64,000 nt of DNA from Bryobacteraceae bacterium (GTDB lineage: Bacteria; Acidobacteriota; Terriglobia; Bryobacterales; Bryobacteraceae), in assembly GCA_019748195.1 (NCBI GenBank), contig JAIEPW010000064.1, positions 1 through 64,000 on the forward strand. Direction: 5' to 3'. The notes beneath the pieces were generated by a model. It worked only from the letters and a program-made list of their open reading frames with translations, was not told where the DNA came from and did not search any database. Positions 1 through 64,000 of this stretch are shown here, piece by piece. The position numbers and the translations under genes were made by a program. Each line of letters begins with the position of its first letter. Position 1 is the first letter of the stretch.

Positions 1-401
1 GAATCTCCAGACTCCTTGTTTACATGAAAGTCCATGTAGCCGGTAACCGGCAGCCGGGTCTCGGTGTCGGGCGATGTCTGGAAGTCGCCCGTGATCGACA
101 CAGGCTGAAGCGGCGCCGAACGGACGGCAGGAGTCGAAGGCTGACTGGTAGGGGGCTGAGCGGGCGCCAGCGCCGCCACGGCGGAAGAGGACCTGGCGGC
201 AAGCAGTTCCTCCATCTTGGACTCCAGATCCTGCAAACGCTGGACCAGCATCCGCTCAGTCGCCGGCGCGAACGAAGGATCCAGGGTCTTCATCTTCCGT
301 TCAAGGTCGAAGATGCGGCGCTCGAGGTCGGGGGGAGCCTGACCGGAGGCAGTGCCAAGCCAGACTACGAAGGTGAGAAGGACCCAGGGTGCAATGTTCA
401 T
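1..401 (-). CDS. Exported, probably outer-membrane protein (N-terminal part only)
   Basis: This minus-strand reading frame starts at ATG 401 and runs off the window edge, giving the first 133 residues. Residues 1-20 look like a signal peptide (MNIAPWVLLTFVVWLGTASG). A heptad-like charged stretch follows (DLERRIFDLERKMKTL, then LQDLESKMEELL), then a Ser/Pro/Ala-rich linker, then TGYMDFHVNKESG, which resembles the start of a beta-barrel domain. An N-terminal periplasmic coiled coil ahead of a barrel is typical of some porins. It diverges from a DtxR-type regulator, so a metal-related role is plausible but inferred. The family is not certain because the barrel lies outside the window. Confidence 0.6.
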   Translation of the reverse strand, partial: MNIAPWVLLTFVVWLGTASGQAPPDLERRIFDLERKMKTLDPSFAPATERMLVQRLQDLESKMEELLAARSSSAVAALAPAQPPTSQPSTPAVRSAPLQPVSITGDFQTSPDTETRLPVTGYMDFHVNKESGD

Positions 402-408
402 TGAGGTT

Positions 409-428
409 TACACTAGCAAAGCAGTGTA
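409..428. promoter_or_regulatory. Inverted repeat, candidate operator
   Basis: TACACT and AGTGTA form a perfect 6-bp inverted repeat separated by 8 bp. The site lies just upstream of the minus-strand start at 401, inside the spacer shared with the DtxR-like gene. DtxR/MntR proteins bind palindromes of about this size, so it may be an operator. No binding evidence exists in the sequence itself. Confidence 0.35.
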
Positions 429-444
429 GACGAATAGCATGATG

Positions 445-458
445 TTAACTATAGTAAA
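445..458. promoter_or_regulatory. Near-perfect palindrome, candidate DtxR/MntR box
   Basis: The 14-mer TTAACTATAGTAAA matches its reverse complement at 12 of 14 positions around a perfect ACTATAGT core. It lies 75 bp upstream of the regulator start at 533, in an AT-rich patch of an otherwise GC-rich region. Autoregulation by the adjacent DtxR-family protein is the simplest reading, but this is inference. Confidence 0.4.
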
Positions 459-532
459 TGCCAGCGTCAAGCAAAATCTCTGATTCCGCCGTTTCCCTTG
501 CGAGTCCAGATCCGAAAAGGAGCCCAACGGCC

Positions 533-1219
533 ATGAACCTTACCGTCTCGAAGGAGAACTACCTCAAGACGATCGCCGAGACCGAATCGGAGGGAGAGGT
601 GGTCATCTCCGCAAGCCTCGCGCGATCCCTCGGCGTTTCGCCACCCGCGGTCACGGCCGGGCTACAGAGGCTCAAGCGAGATGGGATGATCCGTACCTCA
701 AAAGAGGGGAGCATTTCCCTCACGGACGCGGGGCGGGCGATTGCGGATCGAGTGCTTCGCCGCCACCACCTGATCGAGCGAATGCTCACGGAGATGTTTG
801 CCATGGAGTGGTACAAGGTTCACGATGAGGCAGAGAGGCTCGAGCACGCCGTTTCCGAGGACTTCGAGGCGAGATTGATTGCCGTGTTGGGCGATTCGAA
901 GCCCTGTCCGCACGGAAGTTTTGTGAAGTCTGATTCGCCCAATGAGCGCCGAAAGCGCGGATGGGTCCGATTGGATGAGGTTAGCGAAGCTGGTGAGTTT
1001 GTCGTGGCGTGCGTCTTTGAGAGAGATCGGCGATTGCTCGAGTTCCTTGATCGGCTCGCTCTGAGACCAGGACAGAAGATCTTCTGGGTTGAGCGGCTGT
1101 ACGACGAAACGATCGTGCTCGACGTCAAGGGCACCAGAATTCAGCTTGGTTCTTCGGCTACTCGACGGATATGGGTCAAGCCCGGCGGGATCGTCAGCGG
1201 GCGGCGCCGCCGAACCTAG
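533..1219 (+). CDS. DtxR/MntR-family metal-dependent transcriptional regulator
   Basis: The gene encodes about 228 residues. I chose ATG 533 because AAAGGAG precedes it and the protein then begins MNLTVSKENYLKTI, as DtxR proteins do. An in-frame ATG at 458 lacks a ribosome site and overlaps a palindrome. The N-terminal winged helix (VSPPAVTAGLQRLKRDG) is followed by the dimerisation and metal-binding segment (RRHHLIERML ... VHDEAERLEHAVSEDF) and a C-terminal SH3-like domain (residues about 150-215). The position of the DtxR cysteine ligand is a Glu (EAERLEH), as in manganese sensors, while the first ligand position holds Asn. Metal choice (Mn or Fe) is therefore uncertain. It probably controls the divergent gene at 401. 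Confidence 0.85.
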   Translation: MNLTVSKENYLKTIAETESEGEVVISASLARSLGVSPPAVTAGLQRLKRDGMIRTSKEGSISLTDAGRAIADRVLRRHHLIERMLTEMFAMEWYKVHDEAERLEHAVSEDFEARLIAVLGDSKPCPHGSFVKSDSPNERRKRGWVRLDEVSEAGEFVVACVFERDRRLLEFLDRLALRPGQKIFWVERLYDETIVLDVKGTRIQLGSSATRRIWVKPGGIVSGRRRRT

Positions 1220-1310
1220 CAGAATCCATGAGACACTTCTCTTGGGTCGAGGAGAAGTAGGGAGGGATATGCGTCCACCTCGCGTGGTCAGGCGTGCACA
1301 TGGCTGTCCC

Positions 1311-1335
1311 TTAGAGCCACCGGCGAACGCGGCTC
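1311..1335 (-). pseudogene. Severed 3' end of the ICMT-like gene
   Basis: Read on the minus strand, this fragment carries the target duplication GAGCCGCG followed by five codons (V-R-R-W-L) and TAA at 1313-1311. Joined to the gene body at 2891-3336 it restores a C-terminus of EYEAYLSRVRRWL, typical of isoprenylcysteine carboxyl methyltransferase-like proteins. It was cut from its gene by the IS256-family insertion. Confidence 0.85.
1328..1335. repeat. Target-site duplication, left copy
   Basis: CGCGGCTC occurs here and at 2883-2890, directly flanking the two ends of the insertion sequence. Eight to nine base pairs is the usual duplication length for the IS256 family. Confidence 0.85.
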
Positions 1336-1363
1336 GCCCGTGTCAATACCTGAGTGTAATTTC
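1336..1363. repeat. IS256 element terminal inverted repeat, left
   Basis: This end matches the complement of 2855-2882 at 20 of 28 bases, starting from the very first base after the target duplication. The best-conserved block is GAGTGTAA. Confidence 0.8.
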
Positions 1364-1466
1364 GCTGCCGACTCCAGAGGTCGGGTTTAGAATTGCAGTT
1401 ACCTGAGCGGAGGATAGGGCACCGCTGGGAAGCGACCCGAGCGCCGACTCAGGGGCCGGAATGGTG

Positions 1467-1487
1467 GGGGCGGCGCGAAGCCGCCCC
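1467..1487. terminator. GC-rich hairpin in the IS 3' region
   Basis: GGGGCGGC and GCCGCCCC form a perfect 8-bp stem with a five-base GCGAA loop. It lies downstream of the transposase stop on the minus strand. No T tract follows, so it may end transcription weakly or shield the element from outside transcription. Confidence 0.4.
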
Positions 1488-1530
1488 GCTCCGCAGCCAT
1501 TCTGGCGCGAAAGCGATAAATCCCGGGAGC

Positions 1531-1549
1531 GCGAGGGCAGCGCCCTCGC
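1531..1549. terminator. Second GC-rich hairpin in the IS 3' region
   Basis: GCGAGGGC and GCCCTCGC form a perfect 8-bp stem with a 3-base loop, about 20 bp past the transposase stop at 1569. It is a plausible transcription terminator for the transposase message, although no T run is present. Confidence 0.4.
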
Positions 1550-1568
1550 ATCAAGCATGCCTCCTTCC

Positions 1569-2780
1569 TCATTGGCCGGCCGCCAGGGAGACCAGCTTGG
1601 CCGCCGATTCTTCGGCCGGCGCGTCATCGAACGTCAGATAGGCCTTGTCGTCGGTGAGCCAGTCTTCATGGATTTCTACCAGCACCATGCCGATCAGGCG
1701 CAGGCAGGCGCCGCGGTGCGGGAAGATGCCGACGACCCGCGTGCGGCGGCGGATCTCCTGGTTCAACCGTTCGATCGGGTTGTTCGAGGAGAGCCGCGTC
1801 CGATGCGATGGCGGGTAGTGCAGGTAACTCAGCACATCGTCGATGCCCGCCTCGAAGACCTCCATCGCCTTGGCAAAACGGCTCTGCAACTGGCGTACGA
1901 CCTCGGCCGCTTTCGCCTTCGCGCTCTTTTCGTCCCGCTGCACAAACACGGCCTTCATCGCCTCGCTCACTTCGGCCTGGCTGCGCTTGGCGACGTGCAC
2001 CAACACGTTGCGATAGAAGTGCACCTTGCAGCGTTGCCACTCGGCTTTGAGCACTTTCCGCACCGCCGCTTTCAAGCCGCCGTGCGCATCGGACACCACC
2101 AGCCGCACTGCCTGCAGACCGCGCTCCTTCAGCCCTTTGAAAAACTGCGTCCAGCCCTCTTCGCTTTCGGTGGGGATCACGTCCAGGCCCAGCACTTCGC
2201 GCCGGCCCTGCAGGTTCACCCCCGTGGCGATCACCACCGCCATCGACTCCACCCGCTCGTCCTCGCGCACCTTCTCATACAGCGCATCCACCCACACGTA
2301 GCGAATCTCTCCCAAGGGGCGTTCCCGGAACTGGCGCACCTTCTCATCCAGCCCCGCACACAACTGGCTCACCTGGCCCGCCGACACGCCCGCGATGCCC
2401 AGCTCCCCCAGCACCGCCTCGATCTTCCGGGTGCTCACGCCGCGCACCACCGCCTCCTGAATCACACTGACCAGTGCCTGCTCACTGCGCTTGCGGTGTT
2501 CGATGAAGCTCGGCACGTAGCCGCCTTCCCGCAGCTTGGGCACCTTCAACGACAGCGTCCCCAGCCGCGTGTCCCACCGCCGGTCCCGGAATCCGTTCCG
2601 GTGCGTCGTCCGCTCGGCGCTCCGCTCGTGCGGCTCCGCACCTACCTTGGCGGTGACTTCCGCCTCCATCATGAAGTCCGCGATCATCTCCGCCATCGCC
2701 CGCAAAGGATCCTCCGCGCTCGTCGCGCTCTCCACCAGCTTGTCGGCGAGCTCCGCTCGGTCTATTCTGTCTTTGGCCAT
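1569..2780 (-). CDS. IS256-family (Mutator) transposase
   Basis: The protein has 403 residues, the usual family length. I place the start at ATG 2780 because AAAGGAG lies just upstream; the longer frame to 2849 adds a tail unlike the family. The DDE triad is visible: Asp165 (YVWVDALYEKVR), Asp231 (LVVSDAHGGL) and Glu337 (SNNPIERLNQEI). The family C-x2-H motif lies between the second Asp and the Glu (RCKVHFYRNVL, Cys251 and His254). It cuts and joins the terminal repeats at 1336 and 2882. No frameshift or stop is seen, so the element could still be active. Confidence 0.95.
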   Translation of the reverse strand: MAKDRIDRAELADKLVESATSAEDPLRAMAEMIADFMMEAEVTAKVGAEPHERSAERTTHRNGFRDRRWDTRLGTLSLKVPKLREGGYVPSFIEHRKRSEQALVSVIQEAVVRGVSTRKIEAVLGELGIAGVSAGQVSQLCAGLDEKVRQFRERPLGEIRYVWVDALYEKVREDERVESMAVVIATGVNLQGRREVLGLDVIPTESEEGWTQFFKGLKERGLQAVRLVVSDAHGGLKAAVRKVLKAEWQRCKVHFYRNVLVHVAKRSQAEVSEAMKAVFVQRDEKSAKAKAAEVVRQLQSRFAKAMEVFEAGIDDVLSYLHYPPSHRTRLSSNNPIERLNQEIRRRTRVVGIFPHRGACLRLIGMVLVEIHEDWLTDDKAYLTFDDAPAEESAAKLVSLAAGQ

Positions 2781-2853
2781 CCGTTTCCAGCTCCTTTCGT
2801 GAAAGTCGGGATACTTCCACTGGAGCCGGCAGCGGCTGGCCCTTGTCAAGCCC

Positions 2854-3336
2854 TCAATTTACACTCTGGATTTTACGCGGCCCGCGGCTCAAGTAGGCTT
2901 CATACTCGGCGCCAAACTTGCGGCTCAGCATTTCTTCTTCCGGCTGAATCTGAAAGCGGTTGACGTATCCCACGAAGCAGAGAAGAGCAACGGCGCTGAG
3001 AACGTTCGCGTGGTAGGTGGACCAGCCTCCCAAGCCGAGGAGCATTCCCAGATACATGGGATTGCGGGAATGCTGGTAGATGCCATGAACAAGGAGTTGG
3101 GAGGTAGCTTCTGGATTGACGGGATTCACCGTGGTCTTGGCGCGACGAAAACTCACAACCGCCGAGAGGGCCACTCCGCCTCCCAACAGCGCGAGGGCGG
3201 CGGCGATCCACAATCGCAGTGGGATCTCGACCGTGAAGCTTGGAAGAATCCATGCAATCCCCCAGATCAGCACCCCGGCCAGCGCGGTGAGGGCAAGGGG
3301 TGGCACGCGAAGCCGGAGCCACGTCATGAACCCCAT
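2854..3336 (-). CDS. Isoprenylcysteine methyltransferase-like membrane protein, C-terminus replaced by IS sequence
   Basis: The 160-residue frame encodes an ICMT/PEMT-type integral membrane methyltransferase with four or five hydrophobic helices. The SAM-binding stretch is HGIYQHSRNPMYLGMLL, followed by EEEMLSRKFGAEYEAYLSR. The last nine residues (GPRKIQSVN) are read from the inverted repeat of the IS256 element. The original end was VRRWL, still present at 1311-1335, giving 156 residues before insertion. The start overlaps the end of the P-type ATPase by 13 bp, so it is the last gene of the metal-efflux operon. Whether the altered protein still works is unknown; the catalytic core is intact. 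Confidence 0.85.
   Translation of the reverse strand: MGFMTWLRLRVPPLALTALAGVLIWGIAWILPSFTVEIPLRLWIAAALALLGGGVALSAVVSFRRAKTTVNPVNPEATSQLLVHGIYQHSRNPMYLGMLLGLGGWSTYHANVLSAVALLCFVGYVNRFQIQPEEEMLSRKFGAEYEAYLSRGPRKIQSVN
2855..2882. repeat. IS256 element terminal inverted repeat, right
   Basis: This is the transposase-upstream end of the element. Its complement matches 1336-1363 at 20 of 28 positions. It also supplies the last codons and stop of the interrupted ICMT-like reading frame. Confidence 0.8.
2883..2890. repeat. Target-site duplication, right copy
   Basis: CGCGGCTC is identical to 1328-1335 and directly abuts the right end of the IS256-family element. Confidence 0.85.
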
Positions 3337-5552
3337 CCCTTGAATCGCTCTCCTTCGTCCATGAGTGGCATAGCCGGATGGCCCAGCAACCGCAACGCGT
3401 TGAAGATCACTAGGAGTGACACGCCCATGTCTGCCGCGATCGCGGCCCAGAGCGAGGCGTGGCCCGCCATGGTCAGTGCGACGAACACGGCTTTAACGGT
3501 CAGCGAAAGCGCGATATTCGTGCGGATGATCGTCATCATCCGGCGCGAATGACGGATCAACCACGGAATCTTCGACAGGTCGTCGGACATCAAGGCCACG
3601 TCTGCAGCTTCCATCGCGGTGTCACTCCCCGCAGCGCCCATTGCTATGCCGAGTGTTGCCCGGGCCAGCGCAGGAGCGTCGTTGATTCCATCGCCGATCA
3701 TTGCGACGGTCTTATATTGATCGACGAGCTTTCCAATGGCGTCGAGCTTATCGGCAGGCAGGAGTTCGGCTCGAATCTCCGTGACCCCAGTTTCCCGGCC
3801 GATGACTTCGGCAGTGCCTCGATTGTCGCCCGTCAGCATGACAATGTGCTCAACGCCGGCTTTCCGAAGTTGCGCGACGGCAGACTTCGACTCCGGGCGG
3901 ATATGGTCCGCGAGGGCAATAAAGCCACACACGTGAGTCTCATTCCCGAAGACGACTACGGTTCGCCCTGTTCGCGCGCGAGCCTCGATTTCGTCATGTA
4001 CCGATGGAGTCTCCTGCCCACGTTCTTCCAGCAGCCTGTGTGAGCCGAGCCAATAGTCCTTGCCCTTCCACCGTGCCGTCGCCCCTTTGCCTGGAGTGAT
4101 TGTGAACTCCTCGGCAGGTTGCGGTCGAAGACCCTTGGCTTGCGCGTGTTCAACGATGGCTTTGGCCAGTGGATGATCGCTGTGCATCTCCATCGCGGCT
4201 GCCCGCTCCAGGAGATCAGACTCGGAGTGCCCGTTCATTCCGACAACTTGAACGACCGCTGGTCTGCCTACAGTCAGTGTGCCAGTCTTGTCCATGGCGA
4301 TCGCCTTTAGGCGGCCTGGCGTCTCCATGTGCGCGCCGCCCTTGACCAGGACACCATTCCGCGCGGCTGCCGCGAGCGCCGCAACAACGCTAACCGGAGT
4401 TGAGATCACAAGCGCGCAGGGGCAAGCGATCACCAGGAGCACCAGCGCTTGATACAGCCACGGCTCGAAAGGCTTTCCCAAAAGGAAAACCGGCACGGCC
4501 AACACCGCGACTGCCGCCGCCATGACGGCGGGCGTGTAGAACCGCGCAAACCGGTCAACCCATTGTTCGGAGGGTGCCCGGTTCTGTTGCGCCTCACCGA
4601 CGAGCCGAATGATATGCGAAAGTGTTGTGTCACCCGCGGCTTTGGTGGATCGGACTTCAAGTGTGCCAGTGCCGTTCACCGTGCCAGCGAATACGTCGGC
4701 TCCCGCCTCCTTGGCAACGGGTAGGCTCTCACCGGTGATGGGAGCTTGGTTCACATCGCTTGTACCCGTGACGACCTGTCCGTCGAGTGCAATACGTTCT
4801 CCTGGGCGGATCACGAAAACTGTGTCGATTGCGACGGCCGCTGCTGCAGTCTCTTGAATGCTTCCATCCGGCTGAACGACTCGCACCACCGCAGGCGCCA
4901 GATCGAGAAGCTTCTCGATCGCACGACGGGCGCGAGCAACACTCCAAGACTCCAGCGTCAAGGAAAGCGCGAACAGAAATGCGACCGTAGCGGCTTCAAA
5001 CCACTCACCGATCCCGATCGCTCCGCAGACGGCGATAGTCATGAGGAGATTCATGTCCGGACGGCCACGTCGCAACGAGAACAGAGCCTTCGGGAGAACC
5101 AGGTATAGGCCCGCCAGAACGGCGAGCGAATAGAGCACCTGCACCGGCAATGGAACCGCGTATGAGTTTCCGAGTCCTTCCGATCCGAGCACTTCAGCCC
5201 ATCCGCCAGCCAATGCGTAATGGAACGAGAACGCCACGGCGGTGAGCGCACCACTGGTGACCGTCAGCACCGTGCGACCGTGGCTGGTCCACCAACTAGC
5301 TCCACTCCGCGCTGTCTCCGCCGGTACGGCGATAGCCGCCGTCATTCCGGTCTTGCGGACGGCCCGGATAAGGTCTTCCGGGGCAGCGGGCGCGGCTGTG
5401 GAAAGTACTGTCATCTTGCCGTTGACGATGTCGAAGGCTAAGTGCTGTTCACCTCCCACCAGGGGGCCGATCTCGCGCTTGAGGATTGACACTTCCTCGG
5501 CACAGTCCATCCCGCCGATTCTCAGGGTGCAGGACTTCTCATTCTTGGGCAT
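3324..5552 (-). CDS. Heavy-metal P1B-type ATPase (CadA/ZntA-like)
   Basis: The 742-residue protein pumps divalent soft metals such as Zn, Cd or Pb out of the cytoplasm using ATP. An N-terminal heavy-metal-associated domain has GGMDCAEE at residues 13-20 (one Cys plus Glu, not CxxC). TGES lies near 273, the transmembrane CPC metal site at 377-379 (VIACPCALV), the phosphorylated Asp in DKTGT at 421, and the HP motif (SDHPLAKAI) and MIGDGINDAPALA further on. CPC with this HMA form fits the P1B-2 group. Its start overlaps the 3' end of the czcA-like gene by 14 bp and its end overlaps the ICMT-like gene, so all are probably cotranscribed. Confidence 0.93.
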   Translation of the reverse strand: MPKNEKSCTLRIGGMDCAEEVSILKREIGPLVGGEQHLAFDIVNGKMTVLSTAAPAAPEDLIRAVRKTGMTAAIAVPAETARSGASWWTSHGRTVLTVTSGALTAVAFSFHYALAGGWAEVLGSEGLGNSYAVPLPVQVLYSLAVLAGLYLVLPKALFSLRRGRPDMNLLMTIAVCGAIGIGEWFEAATVAFLFALSLTLESWSVARARRAIEKLLDLAPAVVRVVQPDGSIQETAAAAVAIDTVFVIRPGERIALDGQVVTGTSDVNQAPITGESLPVAKEAGADVFAGTVNGTGTLEVRSTKAAGDTTLSHIIRLVGEAQQNRAPSEQWVDRFARFYTPAVMAAAVAVLAVPVFLLGKPFEPWLYQALVLLVIACPCALVISTPVSVVAALAAAARNGVLVKGGAHMETPGRLKAIAMDKTGTLTVGRPAVVQVVGMNGHSESDLLERAAAMEMHSDHPLAKAIVEHAQAKGLRPQPAEEFTITPGKGATARWKGKDYWLGSHRLLEERGQETPSVHDEIEARARTGRTVVVFGNETHVCGFIALADHIRPESKSAVAQLRKAGVEHIVMLTGDNRGTAEVIGRETGVTEIRAELLPADKLDAIGKLVDQYKTVAMIGDGINDAPALARATLGIAMGAAGSDTAMEAADVALMSDDLSKIPWLIRHSRRMMTIIRTNIALSLTVKAVFVALTMAGHASLWAAIAADMGVSLLVIFNALRLLGHPAMPLMDEGERFKGWGS

Positions 5553-8500
5553 GGGGAGCCTCCATGCTACGGGCCTGCCAGGCCAGAACCAACGTCGGTA
5601 AAACCAAGAGCGTTAGCAACGTCGAAGTGGCCAGCCCACCGATGACGACCGTCGCCAGAGGACGTTGCACTTCCGCCCCGGAAGTTGTGGAGAGCGCCAT
5701 CGGGAGGAAGCCGAGGCTCGCGACGGCGGCGGTCATGAGCACCGCGCGAAGGCGAGAAACAGCTCCGATCCGGACGGCATCGAGCCAGCTCATGCCGGCA
5801 TCGCGGTTGTGGTTGATGAACGACATCATCACCACACCGTTGAGCACGGCGACGCCAGACACCGCGATAAACCCTACGCCCGCGCTCATCGAGAACGGCA
5901 TACCACGCAAGAGAAGGGCGAAGACTCCACCCGTTACCGCGAAGGGGATACCGGTGAACACGAGCGTGGCTTGGCGAAGCGAATGGAACGTGATGAACAG
6001 CAGTAGGTAGATCAGCACGAACGTGATGGGCACCACGACCATCAATCGCGCCCGGCCGGAATCGAGGTGCTCCCACAGCCCGCCCCATTCCATCAGGTAA
6101 CCGGGCTGGAGGCGGACTGCCTTGTCCACGGCGGTCTGCGCGTCAGCTACGAAGCTGCCTACATCGCGGCCCCGGACGTTCACTTCTATGGAAATCCGTC
6201 GCTGGCCGTTCTCACGGCTCACTTCGAGAGGCCCTTCCTCGCTGCGGAAGTCCGCTAGTTGGCCCAACGGAATCTTTTGCCCCGTGGGCGTGCTGACCAG
6301 CAGGTTCGCAAAAGCCTGAGCACTGTTTCTGGCTTCGGGTGTTAATCGGGCAACGAGGTCGAATCGCTTGAATCCTTCTAAGACGGTGGATGCTTGCGTT
6401 CCCGCGATAGCCGTTTGGATGAGTTGTTGCACATCGGCGACGTTGATTCCGTAGCGGGCGATGGCCGCCCGGTTCGCTTTGATGCTGAGCATGGGTTGCC
6501 CGGTGAGCTGCTGCACCTTGAGATCGGCCGCTCCGCGCACGCCAGAGAGGGCTTTGGCCACCTCCTGTGCGCGCCGCCGGAGTTCGTCGAGGTCCTCGCC
6601 GAAGATTTTGATCACTATGTCGGAACGGGAACCGACTCCTTCGATCAACTCCATCATGCGAAATTCGATGGGTTGCGAAAACGTATAGTTCATCGTGGGT
6701 AGCTCCTTGAGCTTTGCCTCGATCTTTCCGACGAGTTCTTCACGAGAAGCGGCAGAGGTCCACTGATCTTGCGGCTTCAGCAAGACGTAGGTATCCCCCG
6801 CGTTCACGCCCATTGGATCAGTGGCGATCTCCGGCCGCCCGATGCGAGTGACAACGGTACGTGCCTCGGGGAATTCGTGGATGGCGCGCTCCAGGGTGTT
6901 GGTCATCTTGATTGCCTCCGGTAGCGACACGCCGGGAAGGCGGACTGCGTTGATAGCGAGGGCCCCTTCCTCCAGCTTGGGCAGAAATTCCGACCCGAGT
7001 GACATCGCCAGGAATCCCGAGACAGCCACGAGCGCGAATGAAGCGAAAATGGTCCAGCGGCGGTGACGCAATGTGAACTCCAGCAAGGGCCGATACAAGC
7101 GCTGTAACGCTCGAACCATCGGATTCTCCTCGTGGTCGTCGGGATGACGCTCTTCGTCGCCGGGACCAGCATCCTTGGGATTGCTTTCTTTGAGGAAGAT
7201 GGCGCAGAGCGCCGGAATTAGCGTAAGGCTGAGGACGAGCGCGCCAGCAAGGGCAAGAATCACGGTGAAGCCCATGGGCCGAAACATCTTCCCTTCGATC
7301 CCGACCAGCGAAACGATGGGAAGGTAGGCGGCGATGATCAGAATCTCCCCGAACTGTCCGGCTTTGCGCACTTCCACGCTGGCCTTGAGAATCGTTTGCC
7401 TGCGCTCTTCTGAAGTCAGTGTGCGGCCCAGCGAGCGCCGGCGTTCGGCCAAGCGGCGCACGCAGTTCTCCACGATGATGACCGCTGCATCGACGATCAA
7501 GCCGAAATCGATGGCGCCGAGACTCATCAGGTTGGCCGACACATTGAAGTAGCGCATGCCGACGATGGCGATCAGCATGGACAAAGGAATTGCGGCGGAG
7601 ACGATCAGGCCCGCCCGTACTTGCAACAGGAAGAGAAAAAGCACGGCTACGACGATCAGACCGCCCTCGGCTAGGTTGCGAAACGCCGTCTGGATGGTCT
7701 GGTCCACGAGTTGCCGCCGGTCGTAGAACGCCTCGATCTGAACACCGGGCGGAAGGGCCTTGCCGAGATGATTCAATCGCTCAATCACCCGGGTAGCCAC
7801 CTGCCGGCTGTTCTCGCCCTTCAACATCATGGCCACCCCCAGCACCGTCTCGCCGCGCCCGTCTTTCGTCGCCGCGCCTTGCCGGATCTGCGAACCGCGG
7901 CGAACTTGGCCGATCGAGCGGACATAGATCGGCGTGCCGCCTTCGGCGGACACGACGATGTTCTCGATGTCGGAAATGCTTTCGACAAGCCCGACTCCGC
8001 GGATCAACTGCTGTTCGCCGGCCGTCTCCAGGTAGCCGCCGCCGATATTTTGGTTATTCTGTTTCAGCGCCTGGATCACCTGGGGCAGTGTGAGTTTGTA
8101 GCTGACGAGCTTCGCCGGATCAATGAGCACCTCATATTGCTGCTGTTCGCCCCCGTAACTGTTGACCTCAACGACTCCCGGCACGGTGCGCAATTGCGGC
8201 TTGATGAACCAGTCGAGGAGCGTTCGCAGCTCCATCAGACTATAGGCGCGCGGAGCCTTCGCGTCGACGTTCAGAACGAACTGGACCACCTCGCCCAGAC
8301 CGGTGCTGACCGGAGCCATCTCTGGCGCCACGCCTTCGGGGAGTTGCTGGCGAACATCGCTCAGGCGTTCCAATGCCAGTTGGCGAGCCCAATAAATGTC
8401 CACGTCGTCATCGAAAACCACGGTGACCTGCGAAAGCCCAAACTGGGAGATCGACCGCACTTCCTCTTTGCGTGGCAGGTTGCTCATGGCAACCTCGATC

Positions 8501-8703
8501 GGGAACGTAACGTACTGCTCCATCTCCAGCGGCGTGAATGAAGGAGCCTTCGCGTTGATCTGCACCTGGTTCGTCGTGACATCCGGGACGGCGTCAATCG
8601 GCAGGTCGAGCGCTGCGTAGATTCCAGCCGCTAAGAGGATGCCCGCGAACGCCAGAAGGATGAACCGGTATTGAATGCTCCAGGCAAGAATTCGGTCGAT
8701 CAA
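5539..8703 (-). CDS. czcA: CzcA/CusA-type heavy-metal RND efflux pump
   Basis: This 1054-residue protein is the proton-driven inner-membrane pump of a tripartite metal exporter. It has the RND plan of twelve helices with two large periplasmic loops. The motif GAIDFGLIVDAAVIIVEN in the fourth helix marks the heavy-metal (HME) RND branch; its acidic residues carry protons. The start codon is TTG at 8703, overlapping the TGA of the upstream gene in the form TTGA. That gives MIDRILAWSIQYRF, a normal CzcA beginning. The protein partners with the adaptor and outer-membrane channel encoded immediately upstream. Substrate is probably Co/Zn/Cd or Ni and cannot be fixed from sequence. Confidence 0.93.
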   Translation of the reverse strand: MIDRILAWSIQYRFILLAFAGILLAAGIYAALDLPIDAVPDVTTNQVQINAKAPSFTPLEMEQYVTFPIEVAMSNLPRKEEVRSISQFGLSQVTVVFDDDVDIYWARQLALERLSDVRQQLPEGVAPEMAPVSTGLGEVVQFVLNVDAKAPRAYSLMELRTLLDWFIKPQLRTVPGVVEVNSYGGEQQQYEVLIDPAKLVSYKLTLPQVIQALKQNNQNIGGGYLETAGEQQLIRGVGLVESISDIENIVVSAEGGTPIYVRSIGQVRRGSQIRQGAATKDGRGETVLGVAMMLKGENSRQVATRVIERLNHLGKALPPGVQIEAFYDRRQLVDQTIQTAFRNLAEGGLIVVAVLFLFLLQVRAGLIVSAAIPLSMLIAIVGMRYFNVSANLMSLGAIDFGLIVDAAVIIVENCVRRLAERRRSLGRTLTSEERRQTILKASVEVRKAGQFGEILIIAAYLPIVSLVGIEGKMFRPMGFTVILALAGALVLSLTLIPALCAIFLKESNPKDAGPGDEERHPDDHEENPMVRALQRLYRPLLEFTLRHRRWTIFASFALVAVSGFLAMSLGSEFLPKLEEGALAINAVRLPGVSLPEAIKMTNTLERAIHEFPEARTVVTRIGRPEIATDPMGVNAGDTYVLLKPQDQWTSAASREELVGKIEAKLKELPTMNYTFSQPIEFRMMELIEGVGSRSDIVIKIFGEDLDELRRRAQEVAKALSGVRGAADLKVQQLTGQPMLSIKANRAAIARYGINVADVQQLIQTAIAGTQASTVLEGFKRFDLVARLTPEARNSAQAFANLLVSTPTGQKIPLGQLADFRSEEGPLEVSRENGQRRISIEVNVRGRDVGSFVADAQTAVDKAVRLQPGYLMEWGGLWEHLDSGRARLMVVVPITFVLIYLLLFITFHSLRQATLVFTGIPFAVTGGVFALLLRGMPFSMSAGVGFIAVSGVAVLNGVVMMSFINHNRDAGMSWLDAVRIGAVSRLRAVLMTAAVASLGFLPMALSTTSGAEVQRPLATVVIGGLATSTLLTLLVLPTLVLAWQARSMEAPHAQE

Positions 8704-9926
8704 TGTTCGTGTTCCTCCCCTGTCTGGCGGCTCAGAAAGACGGACTTCAGTTGGTACGCGCCCTTCACAACCACGAGTTCGCCTTCTTTGACTCCCGATA
8801 CGATTTCTTTGGTCAAGCCTTCGCCCACCGTGACCACCTCACGGGCGGCAAAGTGCAGTGCGTCCTGCTTGATGAAGACTATTGGCCGGCGATTGATGGT
8901 TTGCACCGCTTCCGTGGGCACGGTGAAAGCAGGGTGCGTACCGAGCGTCGGAAGCTCCACCGTGGCGAACATTTCCAGCCGTAGCTTATTGGCGGGGTTG
9001 GGCATTTCGATCCGCACTCCGGCAGTGCGGGTTTGAGGATCGAGGATGTCGCGGATAGAAACCACGCGCCCCGTGAACGTCTCTCCGGGATAGGCTTCGA
9101 AGCGCACCTGCGTGGGTTGCCCGGTACGTATGCGGCCAAGATCCTTCTCGAAGACCTGCGCTTCGACGTAGACGCTCGACAAGTCCGCGATGGAGAAGAG
9201 CGGCATCGTGGGATCGATGACGGCGCCGGGCGCGACGTTCAGCTTCACGACGACCCCAGAGAACGGAGCTCGGATGCTGGCCGTCGCGTTGCCTGGGTCC
9301 GCGCCAGGCTGGACCCCAAACCGTGTGAGTCGCGACGCAATTCCGGCGACGGCAGCCTCTTGCGCACGGACGGACTCCGCAATTGCTTTGACTTCCGCTT
9401 CGGCATTCTCGGCGTCCTTGGCTGGCACAGCGCCGATGGAAACCAGGCTTCGACTGCGCTCGGCTTGCCGTTGGGCGTTGGCCTGCTGAACGCGTAGCCG
9501 CTGCAACTCCGCTTGCGCGGTGGAATGCTGCGAGGCCAGCTCGCCGGCCTCGATGTTGTCGAAAACTGCCAACACCTGGCCGGTCTGCACCCGATCGCCG
9601 AGCTTCGCACTGACTTGCGTCACACGGCCGCGTGCCAATGGCCGCACTTCGCTCACCTTGCTATCTATCGGTTGCACCGAGCCGGTCAGCAAAACCTCGG
9701 CGGCAGCGGCGCCCATCGCAAGGGGTGCGACTTCGACACCCGCGCGGCGCTGGGCTTCGACGGCGAGCTCGACGACATTGGCCTCTTCGATGTAGTTGTC
9801 GCGATGGGGTTCGGCTGCTTCCTGAGCCTTGGCCTTCTTGGGTTCGCCTTCCACTTCTACGGCGGATCGCTTTCCGCAGGCTCCGAATAACGCGACAATC
9901 AGCACAATCATCCAGGTCCGTCTCAT
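8700..9926 (-). CDS. czcB: CzcB-type periplasmic adaptor (membrane fusion protein)
   Basis: The 408-residue product links the RND pump to the outer-membrane channel. I start it at ATG 9926, which overlaps the TGA of the upstream channel gene (ATGA). The N-terminus then has a lipoprotein signal with lipobox LFGAC, suggesting lipid anchoring. Barrel-sandwich halves (LARGRVTQVSAKLGDRVQTG and APFSGVVVKLNVAPGAVI) flank a coiled-coil hairpin at about 150-210, as in HlyD/CusB proteins. The C-terminus is His/Glu-rich (GEEHEH), a possible weak metal site. A longer in-frame extension to 10157 lies inside the preceding gene and is unlikely to be translated. Confidence 0.92.
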   Translation of the reverse strand: MRRTWMIVLIVALFGACGKRSAVEVEGEPKKAKAQEAAEPHRDNYIEEANVVELAVEAQRRAGVEVAPLAMGAAAAEVLLTGSVQPIDSKVSEVRPLARGRVTQVSAKLGDRVQTGQVLAVFDNIEAGELASQHSTAQAELQRLRVQQANAQRQAERSRSLVSIGAVPAKDAENAEAEVKAIAESVRAQEAAVAGIASRLTRFGVQPGADPGNATASIRAPFSGVVVKLNVAPGAVIDPTMPLFSIADLSSVYVEAQVFEKDLGRIRTGQPTQVRFEAYPGETFTGRVVSIRDILDPQTRTAGVRIEMPNPANKLRLEMFATVELPTLGTHPAFTVPTEAVQTINRRPIVFIKQDALHFAAREVVTVGEGLTKEIVSGVKEGELVVVKGAYQLKSVFLSRQTGEEHEH

Positions 9927-11215
9927 CGAATCGTCCCTCCCACGGCGCGCTCCAACTCTGCAAAGGCTCGGGCGGCTTCCGACTGCGCATCCACGGTCGA
10001 GAGGCGTAAGTCCAGGAGCCGTCTTTGTTCGTTCAAGACATCCAACAAGCGCAGTTGCCCCAGTTGGTAGGCTTGCTGGATCACCTCCAGATTCCGTTGC
10101 GCCTGCGGCAACACGGTGGATTCGAGCGAGCCCGCGGTGCTCCGTGCAGCGGACCACCGGCGCCAGGCGGACTCGACCTCGAGCGGGATTGCGTTCTCCA
10201 GGTACCTCGCCCGTTGCCGCGCACTCAGGATTCGCGCCTGGGCTGCTTCGACGTTACCCAGATTGCGGTTCTTCGTAAGGATTGGGATGGAGACCCCGAC
10301 TGCCAGGATGTCGTCGCGGTCGCGCAACAACACTCGCGAACCCTGAGCGTTCACGCCGTACTGATCGTCGAATTGGCTGTTGCGCTTGAAATAGCGTGCG
10401 GTCACGGACACGTCGGGGCGGCCCGCCGCTTCTACAAGACGGAGCTCGGCGTCCCCCAGTTGTTCGACCAGCCGTGCGATCCTCAGGTCCGGGCGCTGTT
10501 CCAGTGCGCGTGTGGTCAAGGTATCCATGGCTGGCCCGGCCGGCCCGGAATACAGGACAGAGCCGATGGCGATGTCTGCCCCTGGCGCGAGACCTGCCAG
10601 CCGCCGAAGATCGACCACGACGCTTTCGCGCCGTCCATTGATGGTGGCCCGTTGCGCTGTGAGCCGGCCGATCTCTACCTCCAGCAGTGTTTGTTCGAGC
10701 TGGGCCGCATCGCCCTTCTCGACGCGCGCCTTCGTGAGTTCCAGAGACCGCTGAGTGCTCGCCAGGATCTGATCCAGCACCTCGATCCTCTGTGTCTCGC
10801 TGAGCGCGTCGGCGTACCGGGACTTGATCTCATAGCTAAGTTGTCGCAGGCGCTCCAGGTATTCAGCGGCGGCCTGGCGTAAACGCACCTGTGCGGCATC
10901 GATGCGCCGGGCTCGCTTGCCGCCGGTCTCGAAGATCTTGCCAACGCCAGCCGAGTACTCCTCTTCGCCAACCGTGCGCAGGGGCCTTCCTGAAGCGCTG
11001 CCGGCCTCAATCGTCAATGGTGGTTTGACACCGGCCTGGCGCAGGTTGCCTCTTGCTTCGTCGGACCTCGTTCTCATGGCGGCGAGCTCCTGGTTTTTCA
11101 CCTCCGCCTGCTCCAATAAGCTCCTCAGCGGCTCAGCAGGATCACGTGGCTGACCGAGGATAGGTATGGCGCACACGGCCAAAGCAGCCCAGTACGCGAG
11201 TGTTTTGAAAGACAC
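9923..11215 (-). CDS. czcC: CzcC/TolC-type outer-membrane efflux channel
   Basis: The 430-residue protein has a signal peptide (residues 1-21, ending near AIPILGQ) and two outer-membrane efflux protein repeats made of long helices (about 30-210 and 230-425). Examples are LSYEIKSRYADALSETQRIEVL and AIPLEVESAWRRWSAARSTAG. Such proteins form the trimeric channel for RND pumps. It overlaps the adaptor gene by 4 bp and opens the efflux gene run after the small Cys-rich gene. Confidence 0.9.
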   Translation of the reverse strand: MSFKTLAYWAALAVCAIPILGQPRDPAEPLRSLLEQAEVKNQELAAMRTRSDEARGNLRQAGVKPPLTIEAGSASGRPLRTVGEEEYSAGVGKIFETGGKRARRIDAAQVRLRQAAAEYLERLRQLSYEIKSRYADALSETQRIEVLDQILASTQRSLELTKARVEKGDAAQLEQTLLEVEIGRLTAQRATINGRRESVVVDLRRLAGLAPGADIAIGSVLYSGPAGPAMDTLTTRALEQRPDLRIARLVEQLGDAELRLVEAAGRPDVSVTARYFKRNSQFDDQYGVNAQGSRVLLRDRDDILAVGVSIPILTKNRNLGNVEAAQARILSARQRARYLENAIPLEVESAWRRWSAARSTAGSLESTVLPQAQRNLEVIQQAYQLGQLRLLDVLNEQRRLLDLRLSTVDAQSEAARAFAELERAVGGTIR

Positions 11216-11259
11216 TCCGGCCTCCTTTTCAGTTCAAAAATGTGAAATGAAGAGAGAGG

Positions 11260-11559
11260 TCAGGCTTTGGGGGGATGGTAGATGGAAAGCGGATCGGACT
11301 CAGGAGCCGCCGGTGCAGGGGGGTCTACGAAGCCGACAGATTCCACACATGCCACCAGTGAAATCGGCTCAGCCATCAGGATGTGGGTGCAACAGCAGAT
11401 GCAGTTGTCGTCACCCAGCGAGTTCGGATTGCCCGAGGGAAACCCGAAACTCTCGCAGCGGTCGGGAGCGATCACTTCGCACGCGAACAATTCCGCGCCC
11501 GTGAGCAGCAGCAGGATAATTGCCGCCACACGAAACACGCTTCGCGACCGTTCATTCAC
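11260..11559 (-). CDS. Small exported Cys-rich protein, first gene of the metal-efflux operon
   Basis: The 99-residue product begins with an N-terminal signal peptide (VAAIILLLLTGAELFAC) and contains a dense Cys cluster, DNCICCCTHI, plus further Cys residues at CEVIAPDRCESF and VACVES. GGAG precedes the ATG at 11559. The gene lies 44 bp upstream of the channel gene on the same strand. Cys/His clusters in exported proteins beside metal exporters suggest periplasmic metal binding, but no characterised family is recognised. Disulphide-rich structure without metal is the main alternative. Confidence 0.65.
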   Translation of the reverse strand: MNERSRSVFRVAAIILLLLTGAELFACEVIAPDRCESFGFPSGNPNSLGDDNCICCCTHILMAEPISLVACVESVGFVDPPAPAAPESDPLSIYHPPKA

Positions 11560-12176
11560 AACTCCAGCCTAGCACGATCACCGAAGGTGTCACTCTTCGG
11601 CCACAAGTGTCCACAAGTGCCGTCATAAGTCTTGCCAGCGGTTCACGCGTCTGAGCAGATTGCCTCCGCTCGGCTCCGCCTCGCGCAAACTAGGCCAAGT
11701 CGGGCGCGAGTGGGAGCGCTTCCGTTGACAGGCATGCTCCCCCAACTGAAAACGGGCAAATGGAAGGCTGCAGACGATTTCCTTGCCATCGCCTTGGCCG
11801 CAGGCCATCGCGAGGGGCCGGCGGTTGGGATAGATCGCGGCGAATCAAAAGATGCGCATCGCCCACGGAGTCGCGCCAACGACCAGTTCTGCGTGGGCCT
11901 GACGGAGCCCGGATTCGCGGCGTGTTTGATCTTTTTCTTGGAGTTGATCGGCGAGTGTCTTTCATGCCTTCTTTCTCCGAATCTCGGTGGCACGGCTATC
12001 GGTTGCACTGTCTGCCGAATTCCTTGCCTTGTTTACCTTGACAAGCGACTGCGGGAGAAGGGCACATTGAATCCAAACGACTTAGTTGGCCAGAAAGCGT
12101 CGCCGTCGACGCCTAAGTGCTTGTTTTTCAATTGAGAGGCAATTTCCCAAGCTGACACTCACACACTACCTCGGGC
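11560..12176. other. 617-bp region without a convincing gene
   Basis: Short open frames exist on both strands, but none has a ribosome site, recognisable motif or plausible composition; their predicted proteins are Arg/Ser/Pro-rich as expected from shadow frames. The stretch lies between the metal operon and the recombinase. Decayed mobile-element sequence is possible, but I cannot identify a parent. Confidence 0.5.
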
Positions 12177-13358
12177 TTATGAAGTTGAGCGGTGTCCTGC
12201 TGGCCGGGCTTCACCTGCTCGTCGTGTCGCGGGTTTTGGCGCTGGTGGCAGCGCCGAGGGGATCGTCACTTGGTTGAGACGCTCATGCACCTCTGTTGCC
12301 GGGACTAAATAGCGCATCGTGGTTTCGAGCGACTTGTGACCCATCAGGTGTTGGACCGTCCGCACATCGAAGCCCGCACGGAGCATCCGCGTGGCAAACG
12401 TCGAACGAAAGGTTTTCAGGTCGAACTCCGTCTGCAGTCCCGCCTGCGCCGCGACCTCCTTCACCCGCCGCAGCATGTTCTGCTCCCGGTTCCCGGTCGG
12501 AGACGGAAAAACGAACGGGCTATTGGTTCTTGGATGTCCCTCCAGCACGCTGACCAGGTGGTTGGCGATCGGGATTTCGCGCTCCTCCCACCGCTTCGGA
12601 TAGAATCCCCGTTCCGGTTTCGCGGTGACGCGGATCGTCCGCAGCCGAAAGCTGATGTCCGGCCAGCACAGATGCATCACCTCCTGCTCGCGCATCCCCG
12701 TGAGCAGGAAAGTCGAGAACAGAGCCCGCTCCCAGGCATCGCAGGCGCCGAAGAACTTCCCCAGATCCTCCTCGCTGTACTCGCGCGGCAGCGTGGAGAT
12801 CTTCTCGGGCAGATGCAACTGCCGCGTGAGCCCCGGCCGGCCGTTCCGCCGGAAGAACTGCGCCACGATGATGATGTTATGCAGGACGGTGTTGGGCGAC
12901 ATCCCGCGCTTCATCAGCCGGATGATGAATTCGTTCAATTCCTCCACCGTGATGGACTCCACGCCACGCCCCGGGAACTCCTTTGCGAACCGGTGCAGGA
13001 CGGCTTGGTACTTGCGGTAGGTATTCGGCTTCTTCAGCGTCTCGATATGGCTCAGGTAGTGTTCGATCTGACTGCGCAACAACCGGTCCTCGGGTGGAGC
13101 CTCCGGCTGCGGTTCAGGATCGAGGCCCAGCGTCATGCCGTCGAGTTCATGACGTTTGCGCCGATGCGCTTCCGTTGCTTCGCTGACCGTGACGCCGGCG
13201 AACTCCCGCCGCCGCTGCCGGTCTTCGTACCACTCGATGAAGTAGCGGCCGTGGGGCAGAGCGGCCCAGTCCCAGTTGCCGTTGGCTCGCTTGGGGATGG
13301 AGCGCAGGACCCAGCGGCCGTCGATTTTGATCTTCTTGAGGAGGTTGACGCGAGACAT
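12177..13358 (-). CDS. Tyrosine recombinase / integrase
   Basis: This 393-residue site-specific recombinase has an N-terminal Arm/SAM-like domain (about 90-180, SQIEHYLSHIETLKKPNTYRKY) and a C-terminal catalytic domain. Catalytic residues are Arg223 (LTGMREQEV), probably Lys247, Arg318 (KTFRSTFATRM), His341 (HLMGHKSLETT) and Tyr350 (MRYLV). The usual first His of the HxxR box is replaced by Lys315, a known minor variant. It lies 140 bp from a truncated tRNA-Gly gene and next to clustered direct repeats, so it is probably the integrase of an element that used that tRNA as attachment site. Confidence 0.92.
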   Translation of the reverse strand: MSRVNLLKKIKIDGRWVLRSIPKRANGNWDWAALPHGRYFIEWYEDRQRRREFAGVTVSEATEAHRRKRHELDGMTLGLDPEPQPEAPPEDRLLRSQIEHYLSHIETLKKPNTYRKYQAVLHRFAKEFPGRGVESITVEELNEFIIRLMKRGMSPNTVLHNIIIVAQFFRRNGRPGLTRQLHLPEKISTLPREYSEEDLGKFFGACDAWERALFSTFLLTGMREQEVMHLCWPDISFRLRTIRVTAKPERGFYPKRWEEREIPIANHLVSVLEGHPRTNSPFVFPSPTGNREQNMLRRVKEVAAQAGLQTEFDLKTFRSTFATRMLRAGFDVRTVQHLMGHKSLETTMRYLVPATEVHERLNQVTIPSALPPAPKPATRRAGEARPAGHRSTS

Positions 13359-13387
13359 GTCCAGTTCCGAATAACACGGCTTCGGAT

Positions 13388-13463
13388 GGACACCAAAGGG
13401 ACACCAAATGGCGCTCTCACCCGAAGGTCAGGTCTTCAAAATGGACACCAAATGGGACACCAC
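13388..13463. repeat. Four direct repeats of GGACACCA beside the integrase
   Basis: GGACACCAAA occurs at 13388-13397, 13399-13408 and 13443-13452, and GGACACCAC at 13455-13463. The copies form two pairs with 11- and 12-bp periods, about one helical turn. Their position between the integrase start and the tRNA fragment suggests integrase arm-type binding sites. This role is inferred. Confidence 0.55.
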
Positions 13464-13498
13464 GGCGTGGAAGTCAATGATGGGTAAGGGGATAAAGC

Positions 13499-13532
<34 letters not shown>

Positions 13533-13572
13533 TCAGGGAGACGGCTCATCCCCAATCCTACCTCAGAATCGC

Positions 13573-16242
13573 TCAGCGTGCCGTGGCGACCAGGGCCCGC
13601 GGGTGCTCGCCGCTTTGCTGCAGCAGTTTCGCAACCAGCCCCGTCCATCCCGTCTGATGGCTGGCGCCGACGCCGCTCCCGTCATCGCCGTGCAGATACT
13701 CGTAGAACAGCACCAGATCCCGCCAGTGCTCGTCGAACTGGTACAACGCGCTGTCTCCGTGCACCGGCCGGCGGCCGGATTCATCGCGCAGGAACGGCTT
13801 TACCAGGCGGCGCGAGATTTCGGCGGCGACATCCCCCAGATGCAGCATCTGTCCCGAGCCGGACGGGAATTCCACGCGGAAATCCTCCCCCAGATAGTGA
13901 TGGAACTTCTGCAGCGATTCGATGAGCAGGTAGTTCACCGGAAACCACACCGGTCCGCGCCAGTTGGAATTCCCGCCGAACAAGCCCGTCGATGACTCTC
14001 CCGGTTCATAGCTGACGCGGTAGGACGCGCCGTCGGCGTGGAACTCGTACGGATTCTCGCGGTGCGTGCGCGACAGCGCCCGCAAACCGTGCCCCGAGAG
14101 GAACTCGGCTTCATCCAGCATGACGCGCAGCACGCGCCGCAACTGCTCCGGATTCACAACGGAGAGCAGACGCCGCTCGCCTTCGCCTTCCGAGACCATG
14201 CAGGCGACATTGGCGCACAGATCCGGGCGATTTTTCACGAACCACTCCAGACGGCGGCGGAATCCGGGAAGTTTGGCCATGGTCTCCGGCTCCAGCGTTT
14301 CCACGGCGAAGAGCGGAATCAGCCCGACCATCGATCGCACCTTCAGCGGCACGTGCCGGCCGTTGGGCAGGTGCAGGACGTCGTAGAAGAAGCCGTCGCC
14401 TTCGTCCCACATGCCTACGCCATCGTTGCCCAGATGATGAATGGCGCGGGCGATATAGAGGAAGTGCTCCCAGAATTTGCTGGCGACATCCTCGTACGCG
14501 GGGTCCTCCGCGGCGAGCTCCAGCGCGATCGCGAGCATGTTCAAGCAATACATGGCCATCCAGCCCGTGCCGTCGGCCTGCTCGATATGCCCGCCGGTGG
14601 GAAGCTCGGCGCTGCGATCGAACACGCCGATGTTGTCCAGCCCCAGGAAACCTCCCTGAAACACGTTGCGCCCCTCGGCGTCCTTGCGGTTCACCCACCA
14701 GGTGAAGTTCAACATCAACTTGTGGAAAATCGACTGCAAGAACGTCCGGTCCCCCACGCCGGTGCGTTTCTTCTCGATCTTGTAAACCCGCCACGCCGCC
14801 CATGCATGCACCGGAGGATTTACGTCGCCCAGCGCCCACTCATAGGCCGGAAGCTGGCCGTTGGGATGCATGTACCACTCGCGCACCATCAGCTTCAGTT
14901 GATCCTTGGCGAAATCGGGGTCGACGAGCGCGAGCGGAACGCAGTGAAACGCCAGGTCCCATGCCGCGTACCAGGGGTATTCCCACTTGTCGGGCATGGA
15001 GATCACGTCCGCGTTGAACAGGTGACTCCAATCCGAGTTGCGGCCGCGCTTGCGCTGCGCAGGGGGCGGCGGTCCCGCGGGATCGCCTTCCAGCCACTCG
15101 CGCACCACGTAGTGATAGAACTGCTTGGACCACAGCAAGCCGCCGAGCGCCTGGCGCATCACACCGCTTGCATCGCCGGACAGCTCGCCCGGAATCACCT
15201 TCGCGTAGAATTCGTCGGCTTCCTGAAGGCGCGCGGCGAAGACGGCGCGGCTGTCCTTCACCTTCTGAGCCCCGGTGATACAAAGGAAAATCGTCTGGGA
15301 TTCGCCGGCGGCAAGCTCGACCACATAGCGGGCGGACGCTTTTGTCCCGGCCCGCGCCGGGTTCACCGCCTCCCTTCGCCCGCGCACGACAAAGTCGTTG
15401 ATGCCGTCCTTCACATATGGCGAAGAGTTCGGCACTCCGTACAGGCGCTGGTTGTTGGTTTCGTTCTCCGTGAACAGCAGCTCCGGGGAGCCGCCGCAAA
15501 TCAGCCGGCGTGTCCCATAGCTGGGTTCTGTCATCTCGATCTCGTTCTCGCGCAAGGCGCGCAGTACGGGTTTCACGCCTCCGTCCCAGCTCCAGGTGTT
15601 ACGAAACCAGATGGTGGGCAGCAGATGCAGTATCGCCACGTCCGGACCGCGATTCACGGCGCTGATCGCGATGTGGATCTCCTCGGGACCTTCCTTCGCA
15701 TACTCGACGAACACGTCGAAGTAGCGGTTCTCGTGGAAGACGCCGGTGTCGGTCAGTTCAAATTCCCGCTCGTGCTTGCCGCGGCGGTGGTTCTCACGCA
15801 GCAGTTGCTCGTATGGATACGCCGCATGCGGGTACTTGTAGAGGTACTTCATGTAGGAGTGAGTGGGCGTGGAATCGAGGTAGTAATAACACTCCTTCAC
15901 GTCCTCGCCGTGGTTCCCTTCGTTTCCGGTGAGTCCGAAGAGACGCTCCTTCAGGATCGGGTCGCGGCCGTTCCACAGCGCGAGCGAGAAGCAAATTCTT
16001 TGATGGCGGTCACAGATGCCGGCGATTCCATCCTCGTTCCAGCGGTAAGCCTTGGACCGGGCATGATCATGCGGCAGGAAGTCCCAGGCGCCGCCGTGCG
16101 CGCTGTAATCTTCGCGAACCGTGCCCCAGGCTCGCTCGCTCAGGTAAGGCCCCCAACGTTTCCAGTGCGCCGACCTCCCGCGAGCTTCCGCCAGACGCCG
16201 TTCCTCGGCCGTGATTCCATCCCGCTCATTGCTGGCTTGCAT
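13573..16242 (-). CDS. GH63-like glucosidase (MGH1-type glycoside hydrolase)
   Basis: The 889-residue protein has no signal peptide and matches the large bacterial glucosidases related to family GH63, which use an (alpha/alpha)6 barrel. Recognisable stretches are [20 protein letters not shown] at the N-terminus, [23 protein letters not shown] and [14 protein letters not shown] in the barrel, and [20 protein letters not shown] near the C-terminus. These proteins hydrolyse alpha-glucosides; the exact substrate (trehalose-like, glucosylglycerate or oligosaccharide) is not evident. It ends 41 bp from the broken tRNA and stands alone on its strand. Confidence 0.85.
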
Positions 16243-16291
16243 TGAAAGTGTAAAGCGGGTACGCGGCCGAACTATTCCACCACGGTGAGAA

Positions 16292-17824
16292 TTAGCGCCC
16301 GGGGCGAACCGGCCGCCCCGCCAGCACCGGGGCGGGCTTGCCGCCCTCCACGGCGATCTTCCCGTTCACCAGCACGTAGCGCATGCCGCTCGCGAGCTTC
16401 TGGGGTTCCGTGTAACTCGCTTCATCGCGGATGGTTGCGGGATCGAAAGCGACGACGTCAGCCAGCGCTCCTTCCTTCAGAACTCCGCGATCCCGGATTC
16501 CAAAGGTTTGCGCCGGCAGCGAAGTCATGGAGCGGATGGCGAACTCGAGCGGAATCCTTTTCTTCTCGTAGACATAAACCCGGAGCTTGCGCGGGTAGGT
16601 CCCGTACTTGCGCGGATGCCCGTCGCTGCCGTCCGATCCGGTCATCACCCAATCTTCCTTCATGAACGCCGCGATGTCGTCTTCGTTCATGTTGAACGAC
16701 GCGACCCCGGCATCGCCGGCGGCGAGCATGATCTCGATCGCCGCTTCCACCGGAGGCTTGCCCTTCATCTTCGCGATCTCCTCCAGGTTCTTGCCGATCA
16801 GAGCCCGGTCCTTGGGACCGGACCCTCGCAGCCCGGTGATCAGCAGCGAGGCGGCGCCGCCGCGGCGCCGCATATTCTCGGTCATCTCCGCAACGATCTT
16901 GCCGCGCAGCGACGGATCGCTCAGCCGTTCGCGCATTTTCCCGCCCGCCATCACCCAGCGAGGCACCAGCGCCGACGATAGTCCGGTGCCCGATGCGGTA
17001 TAGGGATACTGATCCGCCGTTATCTTCATGCCTTGCGCGCGCGCTTCCCGAATGAGCGCGATCGCTTCCTTGCTCTGCCCCCAGACATCCGTGCCCAGGC
17101 ACTTGATGTGCGCGAAGTGGACCGGGATCTTGGCCTCCCGCGCTATCCGCAGCGTCTCCTTCACCGATCCAAGAAAGCCGATGGTGTAGGAACTCTCGTC
17201 GCGCACGTGCGAGTCATAGTAGCGGCCTGCCGCGGCGGCGACCTTCGCCAGCTCGATCACCTCCTCGGTGGTCGCGAAGCTGCCCGGCGCATAAAACAGC
17301 CCCGTGGAAAAGCCGATGGCGCCTGCCTCCAGCGATCGCCCCAGCAGACCCTTCATCCGATCCAGTTGCTCCGCCGTGGGAACGGCGTCGCTCATCGCCA
17401 GCACTTCCCGGCGAATGGAAGCGTGCCCGGCGAGCAAGGCGGCGTTGGTTCCGATTCCCTGCTCCCACTTCGACAGAATCTCCCCGGTGTTCACCGGACC
17501 TCCGCCGTCGTTCCCGGTGATCACCGTCGTGACACCCTGCATCAGGAAGTTCAGATTGGCCTTGCGGGCGTCGTCCAGAAGATCCTCGAGCGCGTGCGTG
17601 TGGGGATCGATAAAACCGGGAGCAATCACCAGCCCTTTCGCGTCCAGCACCCGGCCCGCTTTTTCGCGGCTTAGATCCCCGATACGGACGATGCGGTCAC
17701 CCTTGATGGCGATATCGGCGCGGCGCGCAGGCGCGCCCGTTCCGTCCACCACCGTCCCACCGGTCAGAATCACATCCGCTTGCGCGAGAAGAAGCCCGGG
17801 CAGGAGTACGAAGAACAGTCGCAT
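16292..17824 (-). CDS. D-aminoacylase-like amidohydrolase, exported
   Basis: The 510-residue protein starts with a signal peptide ([16 protein letters not shown]) and belongs to the N-acyl-D-amino-acid deacylase branch of the amidohydrolase superfamily. Metal-site motifs are visible: [14 protein letters not shown], the family stretch [26 protein letters not shown] and [19 protein letters not shown]. Such enzymes remove acyl groups from D-amino acids or act on related amides. The signal peptide suggests periplasmic processing of peptidoglycan-like or exogenous compounds. It diverges from the Bax-inhibitor gene with a 68-bp spacer. Confidence 0.88.
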
Positions 17825-17892
17825 GGCACCCGATTATATCGGCCCCCGGCGGGCTTGCGTTCGGGAACCCGCGCTCGTATCTTAAAGGTGCC

Positions 17893-18600
17893 ATGCCTGA
17901 CCAAGTCTTCTACCCGGGCGGTACCGCCGCGGAAGCCGCTCCCGTTGAGCGTGCGGCCTTTATCCGCAACACTTACCTCCACCTGGCCGGGGCGATTCTC
18001 GCCTTCGCCACGCTGGAGGCGATGCTGTTCCAAACCACCATCCCGCAACGGATGATCGACCTGCTCGCCGCCAGCCGCTATAGCTGGCTCATCGTCCTCG
18101 GGCTGTTCATGGGAGCTTCCTACCTGGCCACGAATTGGGCCACGCGCGGCGGGTCCCAAGCCATGCAGTACGCCGGACTCGGTCTGTATGTCGTGATCCA
18201 AGCCGTGATCTTCATCCCCTTGCTGGTTGTCGCCGCCAGCGTCGCCGGGCCGTCCACCATCGTCGCCGCGGGCGTGGTCACCATGCTGCTGTTCGCCGGT
18301 TTGACCTTCACCGCGTTCACCGCCAAGAGCGATTTCTCCTGGATGGGCGGCATTCTGCGGATCGGCGGCTTCGTCGCCTTGGGCGTGATCGTCGCCAGCA
18401 TCCTGTTCGGATTCACGCTGGGGGTCCTGTTCTCCGGCGTCATGGTGTTATTCGCCGGCGGCGCGATCCTGTATGAGACCGCCAATATCCTCCACCGTTA
18501 TCACACCTCTCAGCACGTAGCCGCGGCGCTGGCGCTGTTCGCCTCCGTGGCGCTTCTGTTCTGGTACGTGCTCCGCATCCTGATGGGTTCGCGGCGTTAA
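17893..18600 (+). CDS. Bax inhibitor-1 / YccA-family membrane protein
   Basis: The 235-residue protein has seven predicted hydrophobic helices, beginning with a short cytoplasmic tail and RAAFIRNTYLHLAGAILAFATLEA. Family features include GLTFTAFTAKSDFSWMG in the middle and the YETANILHRYHTSQHVAAALALFASVALLFWYVLRIL end. BI-1 proteins are small membrane proteins implicated in ion leak and, in bacteria, regulation of FtsH. No gene nearby suggests a specific role. Confidence 0.9.
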   Translation: MPDQVFYPGGTAAEAAPVERAAFIRNTYLHLAGAILAFATLEAMLFQTTIPQRMIDLLAASRYSWLIVLGLFMGASYLATNWATRGGSQAMQYAGLGLYVVIQAVIFIPLLVVAASVAGPSTIVAAGVVTMLLFAGLTFTAFTAKSDFSWMGGILRIGGFVALGVIVASILFGFTLGVLFSGVMVLFAGGAILYETANILHRYHTSQHVAAALALFASVALLFWYVLRILMGSRR

Positions 18601-18704
18601 GCCGCCTCTCACCAGGACACTTCTCGACGGGAAATCCAGGCCGGGATCGCGTTCAGGGCGCGGTTCCGGCTTTTCGTTTCAGCGGGAGCGAGTACGGCGG
18701 GGAA

Positions 18705-18780
<76 letters not shown>

Positions 18781-19158
18781 CCGCGTACCCCTTTATTGTC
18801 ATGGAAGAGAAGCCGGAGTGTCAAATCGCAGCGAAGTTTTGGCGAGGTGACAGACCTTCTTGGAAATGTTTTACTACGCGTGTAGAATTGTCATGTTGGC
18901 TGTAAATAATTGATTTTGTTAGCTTTATTTTAGTAAAAAAACCCTGTTACGCCCCTTCCCCTACTCCATAGTTATGCTATGCTGTAGATCCGTTACGACA
19001 GCCAGGGCGGTCACCAAGGGCCAGCCTCAAACGAGACTCGGAGACACCAAGACTCTTCCGAAACAGAAGAAGCCGACTCTGATTTCCACTGCCTGTGGAA
19101 ATCTTGTGGGTATCTTTTGCCTTTTTGCGGATCGGTGTTCTCCAGACGGACATCATCA
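18781..19158. other. dnaA upstream region; AT-rich patch, possible origin segment
   Basis: This 378-bp spacer has no gene. Positions about 18880-18955 are clearly AT-rich against a GC-rich background. One weak DnaA-box-like site (TGTAAATAA at 18901) and an inverted pair TTTCCAC/GTGGAAA are present, but no cluster of consensus TTATCCACA boxes. It may hold oriC or part of it, or only the dnaA promoter. Confidence 0.35.
19081..19103. promoter_or_regulatory. Perfect inverted repeat upstream of dnaA
   Basis: GATTTCCAC and GTGGAAATC form a perfect 9-bp inverted repeat with a 5-base spacer, ending 55 bp before the dnaA start. Each arm resembles a degenerate DnaA box (TTTCCAC), so it may be an autoregulatory operator or an mRNA hairpin. 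Confidence 0.45.
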
Positions 19159-20469
19159 ATGAACGACTGGGATCGACTCAAGAGCGCGCTTGAAGCCAAA
19201 TACAGTGCCGAGGCAGTACAAGGTTGGGTTTCCCGAACATCTTTCCGGCGCCGCGACGGCGCTACGATGTGGGTGGCGGTTCCGGACCGGCTGACCAAGG
19301 ACTATCTGGAGGACGCGTATGCTGAGGATATCCAGCGCGCCATCCGGGAGCTCGGACTGGGAGTCGCGAACGTTGTCTACGAGGTCGATTCCGCGAGCGA
19401 TTCCGGCTTCGGGCTCCGAAACTCGGCCGCGGAACCGGTATTCGCTTCTTCTTCCGGCCAGTTGAACCCCAAGTTCACCTTCGATAGCTTTGTGGTGGGT
19501 TCCTGTAATCAGTTCGCGCATGCGGCGGCTCGCGCGGTGGCCCAGGGGCCGGCGCGTAAGTACAATCCCCTCTTCATTTACGGTGGTACCGGGATGGGTA
19601 AAACGCACCTGATGCACGCCATCGGCAAGTCCCTGCTGAGCGCCAACGGCGGAATGCGGATCGTGTACACATCCACCGAACGGTTCATGAACGAGATGAT
19701 CACCTGTATCCGGTCGGACCGGATGCCGATGTTCCAGCGCCATTACCGGTCGGCTGACGTCCTGCTTGTGGATGATATCCACACGCTCGCCGGCAAGGAG
19801 CGCACGCAGGAGGAGTTCTTCCACACCTTTAACGAGCTGTACGACCACCAGCGGCAAATCGTCATTTCGTCGGATTCGGCCCCCAAGAATATCTCCGGGC
19901 TGGTGGATCGTTTGCGATCCCGGTTTGAGTGGGGGTTGATGGTGGACGTCCAGCCGCCGGACCTCGAGACCAAGATGGCGATCCTGGACCGGAAAGCTGA
20001 GATGGAAGGCGTGGCGCTGCCCGAAGACGTTCGGACCATGATCGCTACCCGCGTCAAATCGAACGTCCGCGAGCTGGAAGGCGCACTGGTGAAGCTGGTT
20101 GCCTACTCGTCTGTGACGGAGCTTCCCATTAATCTGCCGATGGCGCAACAGGTGCTTAAGTATCTGGCAAACGGCCAGGAGAAGCGCATCACGATGGATT
20201 CGGTCCTGCGAGCCGTCGCGGAAAAGTTCGGTCTCCAGCCGGTTCAGTTGAAACAGAAAACGAATGCGCGCAACATCTCCTATCCCCGTCAGGTGGCGAT
20301 GTACCTGATCAAGGATCTGACGCATGCCTCGTTACCCGAAATCGGGCGGGCGTTCGGGGGCAAGCATCACACCACCGTGCTTCATTCCATTCAGAAGATC
20401 GAGAAGCAGCGTCACACGGACGCGGATTTGAACCGCATTCTCCACAGCATAAGTGATTCGATCCAGTAG
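19159..20469 (+). CDS. dnaA: Chromosomal replication initiator DnaA
   Basis: The 436-residue AAA+ initiator binds DnaA boxes and opens the origin. ATG 19159 is chosen because the protein then begins MNDWDRLKSALEAKYSAEAV, the normal domain I; the upstream in-frame ATG 19117 gives an atypical extension. The long domain II typical of many DnaA proteins is short here. Walker A is GGTGMGKTH, Walker B is VLLVDDIH, and the C-terminal DNA-binding signature is DLTHASLPEIGRAFGGKHHTTV. No strong Shine-Dalgarno sequence is visible, so leader structure may control translation. dnaN follows after 263 bp. Confidence 0.97.
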   Translation: MNDWDRLKSALEAKYSAEAVQGWVSRTSFRRRDGATMWVAVPDRLTKDYLEDAYAEDIQRAIRELGLGVANVVYEVDSASDSGFGLRNSAAEPVFASSSGQLNPKFTFDSFVVGSCNQFAHAAARAVAQGPARKYNPLFIYGGTGMGKTHLMHAIGKSLLSANGGMRIVYTSTERFMNEMITCIRSDRMPMFQRHYRSADVLLVDDIHTLAGKERTQEEFFHTFNELYDHQRQIVISSDSAPKNISGLVDRLRSRFEWGLMVDVQPPDLETKMAILDRKAEMEGVALPEDVRTMIATRVKSNVRELEGALVKLVAYSSVTELPINLPMAQQVLKYLANGQEKRITMDSVLRAVAEKFGLQPVQLKQKTNARNISYPRQVAMYLIKDLTHASLPEIGRAFGGKHHTTVLHSIQKIEKQRHTDADLNRILHSISDSIQ

Positions 20470-20601
20470 CTTTAGCCGGGTTTTCCGAAAAGAGGCCGGG
20501 AAGCGGCTGTGGAGCGCCGTGGAAGCCCGCACCCTCCGGCGATTCAGCCGCATCCGGCCACCCGTTTTCGAACAGGGCGGCTGGCGGAAAAGATGCGCGT
20601 T

Positions 20602-20610
20602 TGCTATAAT
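20602..20610 (+). promoter_or_regulatory. Extended -10 promoter element upstream of dnaN
   Basis: TGCTATAAT is a perfect extended -10 (TGn plus TATAAT), about 120 bp upstream of the dnaN start, in the 263-bp dnaA-dnaN spacer. No clear -35 hexamer is seen, which an extended -10 does not need. The rest of the spacer shows nothing else recognisable. Confidence 0.45.
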
Positions 20611-20732
20611 TTAGGAAGTTCTCAACATTTCAACAGCACCGATGAATACGGTTCTCTTCTAGAGTGTTTCTGTTAGAGGAAAGGGAACAATCGCACGTGA
20701 GCACCGGAGTGGAGCGAAGCAAGGAAGCCTCG

Positions 20733-24336
<3,604 letters not shown>

Positions 24337-24344
24337 AAAGCGGG

Positions 24345-24421
24345 TGGTAGGGACGGGCAGATTCGAACTGCCGGCCTGCCGCTTAGGAGGCGGCTGCTCT
24401 ATCCATCTGAGCTACGTCCCC
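24345..24421 (-). tRNA. tRNA-Arg (CCT)
   Basis: The 77-nt cloverleaf has acceptor GGGGACG paired with CGTCCCT, an anticodon stem GCCGC/GCGGC with loop CTCCTAA (anticodon CCT, reading AGG), a T arm with GTTCGAATC and an encoded CCA. It lies between gyrB and purD, 9 bp past the gyrB stop. Confidence 0.97.
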
Positions 24422-24436
24422 ACAACCTTCAAGGTA

Positions 24437-25645
24437 TCATTCGGCCGCCCAGCGTTTCAGGCCCCTCTGCCCGATGTCTCGGCGATAGTGCATGCCGTCA
24501 AAGCGGATGTGCTCCACCGCGGCGTAGGTGTTGCGGATCGCGTCGGCCAGTGACGCGCCGGAAGCGGTTACGCCAAGCACCCGGCCGCCAGCAGTCTCCA
24601 GTCCGCGCTCGGTCTTCCGAGTTCCCGCCTGGAAGACGACGCCGGGACAGTCGCCGATCCCTGTGATCAAATCCCCCGTTCGCGGGGTTCCGGGGTAACC
24701 GCCCGCCGAAAGCACCACACAGACAGAAGGGTCCTTTTGCCAATTCAGGCGAATGCCGCCCAGCGATCCCTGCGCGGATGCGAGCAGAGCTTCCGCGAAG
24801 TCGCAGTCCAGGCGGTGCATCAGCGGCTGGGTTTCGGGATCGCCCAAGCGAACGTTGAATTCCAGAACCTTTGGTCCATCAGCGGTCATCATCAGCCCGG
24901 CGTAGAGAAAGCCAGTAAAGCCGCTTTTCCGGACCACCGGGAGAATGATGGACTCGAGGAGGCGATCGCTCTCGCGGTTATCCAGAATGCGCGTGTCGCA
25001 ATAAGCTCCCATGCCGCCCGTATTGGGACCGGTGTCCCCGTCGCCGATGCGCTTGTGATCCTGGGTCGGCTCCAGGGCGATGGCGGTCCTGCCGTCGCAC
25101 AGCGCGATGAAGCTGACCTCTTCGCCTTCCAGAAACTCCTCGATCACCAGGCGAGGGCCCAGCCGAACCACCGCCGAAATCGACTGCGCGCTGTCCTCGG
25201 CGATGATTACCCCTTTGCCCGCCTGCAGACCATCGGCTTTGATCACTACGGGGAACGGGAAGGATACGAGCGCCTCCATCGCGTCTTCAACGGTGTTGAC
25301 GCGAACGGATCGGGCTGTCGGAAGCCCGAGTTGCTCCATAAAGTTCTTGGAGTAGATCTTGCTGGATTCCAGCCGGGCACAGTCGTGCGTTGGACCCACG
25401 ATGGCACGCGACTCGGCGCGAAAGCGATCGACCACGCCCGCGGCCAGCGGGAGCTCCGGACCCACAATAGTCAGGTCCACATCCTTCTCTCTGGCAAGAT
25501 CCAGGTAATTACTTGTTGCGAACGTGTCCCCCAACTCCGCCATGCCCGGATTGCCGGGCGCGCTTAGAATGGAGTGTCTGCTCTTGGCCAGACGCCAGGC
25601 CAGCGCGTGCTCCCGCCCGCCGCTGCCGATGATCAGGATTCTCAT
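24437..25645 (-). CDS. purD: Phosphoribosylamine-glycine ligase
   Basis: The 402-residue ATP-grasp enzyme joins glycine to phosphoribosylamine in the second step of purine synthesis. The N-terminal domain begins [19 protein letters not shown]; the ATP-grasp core includes [21 protein letters not shown] and [15 protein letters not shown]; the signature [10 protein letters not shown] is at about 210. The gene diverges from mnmG with a 35-bp spacer and has no purine neighbour on its strand; purS lies 21 kb away. Confidence 0.95.
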
Positions 25646-25680
25646 GGTTCACAGCTAGAATAGAACGTAGGCGCAAATTC

Positions 25681-27534
25681 ATGCAGACGAAGTTCGAGGT
25701 GATCGTTGTTGGCGCCGGCCACGCCGGTTGTGAAGCCGCGCGGGCTTGCGCGCGTCTCGGGATGCGTACCGCCATGGTCACCATGAACCTGGATCTGATC
25801 GCGCAGATGTCGTGCAATCCGGCTGTGGGCGGAATCGCCAAGGGGCACCTGGTTCGGGAGATTGATGCACTCGGGGGGGTGATGGGTGAGGTCACCGACG
25901 CAGTCGGTATTCAATTTCGCCTTCTCAATACCAGTAGAGGGCCTGCGGTTTGGTCTCCTCGTGCGCAGTGCGACAAAAAGCAATATCGCATTCGCATGCG
26001 CGACTTACTGGAACGAGAACCAAATCTACGGATTCTGCAGGCGGAAGTCGCGGAACTGATTGTCAGCAAACAAGATTCTCGGGTTTGCGGGGTTGTTTTG
26101 CGGGACGGTCGGAGCCTTACCTGCGAGGCGGTGATCGTTACCACTGGAACATTTCTAAACGGTTTAGCTCATGTTGGCGAGCAGAAATACAGTTGCGGTC
26201 GCAGCGGGGAGGCCCCGTCCAATCTTTTGGGCGATCAACTTAGGACCCTGGGCTTGAACTGGACTCGGCTCAAGACCGGCACCCCACCCCGCCTCGATGG
26301 ACGGACGATCGACTGGTCGCGATTCGAGGCGCAGCACGGGGACGCTACTCCCACTCCCTTTTCCTTCCTGACAGAGCGTATCGATCGGGAGCAGGTTGCC
26401 TGTCACATCGCCTATACCACTGAAAAGACTCACGAATTGCTCCGCGAGGCCATCCCAAGATCCCCGCTGTACAGTGGTCAAATTGAGGGCGTTGGTCCGC
26501 GATACTGTCCCTCGATCGAGGACAAGATCGTCAAGTTTCCGGACAAGACTCGCCACCAGATTTTCCTGGAGCCGGAAGGATTGGATACTTACGAGGTGTA
26601 TGTCAACGGCATGTCCACCAGCATGCCAACAGACGTGCAGGTTGCAATGGTAGCTTCGGTTCCGGGTCTCGAGGGCGCCGAGATGATCCGGCCCGGCTAT
26701 GCAATCGAGTATGACGCCATCGATCCGAGGGAGCTGGATCACACGTTGCAGGTGAAAAAGCTGCGCGGTCTCTTTCTGGCGGGTCAGATCAACGGGACTT
26801 CGGGATACGAGGAGGCAGCCTGCCAGGGTTTGATTGCCGGCGTTAACGCTGCGCTGAGCATCCGCGAGCGTCCCCCGTTGGTCGTGGGTCGGACCGAGGG
26901 TTATACCGGGATTTTGATCGATGACCTGATCAACAAGGGCGCGGACGAGCCTTATCGGATGTTCACCTCGCGGGCCGAGTTTCGCCTGCATCTGAGGATC
27001 GACAATGCCGACGAGCGCCTCACGCCGCTGGGCCGCGAGGCGGGACTGGTGGACGAGCTGCGCTGGGCGCTATTTCAGAAGAAGCAGGATCAGAAGGTCG
27101 CTTTGAACGCCTGGCTGGATTCCACCCGGGTGAGCGAGGCCGAATTCGGCGAGCTGGGTGCCGGTGCATCAGGACGTCCGACTCTGAGAAGCTGGATTCG
27201 GCGACCGGAGGTCAACTTGGCAGCGTTCACTTCATGGGCGGAAAGTGTATTAGGCGGATCCCCCGCTCAAGGCCTTCTTACTACCCTGGAAACCCAAGAG
27301 AAGTATGCCGGTTACATTGGGCAGCAAGAAAAGCAGATGGCGCGCTTGCGGCACGCGGAAGCCCGCCGCATTCCCGGCGATATCTCTTTTGACGGTGTTC
27401 CCGGGTTATCGAGGGAGGTAGTTGAGAAGCTGCGGAGAGTTCGACCCGAGACTCTCGGACAGGCATCCCGGATACCCGGCGTCACCCCCGCGGCCGTCGC
27501 GGTCTTAGATGTATACCTGACTCTTAGCCGATGA
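25681..27534 (+). CDS. mnmG: tRNA uridine-5-carboxymethylaminomethyl modification enzyme MnmG
   Basis: The 617-residue FAD enzyme works with MnmE to modify U34 of certain tRNAs. The FAD-binding site [15 protein letters not shown] is at about 9-23; the family motifs [17 protein letters not shown] and [17 protein letters not shown] are present, and the C-terminal MnmE-interacting domain follows ([21 protein letters not shown]). Its stop overlaps the rsmG start by 4 bp (ATGA). The gidA-gidB-parA-parB order is typical of origin regions. Confidence 0.97.
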
Positions 27535-28124
27535 GCGAGTTCGCAGATCGTCTGACACGACGGCTGGCTGGCCTGGTGACTTTGAACGACGGCCAAATTC
27601 GTTTGCTGCAGCGACATTACGATCTGATGGTTCGGTGGAACCAGCGTCTAAACCTCAGTTCTGTCGTGGATTTAGCGGGGGCTGTGGACCTTCATTACGC
27701 GGAGTCCTTGTTTCTGGCCAGTCTCTTTCCCCCTGTGCCTTTGAAAGTGATCGACTTCGGATCGGGGGCAGGTTTCCCAGGCGTGCCGGCTGCGGTGCTG
27801 CAGCCTCACTGGGACGTGTATCTGGCTGAAGCACGTCACAAAAAAGCGGCCTTCCTGCGAGAGGCTACCTCCGGGATCCCAACGATTCACGTAGAGGCGA
27901 CGGAGGCTCAGAATCTGGTCCGGACCTTCGACTTAGTCATCGCTCGCGCGGTGAATCCCCAGCAAGTGATACAAGCAGCGTTGGCGCCTCAAATTGGATT
28001 ACTACTCAACCACGCGGATGCGGAACGTCTGGTGACAGGTGCGCCCCATATCGAATGGCGTGAAAAGGCCACGGTACCCTGGCGCCCAGACCATGTTGTC
28101 CTCACCGGCTCCTGTTCCACGTGA
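27531..28124 (+). CDS. rsmG: 16S rRNA (guanine-527-N7)-methyltransferase RsmG
   Basis: The 197-residue SAM-dependent enzyme methylates G527 of 16S rRNA. The SAM motif is [20 protein letters not shown] (about 78-97), preceded by [13 protein letters not shown]. It is slightly short against the usual 205-240 residues, with a compact C-terminus. The start overlaps mnmG. The stop codon lies inside a parS-like palindrome. Confidence 0.95.
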
Positions 28125-28128
28125 AACT
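28113..28128. promoter_or_regulatory. parS-like centromere site 1
   Basis: TGTTCCACGTGAAACT differs from the general bacterial parS 16-mer TGTTTCACGTGAAACA at two positions. It overlaps the rsmG stop codon and lies 76 bp upstream of parA. ParB would load here and spread. Confidence 0.8.
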
Positions 28129-28129
28129 G

Positions 28130-28145
28130 CGTTCCACGTGGAACC
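28130..28145. promoter_or_regulatory. parS-like centromere site 2
   Basis: CGTTCCACGTGGAACC contains a perfect 14-bp palindrome GTTCCACGTGGAAC. It follows the first site after one base, a spacing of 17 bp centre to centre. It is a symmetrical variant of parS in which both half-sites carry the C/G change. Confidence 0.75.
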
Positions 28146-28203
28146 GGCGCAAGGTAATTGGGGGCTACTCCTCCGGTCGCGCGTCGTGCTAACATTTTTC
28201 GGA

Positions 28204-28998
28204 GTGGCTAAAGTAATTGCGATCGCCAATCAAAAGGGTGGAGTCGGGAAGACAACGACCGCGATTAACCTGGCTGCATCGGTAGCAGCCAACGACCTCC
28301 GGGTGTTGCTAATCGACCTGGATCCGCAGGGCAATTCCACTACCGGGCTGGGCGTACCCAAGGGCGAAGGCCGGCCTACTTCATATCACGTGATAACGGG
28401 CCAAGTTTCCGCGAAGGACGCCGTGGTTGCCACCGAGTGCGAAGGACTTCAGCTTCTTCCCGCAGACAAGAATCTGGTGGCGGCCAACATCGACCTTGTG
28501 GATCGCGATTCTCGCGAGTCGTGCCTCCGGACGGTAATCCAGGAGTTGCGCTCGGACTACGATTTCATTTTCATCGACTGCCCGCCCGCGCTCGATCTCC
28601 TGACGCTCAATGCTTTGGTAGCGGCGGATTCGGTGCTGATTCCTATCCAGTGCGAGTTCTTTGCTTTGGAAGGTATTTCCCAGCTCATCGATACCATCGA
28701 ACTGATTCGCACCAGCTTCTCGCACGACTTGAAAATCCAGGGCATCCTGTTGACGATGTTCGATGACCGGACCGTTCTCGCCCGGCAGGTAGCCGAAGAC
28801 TTGAAGGACTTTTTCGGAGATGAGGTCCTGAAAACGGTGATTCCACGCAGCATTCGTCTGGCCGAGGCGCCCAGCTACGGTAAGCCGATTCTGCTTTACG
28901 ATCCCCGCTCCAAAGGGGCCGAGAGCTATATTCGGCTGGCGAAAGAGATCCTCGAAAATGAGCAGCAACAACGACAATCCGCGCCGAGCTTTGGGTAA
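28204..28998 (+). CDS. parA: Chromosome-partitioning ATPase ParA (Soj)
   Basis: The 264-residue deviant-Walker ATPase drives origin segregation with ParB. GTG 28204 gives MAKVIAIANQKGGVGKTTTA, the canonical start, although the only ribosome-like site (CGGAG) touches the start codon. The frame is open upstream to 28039 across the parS sites, which is not expected to be translated. Deviant Walker A is KGGVGKTT, Walker B LLIDLDPQGN and the family motif DYDFIFIDCPPALDLLTLNAL. The 3' end overlaps parB by 41 bp. Confidence 0.95.
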   Translation: MAKVIAIANQKGGVGKTTTAINLAASVAANDLRVLLIDLDPQGNSTTGLGVPKGEGRPTSYHVITGQVSAKDAVVATECEGLQLLPADKNLVAANIDLVDRDSRESCLRTVIQELRSDYDFIFIDCPPALDLLTLNALVAADSVLIPIQCEFFALEGISQLIDTIELIRTSFSHDLKIQGILLTMFDDRTVLARQVAEDLKDFFGDEVLKTVIPRSIRLAEAPSYGKPILLYDPRSKGAESYIRLAKEILENEQQQRQSAPSFG

Positions 28999-29878
28999 AG
29001 GCCTGGCAGCTCTACTCCCGGGCAAACCGGCTGGAACTGGGGCAACCATCGCGCCCGCCTCACCCGAGCCCCCCGGAGCTGCCTTGCAATTGCCGCTGAA
29101 CGTCATTCAGCCGAATCCGGTGCAACCGCGGACGATGTTCCTGCCGGACAAGATCAACGAATTGGCACAGTCTATCCGCGTGCATGGCGTCCTGCAGCCG
29201 CTGATCGTGCGCAGGAACGGCGACGCTTACCAACTTGTCGCCGGGGAACGGCGGTGGCGGGCGGCAAAACTGGCCGAACTCGCCGAAGTACCTGTAATTG
29301 TTCAGGATGTTGCCGATAATGAACTGCTGGAACTGGCGCTGATCGAGAACATTCAGCGCGAAGACCTCAACCCGATTGAAGCCGCGCAAGCCTACGAACG
29401 CCTCATCCGAGAGTTGGGGCTTACTCAGGATGAGCTGGCACGCCGTACCGGCAAGGATCGGACCTCCATCACCAACACGCTCCGCTTGCTGAAACTTCCC
29501 ACGGAAGTCCAGATTCTTCTGGTAGAGCACCGCATCTCAATGGGACATGCGCGGGCAATCCTGGGAATTCCCGATCCGGATCTGCAGGTTCAGACAGCGG
29601 AGAAAGCTGCGGCGCAAGGTCTTTCGGTCCGGCAGGTAGAGAAGATCGTCCGCCAGTTGACCGACACAACTCCGGAACGGGCGGCGAAGCGCGAGCGAAA
29701 AGCCGACGCAAACGTCAAAGCGGCCACTGAAGAATTGGAACGTGTGCTTGGAACTCGGGTGCGCATCGTCGAGGTCAGCGAGCAGCGGGGGAGAATTGAA
29801 ATTGAATACTACTCGCAGGATGACCTGGATCGCATCTACACGCTGATTGTGGGGGATGGTGCCGGCGGTAGGAATTGA
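28958..29878 (+). CDS. parB: Chromosome-partitioning protein ParB
   Basis: The 306-residue CTP-dependent clamp binds parS. The order is an N-terminal ParA-stimulating segment (ALGKGLAALLP), a ParB/Srx CTPase domain with box II GERRWRAAKLA and ENIQREDLNPIEAA, a helix-turn-helix (LTQDELARRTGKDRTSITNTLRLL) and a C-terminal dimerisation domain (GRIEIEYYSQDDLDRIY). The last seven codons and the stop fall inside the 3' end of a minus-strand tRNA gene, a 22-bp convergent overlap. Confidence 0.95.
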   Translation: MSSNNDNPRRALGKGLAALLPGKPAGTGATIAPASPEPPGAALQLPLNVIQPNPVQPRTMFLPDKINELAQSIRVHGVLQPLIVRRNGDAYQLVAGERRWRAAKLAELAEVPVIVQDVADNELLELALIENIQREDLNPIEAAQAYERLIRELGLTQDELARRTGKDRTSITNTLRLLKLPTEVQILLVEHRISMGHARAILGIPDPDLQVQTAEKAAAQGLSVRQVEKIVRQLTDTTPERAAKRERKADANVKAATEELERVLGTRVRIVEVSEQRGRIEIEYYSQDDLDRIYTLIVGDGAGGRN

Positions 29879-29932
29879 ACCTACGACCTACGGATTATGA
29901 GACCGTCGCTCTAACCCCTGAGCTACACCGGC
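29857..29932 (-). tRNA. tRNA with CAT anticodon (elongator Met or lysidine-modified Ile2)
   Basis: The 76-nt cloverleaf has acceptor GCCGGTG paired with CGCCGGC, a D arm, anticodon arm ACGGT-CTCATAA-TCCGT (anticodon CAT, a T-T mismatch at the base of the loop), a T arm GTAGG/CCTAC and an encoded CCA. It lacks the initiator features (C1 mismatch and GGG/CCC anticodon stem). Whether it is elongator tRNA-Met or the TilS-modified tRNA-Ile cannot be decided by eye. Its 3' end overlaps the parB 3' end. Confidence 0.9.
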
Positions 29933-30001
29933 TTTTCAGGGAATCTCTTTCAGCGTAAGGAGTCAGGCGCGGTGGTGTCAAGCTGAAGTTGCTGCAGGCC
30001 T

Positions 30002-31324
30002 GTGTCAACGATTTCCATCCACTTCAAAGGCGTCTCAAAGAGTTACCCTCTTTATGAGCGCCCCTCTCATCGCTTGAAAGAGCTGCTAACCCTCAACCGC
30101 CGGCGATACCACCGCGATTTCTGGGCTCTGCGAGACCTGAATGTGGAGATCCACAAGGGAGAGACGTTCTGCGTGGTCGGAGAGAACGGCTCCGGCAAAA
30201 GCACCATGCTCCAGCTTGCCGCCGGCATTCTGCAGCCGACCGCCGGGCAACTGGAAGTCCACGGACGCGTGGCCGCACTTCTGGAACTCGGGTCGGGATT
30301 CAATCCCGAGTTCACCGGCCGGGAAAACGTTTTCCTGAACGGCGCCATCCTGGGACTTTCCACGGAAGAAATGGAGTCGCGCTACGCTGCCATCGCCGAT
30401 TTCGCTGAGATCGGCGACTTCCTCCACCAGCCGGTGAAGACGTTCTCCAGCGGCATGATCGTACGACTCGCTTTCGCCGTGGCGATTCATGTAGACCCCG
30501 ACATACTGCTGGTGGATGAGGCGCTGGCGGTGGGGGATCACTACTTCCGGCAGCGCTGCATGCGCAAGGTTCACGAGCTTCGAAACCGAGGAGTAACGAT
30601 CCTGTTCGTTTCCCATTCCACCGCGGATGTCAAGGCCCTGGGCGATCGGGCGCTTTGGCTGGACCACGGAGAAACGCGGGAGCTGGGCGCAACGGAGCGA
30701 GTAGTCACTAAGTATCTGGCGGCGATGCATCAGAAAGATCAGCGGTATTCTGGCGATGCAAAACGAACGGTCGTTCGACAAGTAACACATAACGCTAACT
30801 ATGAGTTCTGCACCTCGATTCCAAACGTCGATCATCGATTCGGCTCCGGCGCCGGCAGTGTAATTGGAATCGGCCTGTTCGATTCCACCGGGGAACCTCT
30901 CCAGGAATTAAGTCCCAATAGCAGGGCTGTCATTCGAATTAGCGTCAAAGCCCACCAGTTGATCCCTTCCCCGAATATCGGGTTCATGATGCGCAATCAT
31001 CTGGGCGTTGATTTTGCCGGAACCAACTGCACCCGTGAGGGCGTGCTTCTCGATCCCATGGAACCGGGAGAAATCCGTACCGTGGATTTTTATGTCGAAC
31101 TCCCAACACTATATGCGACTTCGTTCTCATTTTCTCCTGCCCTCGCGGACGGCGACCTCGATCAGTACGTAATTTGTGATTGGGTTGAGAACGCGCTCGT
31201 CCTACAGATGCTTCGAGCGGAAGGACCCGTCTACGGTCAGATCCACTTGCCTTGCCGCGTGCTGGTGAACCACCCTCTGGGCGCGGAAGCGCCTGCCGCT
31301 GTCCCTGGAGACAGCCGTGGCTGA
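30002..31324 (+). CDS. Wzt/TagH-like ABC transporter ATPase with C-terminal polysaccharide-binding domain
   Basis: The 440-residue protein energises export of a polysaccharide through an ABC permease. Residues 1-245 form the ATPase: Walker A GENGSGKST, signature FSSGMIVRL, Walker B ILLVDEALAVGD and switch His in FVSHSTADV. Residues about 270-430 match the Wzt C-terminal domain, which reads the end of the glycan. The start is GTG 30002. The permease gene (wzm/tagG) is not adjacent or elsewhere in the window. It overlaps the methyltransferase gene by 8 bp, placing it in a surface-glycan operon. Confidence 0.9.
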   Translation: MSTISIHFKGVSKSYPLYERPSHRLKELLTLNRRRYHRDFWALRDLNVEIHKGETFCVVGENGSGKSTMLQLAAGILQPTAGQLEVHGRVAALLELGSGFNPEFTGRENVFLNGAILGLSTEEMESRYAAIADFAEIGDFLHQPVKTFSSGMIVRLAFAVAIHVDPDILLVDEALAVGDHYFRQRCMRKVHELRNRGVTILFVSHSTADVKALGDRALWLDHGETRELGATERVVTKYLAAMHQKDQRYSGDAKRTVVRQVTHNANYEFCTSIPNVDHRFGSGAGSVIGIGLFDSTGEPLQELSPNSRAVIRISVKAHQLIPSPNIGFMMRNHLGVDFAGTNCTREGVLLDPMEPGEIRTVDFYVELPTLYATSFSFSPALADGDLDQYVICDWVENALVLQMLRAEGPVYGQIHLPCRVLVNHPLGAEAPAAVPGDSRG

Positions 31325-32546
31325 ATTCACGGGCGAGCGGGTAATCCCGGGCGTGGTGGAGCTCGACTTGTGGAACGAGCATGTCTCGCGATACGCGTTC
31401 GCATCGCGCTTTGCGTCCTCGGTGCGCGCGCTGGATCTCGGCTGCGGAACTGGCTACGGTGCCGCGGCTTTGGCGCAGAACGCCCGCCAGGTACATGCCG
31501 TGGACCGTTCCGAGGAAGCGATCGCTTACGCGCGCGAACACTTTCGTCTCCCCAACTTGCACTTTGAGATTTCGCCCGCGGAGAGCGTGCCGCACCCGGA
31601 CGGCGCCTTCGAGTTGATCACCGCGTTCGAACTGATCGAACATCTGGAGGACTGGCGCGCGTTGCTCCGGGAGGCACACCGGCTTCTCGCGTGGAACGGA
31701 TTCTTCCTGGTCTCCACGCCGAACAAGAAGTACTATGCGGAAGCCCGCGGGGACGCAGGTGGCAATCCGTTCCACGCGCACGAATTCGATCACCCGGAGT
31801 TTGTGCGGGAGCTGAGCCTGATTTTTCCCGAGGTCGAAGTCCTGCTGCAAAACCGCGTGGAGTCCTTCGCCTTCCATCGCAACCGCGGTCCGCTTCCCGC
31901 GCTGGCGGAAATCGCCGGAGGAGCCGGGTCGCCGGAGGACGCCCACTTTTTCGTTGCGGTCTGTTCCAAGCAGGCGTGGAAAGGGAAATTCGGCTTCGTT
32001 TACGTGCCTCGGGCGGCTAACCTGCTGCGCGAGCGCGAACAGCACGTGGCGGCGCTCGAGCAGCAACTGCGCGACCTGCAGGAACAGCATAGGCACTTGA
32101 TTCGCGCGCACCAGGACCAGGGACGGGAGCTGGAGGAGCATAACCTTTGGGCCAGACAGACGGAGGAGCTCTGGCGGGAAGCCCAGGCACGCGTGGTGGA
32201 ACTCCAGGACGCCTACACCGCCGAGCAGCAGAAGGCGATCGAAATGGCTGCCGCGTACGACGGCAAGATTCGCGACCTGGAGGCGGATATCCAGGCGAAG
32301 ACGAACTGGGCCCTGGAAACGGAGCGCCGGCTTAGCGGGGAACTGAAAGCGAAATGCGACGAGCTGTTCGAAGCCGTCCAGGTCCTGACCAGGACCGAAA
32401 GCACCCTGGAAGAGCGGACCCGCTGGGCGCGGCAACTCGATGAAGAACTCCAGCGCGCTCATGCCCTGCTGGGTCAGCTCCGTTCTTCACGGTGGCTCAA
32501 GGTGGGACGCGCCGTGGGTCTCGGGCCGAAGGTGGACGGCGCTTGA
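31317..32546 (+). CDS. Class I SAM methyltransferase with long C-terminal coiled coil
   Basis: The 409-residue protein starts at GTG 31317. Residues about 1-210 are a Methyltransf_11-type domain with SAM motif ALDLGCGTGYGAAAL and post motif ELITAFELIEHLEDW; the opening FTGERVIPG occurs in glycan-cluster methyltransferases. Residues about 230-395 are a nearly continuous coiled coil (REREQHVAALEQQLRDLQEQH onward). This layout suits a methyltransferase that caps a growing polysaccharide and acts as a molecular ruler, as WbdD does in O-antigen chain termination. That analogy is inferred. No kinase domain is seen. Confidence 0.85.
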   Translation: MAEFTGERVIPGVVELDLWNEHVSRYAFASRFASSVRALDLGCGTGYGAAALAQNARQVHAVDRSEEAIAYAREHFRLPNLHFEISPAESVPHPDGAFELITAFELIEHLEDWRALLREAHRLLAWNGFFLVSTPNKKYYAEARGDAGGNPFHAHEFDHPEFVRELSLIFPEVEVLLQNRVESFAFHRNRGPLPALAEIAGGAGSPEDAHFFVAVCSKQAWKGKFGFVYVPRAANLLREREQHVAALEQQLRDLQEQHRHLIRAHQDQGRELEEHNLWARQTEELWREAQARVVELQDAYTAEQQKAIEMAAAYDGKIRDLEADIQAKTNWALETERRLSGELKAKCDELFEAVQVLTRTESTLEERTRWARQLDEELQRAHALLGQLRSSRWLKVGRAVGLGPKVDGA

Positions 32547-34879
32547 GTAAAGTGCGCTCGCTGCTCGGCGCGCTGCTGGCGCTGATCTGCGTACCGGTGA
32601 TCGCGGCGGCAGCCGCGATCGCTCTCGCACTCGCGGATCTAATTCGCGGGTTGATGCCGAATTCCGTCCCGCCGGCAAGCGATACTCCGCGCAATCGATC
32701 GGCTTCCGTCGTCATCCCGAATTGGAACGGCCGCGATCTTCTCGAAAAGTATCTGCCTTCCGTGTTAAAGGCGCTGGAAGGCGATCCCGACAACGAATTG
32801 ATCGTCGTCGACAACGGCTCCTCGGACGGGAGCGCGGACCTGTTGCGTGAGCGCTTCCCCAGGGTCCGCGTTCTAGCGCTGGATCGCAACCTCGGATTCG
32901 GGGGCGGCTCCAATGCCGGCTTTCGCGCGGCGAAAAATGACATCGTCGTGCTACTGAACAACGACATGCGGGTGGCGCCGGATTTCCTGCAACCCCTGCT
33001 GGACGGCTTCACCGATCCCCTGGTGTTCTCCGCCGCCTGTCAAATCTTCTTCAGCGATCCGGCCAAGGTCCGGCAGGAGACGGGGCTGACGCAGGTGTGG
33101 TGGGCCGGAGGCAACCTGCGGGTCCGGCATCGCCAGGACGATGCGATCTCGGGTCTGTATCCCTGCGCCTACGGCGGCGGCGGCTCGTGCGCCTATGACC
33201 GGCGCAAGTTTCTGGAGCTGGGAGGCTTCGACGAACTGCTGGCGCCGTTTTACATGGAAGATACGGACCTGGGGTACCTGGCCTGGAAGCGGGGATGGAA
33301 GGTTCTGTATCAACCGAAGAGTCATGTCTGGCATGAACACCGGGGCACCATCGGAAAGCGTTTCAGTGACGCTTACATTCAGGGAGTCCTGAACAAGAAC
33401 TACATCTTGTTTGCCTGGAAGAACGTGCATGACTGGCGGATGCTGCTCTCGCACTTTCTTAACGGCATCGCGGATTCCGCCCTCAGCGCCGGCGCAGGGC
33501 ACGCGGCGGGCCGTCTCACACTGGCCGGGCACCTGCGGGCGATCCGGCAACTGCCGGCGGCGATCCGGTCCCGGTGGCGGGCTCGTGCGCTGGCGGTGCT
33601 CGGCGATCGCGAGGCCCTGCGGCGCCCGCTGGGAGGCTACTTCCGCGATGTCTTCGAGCGGCTGCAGCCCGAACCGCCCAAGCCCAGCGTGCTCTTCGTT
33701 TCACCGTACCCCATCACGCCGCCGATACACGGGGGCGCGGTGTTCATGAGCCAGACCATCCAGCATCTGGCCGGGATTTGCGATCTGCACCTGATCGTGC
33801 TGCTGGACTATGAGAACGAGCTCGCCGCGCACCAGGAGCTGAAATCGATCTGCGCTTCGGCCGAATTCCTGGTGCGCCTCGAAGCCAGGACAAAGGCGCT
33901 GGGGTCCGTCGAGCCGCACGCCGTTCGCGAGTTTAGGAGCCAGGAGTTGGAGTGGCTGATTCATCGCCAGATTTACACGCGCAAGGTGGACCTGCTGCAG
34001 CTCGAGTACACTGTCCTGGCACAGTACGGCGGGAACTACCGCCAGATCCCATCCATTCTGTTTGAACATGACGTCTACTTCCAGAGCATCGCGCGCCAGC
34101 TTCCCGGTATGAACGGCTTACTCAGGCGCATCCGGGCTCGATACGAATACCTGCGGGCGATTCGCTTCGAACTCACCTGGCTGCCCCGAATGGACCGGGT
34201 CCAGGTGTGCAGCGCGGACAATGGCGCGTACCTGCAGTCATTTCTTCCGCGGCTTGCCGGTAAGATCGACGACGACCTTCGGGCCGGTATCGACACCACC
34301 CGCTATGCCTATCATGAGGCGGAGCGCGAACCCGGCACCATGCTCTTCCTCGGCAGCTTCCGGCATTTGCCGAACCAGGAAGGGCTGCGCTGGCTGTTTG
34401 CCCACGTGCTTCCCATCGTTCACCGGCAAAATCCGAGAGCCCGGCTGCTGCTGGTAGGCTCCGAGCCGCCGCCGAGGCATGCGCTTCCCCATACGGACGC
34501 CCCCGTGGAACTAGTCGGATTCGTGGAAGATGTGCGCGAGCCGCTGGCGAAGTACGCGCTTTTTCTTTGCCCCATCCTTTCGGGATCCGGTGTTCGCGTG
34601 AAGCTTCTGGAGGCCTTCGCCGCGGGAATTCCCGTGGTTTCCACCGGCTTGGGAGCCGAAGGCCTGGCTGCGAAAGACGGTGAGATCTGCGCGCTCGCGG
34701 ACACGCCCGAGGACTTCGCGGCGCGCATTCTGGACCTGCTTGCCGATCCGCCGCGGGCGCGCCTGATGGCGCGGCGCGCGCGCGAATACGTGATCGCGCG
34801 GCGCGACATGGGGCGCATGACCGCGCGCCTGCTCGAAAGCTACCGTACGGAAATCCGCCGGAAGCGCATGACACAATAG
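32543..34879 (+). CDS. Two-domain glycosyltransferase (GT2 plus GT4-like) with N-terminal membrane segment
   Basis: The start is probably TTG 32543, overlapping the previous TGA as TTGA, giving about 778 residues; an ATG at 32492 lies inside the preceding gene. A hydrophobic helix (LLGALLALICVPVIAAAAAIALALAD) leads into a GT2 domain (SVVIPNWNGRDLLEKYLPS, VVDNGSSDGS, YMEDTDLGYLAWKRGWKVLY). A second transferase domain of the GT4 fold begins near residue 390 (VLFVSPYPITPPIHGGAVF) and ends with GSGVRVKLLEAFAAGIPVVST. One chain thus carries two sugar-transfer activities, probably two successive steps at the membrane in the glycan made by this cluster. Confidence 0.87.
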   Translation: MSKVRSLLGALLALICVPVIAAAAAIALALADLIRGLMPNSVPPASDTPRNRSASVVIPNWNGRDLLEKYLPSVLKALEGDPDNELIVVDNGSSDGSADLLRERFPRVRVLALDRNLGFGGGSNAGFRAAKNDIVVLLNNDMRVAPDFLQPLLDGFTDPLVFSAACQIFFSDPAKVRQETGLTQVWWAGGNLRVRHRQDDAISGLYPCAYGGGGSCAYDRRKFLELGGFDELLAPFYMEDTDLGYLAWKRGWKVLYQPKSHVWHEHRGTIGKRFSDAYIQGVLNKNYILFAWKNVHDWRMLLSHFLNGIADSALSAGAGHAAGRLTLAGHLRAIRQLPAAIRSRWRARALAVLGDREALRRPLGGYFRDVFERLQPEPPKPSVLFVSPYPITPPIHGGAVFMSQTIQHLAGICDLHLIVLLDYENELAAHQELKSICASAEFLVRLEARTKALGSVEPHAVREFRSQELEWLIHRQIYTRKVDLLQLEYTVLAQYGGNYRQIPSILFEHDVYFQSIARQLPGMNGLLRRIRARYEYLRAIRFELTWLPRMDRVQVCSADNGAYLQSFLPRLAGKIDDDLRAGIDTTRYAYHEAEREPGTMLFLGSFRHLPNQEGLRWLFAHVLPIVHRQNPRARLLLVGSEPPPRHALPHTDAPVELVGFVEDVREPLAKYALFLCPILSGSGVRVKLLEAFAAGIPVVSTGLGAEGLAAKDGEICALADTPEDFAARILDLLADPPRARLMARRAREYVIARRDMGRMTARLLESYRTEIRRKRMTQ

Positions 34880-34885
34880 CGGGCG

Positions 34886-36097
34886 ATGGTCCGACTGGTC
34901 AGTCCCTACCGCAATGAGGCGCTCAGCCTGCGGCTGTACGCGCGCTGGCAATCGATCATCATCTTCATCAGCCTGGTGCTGGCGTTCCTGATGTTCGCCT
35001 TCCGCGGAAACTACACGCCCCGCTGGTTGATCACGTTCCTCGTGGTGACCTTCACCCATTCGATCATCATCGGGAACCTGATGTTCTTTACCTTCGGAGC
35101 GTTCCAGCAGAGGATCGCCTCCCTGCCGGACGCAGGGCGCTGGCTTTCGCGACTTGCCTACTCGGCCGTGATGGCGGCTATCGGCGCGATTCCTTCGGTG
35201 GCCGTTCTGCGCTCGGTGGGGATCTCCCGCGAAATCAATTATCAGGGCGATCTGATCAACTCCGTTCTGATCAGTGTGGTTTCTACCGTCACCGTCACCA
35301 TCGTGCTCACCATCTATGTCACCACCAGGCGCACGCTGGAGGCCGAGGTGGCGCGCGAGCGGCATAAACACCAGCAGGCGATAAATGAAGTCGAGAAAGC
35401 GAGGGAGATCCAGGAAGGCCTGCTGCCGCGGGAGATTCCGCGACTTCCCGGCGTGGAGCTCGCCGCCCGCTGGCAGCCGGCTACCGTAGTTGGGGGCGAT
35501 TTTTACGACGTCATCCGCTTCGGCGAGCATCGCGCGGCGCTCTGTGTCGCGGATGTGGTGGGCAAGGGCATCACCGCCGCCCTGCTGATGGCGAATCTGC
35601 AAGCGGCAGTGCGAGCTTTTGCCTCCCCCGGCGCGGAGCCAGCCGAGGTTTGTTCCCGCCTGAATGAAGTGATTCTCGGCAATGTCGCGACCGGCAAGTT
35701 CATCACGCTGTTCTACGCCGTGCTCGACACCCGCCAGGGCACGCTGCATTACTGCAATGCGGGGCACAATCCGCCGTTCCTCATCCGGGGGAACGGGAGC
35801 GTCGAGCTACTGCAGGAGGGGGGCGCCGTGCTGGGCGTTTTCCCGGACTGGAGGTATGAGCAGGGCTCCGCGCGGCTGCAACCGGGCGACCGCGTCCTGA
35901 TTTACTCCGACGGCCTTAGCGAAGCGCGGAACCAATCCAGCGAGGAGTTCGGTGATGAGCGGCTGGCATCTCTGTTGGTGCGGCACCGGTCCCTGCACGC
36001 ACGCGACCTCGATGAACTCGTATTTCAGCATGTCGCCGCGTTCTGCCAAGGCGAGTTTCACGATGACGCGACCATGCTGCTCGTCTCGGTGCGGTGA
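34886..36097 (+). CDS. Membrane PP2C-type phosphatase, SpoIIE/RsbU class
   Basis: The 403-residue protein has four predicted membrane helices in the first 160 residues, a coiled linker (RRTLEAEVARERHKHQQAINEVEKAREIQEGLLP) and a SpoIIE phosphatase domain. Catalytic motifs are VVGGDFYDV, ADVVGKGITAALLMA, YCNAGHNPPFL, YSDGLSEARN and DDATMLL, containing the metal-binding Asp residues. Such enzymes dephosphorylate STAS-domain anti-anti-sigma factors. A STAS/RsbW-like pair is encoded at 60975-61794 and could be its substrate, though this is inference. It begins 6 bp after the glycosyltransferase. Confidence 0.9.
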   Translation: MVRLVSPYRNEALSLRLYARWQSIIIFISLVLAFLMFAFRGNYTPRWLITFLVVTFTHSIIIGNLMFFTFGAFQQRIASLPDAGRWLSRLAYSAVMAAIGAIPSVAVLRSVGISREINYQGDLINSVLISVVSTVTVTIVLTIYVTTRRTLEAEVARERHKHQQAINEVEKAREIQEGLLPREIPRLPGVELAARWQPATVVGGDFYDVIRFGEHRAALCVADVVGKGITAALLMANLQAAVRAFASPGAEPAEVCSRLNEVILGNVATGKFITLFYAVLDTRQGTLHYCNAGHNPPFLIRGNGSVELLQEGGAVLGVFPDWRYEQGSARLQPGDRVLIYSDGLSEARNQSSEEFGDERLASLLVRHRSLHARDLDELVFQHVAAFCQGEFHDDATMLLVSVR

Positions 36098-36099
36098 AT

Positions 36100-36582
36100 C
36101 TATTGGAGGACGTTGCTGAGAATGAGGTCGTGCTTCCCGGGCGGCGCCACGCCATTCATGCGGGCGAGCAGCGCCACCTGGGCCCAGTGCCACATGCTGT
36201 GAGTCAATACCTGCGCGAACGCTTTCCGGGCGGAAACTTGCATTCCCTTCTCGCCCTCGCCCACCCTCACCATGCGGTTCCAGTCCTGCTCGGCATCCGC
36301 CTGCGCCCGCAGCATCGAAAGGGAGGCGCGGCCCATCCGCACGAGACCGTCGCGATCCGCGGGAGGCTGCTTCCACCACTCCGTGATCGGCTTGCCCGCC
36401 AAAAGCTCCGCGAAGTAAAGCTGCACTCCAACGATATGCTGCAGCAGCGACTTCAGATCGGGAATCTGTTCATTCCTCAGCGGGAAAGCCAGAACGGCAT
36501 CGCCGTGTTCAAGGAGCCAGGCCTCCCACTTCGAAAACTCCGCATCCTGGTGCGCCAGCAACTCGGCAAAGGTCAGGTTCAT
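36100..36582 (-). CDS. DinB-family four-helix protein
   Basis: The 160-residue protein matches the DinB/YfiT fold: a first helix MNLTFAELLAHQDAEFSKWEAW, a conserved His in LLQHIVGVQLYFAELL and the paired His in THSMWHWAQVALLARMNG, which form a metal site in this family. Some members are thiol-dependent transferases, others have no known function. Its start overlaps the stop of the HD gene by 4 bp (ATGA), so it is the third gene of a coupled set. Confidence 0.85.
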   Translation of the reverse strand: MNLTFAELLAHQDAEFSKWEAWLLEHGDAVLAFPLRNEQIPDLKSLLQHIVGVQLYFAELLAGKPITEWWKQPPADRDGLVRMGRASLSMLRAQADAEQDWNRMVRVGEGEKGMQVSARKAFAQVLTHSMWHWAQVALLARMNGVAPPGKHDLILSNVLQ

Positions 36583-37163
36583 GCGTGGGCCGCCTGGGAG
36601 GTCAGATTTTCCAGCTCGCTCACCACCCGGTCCAGTTCTTCGATCAGAATGCTGGTTCCAGCCTCCCGGTACGCCTCCACCAATGACCGGTAGTACCAGA
36701 GGGTGCCCTGCTTGCCGCCGTTGAACCGTTCGAAGATCCGATCGCCGATGCTGCGATAATCCACCAGCAGCGCACGGGCATTGTGAAGCTTGTCGCAGGC
36801 GGAAACCAGGCGGATCGAGGGGTGGGCGGTGCGAACGTGAGCGATGTACCGCTCCTTGCGCTCGCGCCAGGGAGGCTTCGGGGTGCCTTCACAATCGGAG
36901 CAGCCGTCCACGATGAAGGCGACCCGGCCTCCGAAGCAGTCCTGGATCTCGGCGCGGGTTGCGGCCCCGCCCTGATCCTCCACCGCATCGTGCAGCAGCG
37001 CGGCGATCGCTTCCTCTTCGTCGGCGCCATGCTCCAGGGCCAGGCTGGCTACCGCGAGAAGGTGCGAGATGTACGGCACCGCGGTTCCCTTGCGAAACTG
37101 GCCGGCGTGCAGACGGGTAGCGAAGACCAAGGCATCTTCCAACTTCTGCCAGCCGGGATGCAT
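36579..37163 (-). CDS. HD-domain phosphohydrolase, SpoT/Mesh1-like
   Basis: The 194-residue protein has an HD domain (FATRLHAGQFRKGTAVPYISHLLAVA, then ALLHDAVEDQGG, then SACDKLHNARALLVDYR) like the hydrolase half of RelA/SpoT and the small Mesh1 hydrolases. It lacks a synthetase domain. I start it at ATG 37163, which shares a base with the stop of the upstream gene; a longer frame to 37346 lies wholly inside that gene. Nucleotide hydrolysis, perhaps of (p)ppGpp, is likely; the exact substrate is unproven. Confidence 0.85.
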   Translation of the reverse strand: MHPGWQKLEDALVFATRLHAGQFRKGTAVPYISHLLAVASLALEHGADEEEAIAALLHDAVEDQGGAATRAEIQDCFGGRVAFIVDGCSDCEGTPKPPWRERKERYIAHVRTAHPSIRLVSACDKLHNARALLVDYRSIGDRIFERFNGGKQGTLWYYRSLVEAYREAGTSILIEELDRVVSELENLTSQAAHA

Positions 37164-37669
37164 CACTTCACCTTGCGGGCTTCCTTCAATTTGTCCGCGA
37201 TCTGGCCGGCGGTCCGAATCAGATCCCCAGGCATGGCGCTCTTGGGCGGAGCAAAGATGCTCCAGATCACGTCGTAGGTCTGGGCGTCCACCAGAAAGAA
37301 GTTGCCGCGGGATCGCGTGAAACCGGCCAGGTTGGGCTTGGTCCACGCTTCCTCATCCTTCTTCTTGTCGGTGTCGGGCGCCCTGCGCCCCATCTCCTCG
37401 GCCCTTTCCTTCAGGAAAGGCGAAATGCGATCGATCAGGTAGGCGTCGGCCTTGTTCGGATCGGTGACCACCTGCACCACGCCCTTGGCGGCGAGCTGGT
37501 TGGCCAGATACTGGTCGAACGCGCTGCCCATCGGGGCCACCAGGACCGTCCGTACTTCCTGGAGCATGCGCGTGGGCATCCGCGGCGCGGGCGCCGGTTT
37601 CGGATCCTGAGCCGGAAGCAAGACGGCGAAAGCCATTGCGGCTACAGCAAACTTCATGCTTCTCATCAT
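37163..37669 (-). CDS. Exported protein of unknown function, first gene of a coupled trio
   Basis: The 168-residue product has a signal peptide (MMRSMKFAVAAMAFAVLLPAQ) and a Pro-rich start to the mature part. The core (VRTVLVAPMGSAFDQYLANQLAAKGVVQVVTDPNKADAYLIDR ... GNFFLVDAQTYDVIWSIF) resembles small periplasmic proteins with a TolB-N/CsgG-like alpha/beta layout, but I do not recognise a named family. The stop overlaps the start of the HD gene. The combination with an HD hydrolase and DinB protein looks like one transcript without an obvious shared role. Confidence 0.75.
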   Translation of the reverse strand: MMRSMKFAVAAMAFAVLLPAQDPKPAPAPRMPTRMLQEVRTVLVAPMGSAFDQYLANQLAAKGVVQVVTDPNKADAYLIDRISPFLKERAEEMGRRAPDTDKKKDEEAWTKPNLAGFTRSRGNFFLVDAQTYDVIWSIFAPPKSAMPGDLIRTAGQIADKLKEARKVK

Positions 37670-37735
37670 AGACGGTTGCGAAAGCCCCGCGCGCGTCGGC
37701 TATGCTGGTGAGTTCGCCCGCGCTCCTCTCCGATC

Positions 37736-38410
37736 ATGTACAAGGACCTGAAGATCACGGTCATCATTCCCTGCCTGAATGAAGAACAGGGAATCGAATT
37801 GGTCCTAAACCGGATGCCGGAGTTCGTGGATGAGGTGATTGTCGTCGACAACAACTCGACAGACCGGACCGCGGATGTCGCCGAGAGCCTCGGAGCCCGA
37901 GTCATTCGCGAGGATGTCCGCGGCTACGGACGGGCGTACAAGCGCGGGTTCGGCTTCGCCACGGGCGACATCATCGTGACGCTGGACGGCGATCACAGCT
38001 ACCCGCCGGACGCCATCTCTTACCTTCTGGAGGCGCTGCTGCACTTGAAGGTTGACTTCCTGAATGCTTCGCGATTCCCGGTTCAGGATTCCGAAGCCAT
38101 GAGTTTTAAGCACAAGTTCGGCAACCTGGTGCTCTCGCTGGCGATGTCGCTGCTGTACTTCAAGTGGGTCCGGGACTCGCAATCGGGGATGTGGGTGTTC
38201 CGCCGCGAGATCCTAAAGCATATGAACCTGGAAAGCGACGGGATGGCGTTTTCCGAGGAGATCAAGATTGAGGCGCTGAAGCATCCAGGGGAGATTCGGT
38301 TTGCCGAGCTGTCCATCCTTTATTCCTCCCGGCTGGGCGAGATTAAGCTGAATCCCTGGCGGGATGGCTTCTACAACCTATGGTTCTTGGTGAAGAAACG
38401 TTTCCGCTGA
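37736..38410 (+). CDS. GT2 glycosyltransferase, dolichyl-phosphate-mannose-synthase-like
   Basis: The 224-residue GT-A enzyme starts KITVIIPCLNEEQGIELVL, has VDNNSTDRTADVAESLGA for nucleotide-sugar binding and the metal-binding DGD in IIVTLDGDHSYPPDAI. The segment DSQSGMWVFRREIL holds a typical acceptor-side motif. No membrane helices follow the catalytic domain. It probably transfers a sugar to a polyprenyl phosphate, feeding the surface-glycan genes nearby. Confidence 0.9.
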   Translation: MYKDLKITVIIPCLNEEQGIELVLNRMPEFVDEVIVVDNNSTDRTADVAESLGARVIREDVRGYGRAYKRGFGFATGDIIVTLDGDHSYPPDAISYLLEALLHLKVDFLNASRFPVQDSEAMSFKHKFGNLVLSLAMSLLYFKWVRDSQSGMWVFRREILKHMNLESDGMAFSEEIKIEALKHPGEIRFAELSILYSSRLGEIKLNPWRDGFYNLWFLVKKRFR

Positions 38411-38498
38411 ACCCATGGGAAGGGCAAATTCGCCACAGTCCGGCGGCGAAGCGGCCTCAAGCAAAGGTCGTTCCTTTGGTTAGCGGCACGATCATGGG

Positions 38499-39524
38499 AT
38501 GGCATCCGGTTTGCTGGAACACATAATGGACGATCTCGCGGTAGTGGTCGTGACCTACAACTCCGAAGAAGTCATCGGAGTGTGTCTCGACGCTCTGGAG
38601 GGGCTGCCGGTGTTAGTCATCGACAATGCGTCTTCGGACCGGACGGTGTGCGCGGTTCGCGGCCGCGCCGTCGCCGGTCAGCGACTCCGGATTCTGGAAA
38701 ATGTTGAAAACGTTGGATTTGCAGCCGCGGTAAACCAGGGATTTCAGGGCACGAATGCGGGAGCCGTCTTGATTCTCAATCCGGATGTGAAGCTGCTTAC
38801 ACCACTAAAGCCGCTCCTGGAGGCCTGCCAAAGGTCCGGAATTGCCGCGGGGATGCTGGTTGGCGCGTCGTCGGGCGAGCCGCAGCGCGGATTCACGATC
38901 CGCCGGTTTCCGACTCCTTGGACTCTGGTCTTCGAGGTGTTCGGGCTGAACCGCATTTGGCCGGGGAACCCGGTGAACCGGCGATATCGATACTTGGATC
39001 GCAATTGCGAGCTTCCGGGAATGGTGGAACAGCCGGCAGGGGCGTTTCTGGCGGTCCGGCGGGATGTATGGGCTAGTACTGGTGGATTCGACGAAGGTTT
39101 CTGGCCGGCGTGGTTCGAGGATGTGGATTTCTTAAAGCGGGCCAACGACTTAGGGTTCCCTGCGGAGTACTGTCCAGAGGTCCGCGCCGAGCACATTGGG
39201 GGGCACTCCGTCAACAAATTGCCCGAGACATTACGTAAGCGAAACTGGTATAGTAACCTTCTACGCTATGCTACAAAGCATTACCGTGAAATCCCTTATC
39301 GGGCTGTCTGCGGGGCAGTGGCCTTGGCGTCCCTTCCGCGGATGGTCGCGGGGATGATTGCAGAACGAAGCGTAGGACCGTTCGCCAGTTACGGAGCAGT
39401 GGTCAGGTTGGCAACACGCCGGGCGTTTGCTCGAACCGGCACTTGGGAGGCGCGCACTCCGGGCGCCACAGATCATCAGCGCGGACGCGGAATCGATTCC
39501 GGTCGCGCGGAGCGGGGAAGGTAA
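38499..39524 (+). CDS. GT2 glycosyltransferase, rhamnosyltransferase-like
   Basis: The 341-residue enzyme carries AVVVVTYNSEEVIGVCLDAL, a nucleotide-sugar segment VIDNASSDRT, the family motif NVGFAAAVNQGF and NPDVKL, and an acidic catalytic stretch WFEDVDFLKRANDLGF. The start is uncertain: ATG 38499 or ATG 38526, neither with a strong ribosome site. It is followed 6 bp later by a paralogous transferase, so the two probably act in sequence on one glycan. Confidence 0.88.
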   Translation: MASGLLEHIMDDLAVVVVTYNSEEVIGVCLDALEGLPVLVIDNASSDRTVCAVRGRAVAGQRLRILENVENVGFAAAVNQGFQGTNAGAVLILNPDVKLLTPLKPLLEACQRSGIAAGMLVGASSGEPQRGFTIRRFPTPWTLVFEVFGLNRIWPGNPVNRRYRYLDRNCELPGMVEQPAGAFLAVRRDVWASTGGFDEGFWPAWFEDVDFLKRANDLGFPAEYCPEVRAEHIGGHSVNKLPETLRKRNWYSNLLRYATKHYREIPYRAVCGAVALASLPRMVAGMIAERSVGPFASYGAVVRLATRRAFARTGTWEARTPGATDHQRGRGIDSGRAERGR

Positions 39525-39530
39525 ACGCGG

Positions 39531-40601
39531 GTGGGCGCGAATGTCCGATCCATGGCCTCCAACGATTTCGTTTCCGTCACCATAGTGACCTACAATAGCG
39601 GCCGTTTCATCAAACGGTGTCTCGAGAGCGTTCTCGAGCAGAAATACCCGCGGATGGAAATCATTGTCATCGACAATGCCTCAACCGACGGGACGGGGGA
39701 TATCCTGGAGCAATTCGCGGGACGCTGCCGGGTTGTCTACAACGACGAGAACATCGGGTTTGCGGCGGCGCAAAACCAGGCCATCGAGCTCTCGCGCGGG
39801 AGCTGGGTGCTGACGCTGAATCCCGACGTGCTTCTGCTGCCGAACTTCATTCAGGCGCTGGTGGACGCGGGGCAATTGGATCCCAAGGCGGGCACCGTGT
39901 GCGGCAAGCTGCTGACGATTCTGGCGACATTCGACCTGCCGGAAAAGCAACTGGTGGATTCCACCGGCATTTACTTCACGCCCAACCTGCGGCATCTGGA
40001 TCGCGGCAGCCAGGAAGTGGACAACGGCCACTACCTGACGCATGAATACGTTTTCGGCGCCACCGCCGCGGCGGCGCTGTACCGGCGCGCCATGATCGAG
40101 GACATCGCGGTGCAGGGCGAGTTCTTCGATCCCGATTTCTTCGTCTACCGCGAGGACGCGGATGTCGCCTGGCGGGCGCAGCTTCTGGGCTGGCGCTGCG
40201 TTTACACTCCGCACGCTCGCGGATACCATGTGCGTAACGTGCTTCCGGGCAACCGGCGCGCGCTGCCGCCGGAAATCAACATGCACTCGGTGAAGAACCG
40301 CTTCCTGATGCGCATCAAGAACATGAGCGGCGATCTGTACCGCCGCAACTGGTGGAGCATCACGGCGCGGGACATCGTGGTGCTGGGCGCTTGCATCCTG
40401 CACGAGCACACGTCGTTGAAGGCGTTCTGGTATCTGGCGAAGAACTGGAGGCGCGTGCTGGAGAAACGCCGCGAGATCATGAATCGCCGGCGCGTCACCG
40501 ACGAGTACATCGCCGGCTGGTTCTCTTATGAGCCGGTAAGCCGTCCCGCTCCCAAGGCGAGCGCTCGCGTGCTGGCGAAGTCCCGTGCCGCCCGCGGCTA
40601 A
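39531..40601 (+). CDS. GT2 glycosyltransferase, rhamnosyltransferase-like
   Basis: The 356-residue protein contains SVTIVTYNSGRFIKRCLESVL, VIDNASTDGTGDI, NIGFAAAQNQAIELSRG and TLNPDVLLLP, with the catalytic-side motif YREDADVAWRAQLLGWRCVY. GTG 39531 is favoured because GGGGAAG lies ten bases upstream; ATG 39552 lacks one. It resembles its upstream neighbour, consistent with gene duplication. The C-terminus overlaps the next transferase by 17 bp. Confidence 0.88.
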   Translation: MGANVRSMASNDFVSVTIVTYNSGRFIKRCLESVLEQKYPRMEIIVIDNASTDGTGDILEQFAGRCRVVYNDENIGFAAAQNQAIELSRGSWVLTLNPDVLLLPNFIQALVDAGQLDPKAGTVCGKLLTILATFDLPEKQLVDSTGIYFTPNLRHLDRGSQEVDNGHYLTHEYVFGATAAAALYRRAMIEDIAVQGEFFDPDFFVYREDADVAWRAQLLGWRCVYTPHARGYHVRNVLPGNRRALPPEINMHSVKNRFLMRIKNMSGDLYRRNWWSITARDIVVLGACILHEHTSLKAFWYLAKNWRRVLEKRREIMNRRRVTDEYIAGWFSYEPVSRPAPKASARVLAKSRAARG

Positions 40602-41694
40602 GCCGCCCTTGCGGATCGCGATTCTGGGAACCCGGGGCATTCCCGCCCGTTACGGCGGTTTCGAAACCTTCGCCGAGGAACTGGGCGTCCGGCTGGCGGA
40701 GCGCGGCCACCGCGTCACCGTGTACTGCCGCGAATCGCATGACGAAACGGAGTATCGCGGCATGCGAAGGGTGACGCTGCCGACACTGCGTCACAAGTAC
40801 ACGGATACCATTGTTCACACGTTTCTTTCCACGCTGCATGTCCTGTTTCATCGCCAGGACGTGCTGCTGTACTGCAACGCCGCCAACGCGGTCTTCACCT
40901 GGATGCCGCGGCTGTTCGGCAAGCCGGTGGCGTTGAACGTCGACGGGCTGGAGCGGAATCGGAAGAAGTGGAATCGCGCGGCGAAGACGTGGTACCGCGT
41001 GTCGGAGAAGTTGTCCACCTGGTTTCCGAACGTGATCGTCACCGACGCGCGGCAGATTCAGGAGTATTATCGCGAGACCTATGCTGCGGGCTCGGTGATG
41101 ATCCCCTATGGCGCGGAGTTGGGGAAGCTCGATAGCGATGGCCAGGTGCGCGCGCTGGGGCTGGAGCGCGGGCGGTACTTCCTCTACGTCAGCCGGATGG
41201 AGCCGGAGAACAACGCGCTGCTGGTGCGGGAGGCATTCGAAAAGGTGGACACCACCTTGAAACTGGCGCTGATCGGCGATGCGCCGTACGCGCAAGAGTA
41301 CATCGCGCGGGTCCGCGACACCCGCGATCCGCGGATCGTGATGCCGGGCGCGGTTTACGGGCAGGGCTACCGCGAGCTGGGCTCGCACTGCTTTGCTTAT
41401 ATCCATGCGACCGAGGTCGGCGGCACGCATCCGGCGCTGATCGAGGCCATGGGCCGCGGCGCGTTGACGCTGTATCTCGACACGCCGGAGAACGCGGAGG
41501 TGGCGGGCGAGGCGGGGATCGCGTTCACGCCTCACAACCTGGTGGAACGCCTGCGGGAGGTGTTGGAGATGAGCGAAGCCGAACGGGGCCGGCTACGGCG
41601 ACTCGCGGAGGCTCATGTGCGTGAGCGGTATAGCTGGCAGGCGGTTACCGATGCTTATGAACGGGTGTTCGCGGCGCTGGCCGCGGCGCGCTAG
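40585..41694 (+). CDS. GT4 glycosyltransferase with DUF1972 domain
   Basis: The 369-residue GT-B enzyme starts at GTG 40585. Its N-terminal half is of the DUF1972 type (IAILGTRGIPARYGGFETFAEELG), common in rhamnosyl/fucosyltransferases of exopolysaccharide clusters. The C-terminal half has FLYVSRMEPENNALLVREAF and HATEVGGTHPALIEAMGRG, the sugar-nucleotide-binding region. It closes the run of transferases. Confidence 0.9.
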   Translation: MPPAAKPPLRIAILGTRGIPARYGGFETFAEELGVRLAERGHRVTVYCRESHDETEYRGMRRVTLPTLRHKYTDTIVHTFLSTLHVLFHRQDVLLYCNAANAVFTWMPRLFGKPVALNVDGLERNRKKWNRAAKTWYRVSEKLSTWFPNVIVTDARQIQEYYRETYAAGSVMIPYGAELGKLDSDGQVRALGLERGRYFLYVSRMEPENNALLVREAFEKVDTTLKLALIGDAPYAQEYIARVRDTRDPRIVMPGAVYGQGYRELGSHCFAYIHATEVGGTHPALIEAMGRGALTLYLDTPENAEVAGEAGIAFTPHNLVERLREVLEMSEAERGRLRRLAEAHVRERYSWQAVTDAYERVFAALAAAR

Positions 41695-41895
41695 CGCAAC
41701 CGGCGCAGCAGCACGATTCCGACCAGCGAAGCCGCGCTCATCAGCGATGCCAATTGTTCCAGCGTCAACATACTTCCGATGGTGCGGCCCGGCGGCGGAT
41801 CCGGTAAGAGCCTTTCGGTTCCGGTACCGGCGGCGCCGGCGCCGTCCCGGTTCTAGGCGAATCCGGCCAGGACCGCGCCGGAGTATGCGATTCTG

Positions 41896-43044
41896 ATGCG
41901 AATGGACCCCTTTCTCGCACACGCACGCAAGCAGCAGAAGGAGATCGAAAGCTGGATTCAGGAACTGGTGGAGTGCGAATCCCCCAGCACGGACGCCGCG
42001 GCGGTGAACCGCTTCGTGGATCTGCTGGCGTCCAAGCTGGACGGCGTGGCGCGGGTGAAGACGTTCCCCGGAGGAACCTTCGGCCGCCATATGCGGTGCG
42101 AGTTCCTCCTGAACGGCGCGAAGAAGAAGGACGGCCAGATTCTGGCCCTGGGCCATTCCGACACGGTGTACCCGCTGGGCATCCTGCCCTCCATGCCCTT
42201 CCGCAAGTCGAAAGGCCGATTGTGGGGACCCGGAACCCTGGACATGAAGGGGGGCCTGGTGCTGTTCATCTTCGCCATGCGAATTCTGCGCGATCTGGAC
42301 ATCCCGGCGCGGCGGAAGGTGGTGCTGCAGATCAACAGCGACGAGGAAGTGGGCAGCGATTCCTCGCGCGCGCTGACGGAAGAGGCGGCGCGCCAGAGCA
42401 TCGCCGTGCTGGTGCTGGAGCCCGGCACCGGGCTGAGCGGCAAGGCCAAGACCGCGCGCAAGGGCGTAGGCGACTACGAGTTGACGGTGCGCGGCGTGGC
42501 GTCGCACGCCGGCGTGGACTTCGCGGCGGGCGCGAACGCCGTGGTGGAGCTGGCGCGCCAGCTCGATCGTGTTGCCGGCTTCACGCGCTTGGAGAAGGGC
42601 ATCACGGTGAGCCCGGGCGTGGTGCGCGGCGGCACGCGCAGCAACGTGGTGCCGGCGGAGGCGTACGCGCACATCGACATCCGCGTGCCCACGATGAAGG
42701 ACGGCGCGTGGTTGGAAAAGCAGTTCCGGGGGTTGAAGCCGTTGGATCCACGCTGTTCGCTGGAGCTCACCGGCGGATTGAACCGCCCGCCGATGGAGCG
42801 GTCGGCGGGCGTGCGGAAGCTGTTCGCGCTGGCGCGGAACGCCGCCGCGGAGTTGGGCGTGGACCTGGAGGAGTCGGCGACGGGCGGCGGGTCGGACGGG
42901 AACTTCACCGCGGCGCTGGGCGTTCCGACGCTGGATGGCTTGGGCGCCGTGGGCGAAGGGGCTCACACGCCGGGGGAGAGCATTCTGGTAGACCGGATCG
43001 CGGACCGGACGGCGTTGCTGGCGAAGCTGGTGGCGAGGATCTGA
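41896..43044 (+). CDS. M20-family metallopeptidase, glutamate carboxypeptidase-like
   Basis: The 382-residue protein carries the M20 dizinc site: His and Asp in LALGHSDTVYPLG, Asp in LWGPGTLDMKGGLV, Glu-Glu in NSDEEVGSDSSR and a C-terminal GGGSDGNF. The inserted dimerisation domain spans about 180-295. It resembles carboxypeptidase G2 and related exopeptidases. No signal peptide is visible, so it is probably cytoplasmic. Start may be ATG 41896 or ATG 41902. Confidence 0.9.
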   Translation: MRMDPFLAHARKQQKEIESWIQELVECESPSTDAAAVNRFVDLLASKLDGVARVKTFPGGTFGRHMRCEFLLNGAKKKDGQILALGHSDTVYPLGILPSMPFRKSKGRLWGPGTLDMKGGLVLFIFAMRILRDLDIPARRKVVLQINSDEEVGSDSSRALTEEAARQSIAVLVLEPGTGLSGKAKTARKGVGDYELTVRGVASHAGVDFAAGANAVVELARQLDRVAGFTRLEKGITVSPGVVRGGTRSNVVPAEAYAHIDIRVPTMKDGAWLEKQFRGLKPLDPRCSLELTGGLNRPPMERSAGVRKLFALARNAAAELGVDLEESATGGGSDGNFTAALGVPTLDGLGAVGEGAHTPGESILVDRIADRTALLAKLVARI

Positions 43045-43046
43045 AC

Positions 43047-43439
43047 ATGAAGACCATGCGCCGGTCGGTCCATCCCGGCCCCTTCCTGCGAACGGAGATC
43101 AGCGAAGGCCATGGCCTTTTAATCACAGAAACGGCAGGGATACTGGGCTTGTCTCGCCGCCGCCTTTCCGCTCTCCTGAACGCCAAGGCAGCCCAGCACG
43201 GCGACATGGCCCTGCGATTTGAAAAAGCTATTGGCGTCGACATGGACACCTTGATCCGAATGCAGGGCTCGTACGACATTGCCAGCACGCGCAATCGGGC
43301 CAAGTGGATTCAGGTGAGACATTACCGGCCGCCGACGGCCGGTGTAAGAAGGGAAGGCATCCCTCGCGACGGTCAGCGCGTCAGACTTGGTGAAGACGGC
43401 CTTGGCAAGGGCGGAGGCGAGGTTCTAAGCTTGACTTAG
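43047..43439 (+). CDS. HigA-like helix-turn-helix protein without a HigB partner
   Basis: The 130-residue frame begins MKTMRRSVHPGPFLRTEI, the usual opening of HigA antitoxins (HPGE..R.E), followed by the helix-turn-helix LLITETAGILGLSRRRLSALLNAK and MALRFEKAIGVDMDTLIRMQ. The last 40 residues (after VRHYRP) are Gly/Arg-rich and unlike the family. The gene upstream is a peptidase, so the HigB toxin normally preceding higA is missing. It is an orphan antitoxin or a regulator of the ATPase-DUF4276 pair that starts 15 bp downstream. Confidence 0.75.
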   Translation: MKTMRRSVHPGPFLRTEISEGHGLLITETAGILGLSRRRLSALLNAKAAQHGDMALRFEKAIGVDMDTLIRMQGSYDIASTRNRAKWIQVRHYRPPTAGVRREGIPRDGQRVRLGEDGLGKGGGEVLSLT

Positions 43440-43454
43440 ACAAAGGTTCTCCAA

Positions 43455-44606
43455 GTGCGGCACTTCACCCGATTATCAGTCACGGGTTTTCGGAGGCTCT
43501 CGAGCATCGAGGTAGAACTCCGGGACCTTGCGGTCCTGATCGGGGCGAACGGATCCGGCAAGTCCTCAATCTTGGACGTGCTGTCTCTTCTGTCCAGATC
43601 AGCCAAAGGAGAACTCGCAAAAACCCTGCAGGAACATGGAGGTTTGCTGAACATCCTCACCGCGGGTTCCGGCGAACGACTAAATTTCGACATCACCTGC
43701 AGCGCTGGGAATGACGACGAGCTTGAATATCTGCTATCGATCGCACCCGCGATGGGCGGCGCCGGACATGAAGTAAGTACCGAGTGGCTTCGCGGTCCGA
43801 TATTAGGGATGCGCGTGATACGACGCAACAATCGTGTGCAGTATCCACGAGACGGTGTGGAGCATTTGAACGACGACGAAATCCAAATGGCTTTTTGGAA
43901 GCTGGACCTTCAGGAAACAGCGTTGTCCCAGGTACCGAGGAATCATCTCCAAGCGGAGCAGTTTCGCAGCACGCTCGCTTCCAGTGCTCATTACCATGAC
44001 TTGGACGTAAGCGCTCGATCCCCAGTCCGATTGCCGCAGATGTTGAGGCCGGGATTTCTGCCCGGACCGCAAGCTGAAGATCTTGTCTCCTGTCTATTCA
44101 ACCTGAGGGAGTCTCACCAACAGCGATTCGAGGCCCTGCAGAATGCCGTTCGAGCAGGGTTTCCGCAGTTTGAACGCTTCGAATTCGTTAGCGTTAGCGC
44201 GGGGACCATAGCCCTGGGTTGGAAGGAGCACCAGTACTCGCGTTCTCTGTTCATGAATCAACTCTCAGGGGGAACCCTGCGGTTCCTCTGGCTGGCTACG
44301 ATCCTTTTGAGCCCCGATCTCCCGGCGTTGACCCTCATCGACGAACCGGAGGTCAGCCTGCATCCCGAGCTGCTAAGTATTGTCGCCGACCTTTTGAGGG
44401 ACGCGGCAGAGCGGAGCCAGGTCATTGTGGCCACCCATTCGGACCGGCTCGTTCGTTTCCTTAAGCCCGAAGAAGTGATCACGGTGGACTTGGAGGAGGG
44501 AAGTGCTTCGCTTCGCTGGGCGGATACGCTCGACCTGAATGAGTGGTTGACGGATTACACGCTGGACGAACTGTGGATGGGCGGCCATTTGGGCGGGCGG
44601 TCTTGA
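43455..44606 (+). CDS. AAA_21/OLD-type ATPase, putative defence-system component
   Basis: The 383-residue protein is an SMC/ABC-like ATPase: Walker A IGANGSGKSSIL at about 29-40, a long middle insertion, signature-like LSGGTLRFLWLATIL, Walker B LTLIDEPEVSLHP and switch region VIVATHSDRLVRF. There is no nuclease domain of its own. The stop is overlapped by the TTG start of a DUF4276 gene. ATPases of this type coupled to a Toprim-like partner occur in anti-phage systems such as PARIS, Gabija and OLD, so a defence role is plausible. The predicted function is inferred from architecture and context. Confidence 0.8.
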   Translation: MRHFTRLSVTGFRRLSSIEVELRDLAVLIGANGSGKSSILDVLSLLSRSAKGELAKTLQEHGGLLNILTAGSGERLNFDITCSAGNDDELEYLLSIAPAMGGAGHEVSTEWLRGPILGMRVIRRNNRVQYPRDGVEHLNDDEIQMAFWKLDLQETALSQVPRNHLQAEQFRSTLASSAHYHDLDVSARSPVRLPQMLRPGFLPGPQAEDLVSCLFNLRESHQQRFEALQNAVRAGFPQFERFEFVSVSAGTIALGWKEHQYSRSLFMNQLSGGTLRFLWLATILLSPDLPALTLIDEPEVSLHPELLSIVADLLRDAAERSQVIVATHSDRLVRFLKPEEVITVDLEEGSASLRWADTLDLNEWLTDYTLDELWMGGHLGGRS

Positions 44607-45205
44607 AGATCGCGTGGATCGTAGAGGGAAAAACAGAAAAGGCGCTGAAGCCGCCACTGATCGCGTTCCTGGAATCGCGCTTGAAAGGTTCCATGCCCAG
44701 GCTCGATGTCCGGTCCGAGAACGGGCTGGTGCCGAAGGAAGCAAGGCTGAAGCGGCTTGTGGAAGGGTTGCTCCAACAGGGCTACGGCGCAGTCATCGCG
44801 CTGACTGACGTCTATACCGGGCAACGCAGCTTCGCGGACGCGGCCGATGCCAAGTCAAAGCTTAACGGCTGGGTTGGCGCTAATCCAAAGTTCCACGCTC
44901 ACGCGGCGCAGTTCGAATTCGAAGCCTGGCTTCTTCCTTACTGGCCCAGGATTCAGAAACAAGCCGGGAGCAGCCGCAAGCCACCCAGTGGCAACCCGGA
45001 GAACGTGAATCATCACAAACCGCCGAGCAAGTTGCTCGAAGAGGTCTTTCGGACGGGCAACCCGGGACGACGGTATCTTAAGACGATCGATTCCATCGCG
45101 ATCCTGCGGGATCAGGACATATCGCTTGCTGCCGCCGAATGCACTGAACTTAAGGCGTTTTTGAATACCATCCTGACGGTTTGCGGTGCGCAGCCGCTGC
45201 CGTAG
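44603..45205 (+). CDS. DUF4276 protein, Toprim-like partner of the AAA ATPase
   Basis: The 200-residue product is read from TTG 44603 overlapping the ATPase stop (TTGA), giving MKIAWIVEGKTEKALKPPL. The IVEGKTE motif near the N-terminus, Asp in VIALTDVYTG and the family hallmark QFEFEAWLLP fit DUF4276, a Toprim-like family that could cut or bind nucleic acid with a divalent metal. The C-terminal half holds a basic segment (KPPSKLLEEVFR) and AILRDQDISL. It ends 1 bp from the convergent glmS stop. Nuclease activity is inferred. Confidence 0.78.
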   Translation: MKIAWIVEGKTEKALKPPLIAFLESRLKGSMPRLDVRSENGLVPKEARLKRLVEGLLQQGYGAVIALTDVYTGQRSFADAADAKSKLNGWVGANPKFHAHAAQFEFEAWLLPYWPRIQKQAGSSRKPPSGNPENVNHHKPPSKLLEEVFRTGNPGRRYLKTIDSIAILRDQDISLAAAECTELKAFLNTILTVCGAQPLP

Positions 45206-47059
45206 CTACTCCACCGTCACGCTCTTCGCCAGGTTCCTCGGCTGATCCACATCGCATCCCCGCCGCACCGCGATGTGATACGCGAGCAACTGCAGCGGCA
45301 CGATCTCCAGAATCGGCAGCAGCAGTTCATTGGTCACCGGGATTTCGATGACGTGATCCGCCATGCGCTTGATTTCCTCGTCGCCTTCGTTGGCAAGGGC
45401 CACCACGATCCCCTCGCGAGCCTTCACTTCCTGAATATTGGACAGCGTTTTCTCGTACAGCAGCTTGCTCGATTCGCTGTTCGGGTCGTGCGTGGCCAGC
45501 ACCACCACCGGAAGATTCTCATCGATCAGCGCATTGGGGCCGTGCTTCATCTCCCCCGCCGGATAGCCCTCGGCGTGAATGTAGGAGATCTCCTTCAGCT
45601 TCAACGCGCCTTCCAGCGCGATCGGGAAATGAATGCCCCGCCCCAGGTACAGGAAATCCGCCGCGCGGAACAGCTTGCGCGTCAGGTCGTCGTAAACCGC
45701 CTCATGCCGCAGCAGCGTCTCCAGCTTGCCGGGAAGCTCCGCAAGCTCCTGCACCAGCCTCCGCGATTCCTCCGCCGACAGCACGCCGCGAGCCTGGCCC
45801 AGGTACATCGCCAGAATGAACAGCGCCGTCAACTGCGCCGTGAACGCCTTGGTGGACGCCACGCCGATTTCCGGACCGGCGTGCGTGATTATGGTTCCCG
45901 CGGCTTCGCGCGTGATCATGGAACCCACTACGTTGCAGATCGCCAGCGATTTCGAGCCCTTTTGCTTGGCCTCCCGCTGCGCCGCCAGCGTATCCGCGGT
46001 CTCGCCCGACTGCGAGATCACGATGGTCAGCGTTTCCTTGCCCAGAATCGGATCGCGATACCGAAATTCGCTGCCATAATCGACTTCGACGGGGATACGG
46101 GCCAGGCGCTCGATCATGAACTTGCCCGCCAGCCCCGCATGCCAGCTCGTTCCGCACGCCACGATCTTCACGTTGGTGAATTGCTCGAAGTCCTTCGGCC
46201 GGATGTCCATCTCATCCAGGAACACGCGGCCCGATTCCTGGCCCACGCGCCCCAGCATGGTGTCGCGGACGGCCCGCGGCTGCTCAAAGATCTCCTTGAG
46301 CATGAAATGCTTGTAGCCGCCCTTTTCGGCCATGATGGGATCCCACAGAATGTGGGTCACCTGCCGCTTCACGGGGCGGCCCTCGAAATCCATCAGCCGG
46401 ACGCCTTCGGGCGTCAGAACCGCGACGTCGCCGTCGTTCAGGAAGAACATGTCGCGGGTGTGATTCAGGATCGCCGGAACGTCGCTGGCGACAAAGTACT
46501 CGCTCTCGCCCAAGCCGATCACCACCGGCGGACCCTGCCGCACGGCGACAATCTTGCGCGGGTCCTGCTTGGAAATGATGGCGAGCGCGAACACCCCGCG
46601 CAGTTCCCGCACGGCGTCCCGCACGGCGCGCTCCAGGTTGCCGTCGAAATACTTTTCCACCAGGTGCGCGACGATCTCGGTATCGGTTTCGCTCGCGAAC
46701 TTGTGGCCCTCGGATTCCAACTGGCGTTTCAGCGTCAGGTAGTTTTCGATGATCCCGTTGTGGACCACCACGATGTTGCCGCTGCCGTCGCGATGGGGAT
46801 GGGCATTCTCCTCGGTGGGACGGCCGTGGGTTGCCCAGCGGGTATGTCCGATTCCGTACCCGCCGCCGGTCGGCGACAGACGCAGCGTCTCTTCCAGGTT
46901 CCTCAGCTTGCCGGAAGCGCGCCGGACCGCCAGGTCTCCCGACTCTTCCAGAACCGCGATTCCAGCCGAGTCATAGCCGCGGTATTCCAGCCGCCGCAGA
47001 CCGTCCACGATGATCGGGACCGCCTGCTTTTCCCCGATGTAGCCGACAATGCCGCACAT
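45206..47059 (-). CDS. glmS: Glutamine-fructose-6-phosphate aminotransferase
   Basis: The 617-residue enzyme makes glucosamine-6-phosphate, the entry to cell-wall amino sugars. Cys2 (MCGIVGYIG) is the glutaminase nucleophile, with [21 protein letters not shown] and HNGIIENY in the same domain. Two SIS sugar-isomerase domains follow ([29 protein letters not shown]; then [23 protein letters not shown]) and the C-terminus is [11 protein letters not shown]. It lies 15 bp downstream of purS on the same strand. Confidence 0.97.
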
Positions 47060-47074
47060 AATAGTTAAATCGTC

Positions 47075-47329
47075 CTAAGTAGCCAGAAACTCCACCCGGT
47101 AGTCTTCAATCACCGGATTCGTAAGCACTTCCCGCGCGATCTGGTCCAGCTCGCGGGCGGCGTCGTCGCGGTCGGCAGCCTTCAGCTCGATCTCGAAGAA
47201 CTTGCCCTGGCGCACCCCGGAAACCGACGGATGGCCGAGACCGTGCAACGCTCTCTGGATCGTCTGCCCTTGCGGATCGAGGACCGTGGGCTTGAAGGAA
47301 ACGTAGACGCGCGCTTTCACAGCTTCCAT
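47075..47329 (-). CDS. purS: Phosphoribosylformylglycinamidine synthase subunit PurS
   Basis: The 84-residue protein matches PurS: KARVYVSFKPTVLDPQGQTIQRALHGLG, the conserved VRQGKFFEIEL and the C-terminal NPVIEDYRVEF. It bridges PurL and PurQ in the FGAM synthase complex. The usual downstream purQ is absent here and replaced by glmS. Confidence 0.93.
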   Translation of the reverse strand: MEAVKARVYVSFKPTVLDPQGQTIQRALHGLGHPSVSGVRQGKFFEIELKAADRDDAARELDQIAREVLTNPVIEDYRVEFLAT

Positions 47330-47359
47330 TATAGAGGCGGGTGGCGGCTGAACTGTTGC

Positions 47360-48064
47360 TCAGGGGATGATCTCGAATTCCACGGTGAGGCGGACCTCCA
47401 GTCTCACCGCTCCGTCGCCGGTTCTCAATAGTGGAAGCAGTTGAAGCAGGTTGTTCAAATCCGGAAGAGCGGGAGCCGCCCCGACGCCGCCCACCCCCGC
47501 CTCGACCACCGGCACTTCCTGCGCGAGAACCACGCTGCCCAGCCGGAGCCCGAGCCCTTGGGCGATCGCCTCCGCCTTGGCTCGCGCCTTCTGGCCGGCC
47601 ACACGGAGAGCCTGCGCCTTCACGGAATCCTCATCGCGATAGCCGAGCGTCACCCCTGCGAGAGTTCCACCGGCGCGGATTCCGGCATCCACGACGCTGC
47701 CCAGCGCATTCAGGTCTCGGACGACAGCTTGAACGGTCGTCGTGGCGACATATGCAAGTTGAACGGGTGGGGGTGAGGGCCGTTGTGTCGCAAATGCCTG
47801 CGACAGCGTGTAGCCGATCACCCGGACTTCCGCGTTTCCGCCCAGAATGCGCCGCAGTTCGGTCATCAACCTTGAGGCGACGCTTGCATTTGATGTGGCG
47901 GCTTCGGACGCCGTTCGAGCCTCGGATTGCGCACTGAACACGATGCGAGCCTGGTCCGGCGAAGCGGTCGCGGAGCCCTCGCCGATGGAGCGGATCGTCC
48001 TGCGCGCGGGAAGCTGCTGGGCAGCCGAGACGGTTGCAATGAGAAGAAAAGCCAGGAGTCTCAT
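47360..48064 (-). CDS. SIMPL-domain (DUF541) exported protein, copy 1
   Basis: The 234-residue product has a signal peptide (MRLLAFLLIATVSAAQQ) and a SIMPL domain: IRSIGEGSATASPDQARIVFSA, VQAVVRDLNALGSVVDAGIRAGGTLAGV and RVAGQKARAKAEAIAQGLGLRLG. SIMPL proteins are periplasmic or surface proteins of oligomeric ring type with little-known function (oxidative-stress roles reported for YggE). A paralogue follows upstream on the same strand. Confidence 0.88.
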   Translation of the reverse strand: MRLLAFLLIATVSAAQQLPARRTIRSIGEGSATASPDQARIVFSAQSEARTASEAATSNASVASRLMTELRRILGGNAEVRVIGYTLSQAFATQRPSPPPVQLAYVATTTVQAVVRDLNALGSVVDAGIRAGGTLAGVTLGYRDEDSVKAQALRVAGQKARAKAEAIAQGLGLRLGSVVLAQEVPVVEAGVGGVGAAPALPDLNNLLQLLPLLRTGDGAVRLEVRLTVEFEIIP

Positions 48065-48146
48065 GCCGAAAGACGATCACTTTCGGATATGCCACTCGCG
48101 GACAATTCACCCCAAAACGGCGAAACTTCTTAACAACCGCACCCGG

Positions 48147-48833
48147 TCAAGGCAGAATTTCGAACTCCACCATGACTCGAGCCTCCACCTGCAACAGGCC
48201 GGGTTCGATCGGAGTCGTTACCGCCGTGGTCACACTGCTGCGAAAATCGAATGGGCCGGAGATGCTTCCGGTCTCTTCCGCCACAATCACGTTGCCCAAC
48301 CGCAGCCCCAGCCCCTGCGCGATCGCCTCCGCCTTGGCGCGCGCCTTCTGTCCCGCGACCCGGAGCGCCTGCGCGCGCAACGTGTCCTCGTCACGCAAAC
48401 TCAGCGTAAGCCCGTTCACGCGATTCGCGCCCGCCGCGATTCCTGCGTCAATCACCCGGCCCACCAGGTTTAAGTCGATCACCGTCGCCTGCACGGTATT
48501 GGTCGCCGTGTAACCCGTGATTACCGGCGGATTCTGATCACGGGACGGGCCGAAATTCGGTGAAAGATTGTAGTTGATGGTCCGGATATCGGCGGTGCCA
48601 CCGAGCAGCTTGCGCAGCTCGTTGATCACGTTGGTTGCTGCGGTCGCATTGCGCGCGGCGGCATCGGAAGCGGTGGCGGCCTGGGTGACGACGCTCAGGG
48701 ACACGCGAGCCTGGTCCGGCCGCGCGGAAACCGTTCCCTCGCCAATCGCGCGCACCGAGCGGCGAAGCGGAGCGGTCTGGCACAAAGCGGCGATAGGAAG
48801 AAACAGCGAAATAGCAAGAGCGATCTGCCTCAT
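48147..48833 (-). CDS. SIMPL-domain (DUF541) exported protein, copy 2
   Basis: The 228-residue product has a signal peptide (MRQIALAISLFLPIAALCQT) and the same domain order as its neighbour: VRAIGEGTVSARPDQARVSLSV, VQATVIDLNLVGRVIDAGIAAGAN and an identical RVAGQKARAKAEAIAQGLGL block. The high similarity and tandem position show local duplication. An 82-bp spacer separates the copies. Confidence 0.88.
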   Translation of the reverse strand: MRQIALAISLFLPIAALCQTAPLRRSVRAIGEGTVSARPDQARVSLSVVTQAATASDAAARNATAATNVINELRKLLGGTADIRTINYNLSPNFGPSRDQNPPVITGYTATNTVQATVIDLNLVGRVIDAGIAAGANRVNGLTLSLRDEDTLRAQALRVAGQKARAKAEAIAQGLGLRLGNVIVAEETGSISGPFDFRSSVTTAVTTPIEPGLLQVEARVMVEFEILP

Positions 48834-48872
48834 ACCGAAAGCCTACCACCGAACGGCGCGCGGTTCCTGGGG

Positions 48873-51308
48873 TCAATCGTGCCGCAACGCCCCGATGGGA
48901 TCGATGGAAGCAGCGCGTCGCGCCGGGAAGTAGGCGGCCGCCACACCCACCAGGAGCATCACCGCCGGCGTCGCAGCGAACACCAGCGGATCAAACGCGC
49001 TGACGCCGACGAGCTGGCCGCGGATCGCCATCGCGCCAAGCAACGCAAGCCCGAGTCCCACGGCCACGCCCGCGCCGGCAAGCAGGAAGCCGCGCTTCAA
49101 CACCATTCCGAGCACGTCCGCCGGACGCGCGCCGATGGCCATCCGGACGCCGATTTCGCGCGTCCGGCGGCTGACCGAATAGGCGATTACGCCATAGAGC
49201 CCGATTACGGCGAGCATCAGGCCCACGCCGCCGATCACCGTGACAATTTGCGCCGAGATGCGGTTGCCGAACAGCGCGCCTTGGCGGAAGAAGTGATCGA
49301 GCGTTTGCACTTCCTCCACCGTTACGCCCGGATCCAGGCGGCGGACCTCGGCCTGCACTGTTTGCGCCAGCAAGCCGGGGTCGCCCGAAGCGGCTTCCAC
49401 AAAGACCGTCCAGCGGTTTACGTATTGCTGAGTCGCGGGCAGGTAAAGATGACGCCGGGGGGCCTCCTCGATCACGCGGTATTTGGAATTCCGGGCGACG
49501 CCGACCACTTCGCGCGGCATGCCGTCCACGATAATTCGCTGTCCCACGGGATTGCGATTCGGCCAGTATGCCGCGGCCGTCGCCTCATTAATCACGGCGA
49601 CGGGCGGCGAGTCTTTCTGGTCCGTGTCGCGAAAGCCGCGACCGGCGACGATGGGAATGCGCATGGTGTCGAACCACGCGGCGTCCACCTGGTTGCGATC
49701 CACGCTCAGTTGCTTCTGCTTCCCGGCGTCCTCGAAGCCGGGCACTTCGATGGTGGATTGGCTGCTGGAAAAACCGAGCGGGACGTGCTGGGCCAGCGTC
49801 GCGGAGCGGATGTTGTGAGCTGTCCGCAGGTTGACGAGTAACTGCTCCTGGAACCTGCGCCCTTCGGCTTCCGTGTAGCGCGACAAGGACGCGTCCATGG
49901 TGGCGATCAGCATGCCTTGGGTGCGGAAGCCCGGATCGAAGCGCTCCAGCTTCGCCAGATCCAGGATCAGCAGACCGGCAATGGTAAGCAGGGGCAGCGC
50001 CACCGCTACCTGCCCGGCGACGAGAACGTCGCGAAAAGCGATCCGGCGCCCACGCTTCGCAGGCCCGCTGTCGCCCGATTTCAACACGGACGCCAGGTCG
50101 GTTTTCAACATTTGGAAGGCCGGCGCGAGTCCAAAGAGCAGCGAACTCAATACAGCGGCCGCGAGGCAGAACAGAAGCACGCGTTCATCCAGTCGCATGG
50201 TCAGCGATACCGGGAGCGTGGTCGGGAGTTCCAGCGTGTTCAGGGAGCGGATGGCGCCTACCGAGATCGCCACGCCGCCCGCGCTCCCCAACAAAGCGAG
50301 CAAGAGGCTCTCGGTCATCAACTGCCGCAGCAGGCGGCCCCTGCCGGCGCCGATCGCAATGCGGACCGCCATCTCTCGCGATCTCGCGCGAGCCCGGCTG
50401 AGGAGCAGGTTGGCGACATTCGCGCACGCGATCAGCAGCACGATTCCGGAGACGGCCAACAGCATGATGACCAGGGTCCAGCGCCCAGGGTCCCCGTGAA
50501 TCTGAGCTTCCCGCTCGGTCATCGCAAGCACGCTCCAGCCCCGGTTGGTGTCCGGGTAATTCCGTTCCAGGTTCGCGGCGATTCCTCTCAGCTCCGCGTT
50601 CGCTTGTTCCGGGGTCACGCCTGGCTTCAGCCGCGCGTGCACCTCCAGGCTGCGCCGCGTGCGGTCCTCCAGTCGCACGGGATCGGCGGCGATTAGAACC
50701 ACGGATTCCTTGGGGATGTAAACTTCCTCGCGAACCAGCCGGTGCAATCCTGTGAACGACTCGGCGGCGACGCCGATCACCGTGAAGCCGACCTTGCTGA
50801 GCTTCAGCGTGCGCCCGATAATGCCAGGATCTCCTGAGAAGCGCGATATCCACGTGTTGTAGCTGAGAATCATCACCGGGGCGCGCAACTCGTCGGACCG
50901 GAACGTGCGTCCCGCCGCCATGGGTACGCCGAGCACGTCGAAGTACTCCGGGCTGACGGACAGGCCGAGGGTGGTTCGCGCCGGAGCTTCCGCGGAGGTA
51001 CTGAAGCCCAGCGGGACGTGATTGGCGGCGACCATCCCTTGCAGCGACCGGGCCTGTGCGCGCAGTTCGCGGAAATCCGGGTAGGAGACCTCGCCCTCGT
51101 TGGTGGTGGCCGTGACGCCGAAAATACGGATCAGCTTCTCCGGTTGGGCGACAGGGGCCGGGCGCAGCACCAGCGCATCCCCGAAGCTGAACATCGCCGT
51201 GCTGGCGCCGATGCCCGCGGCGAGAGAAAGTACCGCCACCACGGTCACGCCAGGTGTCGAAAGAAGCAGGCGGATGCCGTGTTTCACGTCTTGCAAGAGG
51301 GTGCGCAT
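48873..51308 (-). CDS. Duplicated MacB/FtsX-type ABC permease (ADOP-like), no ATPase partner
   Basis: The 811-residue protein starts at ATG 51308, preceded by GGAGG; a longer frame to 51344 lacks a site. It has two MacB periplasmic-domain plus FtsX-permease units: an N-terminal helix ([29 protein letters not shown]), [22 protein letters not shown] and [33 protein letters not shown] in the first, and [26 protein letters not shown] in the second. This layout is the duplicated orphan permease type abundant in Acidobacteriota. It carries no ATP-binding site and no ATPase gene is adjacent. Substrates are unknown. Confidence 0.9.
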
Positions 51309-51366
51309 GGAACCTCCGGACGGGAGACGCCCCCGCACTCGCATTCTTTACAGCCGCGATCGCATA

Positions 51367-52575
51367 ATGGAGGAAGTGTCCCAATTACCGGTTGCTGAGC
51401 AACTTACGTATCTGAAAAAAGGGTTGGCGGAGTTAATCCGCGAGGAGGATCTGGCGGAGCGCCTGAAGCTCCGGCAGGCAGAGAACCGGCCTTTGCGCGT
51501 AAAAGCGGGTTTCGATCCGACGGCGCCCGATCTCCACCTGGGGCATACCGTCTTGATCCGTAAGATGAAGCATTTCCAGGACTTAGGGCATCATGTCATC
51601 TTCCTGATCGGGGATATGACGGGGCTGATCGGCGACCCCACCGGGCGCAACATCACTCGTCCGCCCATGACGCCGGAAGAGATCGCAAAGAATGCCGAGA
51701 CGTACCGGGCGCAGGTGTTCAAGATCCTGGACCCCGAGAAAACCGAAGTCAACTTCAACTCCCGCTGGCTGGAGGGGCTGAATTTCCCCGCCCTGGTGCG
51801 GCTCAGTTCGCAGTACACTGTGGCGCGCCTGCTGGAGCGGGACGATTTTTCGAAGCGCTTGCGGGAAGGAACAGCGATTTCGGTGCACGAGTTGCTCTAT
51901 CCGTTGGCCCAAGCCTATGATTCGGTGGCACTTGAGTGCGACGTCGAGCTGGGCGGGACAGATCAGAAGTTCAATCTGTTGGTGGGGCGCGAGATCCAAC
52001 GCGGCTACGGACAGCCGCCGCAGGTGGTGGCCACCGTCCCCATTTTGGAAGGCACCGACGGGGTCGAGAAGATGTCTAAGTCCAAAGGCAACTACATCGG
52101 CATCACCGAAGCTCCCAAGGTGATGTATCGAAAGGTGATGGGCATTTCGGACGCGCTTATGTTCCGCTATTATGAGTTGTTGACCGATCTGCCCCTGGCG
52201 GAAATCCAGGCGTTGCGCGCCTCTGAACCGATGGCGGTGAAGATGGAGCTGGCGCGGCGGATTGTCCGCGATTTTCATGGTGACGCAGCGGCGCGGCAGG
52301 CGGCCGAAGACTTCCAGCACGAAGTTCGCGAAGGGGCTATGCCCGTGGACGTTGAAACCGCGGCGCTTCCCGAACAGGCGCGCGTAGCAGGTGGCTTTCA
52401 GGTGGCCAAGATGCTGGTGGGCGTGGGGCTGTCGCCATCGCGAACCGAAGCGGAGCGGATGTTGAAGCAGGGGGCGGTGGAGATCAACGGGACCGCTTAC
52501 AAGGAAATCACCTGGCAGGGGTCGGGCGAGGTGACGGTTCGGTTGGGGAAGAAGTGGAAGAAGCTCGCGGTGTAG
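51367..52575 (+). CDS. tyrS: Tyrosyl-tRNA synthetase
   Basis: The 402-residue class I synthetase charges tRNA-Tyr. I choose ATG 51367, since the upstream open frame to 51100 is a shadow of the permease. The HIGH-like motif is [11 protein letters not shown] (about 52-62), the KMSKS motif is [14 protein letters not shown] (about 234-247), tyrosine-binding residues lie in [24 protein letters not shown], and an S4 RNA-binding domain closes the protein ([20 protein letters not shown]). The gene diverges from the permease with a 58-bp spacer. Confidence 0.95.
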
Positions 52576-52817
52576 CGATTTTGTGCCGGATTCCAGATGT
52601 AAAACCTCGCCTGCTTCTGGACTGTGGACTAGAAACTCGTTGACAGTTGTGAATCGAGATGTTAGATTTTCCTAGGAAAGGAGGCACCGTGCGTCAATAT
52701 TGCACTGGCATGTTTAGTCAAGCTTGCAACAGGTTCGGCGCGGCACAAGGTGACTCGCTTTCTCTCTCCTTCCGCTGCGCCTGACAGTTAACCCAACCCA
52801 CATCTAAAAGGAGTCGT

Positions 52818-53555
52818 ATGACGACAGAGTATTTGTGTCGGCACTTCTCCCGAATGGGCGCGCGTCTGCGTGTGATCCAGGCAGATGAGCGGCAAAGGGC
52901 GAAGATCCGAATCGATGTCGGCAGGGATCGCAGCGGCGAGTTCTTCGACATCCGATGTCAGCCAGGAGTTTTTCCGGAGGTTCTTGATGTGCAGCCGCAG
53001 CATCGGCATTTGGTGCTGATGGTTCGCGATGGAACCGCAAAGGACAAGTTCCTGCTTGGACGGGATGAGCGGCATTGGTTTGCCGCCGCCGTACCCGGCG
53101 ACCACGTGCACGATGTCCGTACAGCCATCGATAGTCTCAGGCCCGTCGGGGCCAGGGATCGTCGCGCGATACGGCAAGGCGAGTGGTTCTTCATCCCGGA
53201 CCCGATCGTTCCCGATAAGGACGCGGTGATCCACCGCAATGAGCCTCTCAGCCGCGGAGCTGGAAGCAAACCTCATGTTTGCGAAGAGCTGCTGAGGCGG
53301 GGCGGCGTAACTGTGATGGTGTCTCCTGAGTACCCAACGGGGATCAGTCCTGCGGAGTATGAGGCGCTCATCTCCGCTCAACCGCGATTGCGCAGGCGCT
53401 CCTGGCGCCGGATGACTCGCGACGCAGAAGTCTACGCTCGCGGTGTCGTTCGCCATCGAGACCACAGAACGGTGCATCTCGATGGATGGCATCGCGTGTT
53501 CATGAACCGGGAGAGCGAAGCGCGGCATGCGCCGCAAATCGCGTTTCTCGACTAG
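52818..53555 (+). CDS. Cytoplasmic protein of unknown family (245 residues)
   Basis: AAAAGGAG precedes ATG 52818, so translation is likely to be efficient. The protein has no signal peptide or membrane helix and is rich in Arg and His. Distinct blocks are [61 protein letters not shown] and [23 protein letters not shown] near the end. The blocks look like conserved motifs rather than random sequence, but I do not recognise a characterised family. It stands alone with a 242-bp upstream spacer in which I see no gene. Confidence 0.75.
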
Positions 53556-53617
53556 ACCGCAGGCGCGCTGGCTATTCACCAGCGCGCCTCGCACAATTAC
53601 TCGTCTACGCTGGAATC

Positions 53618-55480
<1,863 letters not shown>

Positions 55481-55532
55481 GTCCGAATGCGCGCAGGCTG
55501 TGCACATTCAGGCTCAAGGCCGGCGCGGATGG

Positions 55533-56822
55533 CTACTTCTCTTTAATGCGGTAGAGGTGCTTATCTCCGCGGATGTAGATGGAGTCGCCGTCCAGGGCGA
55601 GGGATGCCACCACCCGCTCGCCGACGCTGTTGGTTCCGATGATTTCGTGTTCCGGTCCCGCCTTGACCACGAAGGTCTCGCCTTCCTCGCTGGTGAGCAG
55701 GATTTTGCCGTCGAAGGCCACGGGTGAGGAGTGGAATGGAATCGCCTTCGGCACCCGTTTCCCTTCATACACCAGCTTGCCGGTTTTGGCCTCCAGGCAG
55801 GTGAGGGATCCGTTCGGCGCCATCAGGTACAGGTAGTCGCCGTAAAGGACCGGGGAGGGGATGTAGGCTGTGCCTTTGTCGAAGGTCCACACGGTGCGGT
55901 CCTTGGCGTCTACGTCCAGTTTCATGCCTAACACCCGCTTCTTCGGGATGTAACCGTTGGGGAAGATCATGCCGTGGCCGGTGACCGGGGTGGCGGCGGC
56001 GGTCTGGCCGACGCCTTCGCCGCGCCAGATCTCCTTGCCCGTCTTGGGATCGTAGGCGATGGTGGCTTCCGTGCCGGCGGCGATGACCATGTCGACGCCG
56101 TTGTGCTTCACGTAAGCGGGCGTGTTCCAGGTGACCTGAGCATCGCGCTTCACCTTCCACAGCAGTTCTCCATTGCGGGTGGAGATAGCGGAAATAAACG
56201 AGTTCTCGCCGGAATCTTCGTCCACCTGCAGGATCAGGCGGTCGCCGGCAAGAACCGGGGAGGTGCCCGCGCCGAGGCCTACTTTCTTCACGTTGCCGAC
56301 GGAAGCCTTCCAGAGCTGCTTGCCGTCGAAATCCATGGCATACAAGCCCTGCGATTCGAAGTAAAAGAATACGCGCTTGCCGTCGGAAACGGGCGTGGGG
56401 GAGGCGTAGGTATTGAATTTGTGCCGGCCGTCGTACACCGGACCCTCATACAACGTCTTATTCCACAACAACTTGCCGGTCCTGGCGTCATACGCGAGGC
56501 CGAGCAGCGTCACTTTGCGATCTTCCGCCGTGGTGTCGGGATGGACGAACGGCTTGCCGCCCAAGGTATGTTCGGGCGCTTTCTGGCCCGGAATCGGGTC
56601 GCCCTCGATGGAGGAGGTGAGGAACACGCGATCCCCGACGATAATCGGCTGGGAGTGGCCCTTGCCCGGGATCTCGGCCTTCCAGGCAATGTTTTCGGTA
56701 GCCGACCACTTGACCGGCAGTTTCTTGGATTCGAGGACACCGTTGCCGCCCGGTCCGCGGAAGCCCCACCATTCGGCGGAGAGGGAGAGTGCTGCAAGCG
56801 CAAGAAGTGCAAAGATTCGCAT
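55533..56822 (-). CDS. Exported PQQ-type beta-propeller protein
   Basis: The 429-residue protein has a signal peptide (MRIFALLALAALSLSAEW) and repeated blade motifs such as YDARTGKLLWNK, ISTRNGELLWKVKRDAQ, YDPKTGKEIWRGEG and LEAKTGKLVYEGKRV, the PQQ/BamB-like propeller. The opening WWGFRGPGGNGVLESKKLPVKWS is common in planctomycetal and acidobacterial proteins. The repeats suggest protein or ligand binding; no dehydrogenase active-site motif is apparent. Confidence 0.9.
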   Translation of the reverse strand: MRIFALLALAALSLSAEWWGFRGPGGNGVLESKKLPVKWSATENIAWKAEIPGKGHSQPIIVGDRVFLTSSIEGDPIPGQKAPEHTLGGKPFVHPDTTAEDRKVTLLGLAYDARTGKLLWNKTLYEGPVYDGRHKFNTYASPTPVSDGKRVFFYFESQGLYAMDFDGKQLWKASVGNVKKVGLGAGTSPVLAGDRLILQVDEDSGENSFISAISTRNGELLWKVKRDAQVTWNTPAYVKHNGVDMVIAAGTEATIAYDPKTGKEIWRGEGVGQTAAATPVTGHGMIFPNGYIPKKRVLGMKLDVDAKDRTVWTFDKGTAYIPSPVLYGDYLYLMAPNGSLTCLEAKTGKLVYEGKRVPKAIPFHSSPVAFDGKILLTSEEGETFVVKAGPEHEIIGTNSVGERVVASLALDGDSIYIRGDKHLYRIKEK

Positions 56823-56890
56823 TGTTGATCCTGAAATTCTGAGTATCTCTTAACTGACGAGGGTCCCAAGCCAAAGGTCACCAGGAGGAG

Positions 56891-57660
56891 CTAATCCCGG
56901 AAGATCTTAGCCAAGGCAGTTGCCGGATCGTCCAAAAACGCTTTTGTGACGCGATAGGGGTCCGTTTCTTCGTAGCGGGCAACGCGGTAACCTTCGTCAT
57001 TGAGCACCACAATCCGCGCGTTGGGGTATCCGAGCAGGATGGGCGAATGGGTGGCGATGATGAACTGCGAATCCAGGTGAATCAGCTCGCGCATGCGGCG
57101 CAGCAGGATCAACTGGCGGCGGACAGAAAGCGCGCTTTCCGGCTCATCGAACAGGTACAAGCCGGCGCCGCGGAGCCGGTTCATGATGAGACCGAAAAAG
57201 CTCTCGCCATGCGACTTTTCGTGGAGCGGACCTCCATAAGCCGGCGTGATCGGCGGCCCGGGACCCGGCTCTTCATCGAGCTTCTCGATTTCGGTGGCGA
57301 CGTTGTAGAAGCTCTCCGCACGCAGGAAATACGTGTCGCGGGGACGTGAATAGGAACGCACCAGCCGCAGGTACTGATGGAGGCAGGAATGGGAGGCTCG
57401 GGTGGCGAAGCTGAAGTTGCGGCCTCCGCCCTCGGCGTTCAGGCCGAGCGCGACGGCAATGGCTTCGAGCAAGGTGGATTTGCCGGTTCCGTTCTCGCCG
57501 ACCAGAAACGTGACGTGGGGGTCGAACTCGAGTTGTCCCAGATGCCGGACGGCGGCGATGGAGAACGGGTACTCGCCGGTTAGGGGCGTTTTCTCCGCTT
57601 GAGAGAAATGGCGCGAAGGTACGGCTTCGAAACAGGCGCGCGTGGGCCGCGGGATCGCAC
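56891..57660 (-). pseudogene. AAA_21-type ATPase with an apparent 1-bp frameshift near its start
   Basis: The main frame has Walker A FLVGENGTGKSTLLEAIA, signature region HGESFFGLIMNRL, Walker B LYLFDEPESALS and ATHSPIL, as in RecF-like single-gene ATPases. It has no ATG, GTG or TTG start after the DUF1801 stop. In the neighbouring frame GTG 57660 begins VRSRGPRAPVSKPYLRAISLKR, the expected family N-terminus. Inserting one G at about 57595 joins the two (LKR then EKTPLTGEYPFSI). The gene is thus frameshifted, mis-sequenced or decoded by a -1 shift. It follows DUF1801 by 2 bp. Confidence 0.8.
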
Positions 57661-57662
57661 GC

Positions 57663-58121
57663 TTATCTTTCCGGCCTGCGGCGCTTTTCGTAGATGGCCC
57701 GCACCACTCTTTTGGGCGGCGGCGGGTCGCCTTTGGGCCGGATGCTTTGTTCGATCGCCTTGCGGACGAACCTGCGGATGGCGGGGTCCTCCAGGTCCGC
57801 CTCGGACGAAATGCGGATGTGCCGGACGCGGGCGCCCTTGCCCTGCAACTTCTTCTTCGGGTCGGGCAGAGCGGCGCCATAGTTGAATCCCAGGTTTACC
57901 CATTTGGCGTAGACGGCGATGTGAATGAAGGCGTCCAGCGGACGTCCGGTCCAGGTATAGCCGGACGCCACCGCGTTGTAGGCGTCGTAGATCAGTTCGG
58001 TGCAACCGGGAGATTCTTCCAGCACCAGCGCGCGGAGGGCGAGCGCAAGCTGCTGGATGCCGCGGTCGTAGGGGGAGAGAAACTCCAGGTACTCGGGAAG
58101 GGGTGCCGGAACATCGCCCAT
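57663..58121 (-). CDS. DUF1801-family protein
   Basis: The 152-residue protein matches the YdhG/DUF1801 fold: LALALRALVLEESPGCTELIYDAYNAVA, FIHIAVYAKWVNLGFNYGAAL and the C-terminal basic tail (PPPKRVVRAIYEKRRRPER). The family has a compact alpha/beta structure with no confirmed biochemistry. It precedes the AAA ATPase by two bases, so they form a pair. Confidence 0.82.
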   Translation of the reverse strand: MGDVPAPLPEYLEFLSPYDRGIQQLALALRALVLEESPGCTELIYDAYNAVASGYTWTGRPLDAFIHIAVYAKWVNLGFNYGAALPDPKKKLQGKGARVRHIRISSEADLEDPAIRRFVRKAIEQSIRPKGDPPPPKRVVRAIYEKRRRPER

Positions 58122-58173
58122 GCTGAGCCACTATATACCGGGGACCCGTTGACGCGCGTGCCACACTGAAAGC

Positions 58174-59070
58174 ATGATACTTGGTCTGCACCATGTCACC
58201 GCGATCGGTGGCGATCCACGGGATAACCTGGCGTTTTACTCCGGCCTGCTGGGAATGCGCCTGGTGAAGAAGACAGTCAATTTCGATGATCCCGGCACGT
58301 ATCACCTCTACTACGGCAATTACAACGGAGATCCCGGCACGCTGATTACGTTCTTTGCGTGGCCGGGTTCTTTCCGCGGACGTCCCGGCACCGGGCAGCC
58401 GACGACCATTTCCCTGAGCGTTCCCAAGCGTTCCCTTGGCGCGTGGAAAGAGAAGTTCGACGCCAAGGGGATGCACGCGGAAGGTCCGTTCCAGCGTTTC
58501 GGAAGCGAGGAATACCTGAGCCTGCAGGACCCGGACGGGATCGAGATCGAGCTGGTGGCGTCGGGCTCGGACTCCGAGGAGCCGCGAGTGGAGAAGCTGC
58601 ACACCATCACGCTGTCGGAGGAAGGCTATGAGCGAACGGCGGGACTGTTGACGGGCATCATGGGGTTCCGGCAGGCGGCGGAAAAGAGCAACCGGTTCCG
58701 TTTCGAGGCCGGAAGCGGCGGGCCGGGGACTTACCTGGACGTCATCTGCGCGCCCGATTTGCGCCGCGGATCAATGGGCGCCGGGACGATTCATCACGTT
58801 GCGTTCCGGACTCCGGACGATGAAGCGCAGAAGAGCTGGCGCGTGAAAGTGGCGGAAGCGGGCTTGAACGTCAGTCCGGTGATGGACCGTCAGTATTTCC
58901 ATTCGATCTATTTCCGGGAGCCGGGGGGCGTGCTATTTGAGATCGCGACGGACCCGCCGGGATTCGCCGTGGACGAAGATCTCAGCTCGCTGGGCGAAGC
59001 GCTGAAGTTGCCGCCCTGGCTGGAGCCGATGCGAGGCTCGATTGAGCGCCGCCTGCCGGGGCTGGCATGA
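58174..59070 (+). CDS. VOC-family ring-cleaving dioxygenase, MhqO/LinE-like
   Basis: The 298-residue protein has two vicinal-oxygen-chelate modules. Metal-ligand candidates are His in LGLHHVTAIGGD, His in TIHHVAFRTPDD and Glu in REPGGVLFEIATDPPGF. Family members cleave hydroquinones or catechols. The gene overlaps the hydrolase gene by 4 bp, matching the MhqO-MhqD arrangement known from quinone detoxification in Firmicutes. Confidence 0.88.
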   Translation: MILGLHHVTAIGGDPRDNLAFYSGLLGMRLVKKTVNFDDPGTYHLYYGNYNGDPGTLITFFAWPGSFRGRPGTGQPTTISLSVPKRSLGAWKEKFDAKGMHAEGPFQRFGSEEYLSLQDPDGIEIELVASGSDSEEPRVEKLHTITLSEEGYERTAGLLTGIMGFRQAAEKSNRFRFEAGSGGPGTYLDVICAPDLRRGSMGAGTIHHVAFRTPDDEAQKSWRVKVAEAGLNVSPVMDRQYFHSIYFREPGGVLFEIATDPPGFAVDEDLSSLGEALKLPPWLEPMRGSIERRLPGLA

Positions 59071-59678
59071 GCGGGTTTGTTCACCGGTTCGAGCCCGGCG
59101 ATCTGCCGCCGCTGCTGCTGCTGCACGGGACCGGCGCGGACGAAAACGACCTGATCCCGCTGGGACGGATGATCGCGCCGGGGCGGGCGTTGCTGAGCCC
59201 GCGCGGCAAGGTGCTGGAGAACGGCATGCCGCGCTTCTTCCGCCGGTTTTCCGAAGGCGTGTTCGACCAAAAGGATCTGGAGTTCCGCACCGCGGAACTG
59301 GCGGACTTCCTGCGTGAGGCCGCCGTACAGTATGATTTCGCGCCGCTGAGCCTGATTGCGCTAGGGTACTCGAACGGGGCTAATATCGCCGCCAGCCTGC
59401 TGTTGCGCCGGCCGGAGGCGTTGGCGGGGGCGATGCTGTTGCGGGCGATGTTGCCGTTTGAGCCTACCGAACTGCCGGACTTGACGGGCAAGCCCATTTT
59501 TCTTTCGTCCGGGGACCGCGACCCGATCATCCCGCCTGAGAACTCAAAGCGTCTCGCGGATACCCTGACCCAAGCGGGAGCGAAGGTCCATCACAACCGG
59601 CACTCCGGGGGGCATGGATTGGAAGCGCGGGAAATCGAGCTCGCCACCGCGTGGTTTCGCGAGGTGACGGGCGGTTGA
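59067..59678 (+). CDS. Alpha/beta-hydrolase, MhqD/carboxylesterase-like
   Basis: The 203-residue protein has LLHGTGADENDLIPLGRM (oxyanion region), the nucleophile Ser in ALGYSNGANIAASLLL, Asp in GDRDPIIPPENS and His in HSGGHGLEAREI. It fits the MhqD/YodD group that works with ring-cleaving dioxygenases. ATG overlaps the dioxygenase stop (ATGA), and its own stop overlaps the MFS start. Confidence 0.9.
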   Translation: MSGFVHRFEPGDLPPLLLLHGTGADENDLIPLGRMIAPGRALLSPRGKVLENGMPRFFRRFSEGVFDQKDLEFRTAELADFLREAAVQYDFAPLSLIALGYSNGANIAASLLLRRPEALAGAMLLRAMLPFEPTELPDLTGKPIFLSSGDRDPIIPPENSKRLADTLTQAGAKVHHNRHSGGHGLEAREIELATAWFREVTGG

Positions 59679-60910
59679 GCGAGAGCGATTCTCCCTGGGC
59701 GCCGCTGCGCTACCGCGTGTTCCGACGGCTGTGGCTGGCATCCATCGGGTCGAACATCGGCACCTGGATGCACACTGTAGGCGCGGCGTGGTTGATGACG
59801 ACGCTCGCGCCCTCGCCGCTTCTTGTCGCGCTGGTGCAGACGGCAAACAGCCTTCCGGTGTTCCTGTTGAGCATTCCGGCGGGCACGCTGGCGGACGTCG
59901 TGGACCGGCGCAAGGTTCTGCTGGTGACGCAAAGCCTGATGCTGGCGGTGGCGGCGACGCTGGGCATCGTCACGCTGACCGGGCATATCGGACCCTGGTC
60001 ATTGCTGGCGTTCACTTTCGCGCTGGGCTTGGGGACATCGCTGAACGGGCCTGCCTGGGCGGCGACGGCGCCGGAGACGGTGCCGCGGCCGATTCTGCCG
60101 GCGGCGGTGGCGCTGAATTCGGTGGGATTCAACATCTCGCGCGCGGTGGGTCCGGCGCTGGGCGGGGCGATCATCGCGATGTCGAACCCGGGATCGGTTT
60201 TTCTGTTGAATGCCGCATCGTTTCTGGGAGTGATCGCCGTGCTGGCTCGCTGGCGCCCGGAAGGCCCGGAGCAAGTCCCGTTCACCGGCGATGTGCAAGC
60301 GGCGCTGAAAGAAGGGGTGGATTACGGGATCCGCACGCCGGAGTACCGCGCGATCCTGGTGCGCGCGGGAGTGTTCAGTTTCACGGCGAGCGCGCTTTGG
60401 GCGATGCTTCCGGTGGTGGCCAGCCGGAACTTCGGCGATTCGGCCGGCTATGGCGTGTTGCTGGGCTGCATCGGCGCGGGTTCGGTGACCGGCGCGACGC
60501 TGTTGGGGAACTTCCGCCGCCGCTTCGCGCCGGATCAGGTGATTCTGTGCGGAACGGTAACGTTCGCCTGCATGTCGGCGGCGGTTTCGGTGGCCGGCAA
60601 TTTCCCGGCGGCGTGCGCGGCGATGCTGCTGGCGGGGGTCGCCTGGCTGTCCACGATGTCGCTGTTCAATGTCGCGGCGCAGGCGACGCCCCCGGCGCGG
60701 CTGCGGGCGCGGGCGCTCGCCCTGTATCTGCTGGTATTTCAGGGGTCGCTTGCGGTAGGTTCGGGGTTGTGGGGCTGGCTGGCGTCCCGGACGACGGTTC
60801 CGGCGTCGATGATGGCGGCGGCCTGCGTGATGATCGCGGGAGGAGCGATCGCGCGGTGGAAGTGGCCGTTGGAGGCGGCTCCCGTGGCCGGGGACAAAGC
60901 CTTTCCTTGA
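59675..60910 (+). CDS. MFS transporter, MFS_3/EntS-like
   Basis: The 411-residue protein has twelve predicted helices with the signature YRVFRRLWLASIGSNIGTWMHTVGAAWLM and motif A-like DVVDRRKVLLVTQ. I start it at TTG 59675, overlapping the hydrolase stop as TTGA; the ATG at 59651 lies in the previous gene. Members export siderophores or small aromatics. Coupling to quinone-detoxification-like genes suggests efflux of an aromatic compound, as an inference. Confidence 0.85.
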   Translation: MSESDSPWAPLRYRVFRRLWLASIGSNIGTWMHTVGAAWLMTTLAPSPLLVALVQTANSLPVFLLSIPAGTLADVVDRRKVLLVTQSLMLAVAATLGIVTLTGHIGPWSLLAFTFALGLGTSLNGPAWAATAPETVPRPILPAAVALNSVGFNISRAVGPALGGAIIAMSNPGSVFLLNAASFLGVIAVLARWRPEGPEQVPFTGDVQAALKEGVDYGIRTPEYRAILVRAGVFSFTASALWAMLPVVASRNFGDSAGYGVLLGCIGAGSVTGATLLGNFRRRFAPDQVILCGTVTFACMSAAVSVAGNFPAACAAMLLAGVAWLSTMSLFNVAAQATPPARLRARALALYLLVFQGSLAVGSGLWGWLASRTTVPASMMAAACVMIAGGAIARWKWPLEAAPVAGDKAFP

Positions 60911-60974
60911 CTTTGGCAGGCGAAGTATTTTATTGTGACTGTTCGATTTGGCGACGCTACCGCAAGGCGACCCT

Positions 60975-61418
60975 ATGGGAGAAACCACTCCGAGCGAGTT
61001 CCAGCCCGTGGACACGCTGTTGGATTCGACTCTGGAAAGCGTGGATAGCGCCGAGACAACGATTCTCGGCATGGCGGAAAAGATGGGTTTCGATGAAGAC
61101 GACCTGCACAAGATCGGGATGTCGGTTCGCGAAGCCATGGTAAACGCCGTTGTTCACGGTAACCGCTATAACTCGCGGAAGAAGGTGCAGTTGCGGGTGA
61201 AGGCCGCGGGGAGCGAACTGGCCATTGAAATCGCGGACGAGGGGGAAGGGTTCGAGCGCGAAAATCTGCCCGATCCCTTGGCTGAGGAAAATCTGCTCCG
61301 TCATTCGGGGCGTGGACTGCTGCTGATAGAGGCGTTCATGGATGAGTTTCAGGTGCGGAAGCGGGAGCCGAGAGGCACTCATATCCGCATGGTGAAGCGT
61401 CTGGCGGCAGGCGGTTAA
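60975..61418 (+). CDS. RsbW-like anti-sigma factor, HATPase_c kinase
   Basis: ATG 60975 gives 147 residues; an alternative ATG at 60948 adds nine. The GHKL fold shows the N box GMSVREAMVNAVVHGNRYN, the G1 box IADEGEGFE and LRHSGRGLLLIEAFMDEF. Such kinases phosphorylate STAS antagonists and bind sigma factors. The STAS protein follows 31 bp downstream, forming a partner-switching pair. No sigma factor gene is adjacent. Confidence 0.9.
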   Translation: MGETTPSEFQPVDTLLDSTLESVDSAETTILGMAEKMGFDEDDLHKIGMSVREAMVNAVVHGNRYNSRKKVQLRVKAAGSELAIEIADEGEGFERENLPDPLAEENLLRHSGRGLLLIEAFMDEFQVRKREPRGTHIRMVKRLAAGG

Positions 61419-61449
61419 CGGTTCAACGAGGAGATCGAGGAGGATACTT

Positions 61450-61794
61450 GTGAGCGTAAAACTGACCACCCGGCAAGTGGGCGACGTGACTGTGATCGAC
61501 GCCGTCGGTCGAATTACCTTGGGAGAGGGCGCGAGCACGTTCCGCGACACGATTCGCGACATGGCTTCCGGTGGCCATAAGAAGGTCCTGCTGAATCTTG
61601 GCGAGGTTTCCTACATCGACAGTTCCGGCATCGGCGAGTTGGTGTCGGGCTTCACCACCGTTACCAATCATGGCGGCATCCTGAAACTGCTGGGCTTGTC
61701 CAAGCGGGTGAAGGATCTGCTGCAGATCACCAAGCTTTATACGGTTTTCGAGGTCTTCGATGACGAGGCCGAAGCCGTTCGCAGTTTCACCTGA
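61450..61794 (+). CDS. STAS-domain anti-sigma-factor antagonist
   Basis: The 114-residue protein starts at GTG 61450, preceded by GAGGAGGATA. The STAS fold holds the phosphorylatable Ser in VSYIDSSGIGELVSGF. It should be phosphorylated by the upstream kinase and dephosphorylated by a SpoIIE/RsbU-type phosphatase; one such membrane enzyme is encoded at 34886-36097. Confidence 0.92.
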   Translation: MSVKLTTRQVGDVTVIDAVGRITLGEGASTFRDTIRDMASGGHKKVLLNLGEVSYIDSSGIGELVSGFTTVTNHGGILKLLGLSKRVKDLLQITKLYTVFEVFDDEAEAVRSFT

Positions 61795-61863
61795 AGCCGC
61801 CTGGCCGTGCCTCGCTCTGAAAATGAGTGAGAATTCAGGCGTCTCCAACCGACTTCTCAATTA

Positions 61864-61883
61864 GGGGCTCCCCGGGGAGCCCC
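61864..61883. terminator. Perfect 20-bp palindrome after the STAS gene
   Basis: GGGGCTCCCCGGGGAGCCCC is completely self-complementary. It lies 70 bp after the STAS stop and 31 bp before the NarL-type regulator start. No T tract follows, so it may be a weak terminator, or an operator for the regulator. Confidence 0.45.
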
Positions 61884-61913
61884 GGCAAGTCCGGAACGGA
61901 CGGAGGTTGGCCG

Positions 61914-62567
61914 ATGGATGAGACGCAGGTCCGAATACTGCTTGCGGAGGAATGGACGCTGGTGCGCGAGGGTTTGGCGCGCGTTCTGGAGTCCGATCCC
62001 CGGAACCGCGTGATCGCTCACTGCGGGGAAGGTCTGGCCGCCGCCAAGCTGATCGAGACGCTGGAGCCGGATGTCGCGGTGCTGGATCTCGGCCTGCCCG
62101 ATCTGTTTGCCCTGGAAATCGTCCGCCGCGCCACCGAGGCGGGATCGCACACCCGGTTCGCGATTCTCTCCACCCGAAAAGACCGCAAAGCCGTCGTGGA
62201 AGCGCTGCGCAGCGGCGTGAGCGCGTTTGTCCTGAAATCCAGTTCCGGATCACATCTTCTGGAAGCACTGAAGCAGATCCTGGAAGGCGGCATTTATGTG
62301 TCGCCGCAGGTGGAGATCAACAAGGTATTCGCGCCGGATCAGAAGCAGGCTTCCGAGGATCCGCTGGAGTCCCTGAGCGCGCGGGAGTACCAGGTGTTTT
62401 CGCTGCTGATTGACGGGGTGCGCGCCAAGGAGATCGCGGCGCGGTTGGAACTGAGTCCGAAGACGGTGGACACGTATCGCGCGAGCCTGATGCGGAAGCT
62501 GGATATCCACGATCTGCCGGGGCTGGTGCGGTTCGCGATCCAGCGGGACCTGACGGCGGCGCGGTAG
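61914..62567 (+). CDS. NarL/LuxR-family response regulator
   Basis: The 217-residue protein starts at ATG 61914 after CGGAGG. The receiver domain has the phospho-Asp in VAVLDLGLPD, Thr/Ser at FAILSTRK and Lys in AFVLKSSSGS; the usual double-acid pocket is Glu-Glu (AEEW). The DNA-binding domain at the C-terminus is LSAREYQVFSLLIDGVRAKEIAARL with SPKTVDTYRASLMRKL. No histidine kinase is encoded next to it. Confidence 0.93.
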   Translation: MDETQVRILLAEEWTLVREGLARVLESDPRNRVIAHCGEGLAAAKLIETLEPDVAVLDLGLPDLFALEIVRRATEAGSHTRFAILSTRKDRKAVVEALRSGVSAFVLKSSSGSHLLEALKQILEGGIYVSPQVEINKVFAPDQKQASEDPLESLSAREYQVFSLLIDGVRAKEIAARLELSPKTVDTYRASLMRKLDIHDLPGLVRFAIQRDLTAAR

Positions 62568-62601
62568 GGGAGAAGTATCCTGGTAATTCCGATGCCACGC
62601 C

Positions 62602-62862
62602 GTGATTGCCCAGGTGAGCCGGTCGCCGCAACAAGCACAATTGCGGAGGTTCTTGAGGGGGTGCGTGGTAGTCCCTTTCGACGAACGTGCAGCGCACGAG
62701 GCAGGATCGCTTGTGGCCAAGACCGGAACCGCGGATGTGGTTGACGCGGCTGTGGTGGCGGCGGCGATTCGCACGAAATCGCTGATTCTGACCAGCGACC
62801 TCGGAGATATCACGCGGCTGGTTGGGGCTGCTGGCTCTCAGGTATTGGTTGCAGGGGTTTGA
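62602..62862 (+). pseudogene. Truncated PIN-domain (VapC-like) toxin remnant
   Basis: The frame from GTG 62602 encodes 86 residues matching the middle and C-terminus of PIN toxins (VIAQVSRSPQQAQLRRFLRGC, GTADVVDAAVVAAAI, LILTSDLGDITRLV) with the two later acidic residues. A TAA stop lies in frame just upstream, and the first catalytic Asp and N-terminal strand are missing. It is probably a decayed vapC-like gene; no antitoxin is upstream. Confidence 0.7.
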
Positions 62863-62891
62863 TCGTCGTTTCTTGACGAATTCGACGCTAC

Positions 62892-63077
62892 TCACAAGCT
62901 CAACTTCGATGCCGCATCGTCCACCGAGACGCCTGAAGTCGGCTCCAGCGAAGCCTTAAGGCGCTCCCACATCGGTTCCGACTTTAGAAGGTACGCAGTC
63001 TCGCGCTCGGAAGCGATCTCTTTCCGGAGTGCGATGGGCACGATAACGGCGGTAGGCTCGCCTGCTTCATTTGACAC
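62892..63077 (-). pseudogene. Phd/YefM-like antitoxin remnant
   Basis: The 61-residue frame reads SNEAGEPTAVIVPIALRKEIASERETAYLLKSEPM, similar to the second half of Phd/YefM antitoxins. In-frame codons continue upstream as DPSIQIV before a TGA, so the usual N-terminal DNA-binding segment is lost. GTG 63077 is the only standard start. It converges with the PIN remnant and is not in the order of a working toxin-antitoxin pair. Confidence 0.6.
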
Positions 63078-63208
63078 GATCTGGATGCTGGGGTCCGGCG
63101 CACCTATCCGCCGTCGTCATTGTCATCTGAACAGCGGAACGGTTCGACAAGAGCTTCTTTGTACCAGCGCTCGCCAGCGGAAGCAGGGCGTCTCGTTTCA
63201 TCCCCCAA

Positions 63209-63424
63209 TCACGAGTTCCGGTTGGCCTCCGGCGGAAGCGATCGCAGGGACTCCTCGCGGCGATGTAGCAGAATCAGCGCTATGGCTTCGCGGAGGCTAT
63301 TCAGGCACTCCTCACGCGTCTCGCCCTGCCCGTTCGCACCCGGCAGCTCCGCACAGTAGGCTACGTACCAGGGGCCATCCTGCTCGACGACGGCAGTAAA
63401 CTCGTTGCGCCTTGATTTGATCTT
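63209..63424 (-). pseudogene. HicB-like antitoxin frame lacking a start codon
   Basis: The minus-strand frame KIKSRRNEFTAVVEQDGPWYVAYC..ELPGANGQGETREECLNSLREAIALI is a recognisable HicB domain. The codon at the expected start is AGT and no ATG, GTG or TTG occurs before an upstream TGA. It is probably an inactivated copy; no HicA toxin is recognised next to it. Confidence 0.65.
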
Positions 63425-63496
63425 ACTCTGGAGCGGACCGATCTTAAGCCGATGTCAGCTTTACTCCCGTTACCCGGATCGCTATACTCAGCCGTC

Positions 63497-64000
63497 ATGA
63501 ACCGGTTTTTCATCGCCGCTGTGCTGCTTTCCGTCCCGCTCCTGGCGCAGGAGCGGTCGCCGATCACGCCCTCGCCAGACCGGCGCGCGGGGGAGGGCGA
63601 GGGCCCGTTCGACCGCATGGTGATCCGAGGCGTTACGGTGATTGACGGAACAGGTGCGCCGCCGCGCGGTCCCGTGGATGTGGTGGTGGAGAACAACCGG
63701 ATCGCGGAGGTGCGCAGTGTCGGCTATCCCCTGGTTACGATCCGCGAACGGGGGCGGCCCAATAAGGGGACCAAGGAGATCGACGGGACCGGCATGTACC
63801 TGATGCCCGGCTTCGTTGACCTGCATGTCCATACTGGCGGAGCTCCGAAGGCTCCCGAAGCCGAATACGTTCACAAGTTGTGGATGGCGCATGGCGTCAC
63901 GGCGGTGCGGGGCGTGCCGGCGGGCGATATGGACTGGACGCTGGCGGAACGCGAGCGCAGCGCGCAAAACAAGATTGTCGCGCCGCGGTACTTCGCCTAT
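63497..64000 (+). CDS. Exported amidohydrolase, N-terminal part
   Basis: The gene begins at ATG 63497 and runs off the window. The 168 visible residues have a signal peptide (MNRFFIAAVLLSVPLLAQE) and an amidohydrolase start (MVIRGVTVIDGTGAPPRGPVDVVVENNRIAEV), then the first metal motif MPGFVDLHVHTGG. It belongs with exported imidazolonepropionase-like/prolidase-type enzymes, as does the D-aminoacylase-like protein at 16292-17824. The substrate is not evident from this part. Confidence 0.85.
   Translation, partial: MNRFFIAAVLLSVPLLAQERSPITPSPDRRAGEGEGPFDRMVIRGVTVIDGTGAPPRGPVDVVVENNRIAEVRSVGYPLVTIRERGRPNKGTKEIDGTGMYLMPGFVDLHVHTGGAPKAPEAEYVHKLWMAHGVTAVRGVPAGDMDWTLAERERSAQNKIVAPRYFAY

Follow-up and report, generated by a model that had tools for sequence, protein, structure and literature searches.

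A divergent HEC-01-type pair of an OLD-like ATPase and a DUF4276 protein of predicted Toprim fold in a Bryobacteraceae genome

Introduction

Among the described systems that join an ABC-type ATPase to a Toprim domain, GajA of Gabija is a fused protein that acts with the helicase GajB, OLD proteins likewise carry both parts in one chain, and PARIS has them on separate genes (AriA and AriB). DUF4276 (PF14103) is a family of unknown function, and our full-text literature search found no paper on DUF4276 or PF14103. TOPRIM-linked OLD-ABC operons have been described as a class (PMC12839542, excerpt). Moreover, candidates found through 'guilt-by-embedding' have been termed Hma-embedded candidates (HEC), several of which are said to be active, HEC-06 by name, with HEC-01 not being named in the excerpt concerned (PMC12988326, which cites the 2024 preprint of Payne et al., doi 10.1101/2024.01.29.577857). 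As for HEC-01, none of the matches listed in our search was on defence by title, and a paper elsewhere is possible. Here, we describe a pair of genes for an ATPase and a DUF4276 protein from a Bryobacteraceae bacterium and compare it with these systems.

Results

The locus and its match to HEC-01

The window, by which we mean the whole 64,000-nucleotide stretch of DNA analysed, holds the pair together with an upstream HigA-like gene (Table 1). The HigA-like ORF starts 2 nt after the M20 gene, and the DUF4276 ORF abuts the stop of the glmS-like gene. A sequence-only reading had picked out these ORFs along with their motifs, and all of the latter are present, these being GANGSGKSS, LSGGT, IDEPEVSLHP, and ATHSDR in the ATPase and WIVEGKTE, LTD, and FEFEAWLL in the partner; the TTGA that it saw shared between the ATPase stop and the DUF4276 start is exact (44603-44606). 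In the Pfam scan, the ATPase is AAA_21 (1.8e-30), with additional matches to the SMC_N and, weakly, the RecF models, and the partner is PF14103 (3.3e-23), its sole Pfam family up to E 0.1. The six flanking genes (39531-43044 and 45206-48064), which encode two glycosyltransferases, M20, the glmS-like protein, PurS, and a SIMPL protein, gave no match to any PADLOC model at E 0.001, those for Hma and mad included.

Table 1. Features of the locus and its immediate flanks (positions in the window)
Feature	Position	Strand	Remarks
Peptidase M20 gene	41896..43044	+	Upstream flank, outside module
HigA-like HTH protein	43047..43439	+	130 aa; NCBIfam TIGR02607; ends 15 nt before ATPase
OLD/SMC-like ABC ATPase (AAA_21)	43455..44606	+	383 aa, GTG start; HEC-01A family; predicted sensor/regulator
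DUF4276 protein	44603..45205	+	200 aa, TTG start; predicted Toprim nuclease; divergent HEC-01B
glmS-like gene (SIS + glutamine amidotransferase domains)	45206..47059	-	Convergent downstream flank, outside module

Against the profiles of PADLOC-DB, the ATPase matches HEC-01A (PDLC04175) from end to end, with 241.9 bits and an E-value of 2.5e-72 over residues 3-382 of 383, and the DUF4276 protein matches HEC-01B (PDLC04188) weakly, with 35.4 bits and 2.2e-9 over residues 3-192 of 200. HEC-01B is a set of many models that span the diversity of DUF4276, and all nine DUF4276 proteins taken from other loci match at least one of them, seven strongly (1.7e-65 or better, 219-313 bits). The relatives of the window protein (L003 and L004), on the other hand, reach merely 2.9e-15 and 1.2e-9. 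Because the HEC-01B scores of the window protein and its relatives are low against those of the others, we assign the pair as a divergent HEC-01, and its DUF4276 protein to a divergent subfamily, an assignment by profile scores against PADLOC-DB v2.0.0 models and not by PADLOC's own acceptance thresholds. The pair thus belongs to an already catalogued, little-studied candidate phage-defence system, of which the window has one more, divergent copy, and the earlier proposal of an undescribed immune system falls away, since PADLOC-DB already has the pair as HEC-01.

In gene families and gene order, the window is the same as HEC-01, though it differs in having neither Hma nor another defence model in the six flanking genes. 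We take Hma embedding to be the route of discovery and not something required of each copy, so its absence here weakens the defence reading but not the family identity. A second HEC-01 pair is found in the same genome (G000:C119:49670-50200, with L002 and L028:9138-9740), and its DUF4276 protein, which carries the motif D-A-D, matches HEC-01B strongly (1.7e-65).

Pairing and co-inheritance of the two genes

To follow the pair beyond the window, we used a sample of 396 genomes of the phylum, its own genome included, along with 14 control genomes. PF14103 was found in 55 of the 396 at E 0.001 (48 over the cut-off) and in none of the controls. The 78 loci drawn from this comprise 75 of the 78 over-cut-off places and three database loci, and in 74 of them the DUF4276 gene is preceded on its strand by an ATPase gene of the same family; the four exceptions (L087, L137, L151, and L153) have a contig end within 120 nt on the ATPase side. 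Spacing is tight, with 63 of the 74 overlapping or abutting, 71 lying within 12 nt, and three at 61-159 nt, as counted from longest-ORF starts and with two short ATPase ORFs (98 and 269 aa) among the 74. In the reverse direction, starting from 28 ATPase matches, loci were available for the window and nine others. Seven of these nine have DUF4276 downstream; in L019 there is none, and L011 is truncated where its contig ends. The 34 control loci contain no DUF4276 and three weak ATPase matches (best 6e-11).

Moreover, the distances between the ATPases correlate with those between their partners (Mantel r = 0.898 for 70 pairs), a value reached by none of 2000 label permutations, the best of which gave 0.10. 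As related sequences are not independent, we read this correlation as support for co-inheritance and not as a P value. The ATPase and the DUF4276 protein are therefore a genuine two-gene unit, and the coupling proposed earlier between an SMC/OLD-like ATPase and a Toprim-like DUF4276 protein is borne out. One HEC-01 pair may have ATPases in tandem, since the ORF immediately past its ATPase gene (L124:7661-10175) is of the ATPase family too.

The ATPase site is well kept among the 72 partner ATPases of at least 300 aa, the window included. Here, Walker A Gly30 and Lys36 are found in 72/72, Walker B Glu297 in 71/72, signature residues Ser271 and Gly273 in 71/72 and 72/72, and Gln322 in 70/72, with position 328 being His in 52 and Gln in the other 20. 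Within the signature, the window has Gly272, as opposed to Asp in 64/72. The structure model of the window ATPase is poor and unusable (pLDDT 54.6).

Fold and predicted metal site of the DUF4276 protein

For the DUF4276 protein, AlphaFold2 gave a confident model, with a pLDDT of 90.7 and a pTM of 0.88. Its top match by Foldseek is the Toprim region of a class 2 OLD protein (6nk8_A, 7.7e-4), the only one below 0.001, with TM values of 0.46-0.51 for the two chains, and the fifth is a chain of the PARIS complex (3.6e-3), which we take to be AriB. Structural comparison with VIA gave a Z of 10.1 against OLD 6nk8_B (166 residues, 3.8 A), followed by 9.9 for 2p62, 8.6-8.9 for XccOLD, 8.1 for GajA, 7.4 for the PARIS chain, and 5.6 for retron Eco2; since presumably unrelated proteins reach 6.6, a Z below 8 may by itself signify a mere common arrangement. 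The entry 2p62 (PH0156), almost equal to OLD in its match to the model, is the solved structure of a hypothetical protein from an archaeon. By sequence, neither the window DUF4276 protein nor a 29-row profile found anything credible in the PDB. In a viral structure library, nothing fell under E 0.001, with the best being a RloB-like protein at 6.3e-3. Judging from the model, the DUF4276 protein appears to adopt a Toprim fold that resembles the nuclease domains of OLD, GajA, and AriB.

The two-metal site of BpOLD consists of Glu400, Asp455, and Asp457 together with Glu404, Thr506, and Glu508, with Lys562 nearby (PMC6755086, excerpt). In the window protein, Glu8, Asp69, Tyr71, Glu12, Glu105, Glu107, and Lys160 follow the same order. 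Residue 1 of the model aligns with residue 393 of 6nk8_B and residue 19 of 8ux9_A, and these alignment starts, taken without gaps, place Glu8 on the catalytic Glu400 of BpOLD and Glu26 of AriB, the Ala mutant of the latter yielding no cleavage fragments (PMC12409363, excerpt). Matched by such offsets and by residue order, Glu8/Glu12, Asp69, Glu105/Glu107, and Lys160 would fit the BpOLD two-metal site. Among 74 DUF4276 proteins, the window's included, the conserved residues are Glu107 (74), Asp69 (72), Glu8 (70), Glu105 (56), and Lys160 (51).

The second acid of the DxD motif is more variable, and position 71 is Asp in 32, Tyr in 27 (the window among them), Glu in 11, and another residue in four, making it Asp or Glu in 43/74. 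With Tyr71 as the second DxD residue, metal coordination must differ from that in BpOLD. Position 105 is an acid (Glu or Asp) in all 27 Tyr71 proteins and Glu in 31 of the 47 others, an association that fits compensation and equally fits shared descent.

Distribution, acquisition, and neighbourhood

The module has a GC content of 57.9%, compared with 61.8 +/- 2.1% for slices of the window, and 7 of the 310 overlapping slices (some of them overlapping the module itself) are as low; its GC3 of 0.65-0.71 falls short of the 0.83-0.90 seen in three flanking genes. Matches to the window DUF4276 protein occur in 4 of the 396 phylum genomes (its own, one at 55%, and two at 32-33%), with none in two other same-family genomes listed in the sample, and further ones occur in Planctomycetota MAGs at 52% (Planctomycetia) and 37% and in another bacterium at 49%. 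The atypical GC3 and this patchy distribution suggest that the module was probably acquired, though a same-family genome with a 46% ATPase, cut at the contig end, leaves recent transfer from afar not proven. The M20 gene has a match in 35 of 41 genomes, its own included. In 24 loci from relatives that have it, flanks of at most 1.5 kb show neither glmS nor the pair next to it. Such short flanks, with almost nothing downstream in at least L061 and L082, make the ancestral junction undefinable. No long direct repeat flanks the module.

Phage and plasmid records gave no match to the window DUF4276 protein, though more remote DUF4276 genes do occur on plasmids. Relatives of the ATPase were found in 3 phage and 212 plasmid records, all below 60% identity. 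Among six such phage or plasmid records, DUF4276 adjoins the ATPase in L154, L156, and L158 and is absent from L155, L157, and L159, so distant ATPases occur without the partner. One of the latter three is phage RCS47, near a beta-lactamase gene, and these may be single-gene or different-partner versions. Of the three plasmid pairs, one has a methyltransferase on one side and a helicase on the other (L156, Aeromonas), one is flanked by a methyltransferase and a Mrr protein (L158, Ideonella), and one directly follows VapBC (L154, Acinetobacter pTR11_2), the last on an 11-kb mobilisable plasmid that also has a tetracycline resistance gene. Four scans of viral contigs, with the window ATPase and DUF4276 protein among the queries, found no relatives. 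A query from the L104 subfamily found two IMG/VR viral contigs (L160 and L161), each with an ATPase/DUF4276 pair, and the module may hence travel in phages or prophages.

A scan for defence islands at E 1e-20 covered 170/273 neighbour ORFs (two sets) and 88/136 control ORFs. It matched 103 and 117 PADLOC models in the neighbour sets and 32 in the control, as counts of models and not of proteins, with rows from related genomes not being independent. The neighbour counts are also inflated, in the first set by the pair's own ATPase (L101) and in the second by other ATPase-family ORFs (L115 and L124), with two further ORFs overlapping the ATPase in another frame (L090 and L102), and the ORF picker includes shadow ORFs. 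The best 25 models of each neighbour set include ones for kinases and for restriction, specificity, methylase, SNF2, and UvrD proteins, and the best 25 of the 32 in the control are mostly for kinases, along with PglW, MkoA, and RtcR. A Pfam scan, which took in the control and the first neighbour set, shows that many of the families flanking the phylum pairs are housekeeping or ordinary ones. Enrichment of defence genes near pairs in the phylum is modest at most. The sequence-only reading would have been undermined by lost catalytic motifs or by pairs sitting mainly in core-genome positions; the motifs are conserved and the distribution is patchy, though this copy and many of the phylum pairs do lie among ordinary genes.

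Comparison with known systems

Beyond HEC-01, the resemblance to PARIS lies in the separate ATPase and Toprim genes, the structural match to the presumed AriB chain, and the placing of Glu8 on its catalytic residue. Nonetheless, the window partner has no DUF4435 match and, with 200 aa, is shorter than the approximately 306 resolved residues of AriB, while the ATPase scores far better on HEC-01A than on AriA (2.5e-72 versus 3.2e-29). The parallel with PARIS and OLD drawn earlier thus stands for the logic of the system, whereas membership in PARIS does not, as the partner shows PF14103 alone, and we rejected filing the pair there.

Class 2 OLD (BpOLD and XccOLD) offers the best structural match for the Toprim part and the same E..E, D, ExE, K order of the two-metal site. 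However, OLD is one fused protein and the window has two ORFs separated by a stop with the TTGA overlap, and Tyr replaces the second DxD acid, with the Thr506 position apparently being Glu105. For having ATPase and Toprim in two ORFs, a filing under fused OLD (classes 1-3) was rejected. Gabija is alike in the Toprim fold and ABC ATPase partner domain of GajA, but GajA is fused, and with no PADLOC match, and hence no GajB helicase, in the six flanking genes, this filing was also rejected. MADS shares a family resemblance of the ATPase through Mad3, although its 98 bits are far under the NCBIfam cut-off of 420 and no mad gene is matched in the flanking six, which led us to reject MADS as well. 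WonAB from V. cholerae WASA-1 is similar as a two-gene system of an OLD-ABC ATPase and a small nuclease located 3' of a regulator gene, but it is linked to a nuclease of restriction-enzyme fold and not to a Toprim one (PMC12137116, excerpt).

Discussion

Starting from what is computed, namely the pairing, the correlated divergence, the fold, the conserved site, and the catalogue match, we infer how the pair may dimerise, be triggered, find its substrate, and act in defence. We consider it fairly probable that this is a HEC-01-type, OLD-like pair in which an ATPase sensor gates a Toprim nuclease for infection-triggered defence, with a logic like that of OLD and PARIS. The ATPase would dimerise and bind ATP through its complete ABC/SMC-type site, and would hold or gate its small DUF4276 partner as AriA gates AriB. 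The latter would act as a Toprim nuclease in the manner of OLD and AriB, and Glu8/Glu12, Asp69, Glu107, and Lys160 would make up its two-metal site. A phage-derived trigger might then change the state of the ATPase, by which the nuclease is released or activated, and cleavage of nucleic acid, be it host tRNA as with AriB or DNA as with OLD, would stop the infection. Counting against a defence role, an archaeal ATPase of the OLD family has a cell-cycle function (PMC12796447, excerpt).

Alternatively, the pair could be a selfish, toxin-antitoxin-like stabiliser, in which the DUF4276 nuclease is a toxin restrained by the ATPase and is maintained because it perpetuates itself, not because it wards off phage. 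The tight two-gene operon, the pair beside VapBC on a small mobilisable plasmid, and the annotation of the AAA_21 Pfam model as a putative AbiEii type IV toxin all suit this, as does the analogous WonAB, whose nuclease is toxic alone and not as a pair (PMC12137116, excerpt). However, WonAB does defend against phage, and nuclease toxicity therefore cannot separate a stabiliser from a defence system; the label Hma-embedded candidate itself places the family with defence operons (PMC12988326, excerpt), and two plasmid copies are within restriction-type clusters, all of which makes a pure stabiliser rather improbable to us. A housekeeping or DNA-repair module similar to RecF/RecR, with an SMC-type ATPase and a Toprim partner but no part in immunity, would agree with the ATPase matching SMC_N and weakly RecF, with the ordinary genes around the window copy and many others, and with comparable contig positions (by coordinates only) in L086, L089, and L096, which come from three genomes of a single genus. 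Set against this are the patchy occurrence of PF14103 in the phylum and its absence from the controls, the atypical GC3, and the lack of the pair beside the M20 gene in the relatives' loci, short as their flanks are, and such a role seems quite improbable.

The HigA-like gene raises another prospect, that of a three-gene unit in which its product would serve to repress the ATPase/nuclease operon as a dedicated regulator. It is on the same strand as the ATPase gene at a gap of 15 nt, its product matches TIGR02607 (antidote_HigA) over residues 4-83 with 56.6 bits for a cut-off of 47.7, and a conserved putative regulator is present upstream of wonAB (PMC12137116, excerpt). Yet none of the 77 other loci, some with little upstream sequence, has an adjoining HigA-like homologue, and the only two other HigA-like matches (L111 and L117) are each more than 4 kb from the pair. 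Moreover, residues 84-130 lie outside the matched antitoxin region, meaning that the gene may be decayed or a run-on. We accordingly rejected it as a part of the module, which the sequence-only reading had it to be, and regard a three-gene unit as distinctly unlikely; the gene is probably a chance or locally recruited neighbour and a possible operon regulator. As to a HigB toxin beside it, the gene directly upstream is that of peptidase M20. A related reading puts the window pair in a large D-x-Y class of HEC-01, where Tyr71 would be compensated by the acid at 105 to give a nuclease of altered metal or substrate use (RNA-directed, for instance), with the window operon perhaps under the control of a recruited HigA-like repressor, a combination that we think unlikely as a whole.

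Returning to the reading of a HEC-01-type pair with an ATPase-gated nuclease, its meaning for the window itself is an ordinary result, that is, a divergent copy of a known candidate in a genome with a second HEC-01 copy. For the family, the strict pairing with an OLD-like ATPase, the correlated divergence, and the Toprim fold with its acidic site would make DUF4276 a concrete nuclease candidate, and HEC-01 would thereby be placed among split ATPase-Toprim systems such as PARIS, with the split between D-x-Y and D-x-D forms becoming a simple mutational question.
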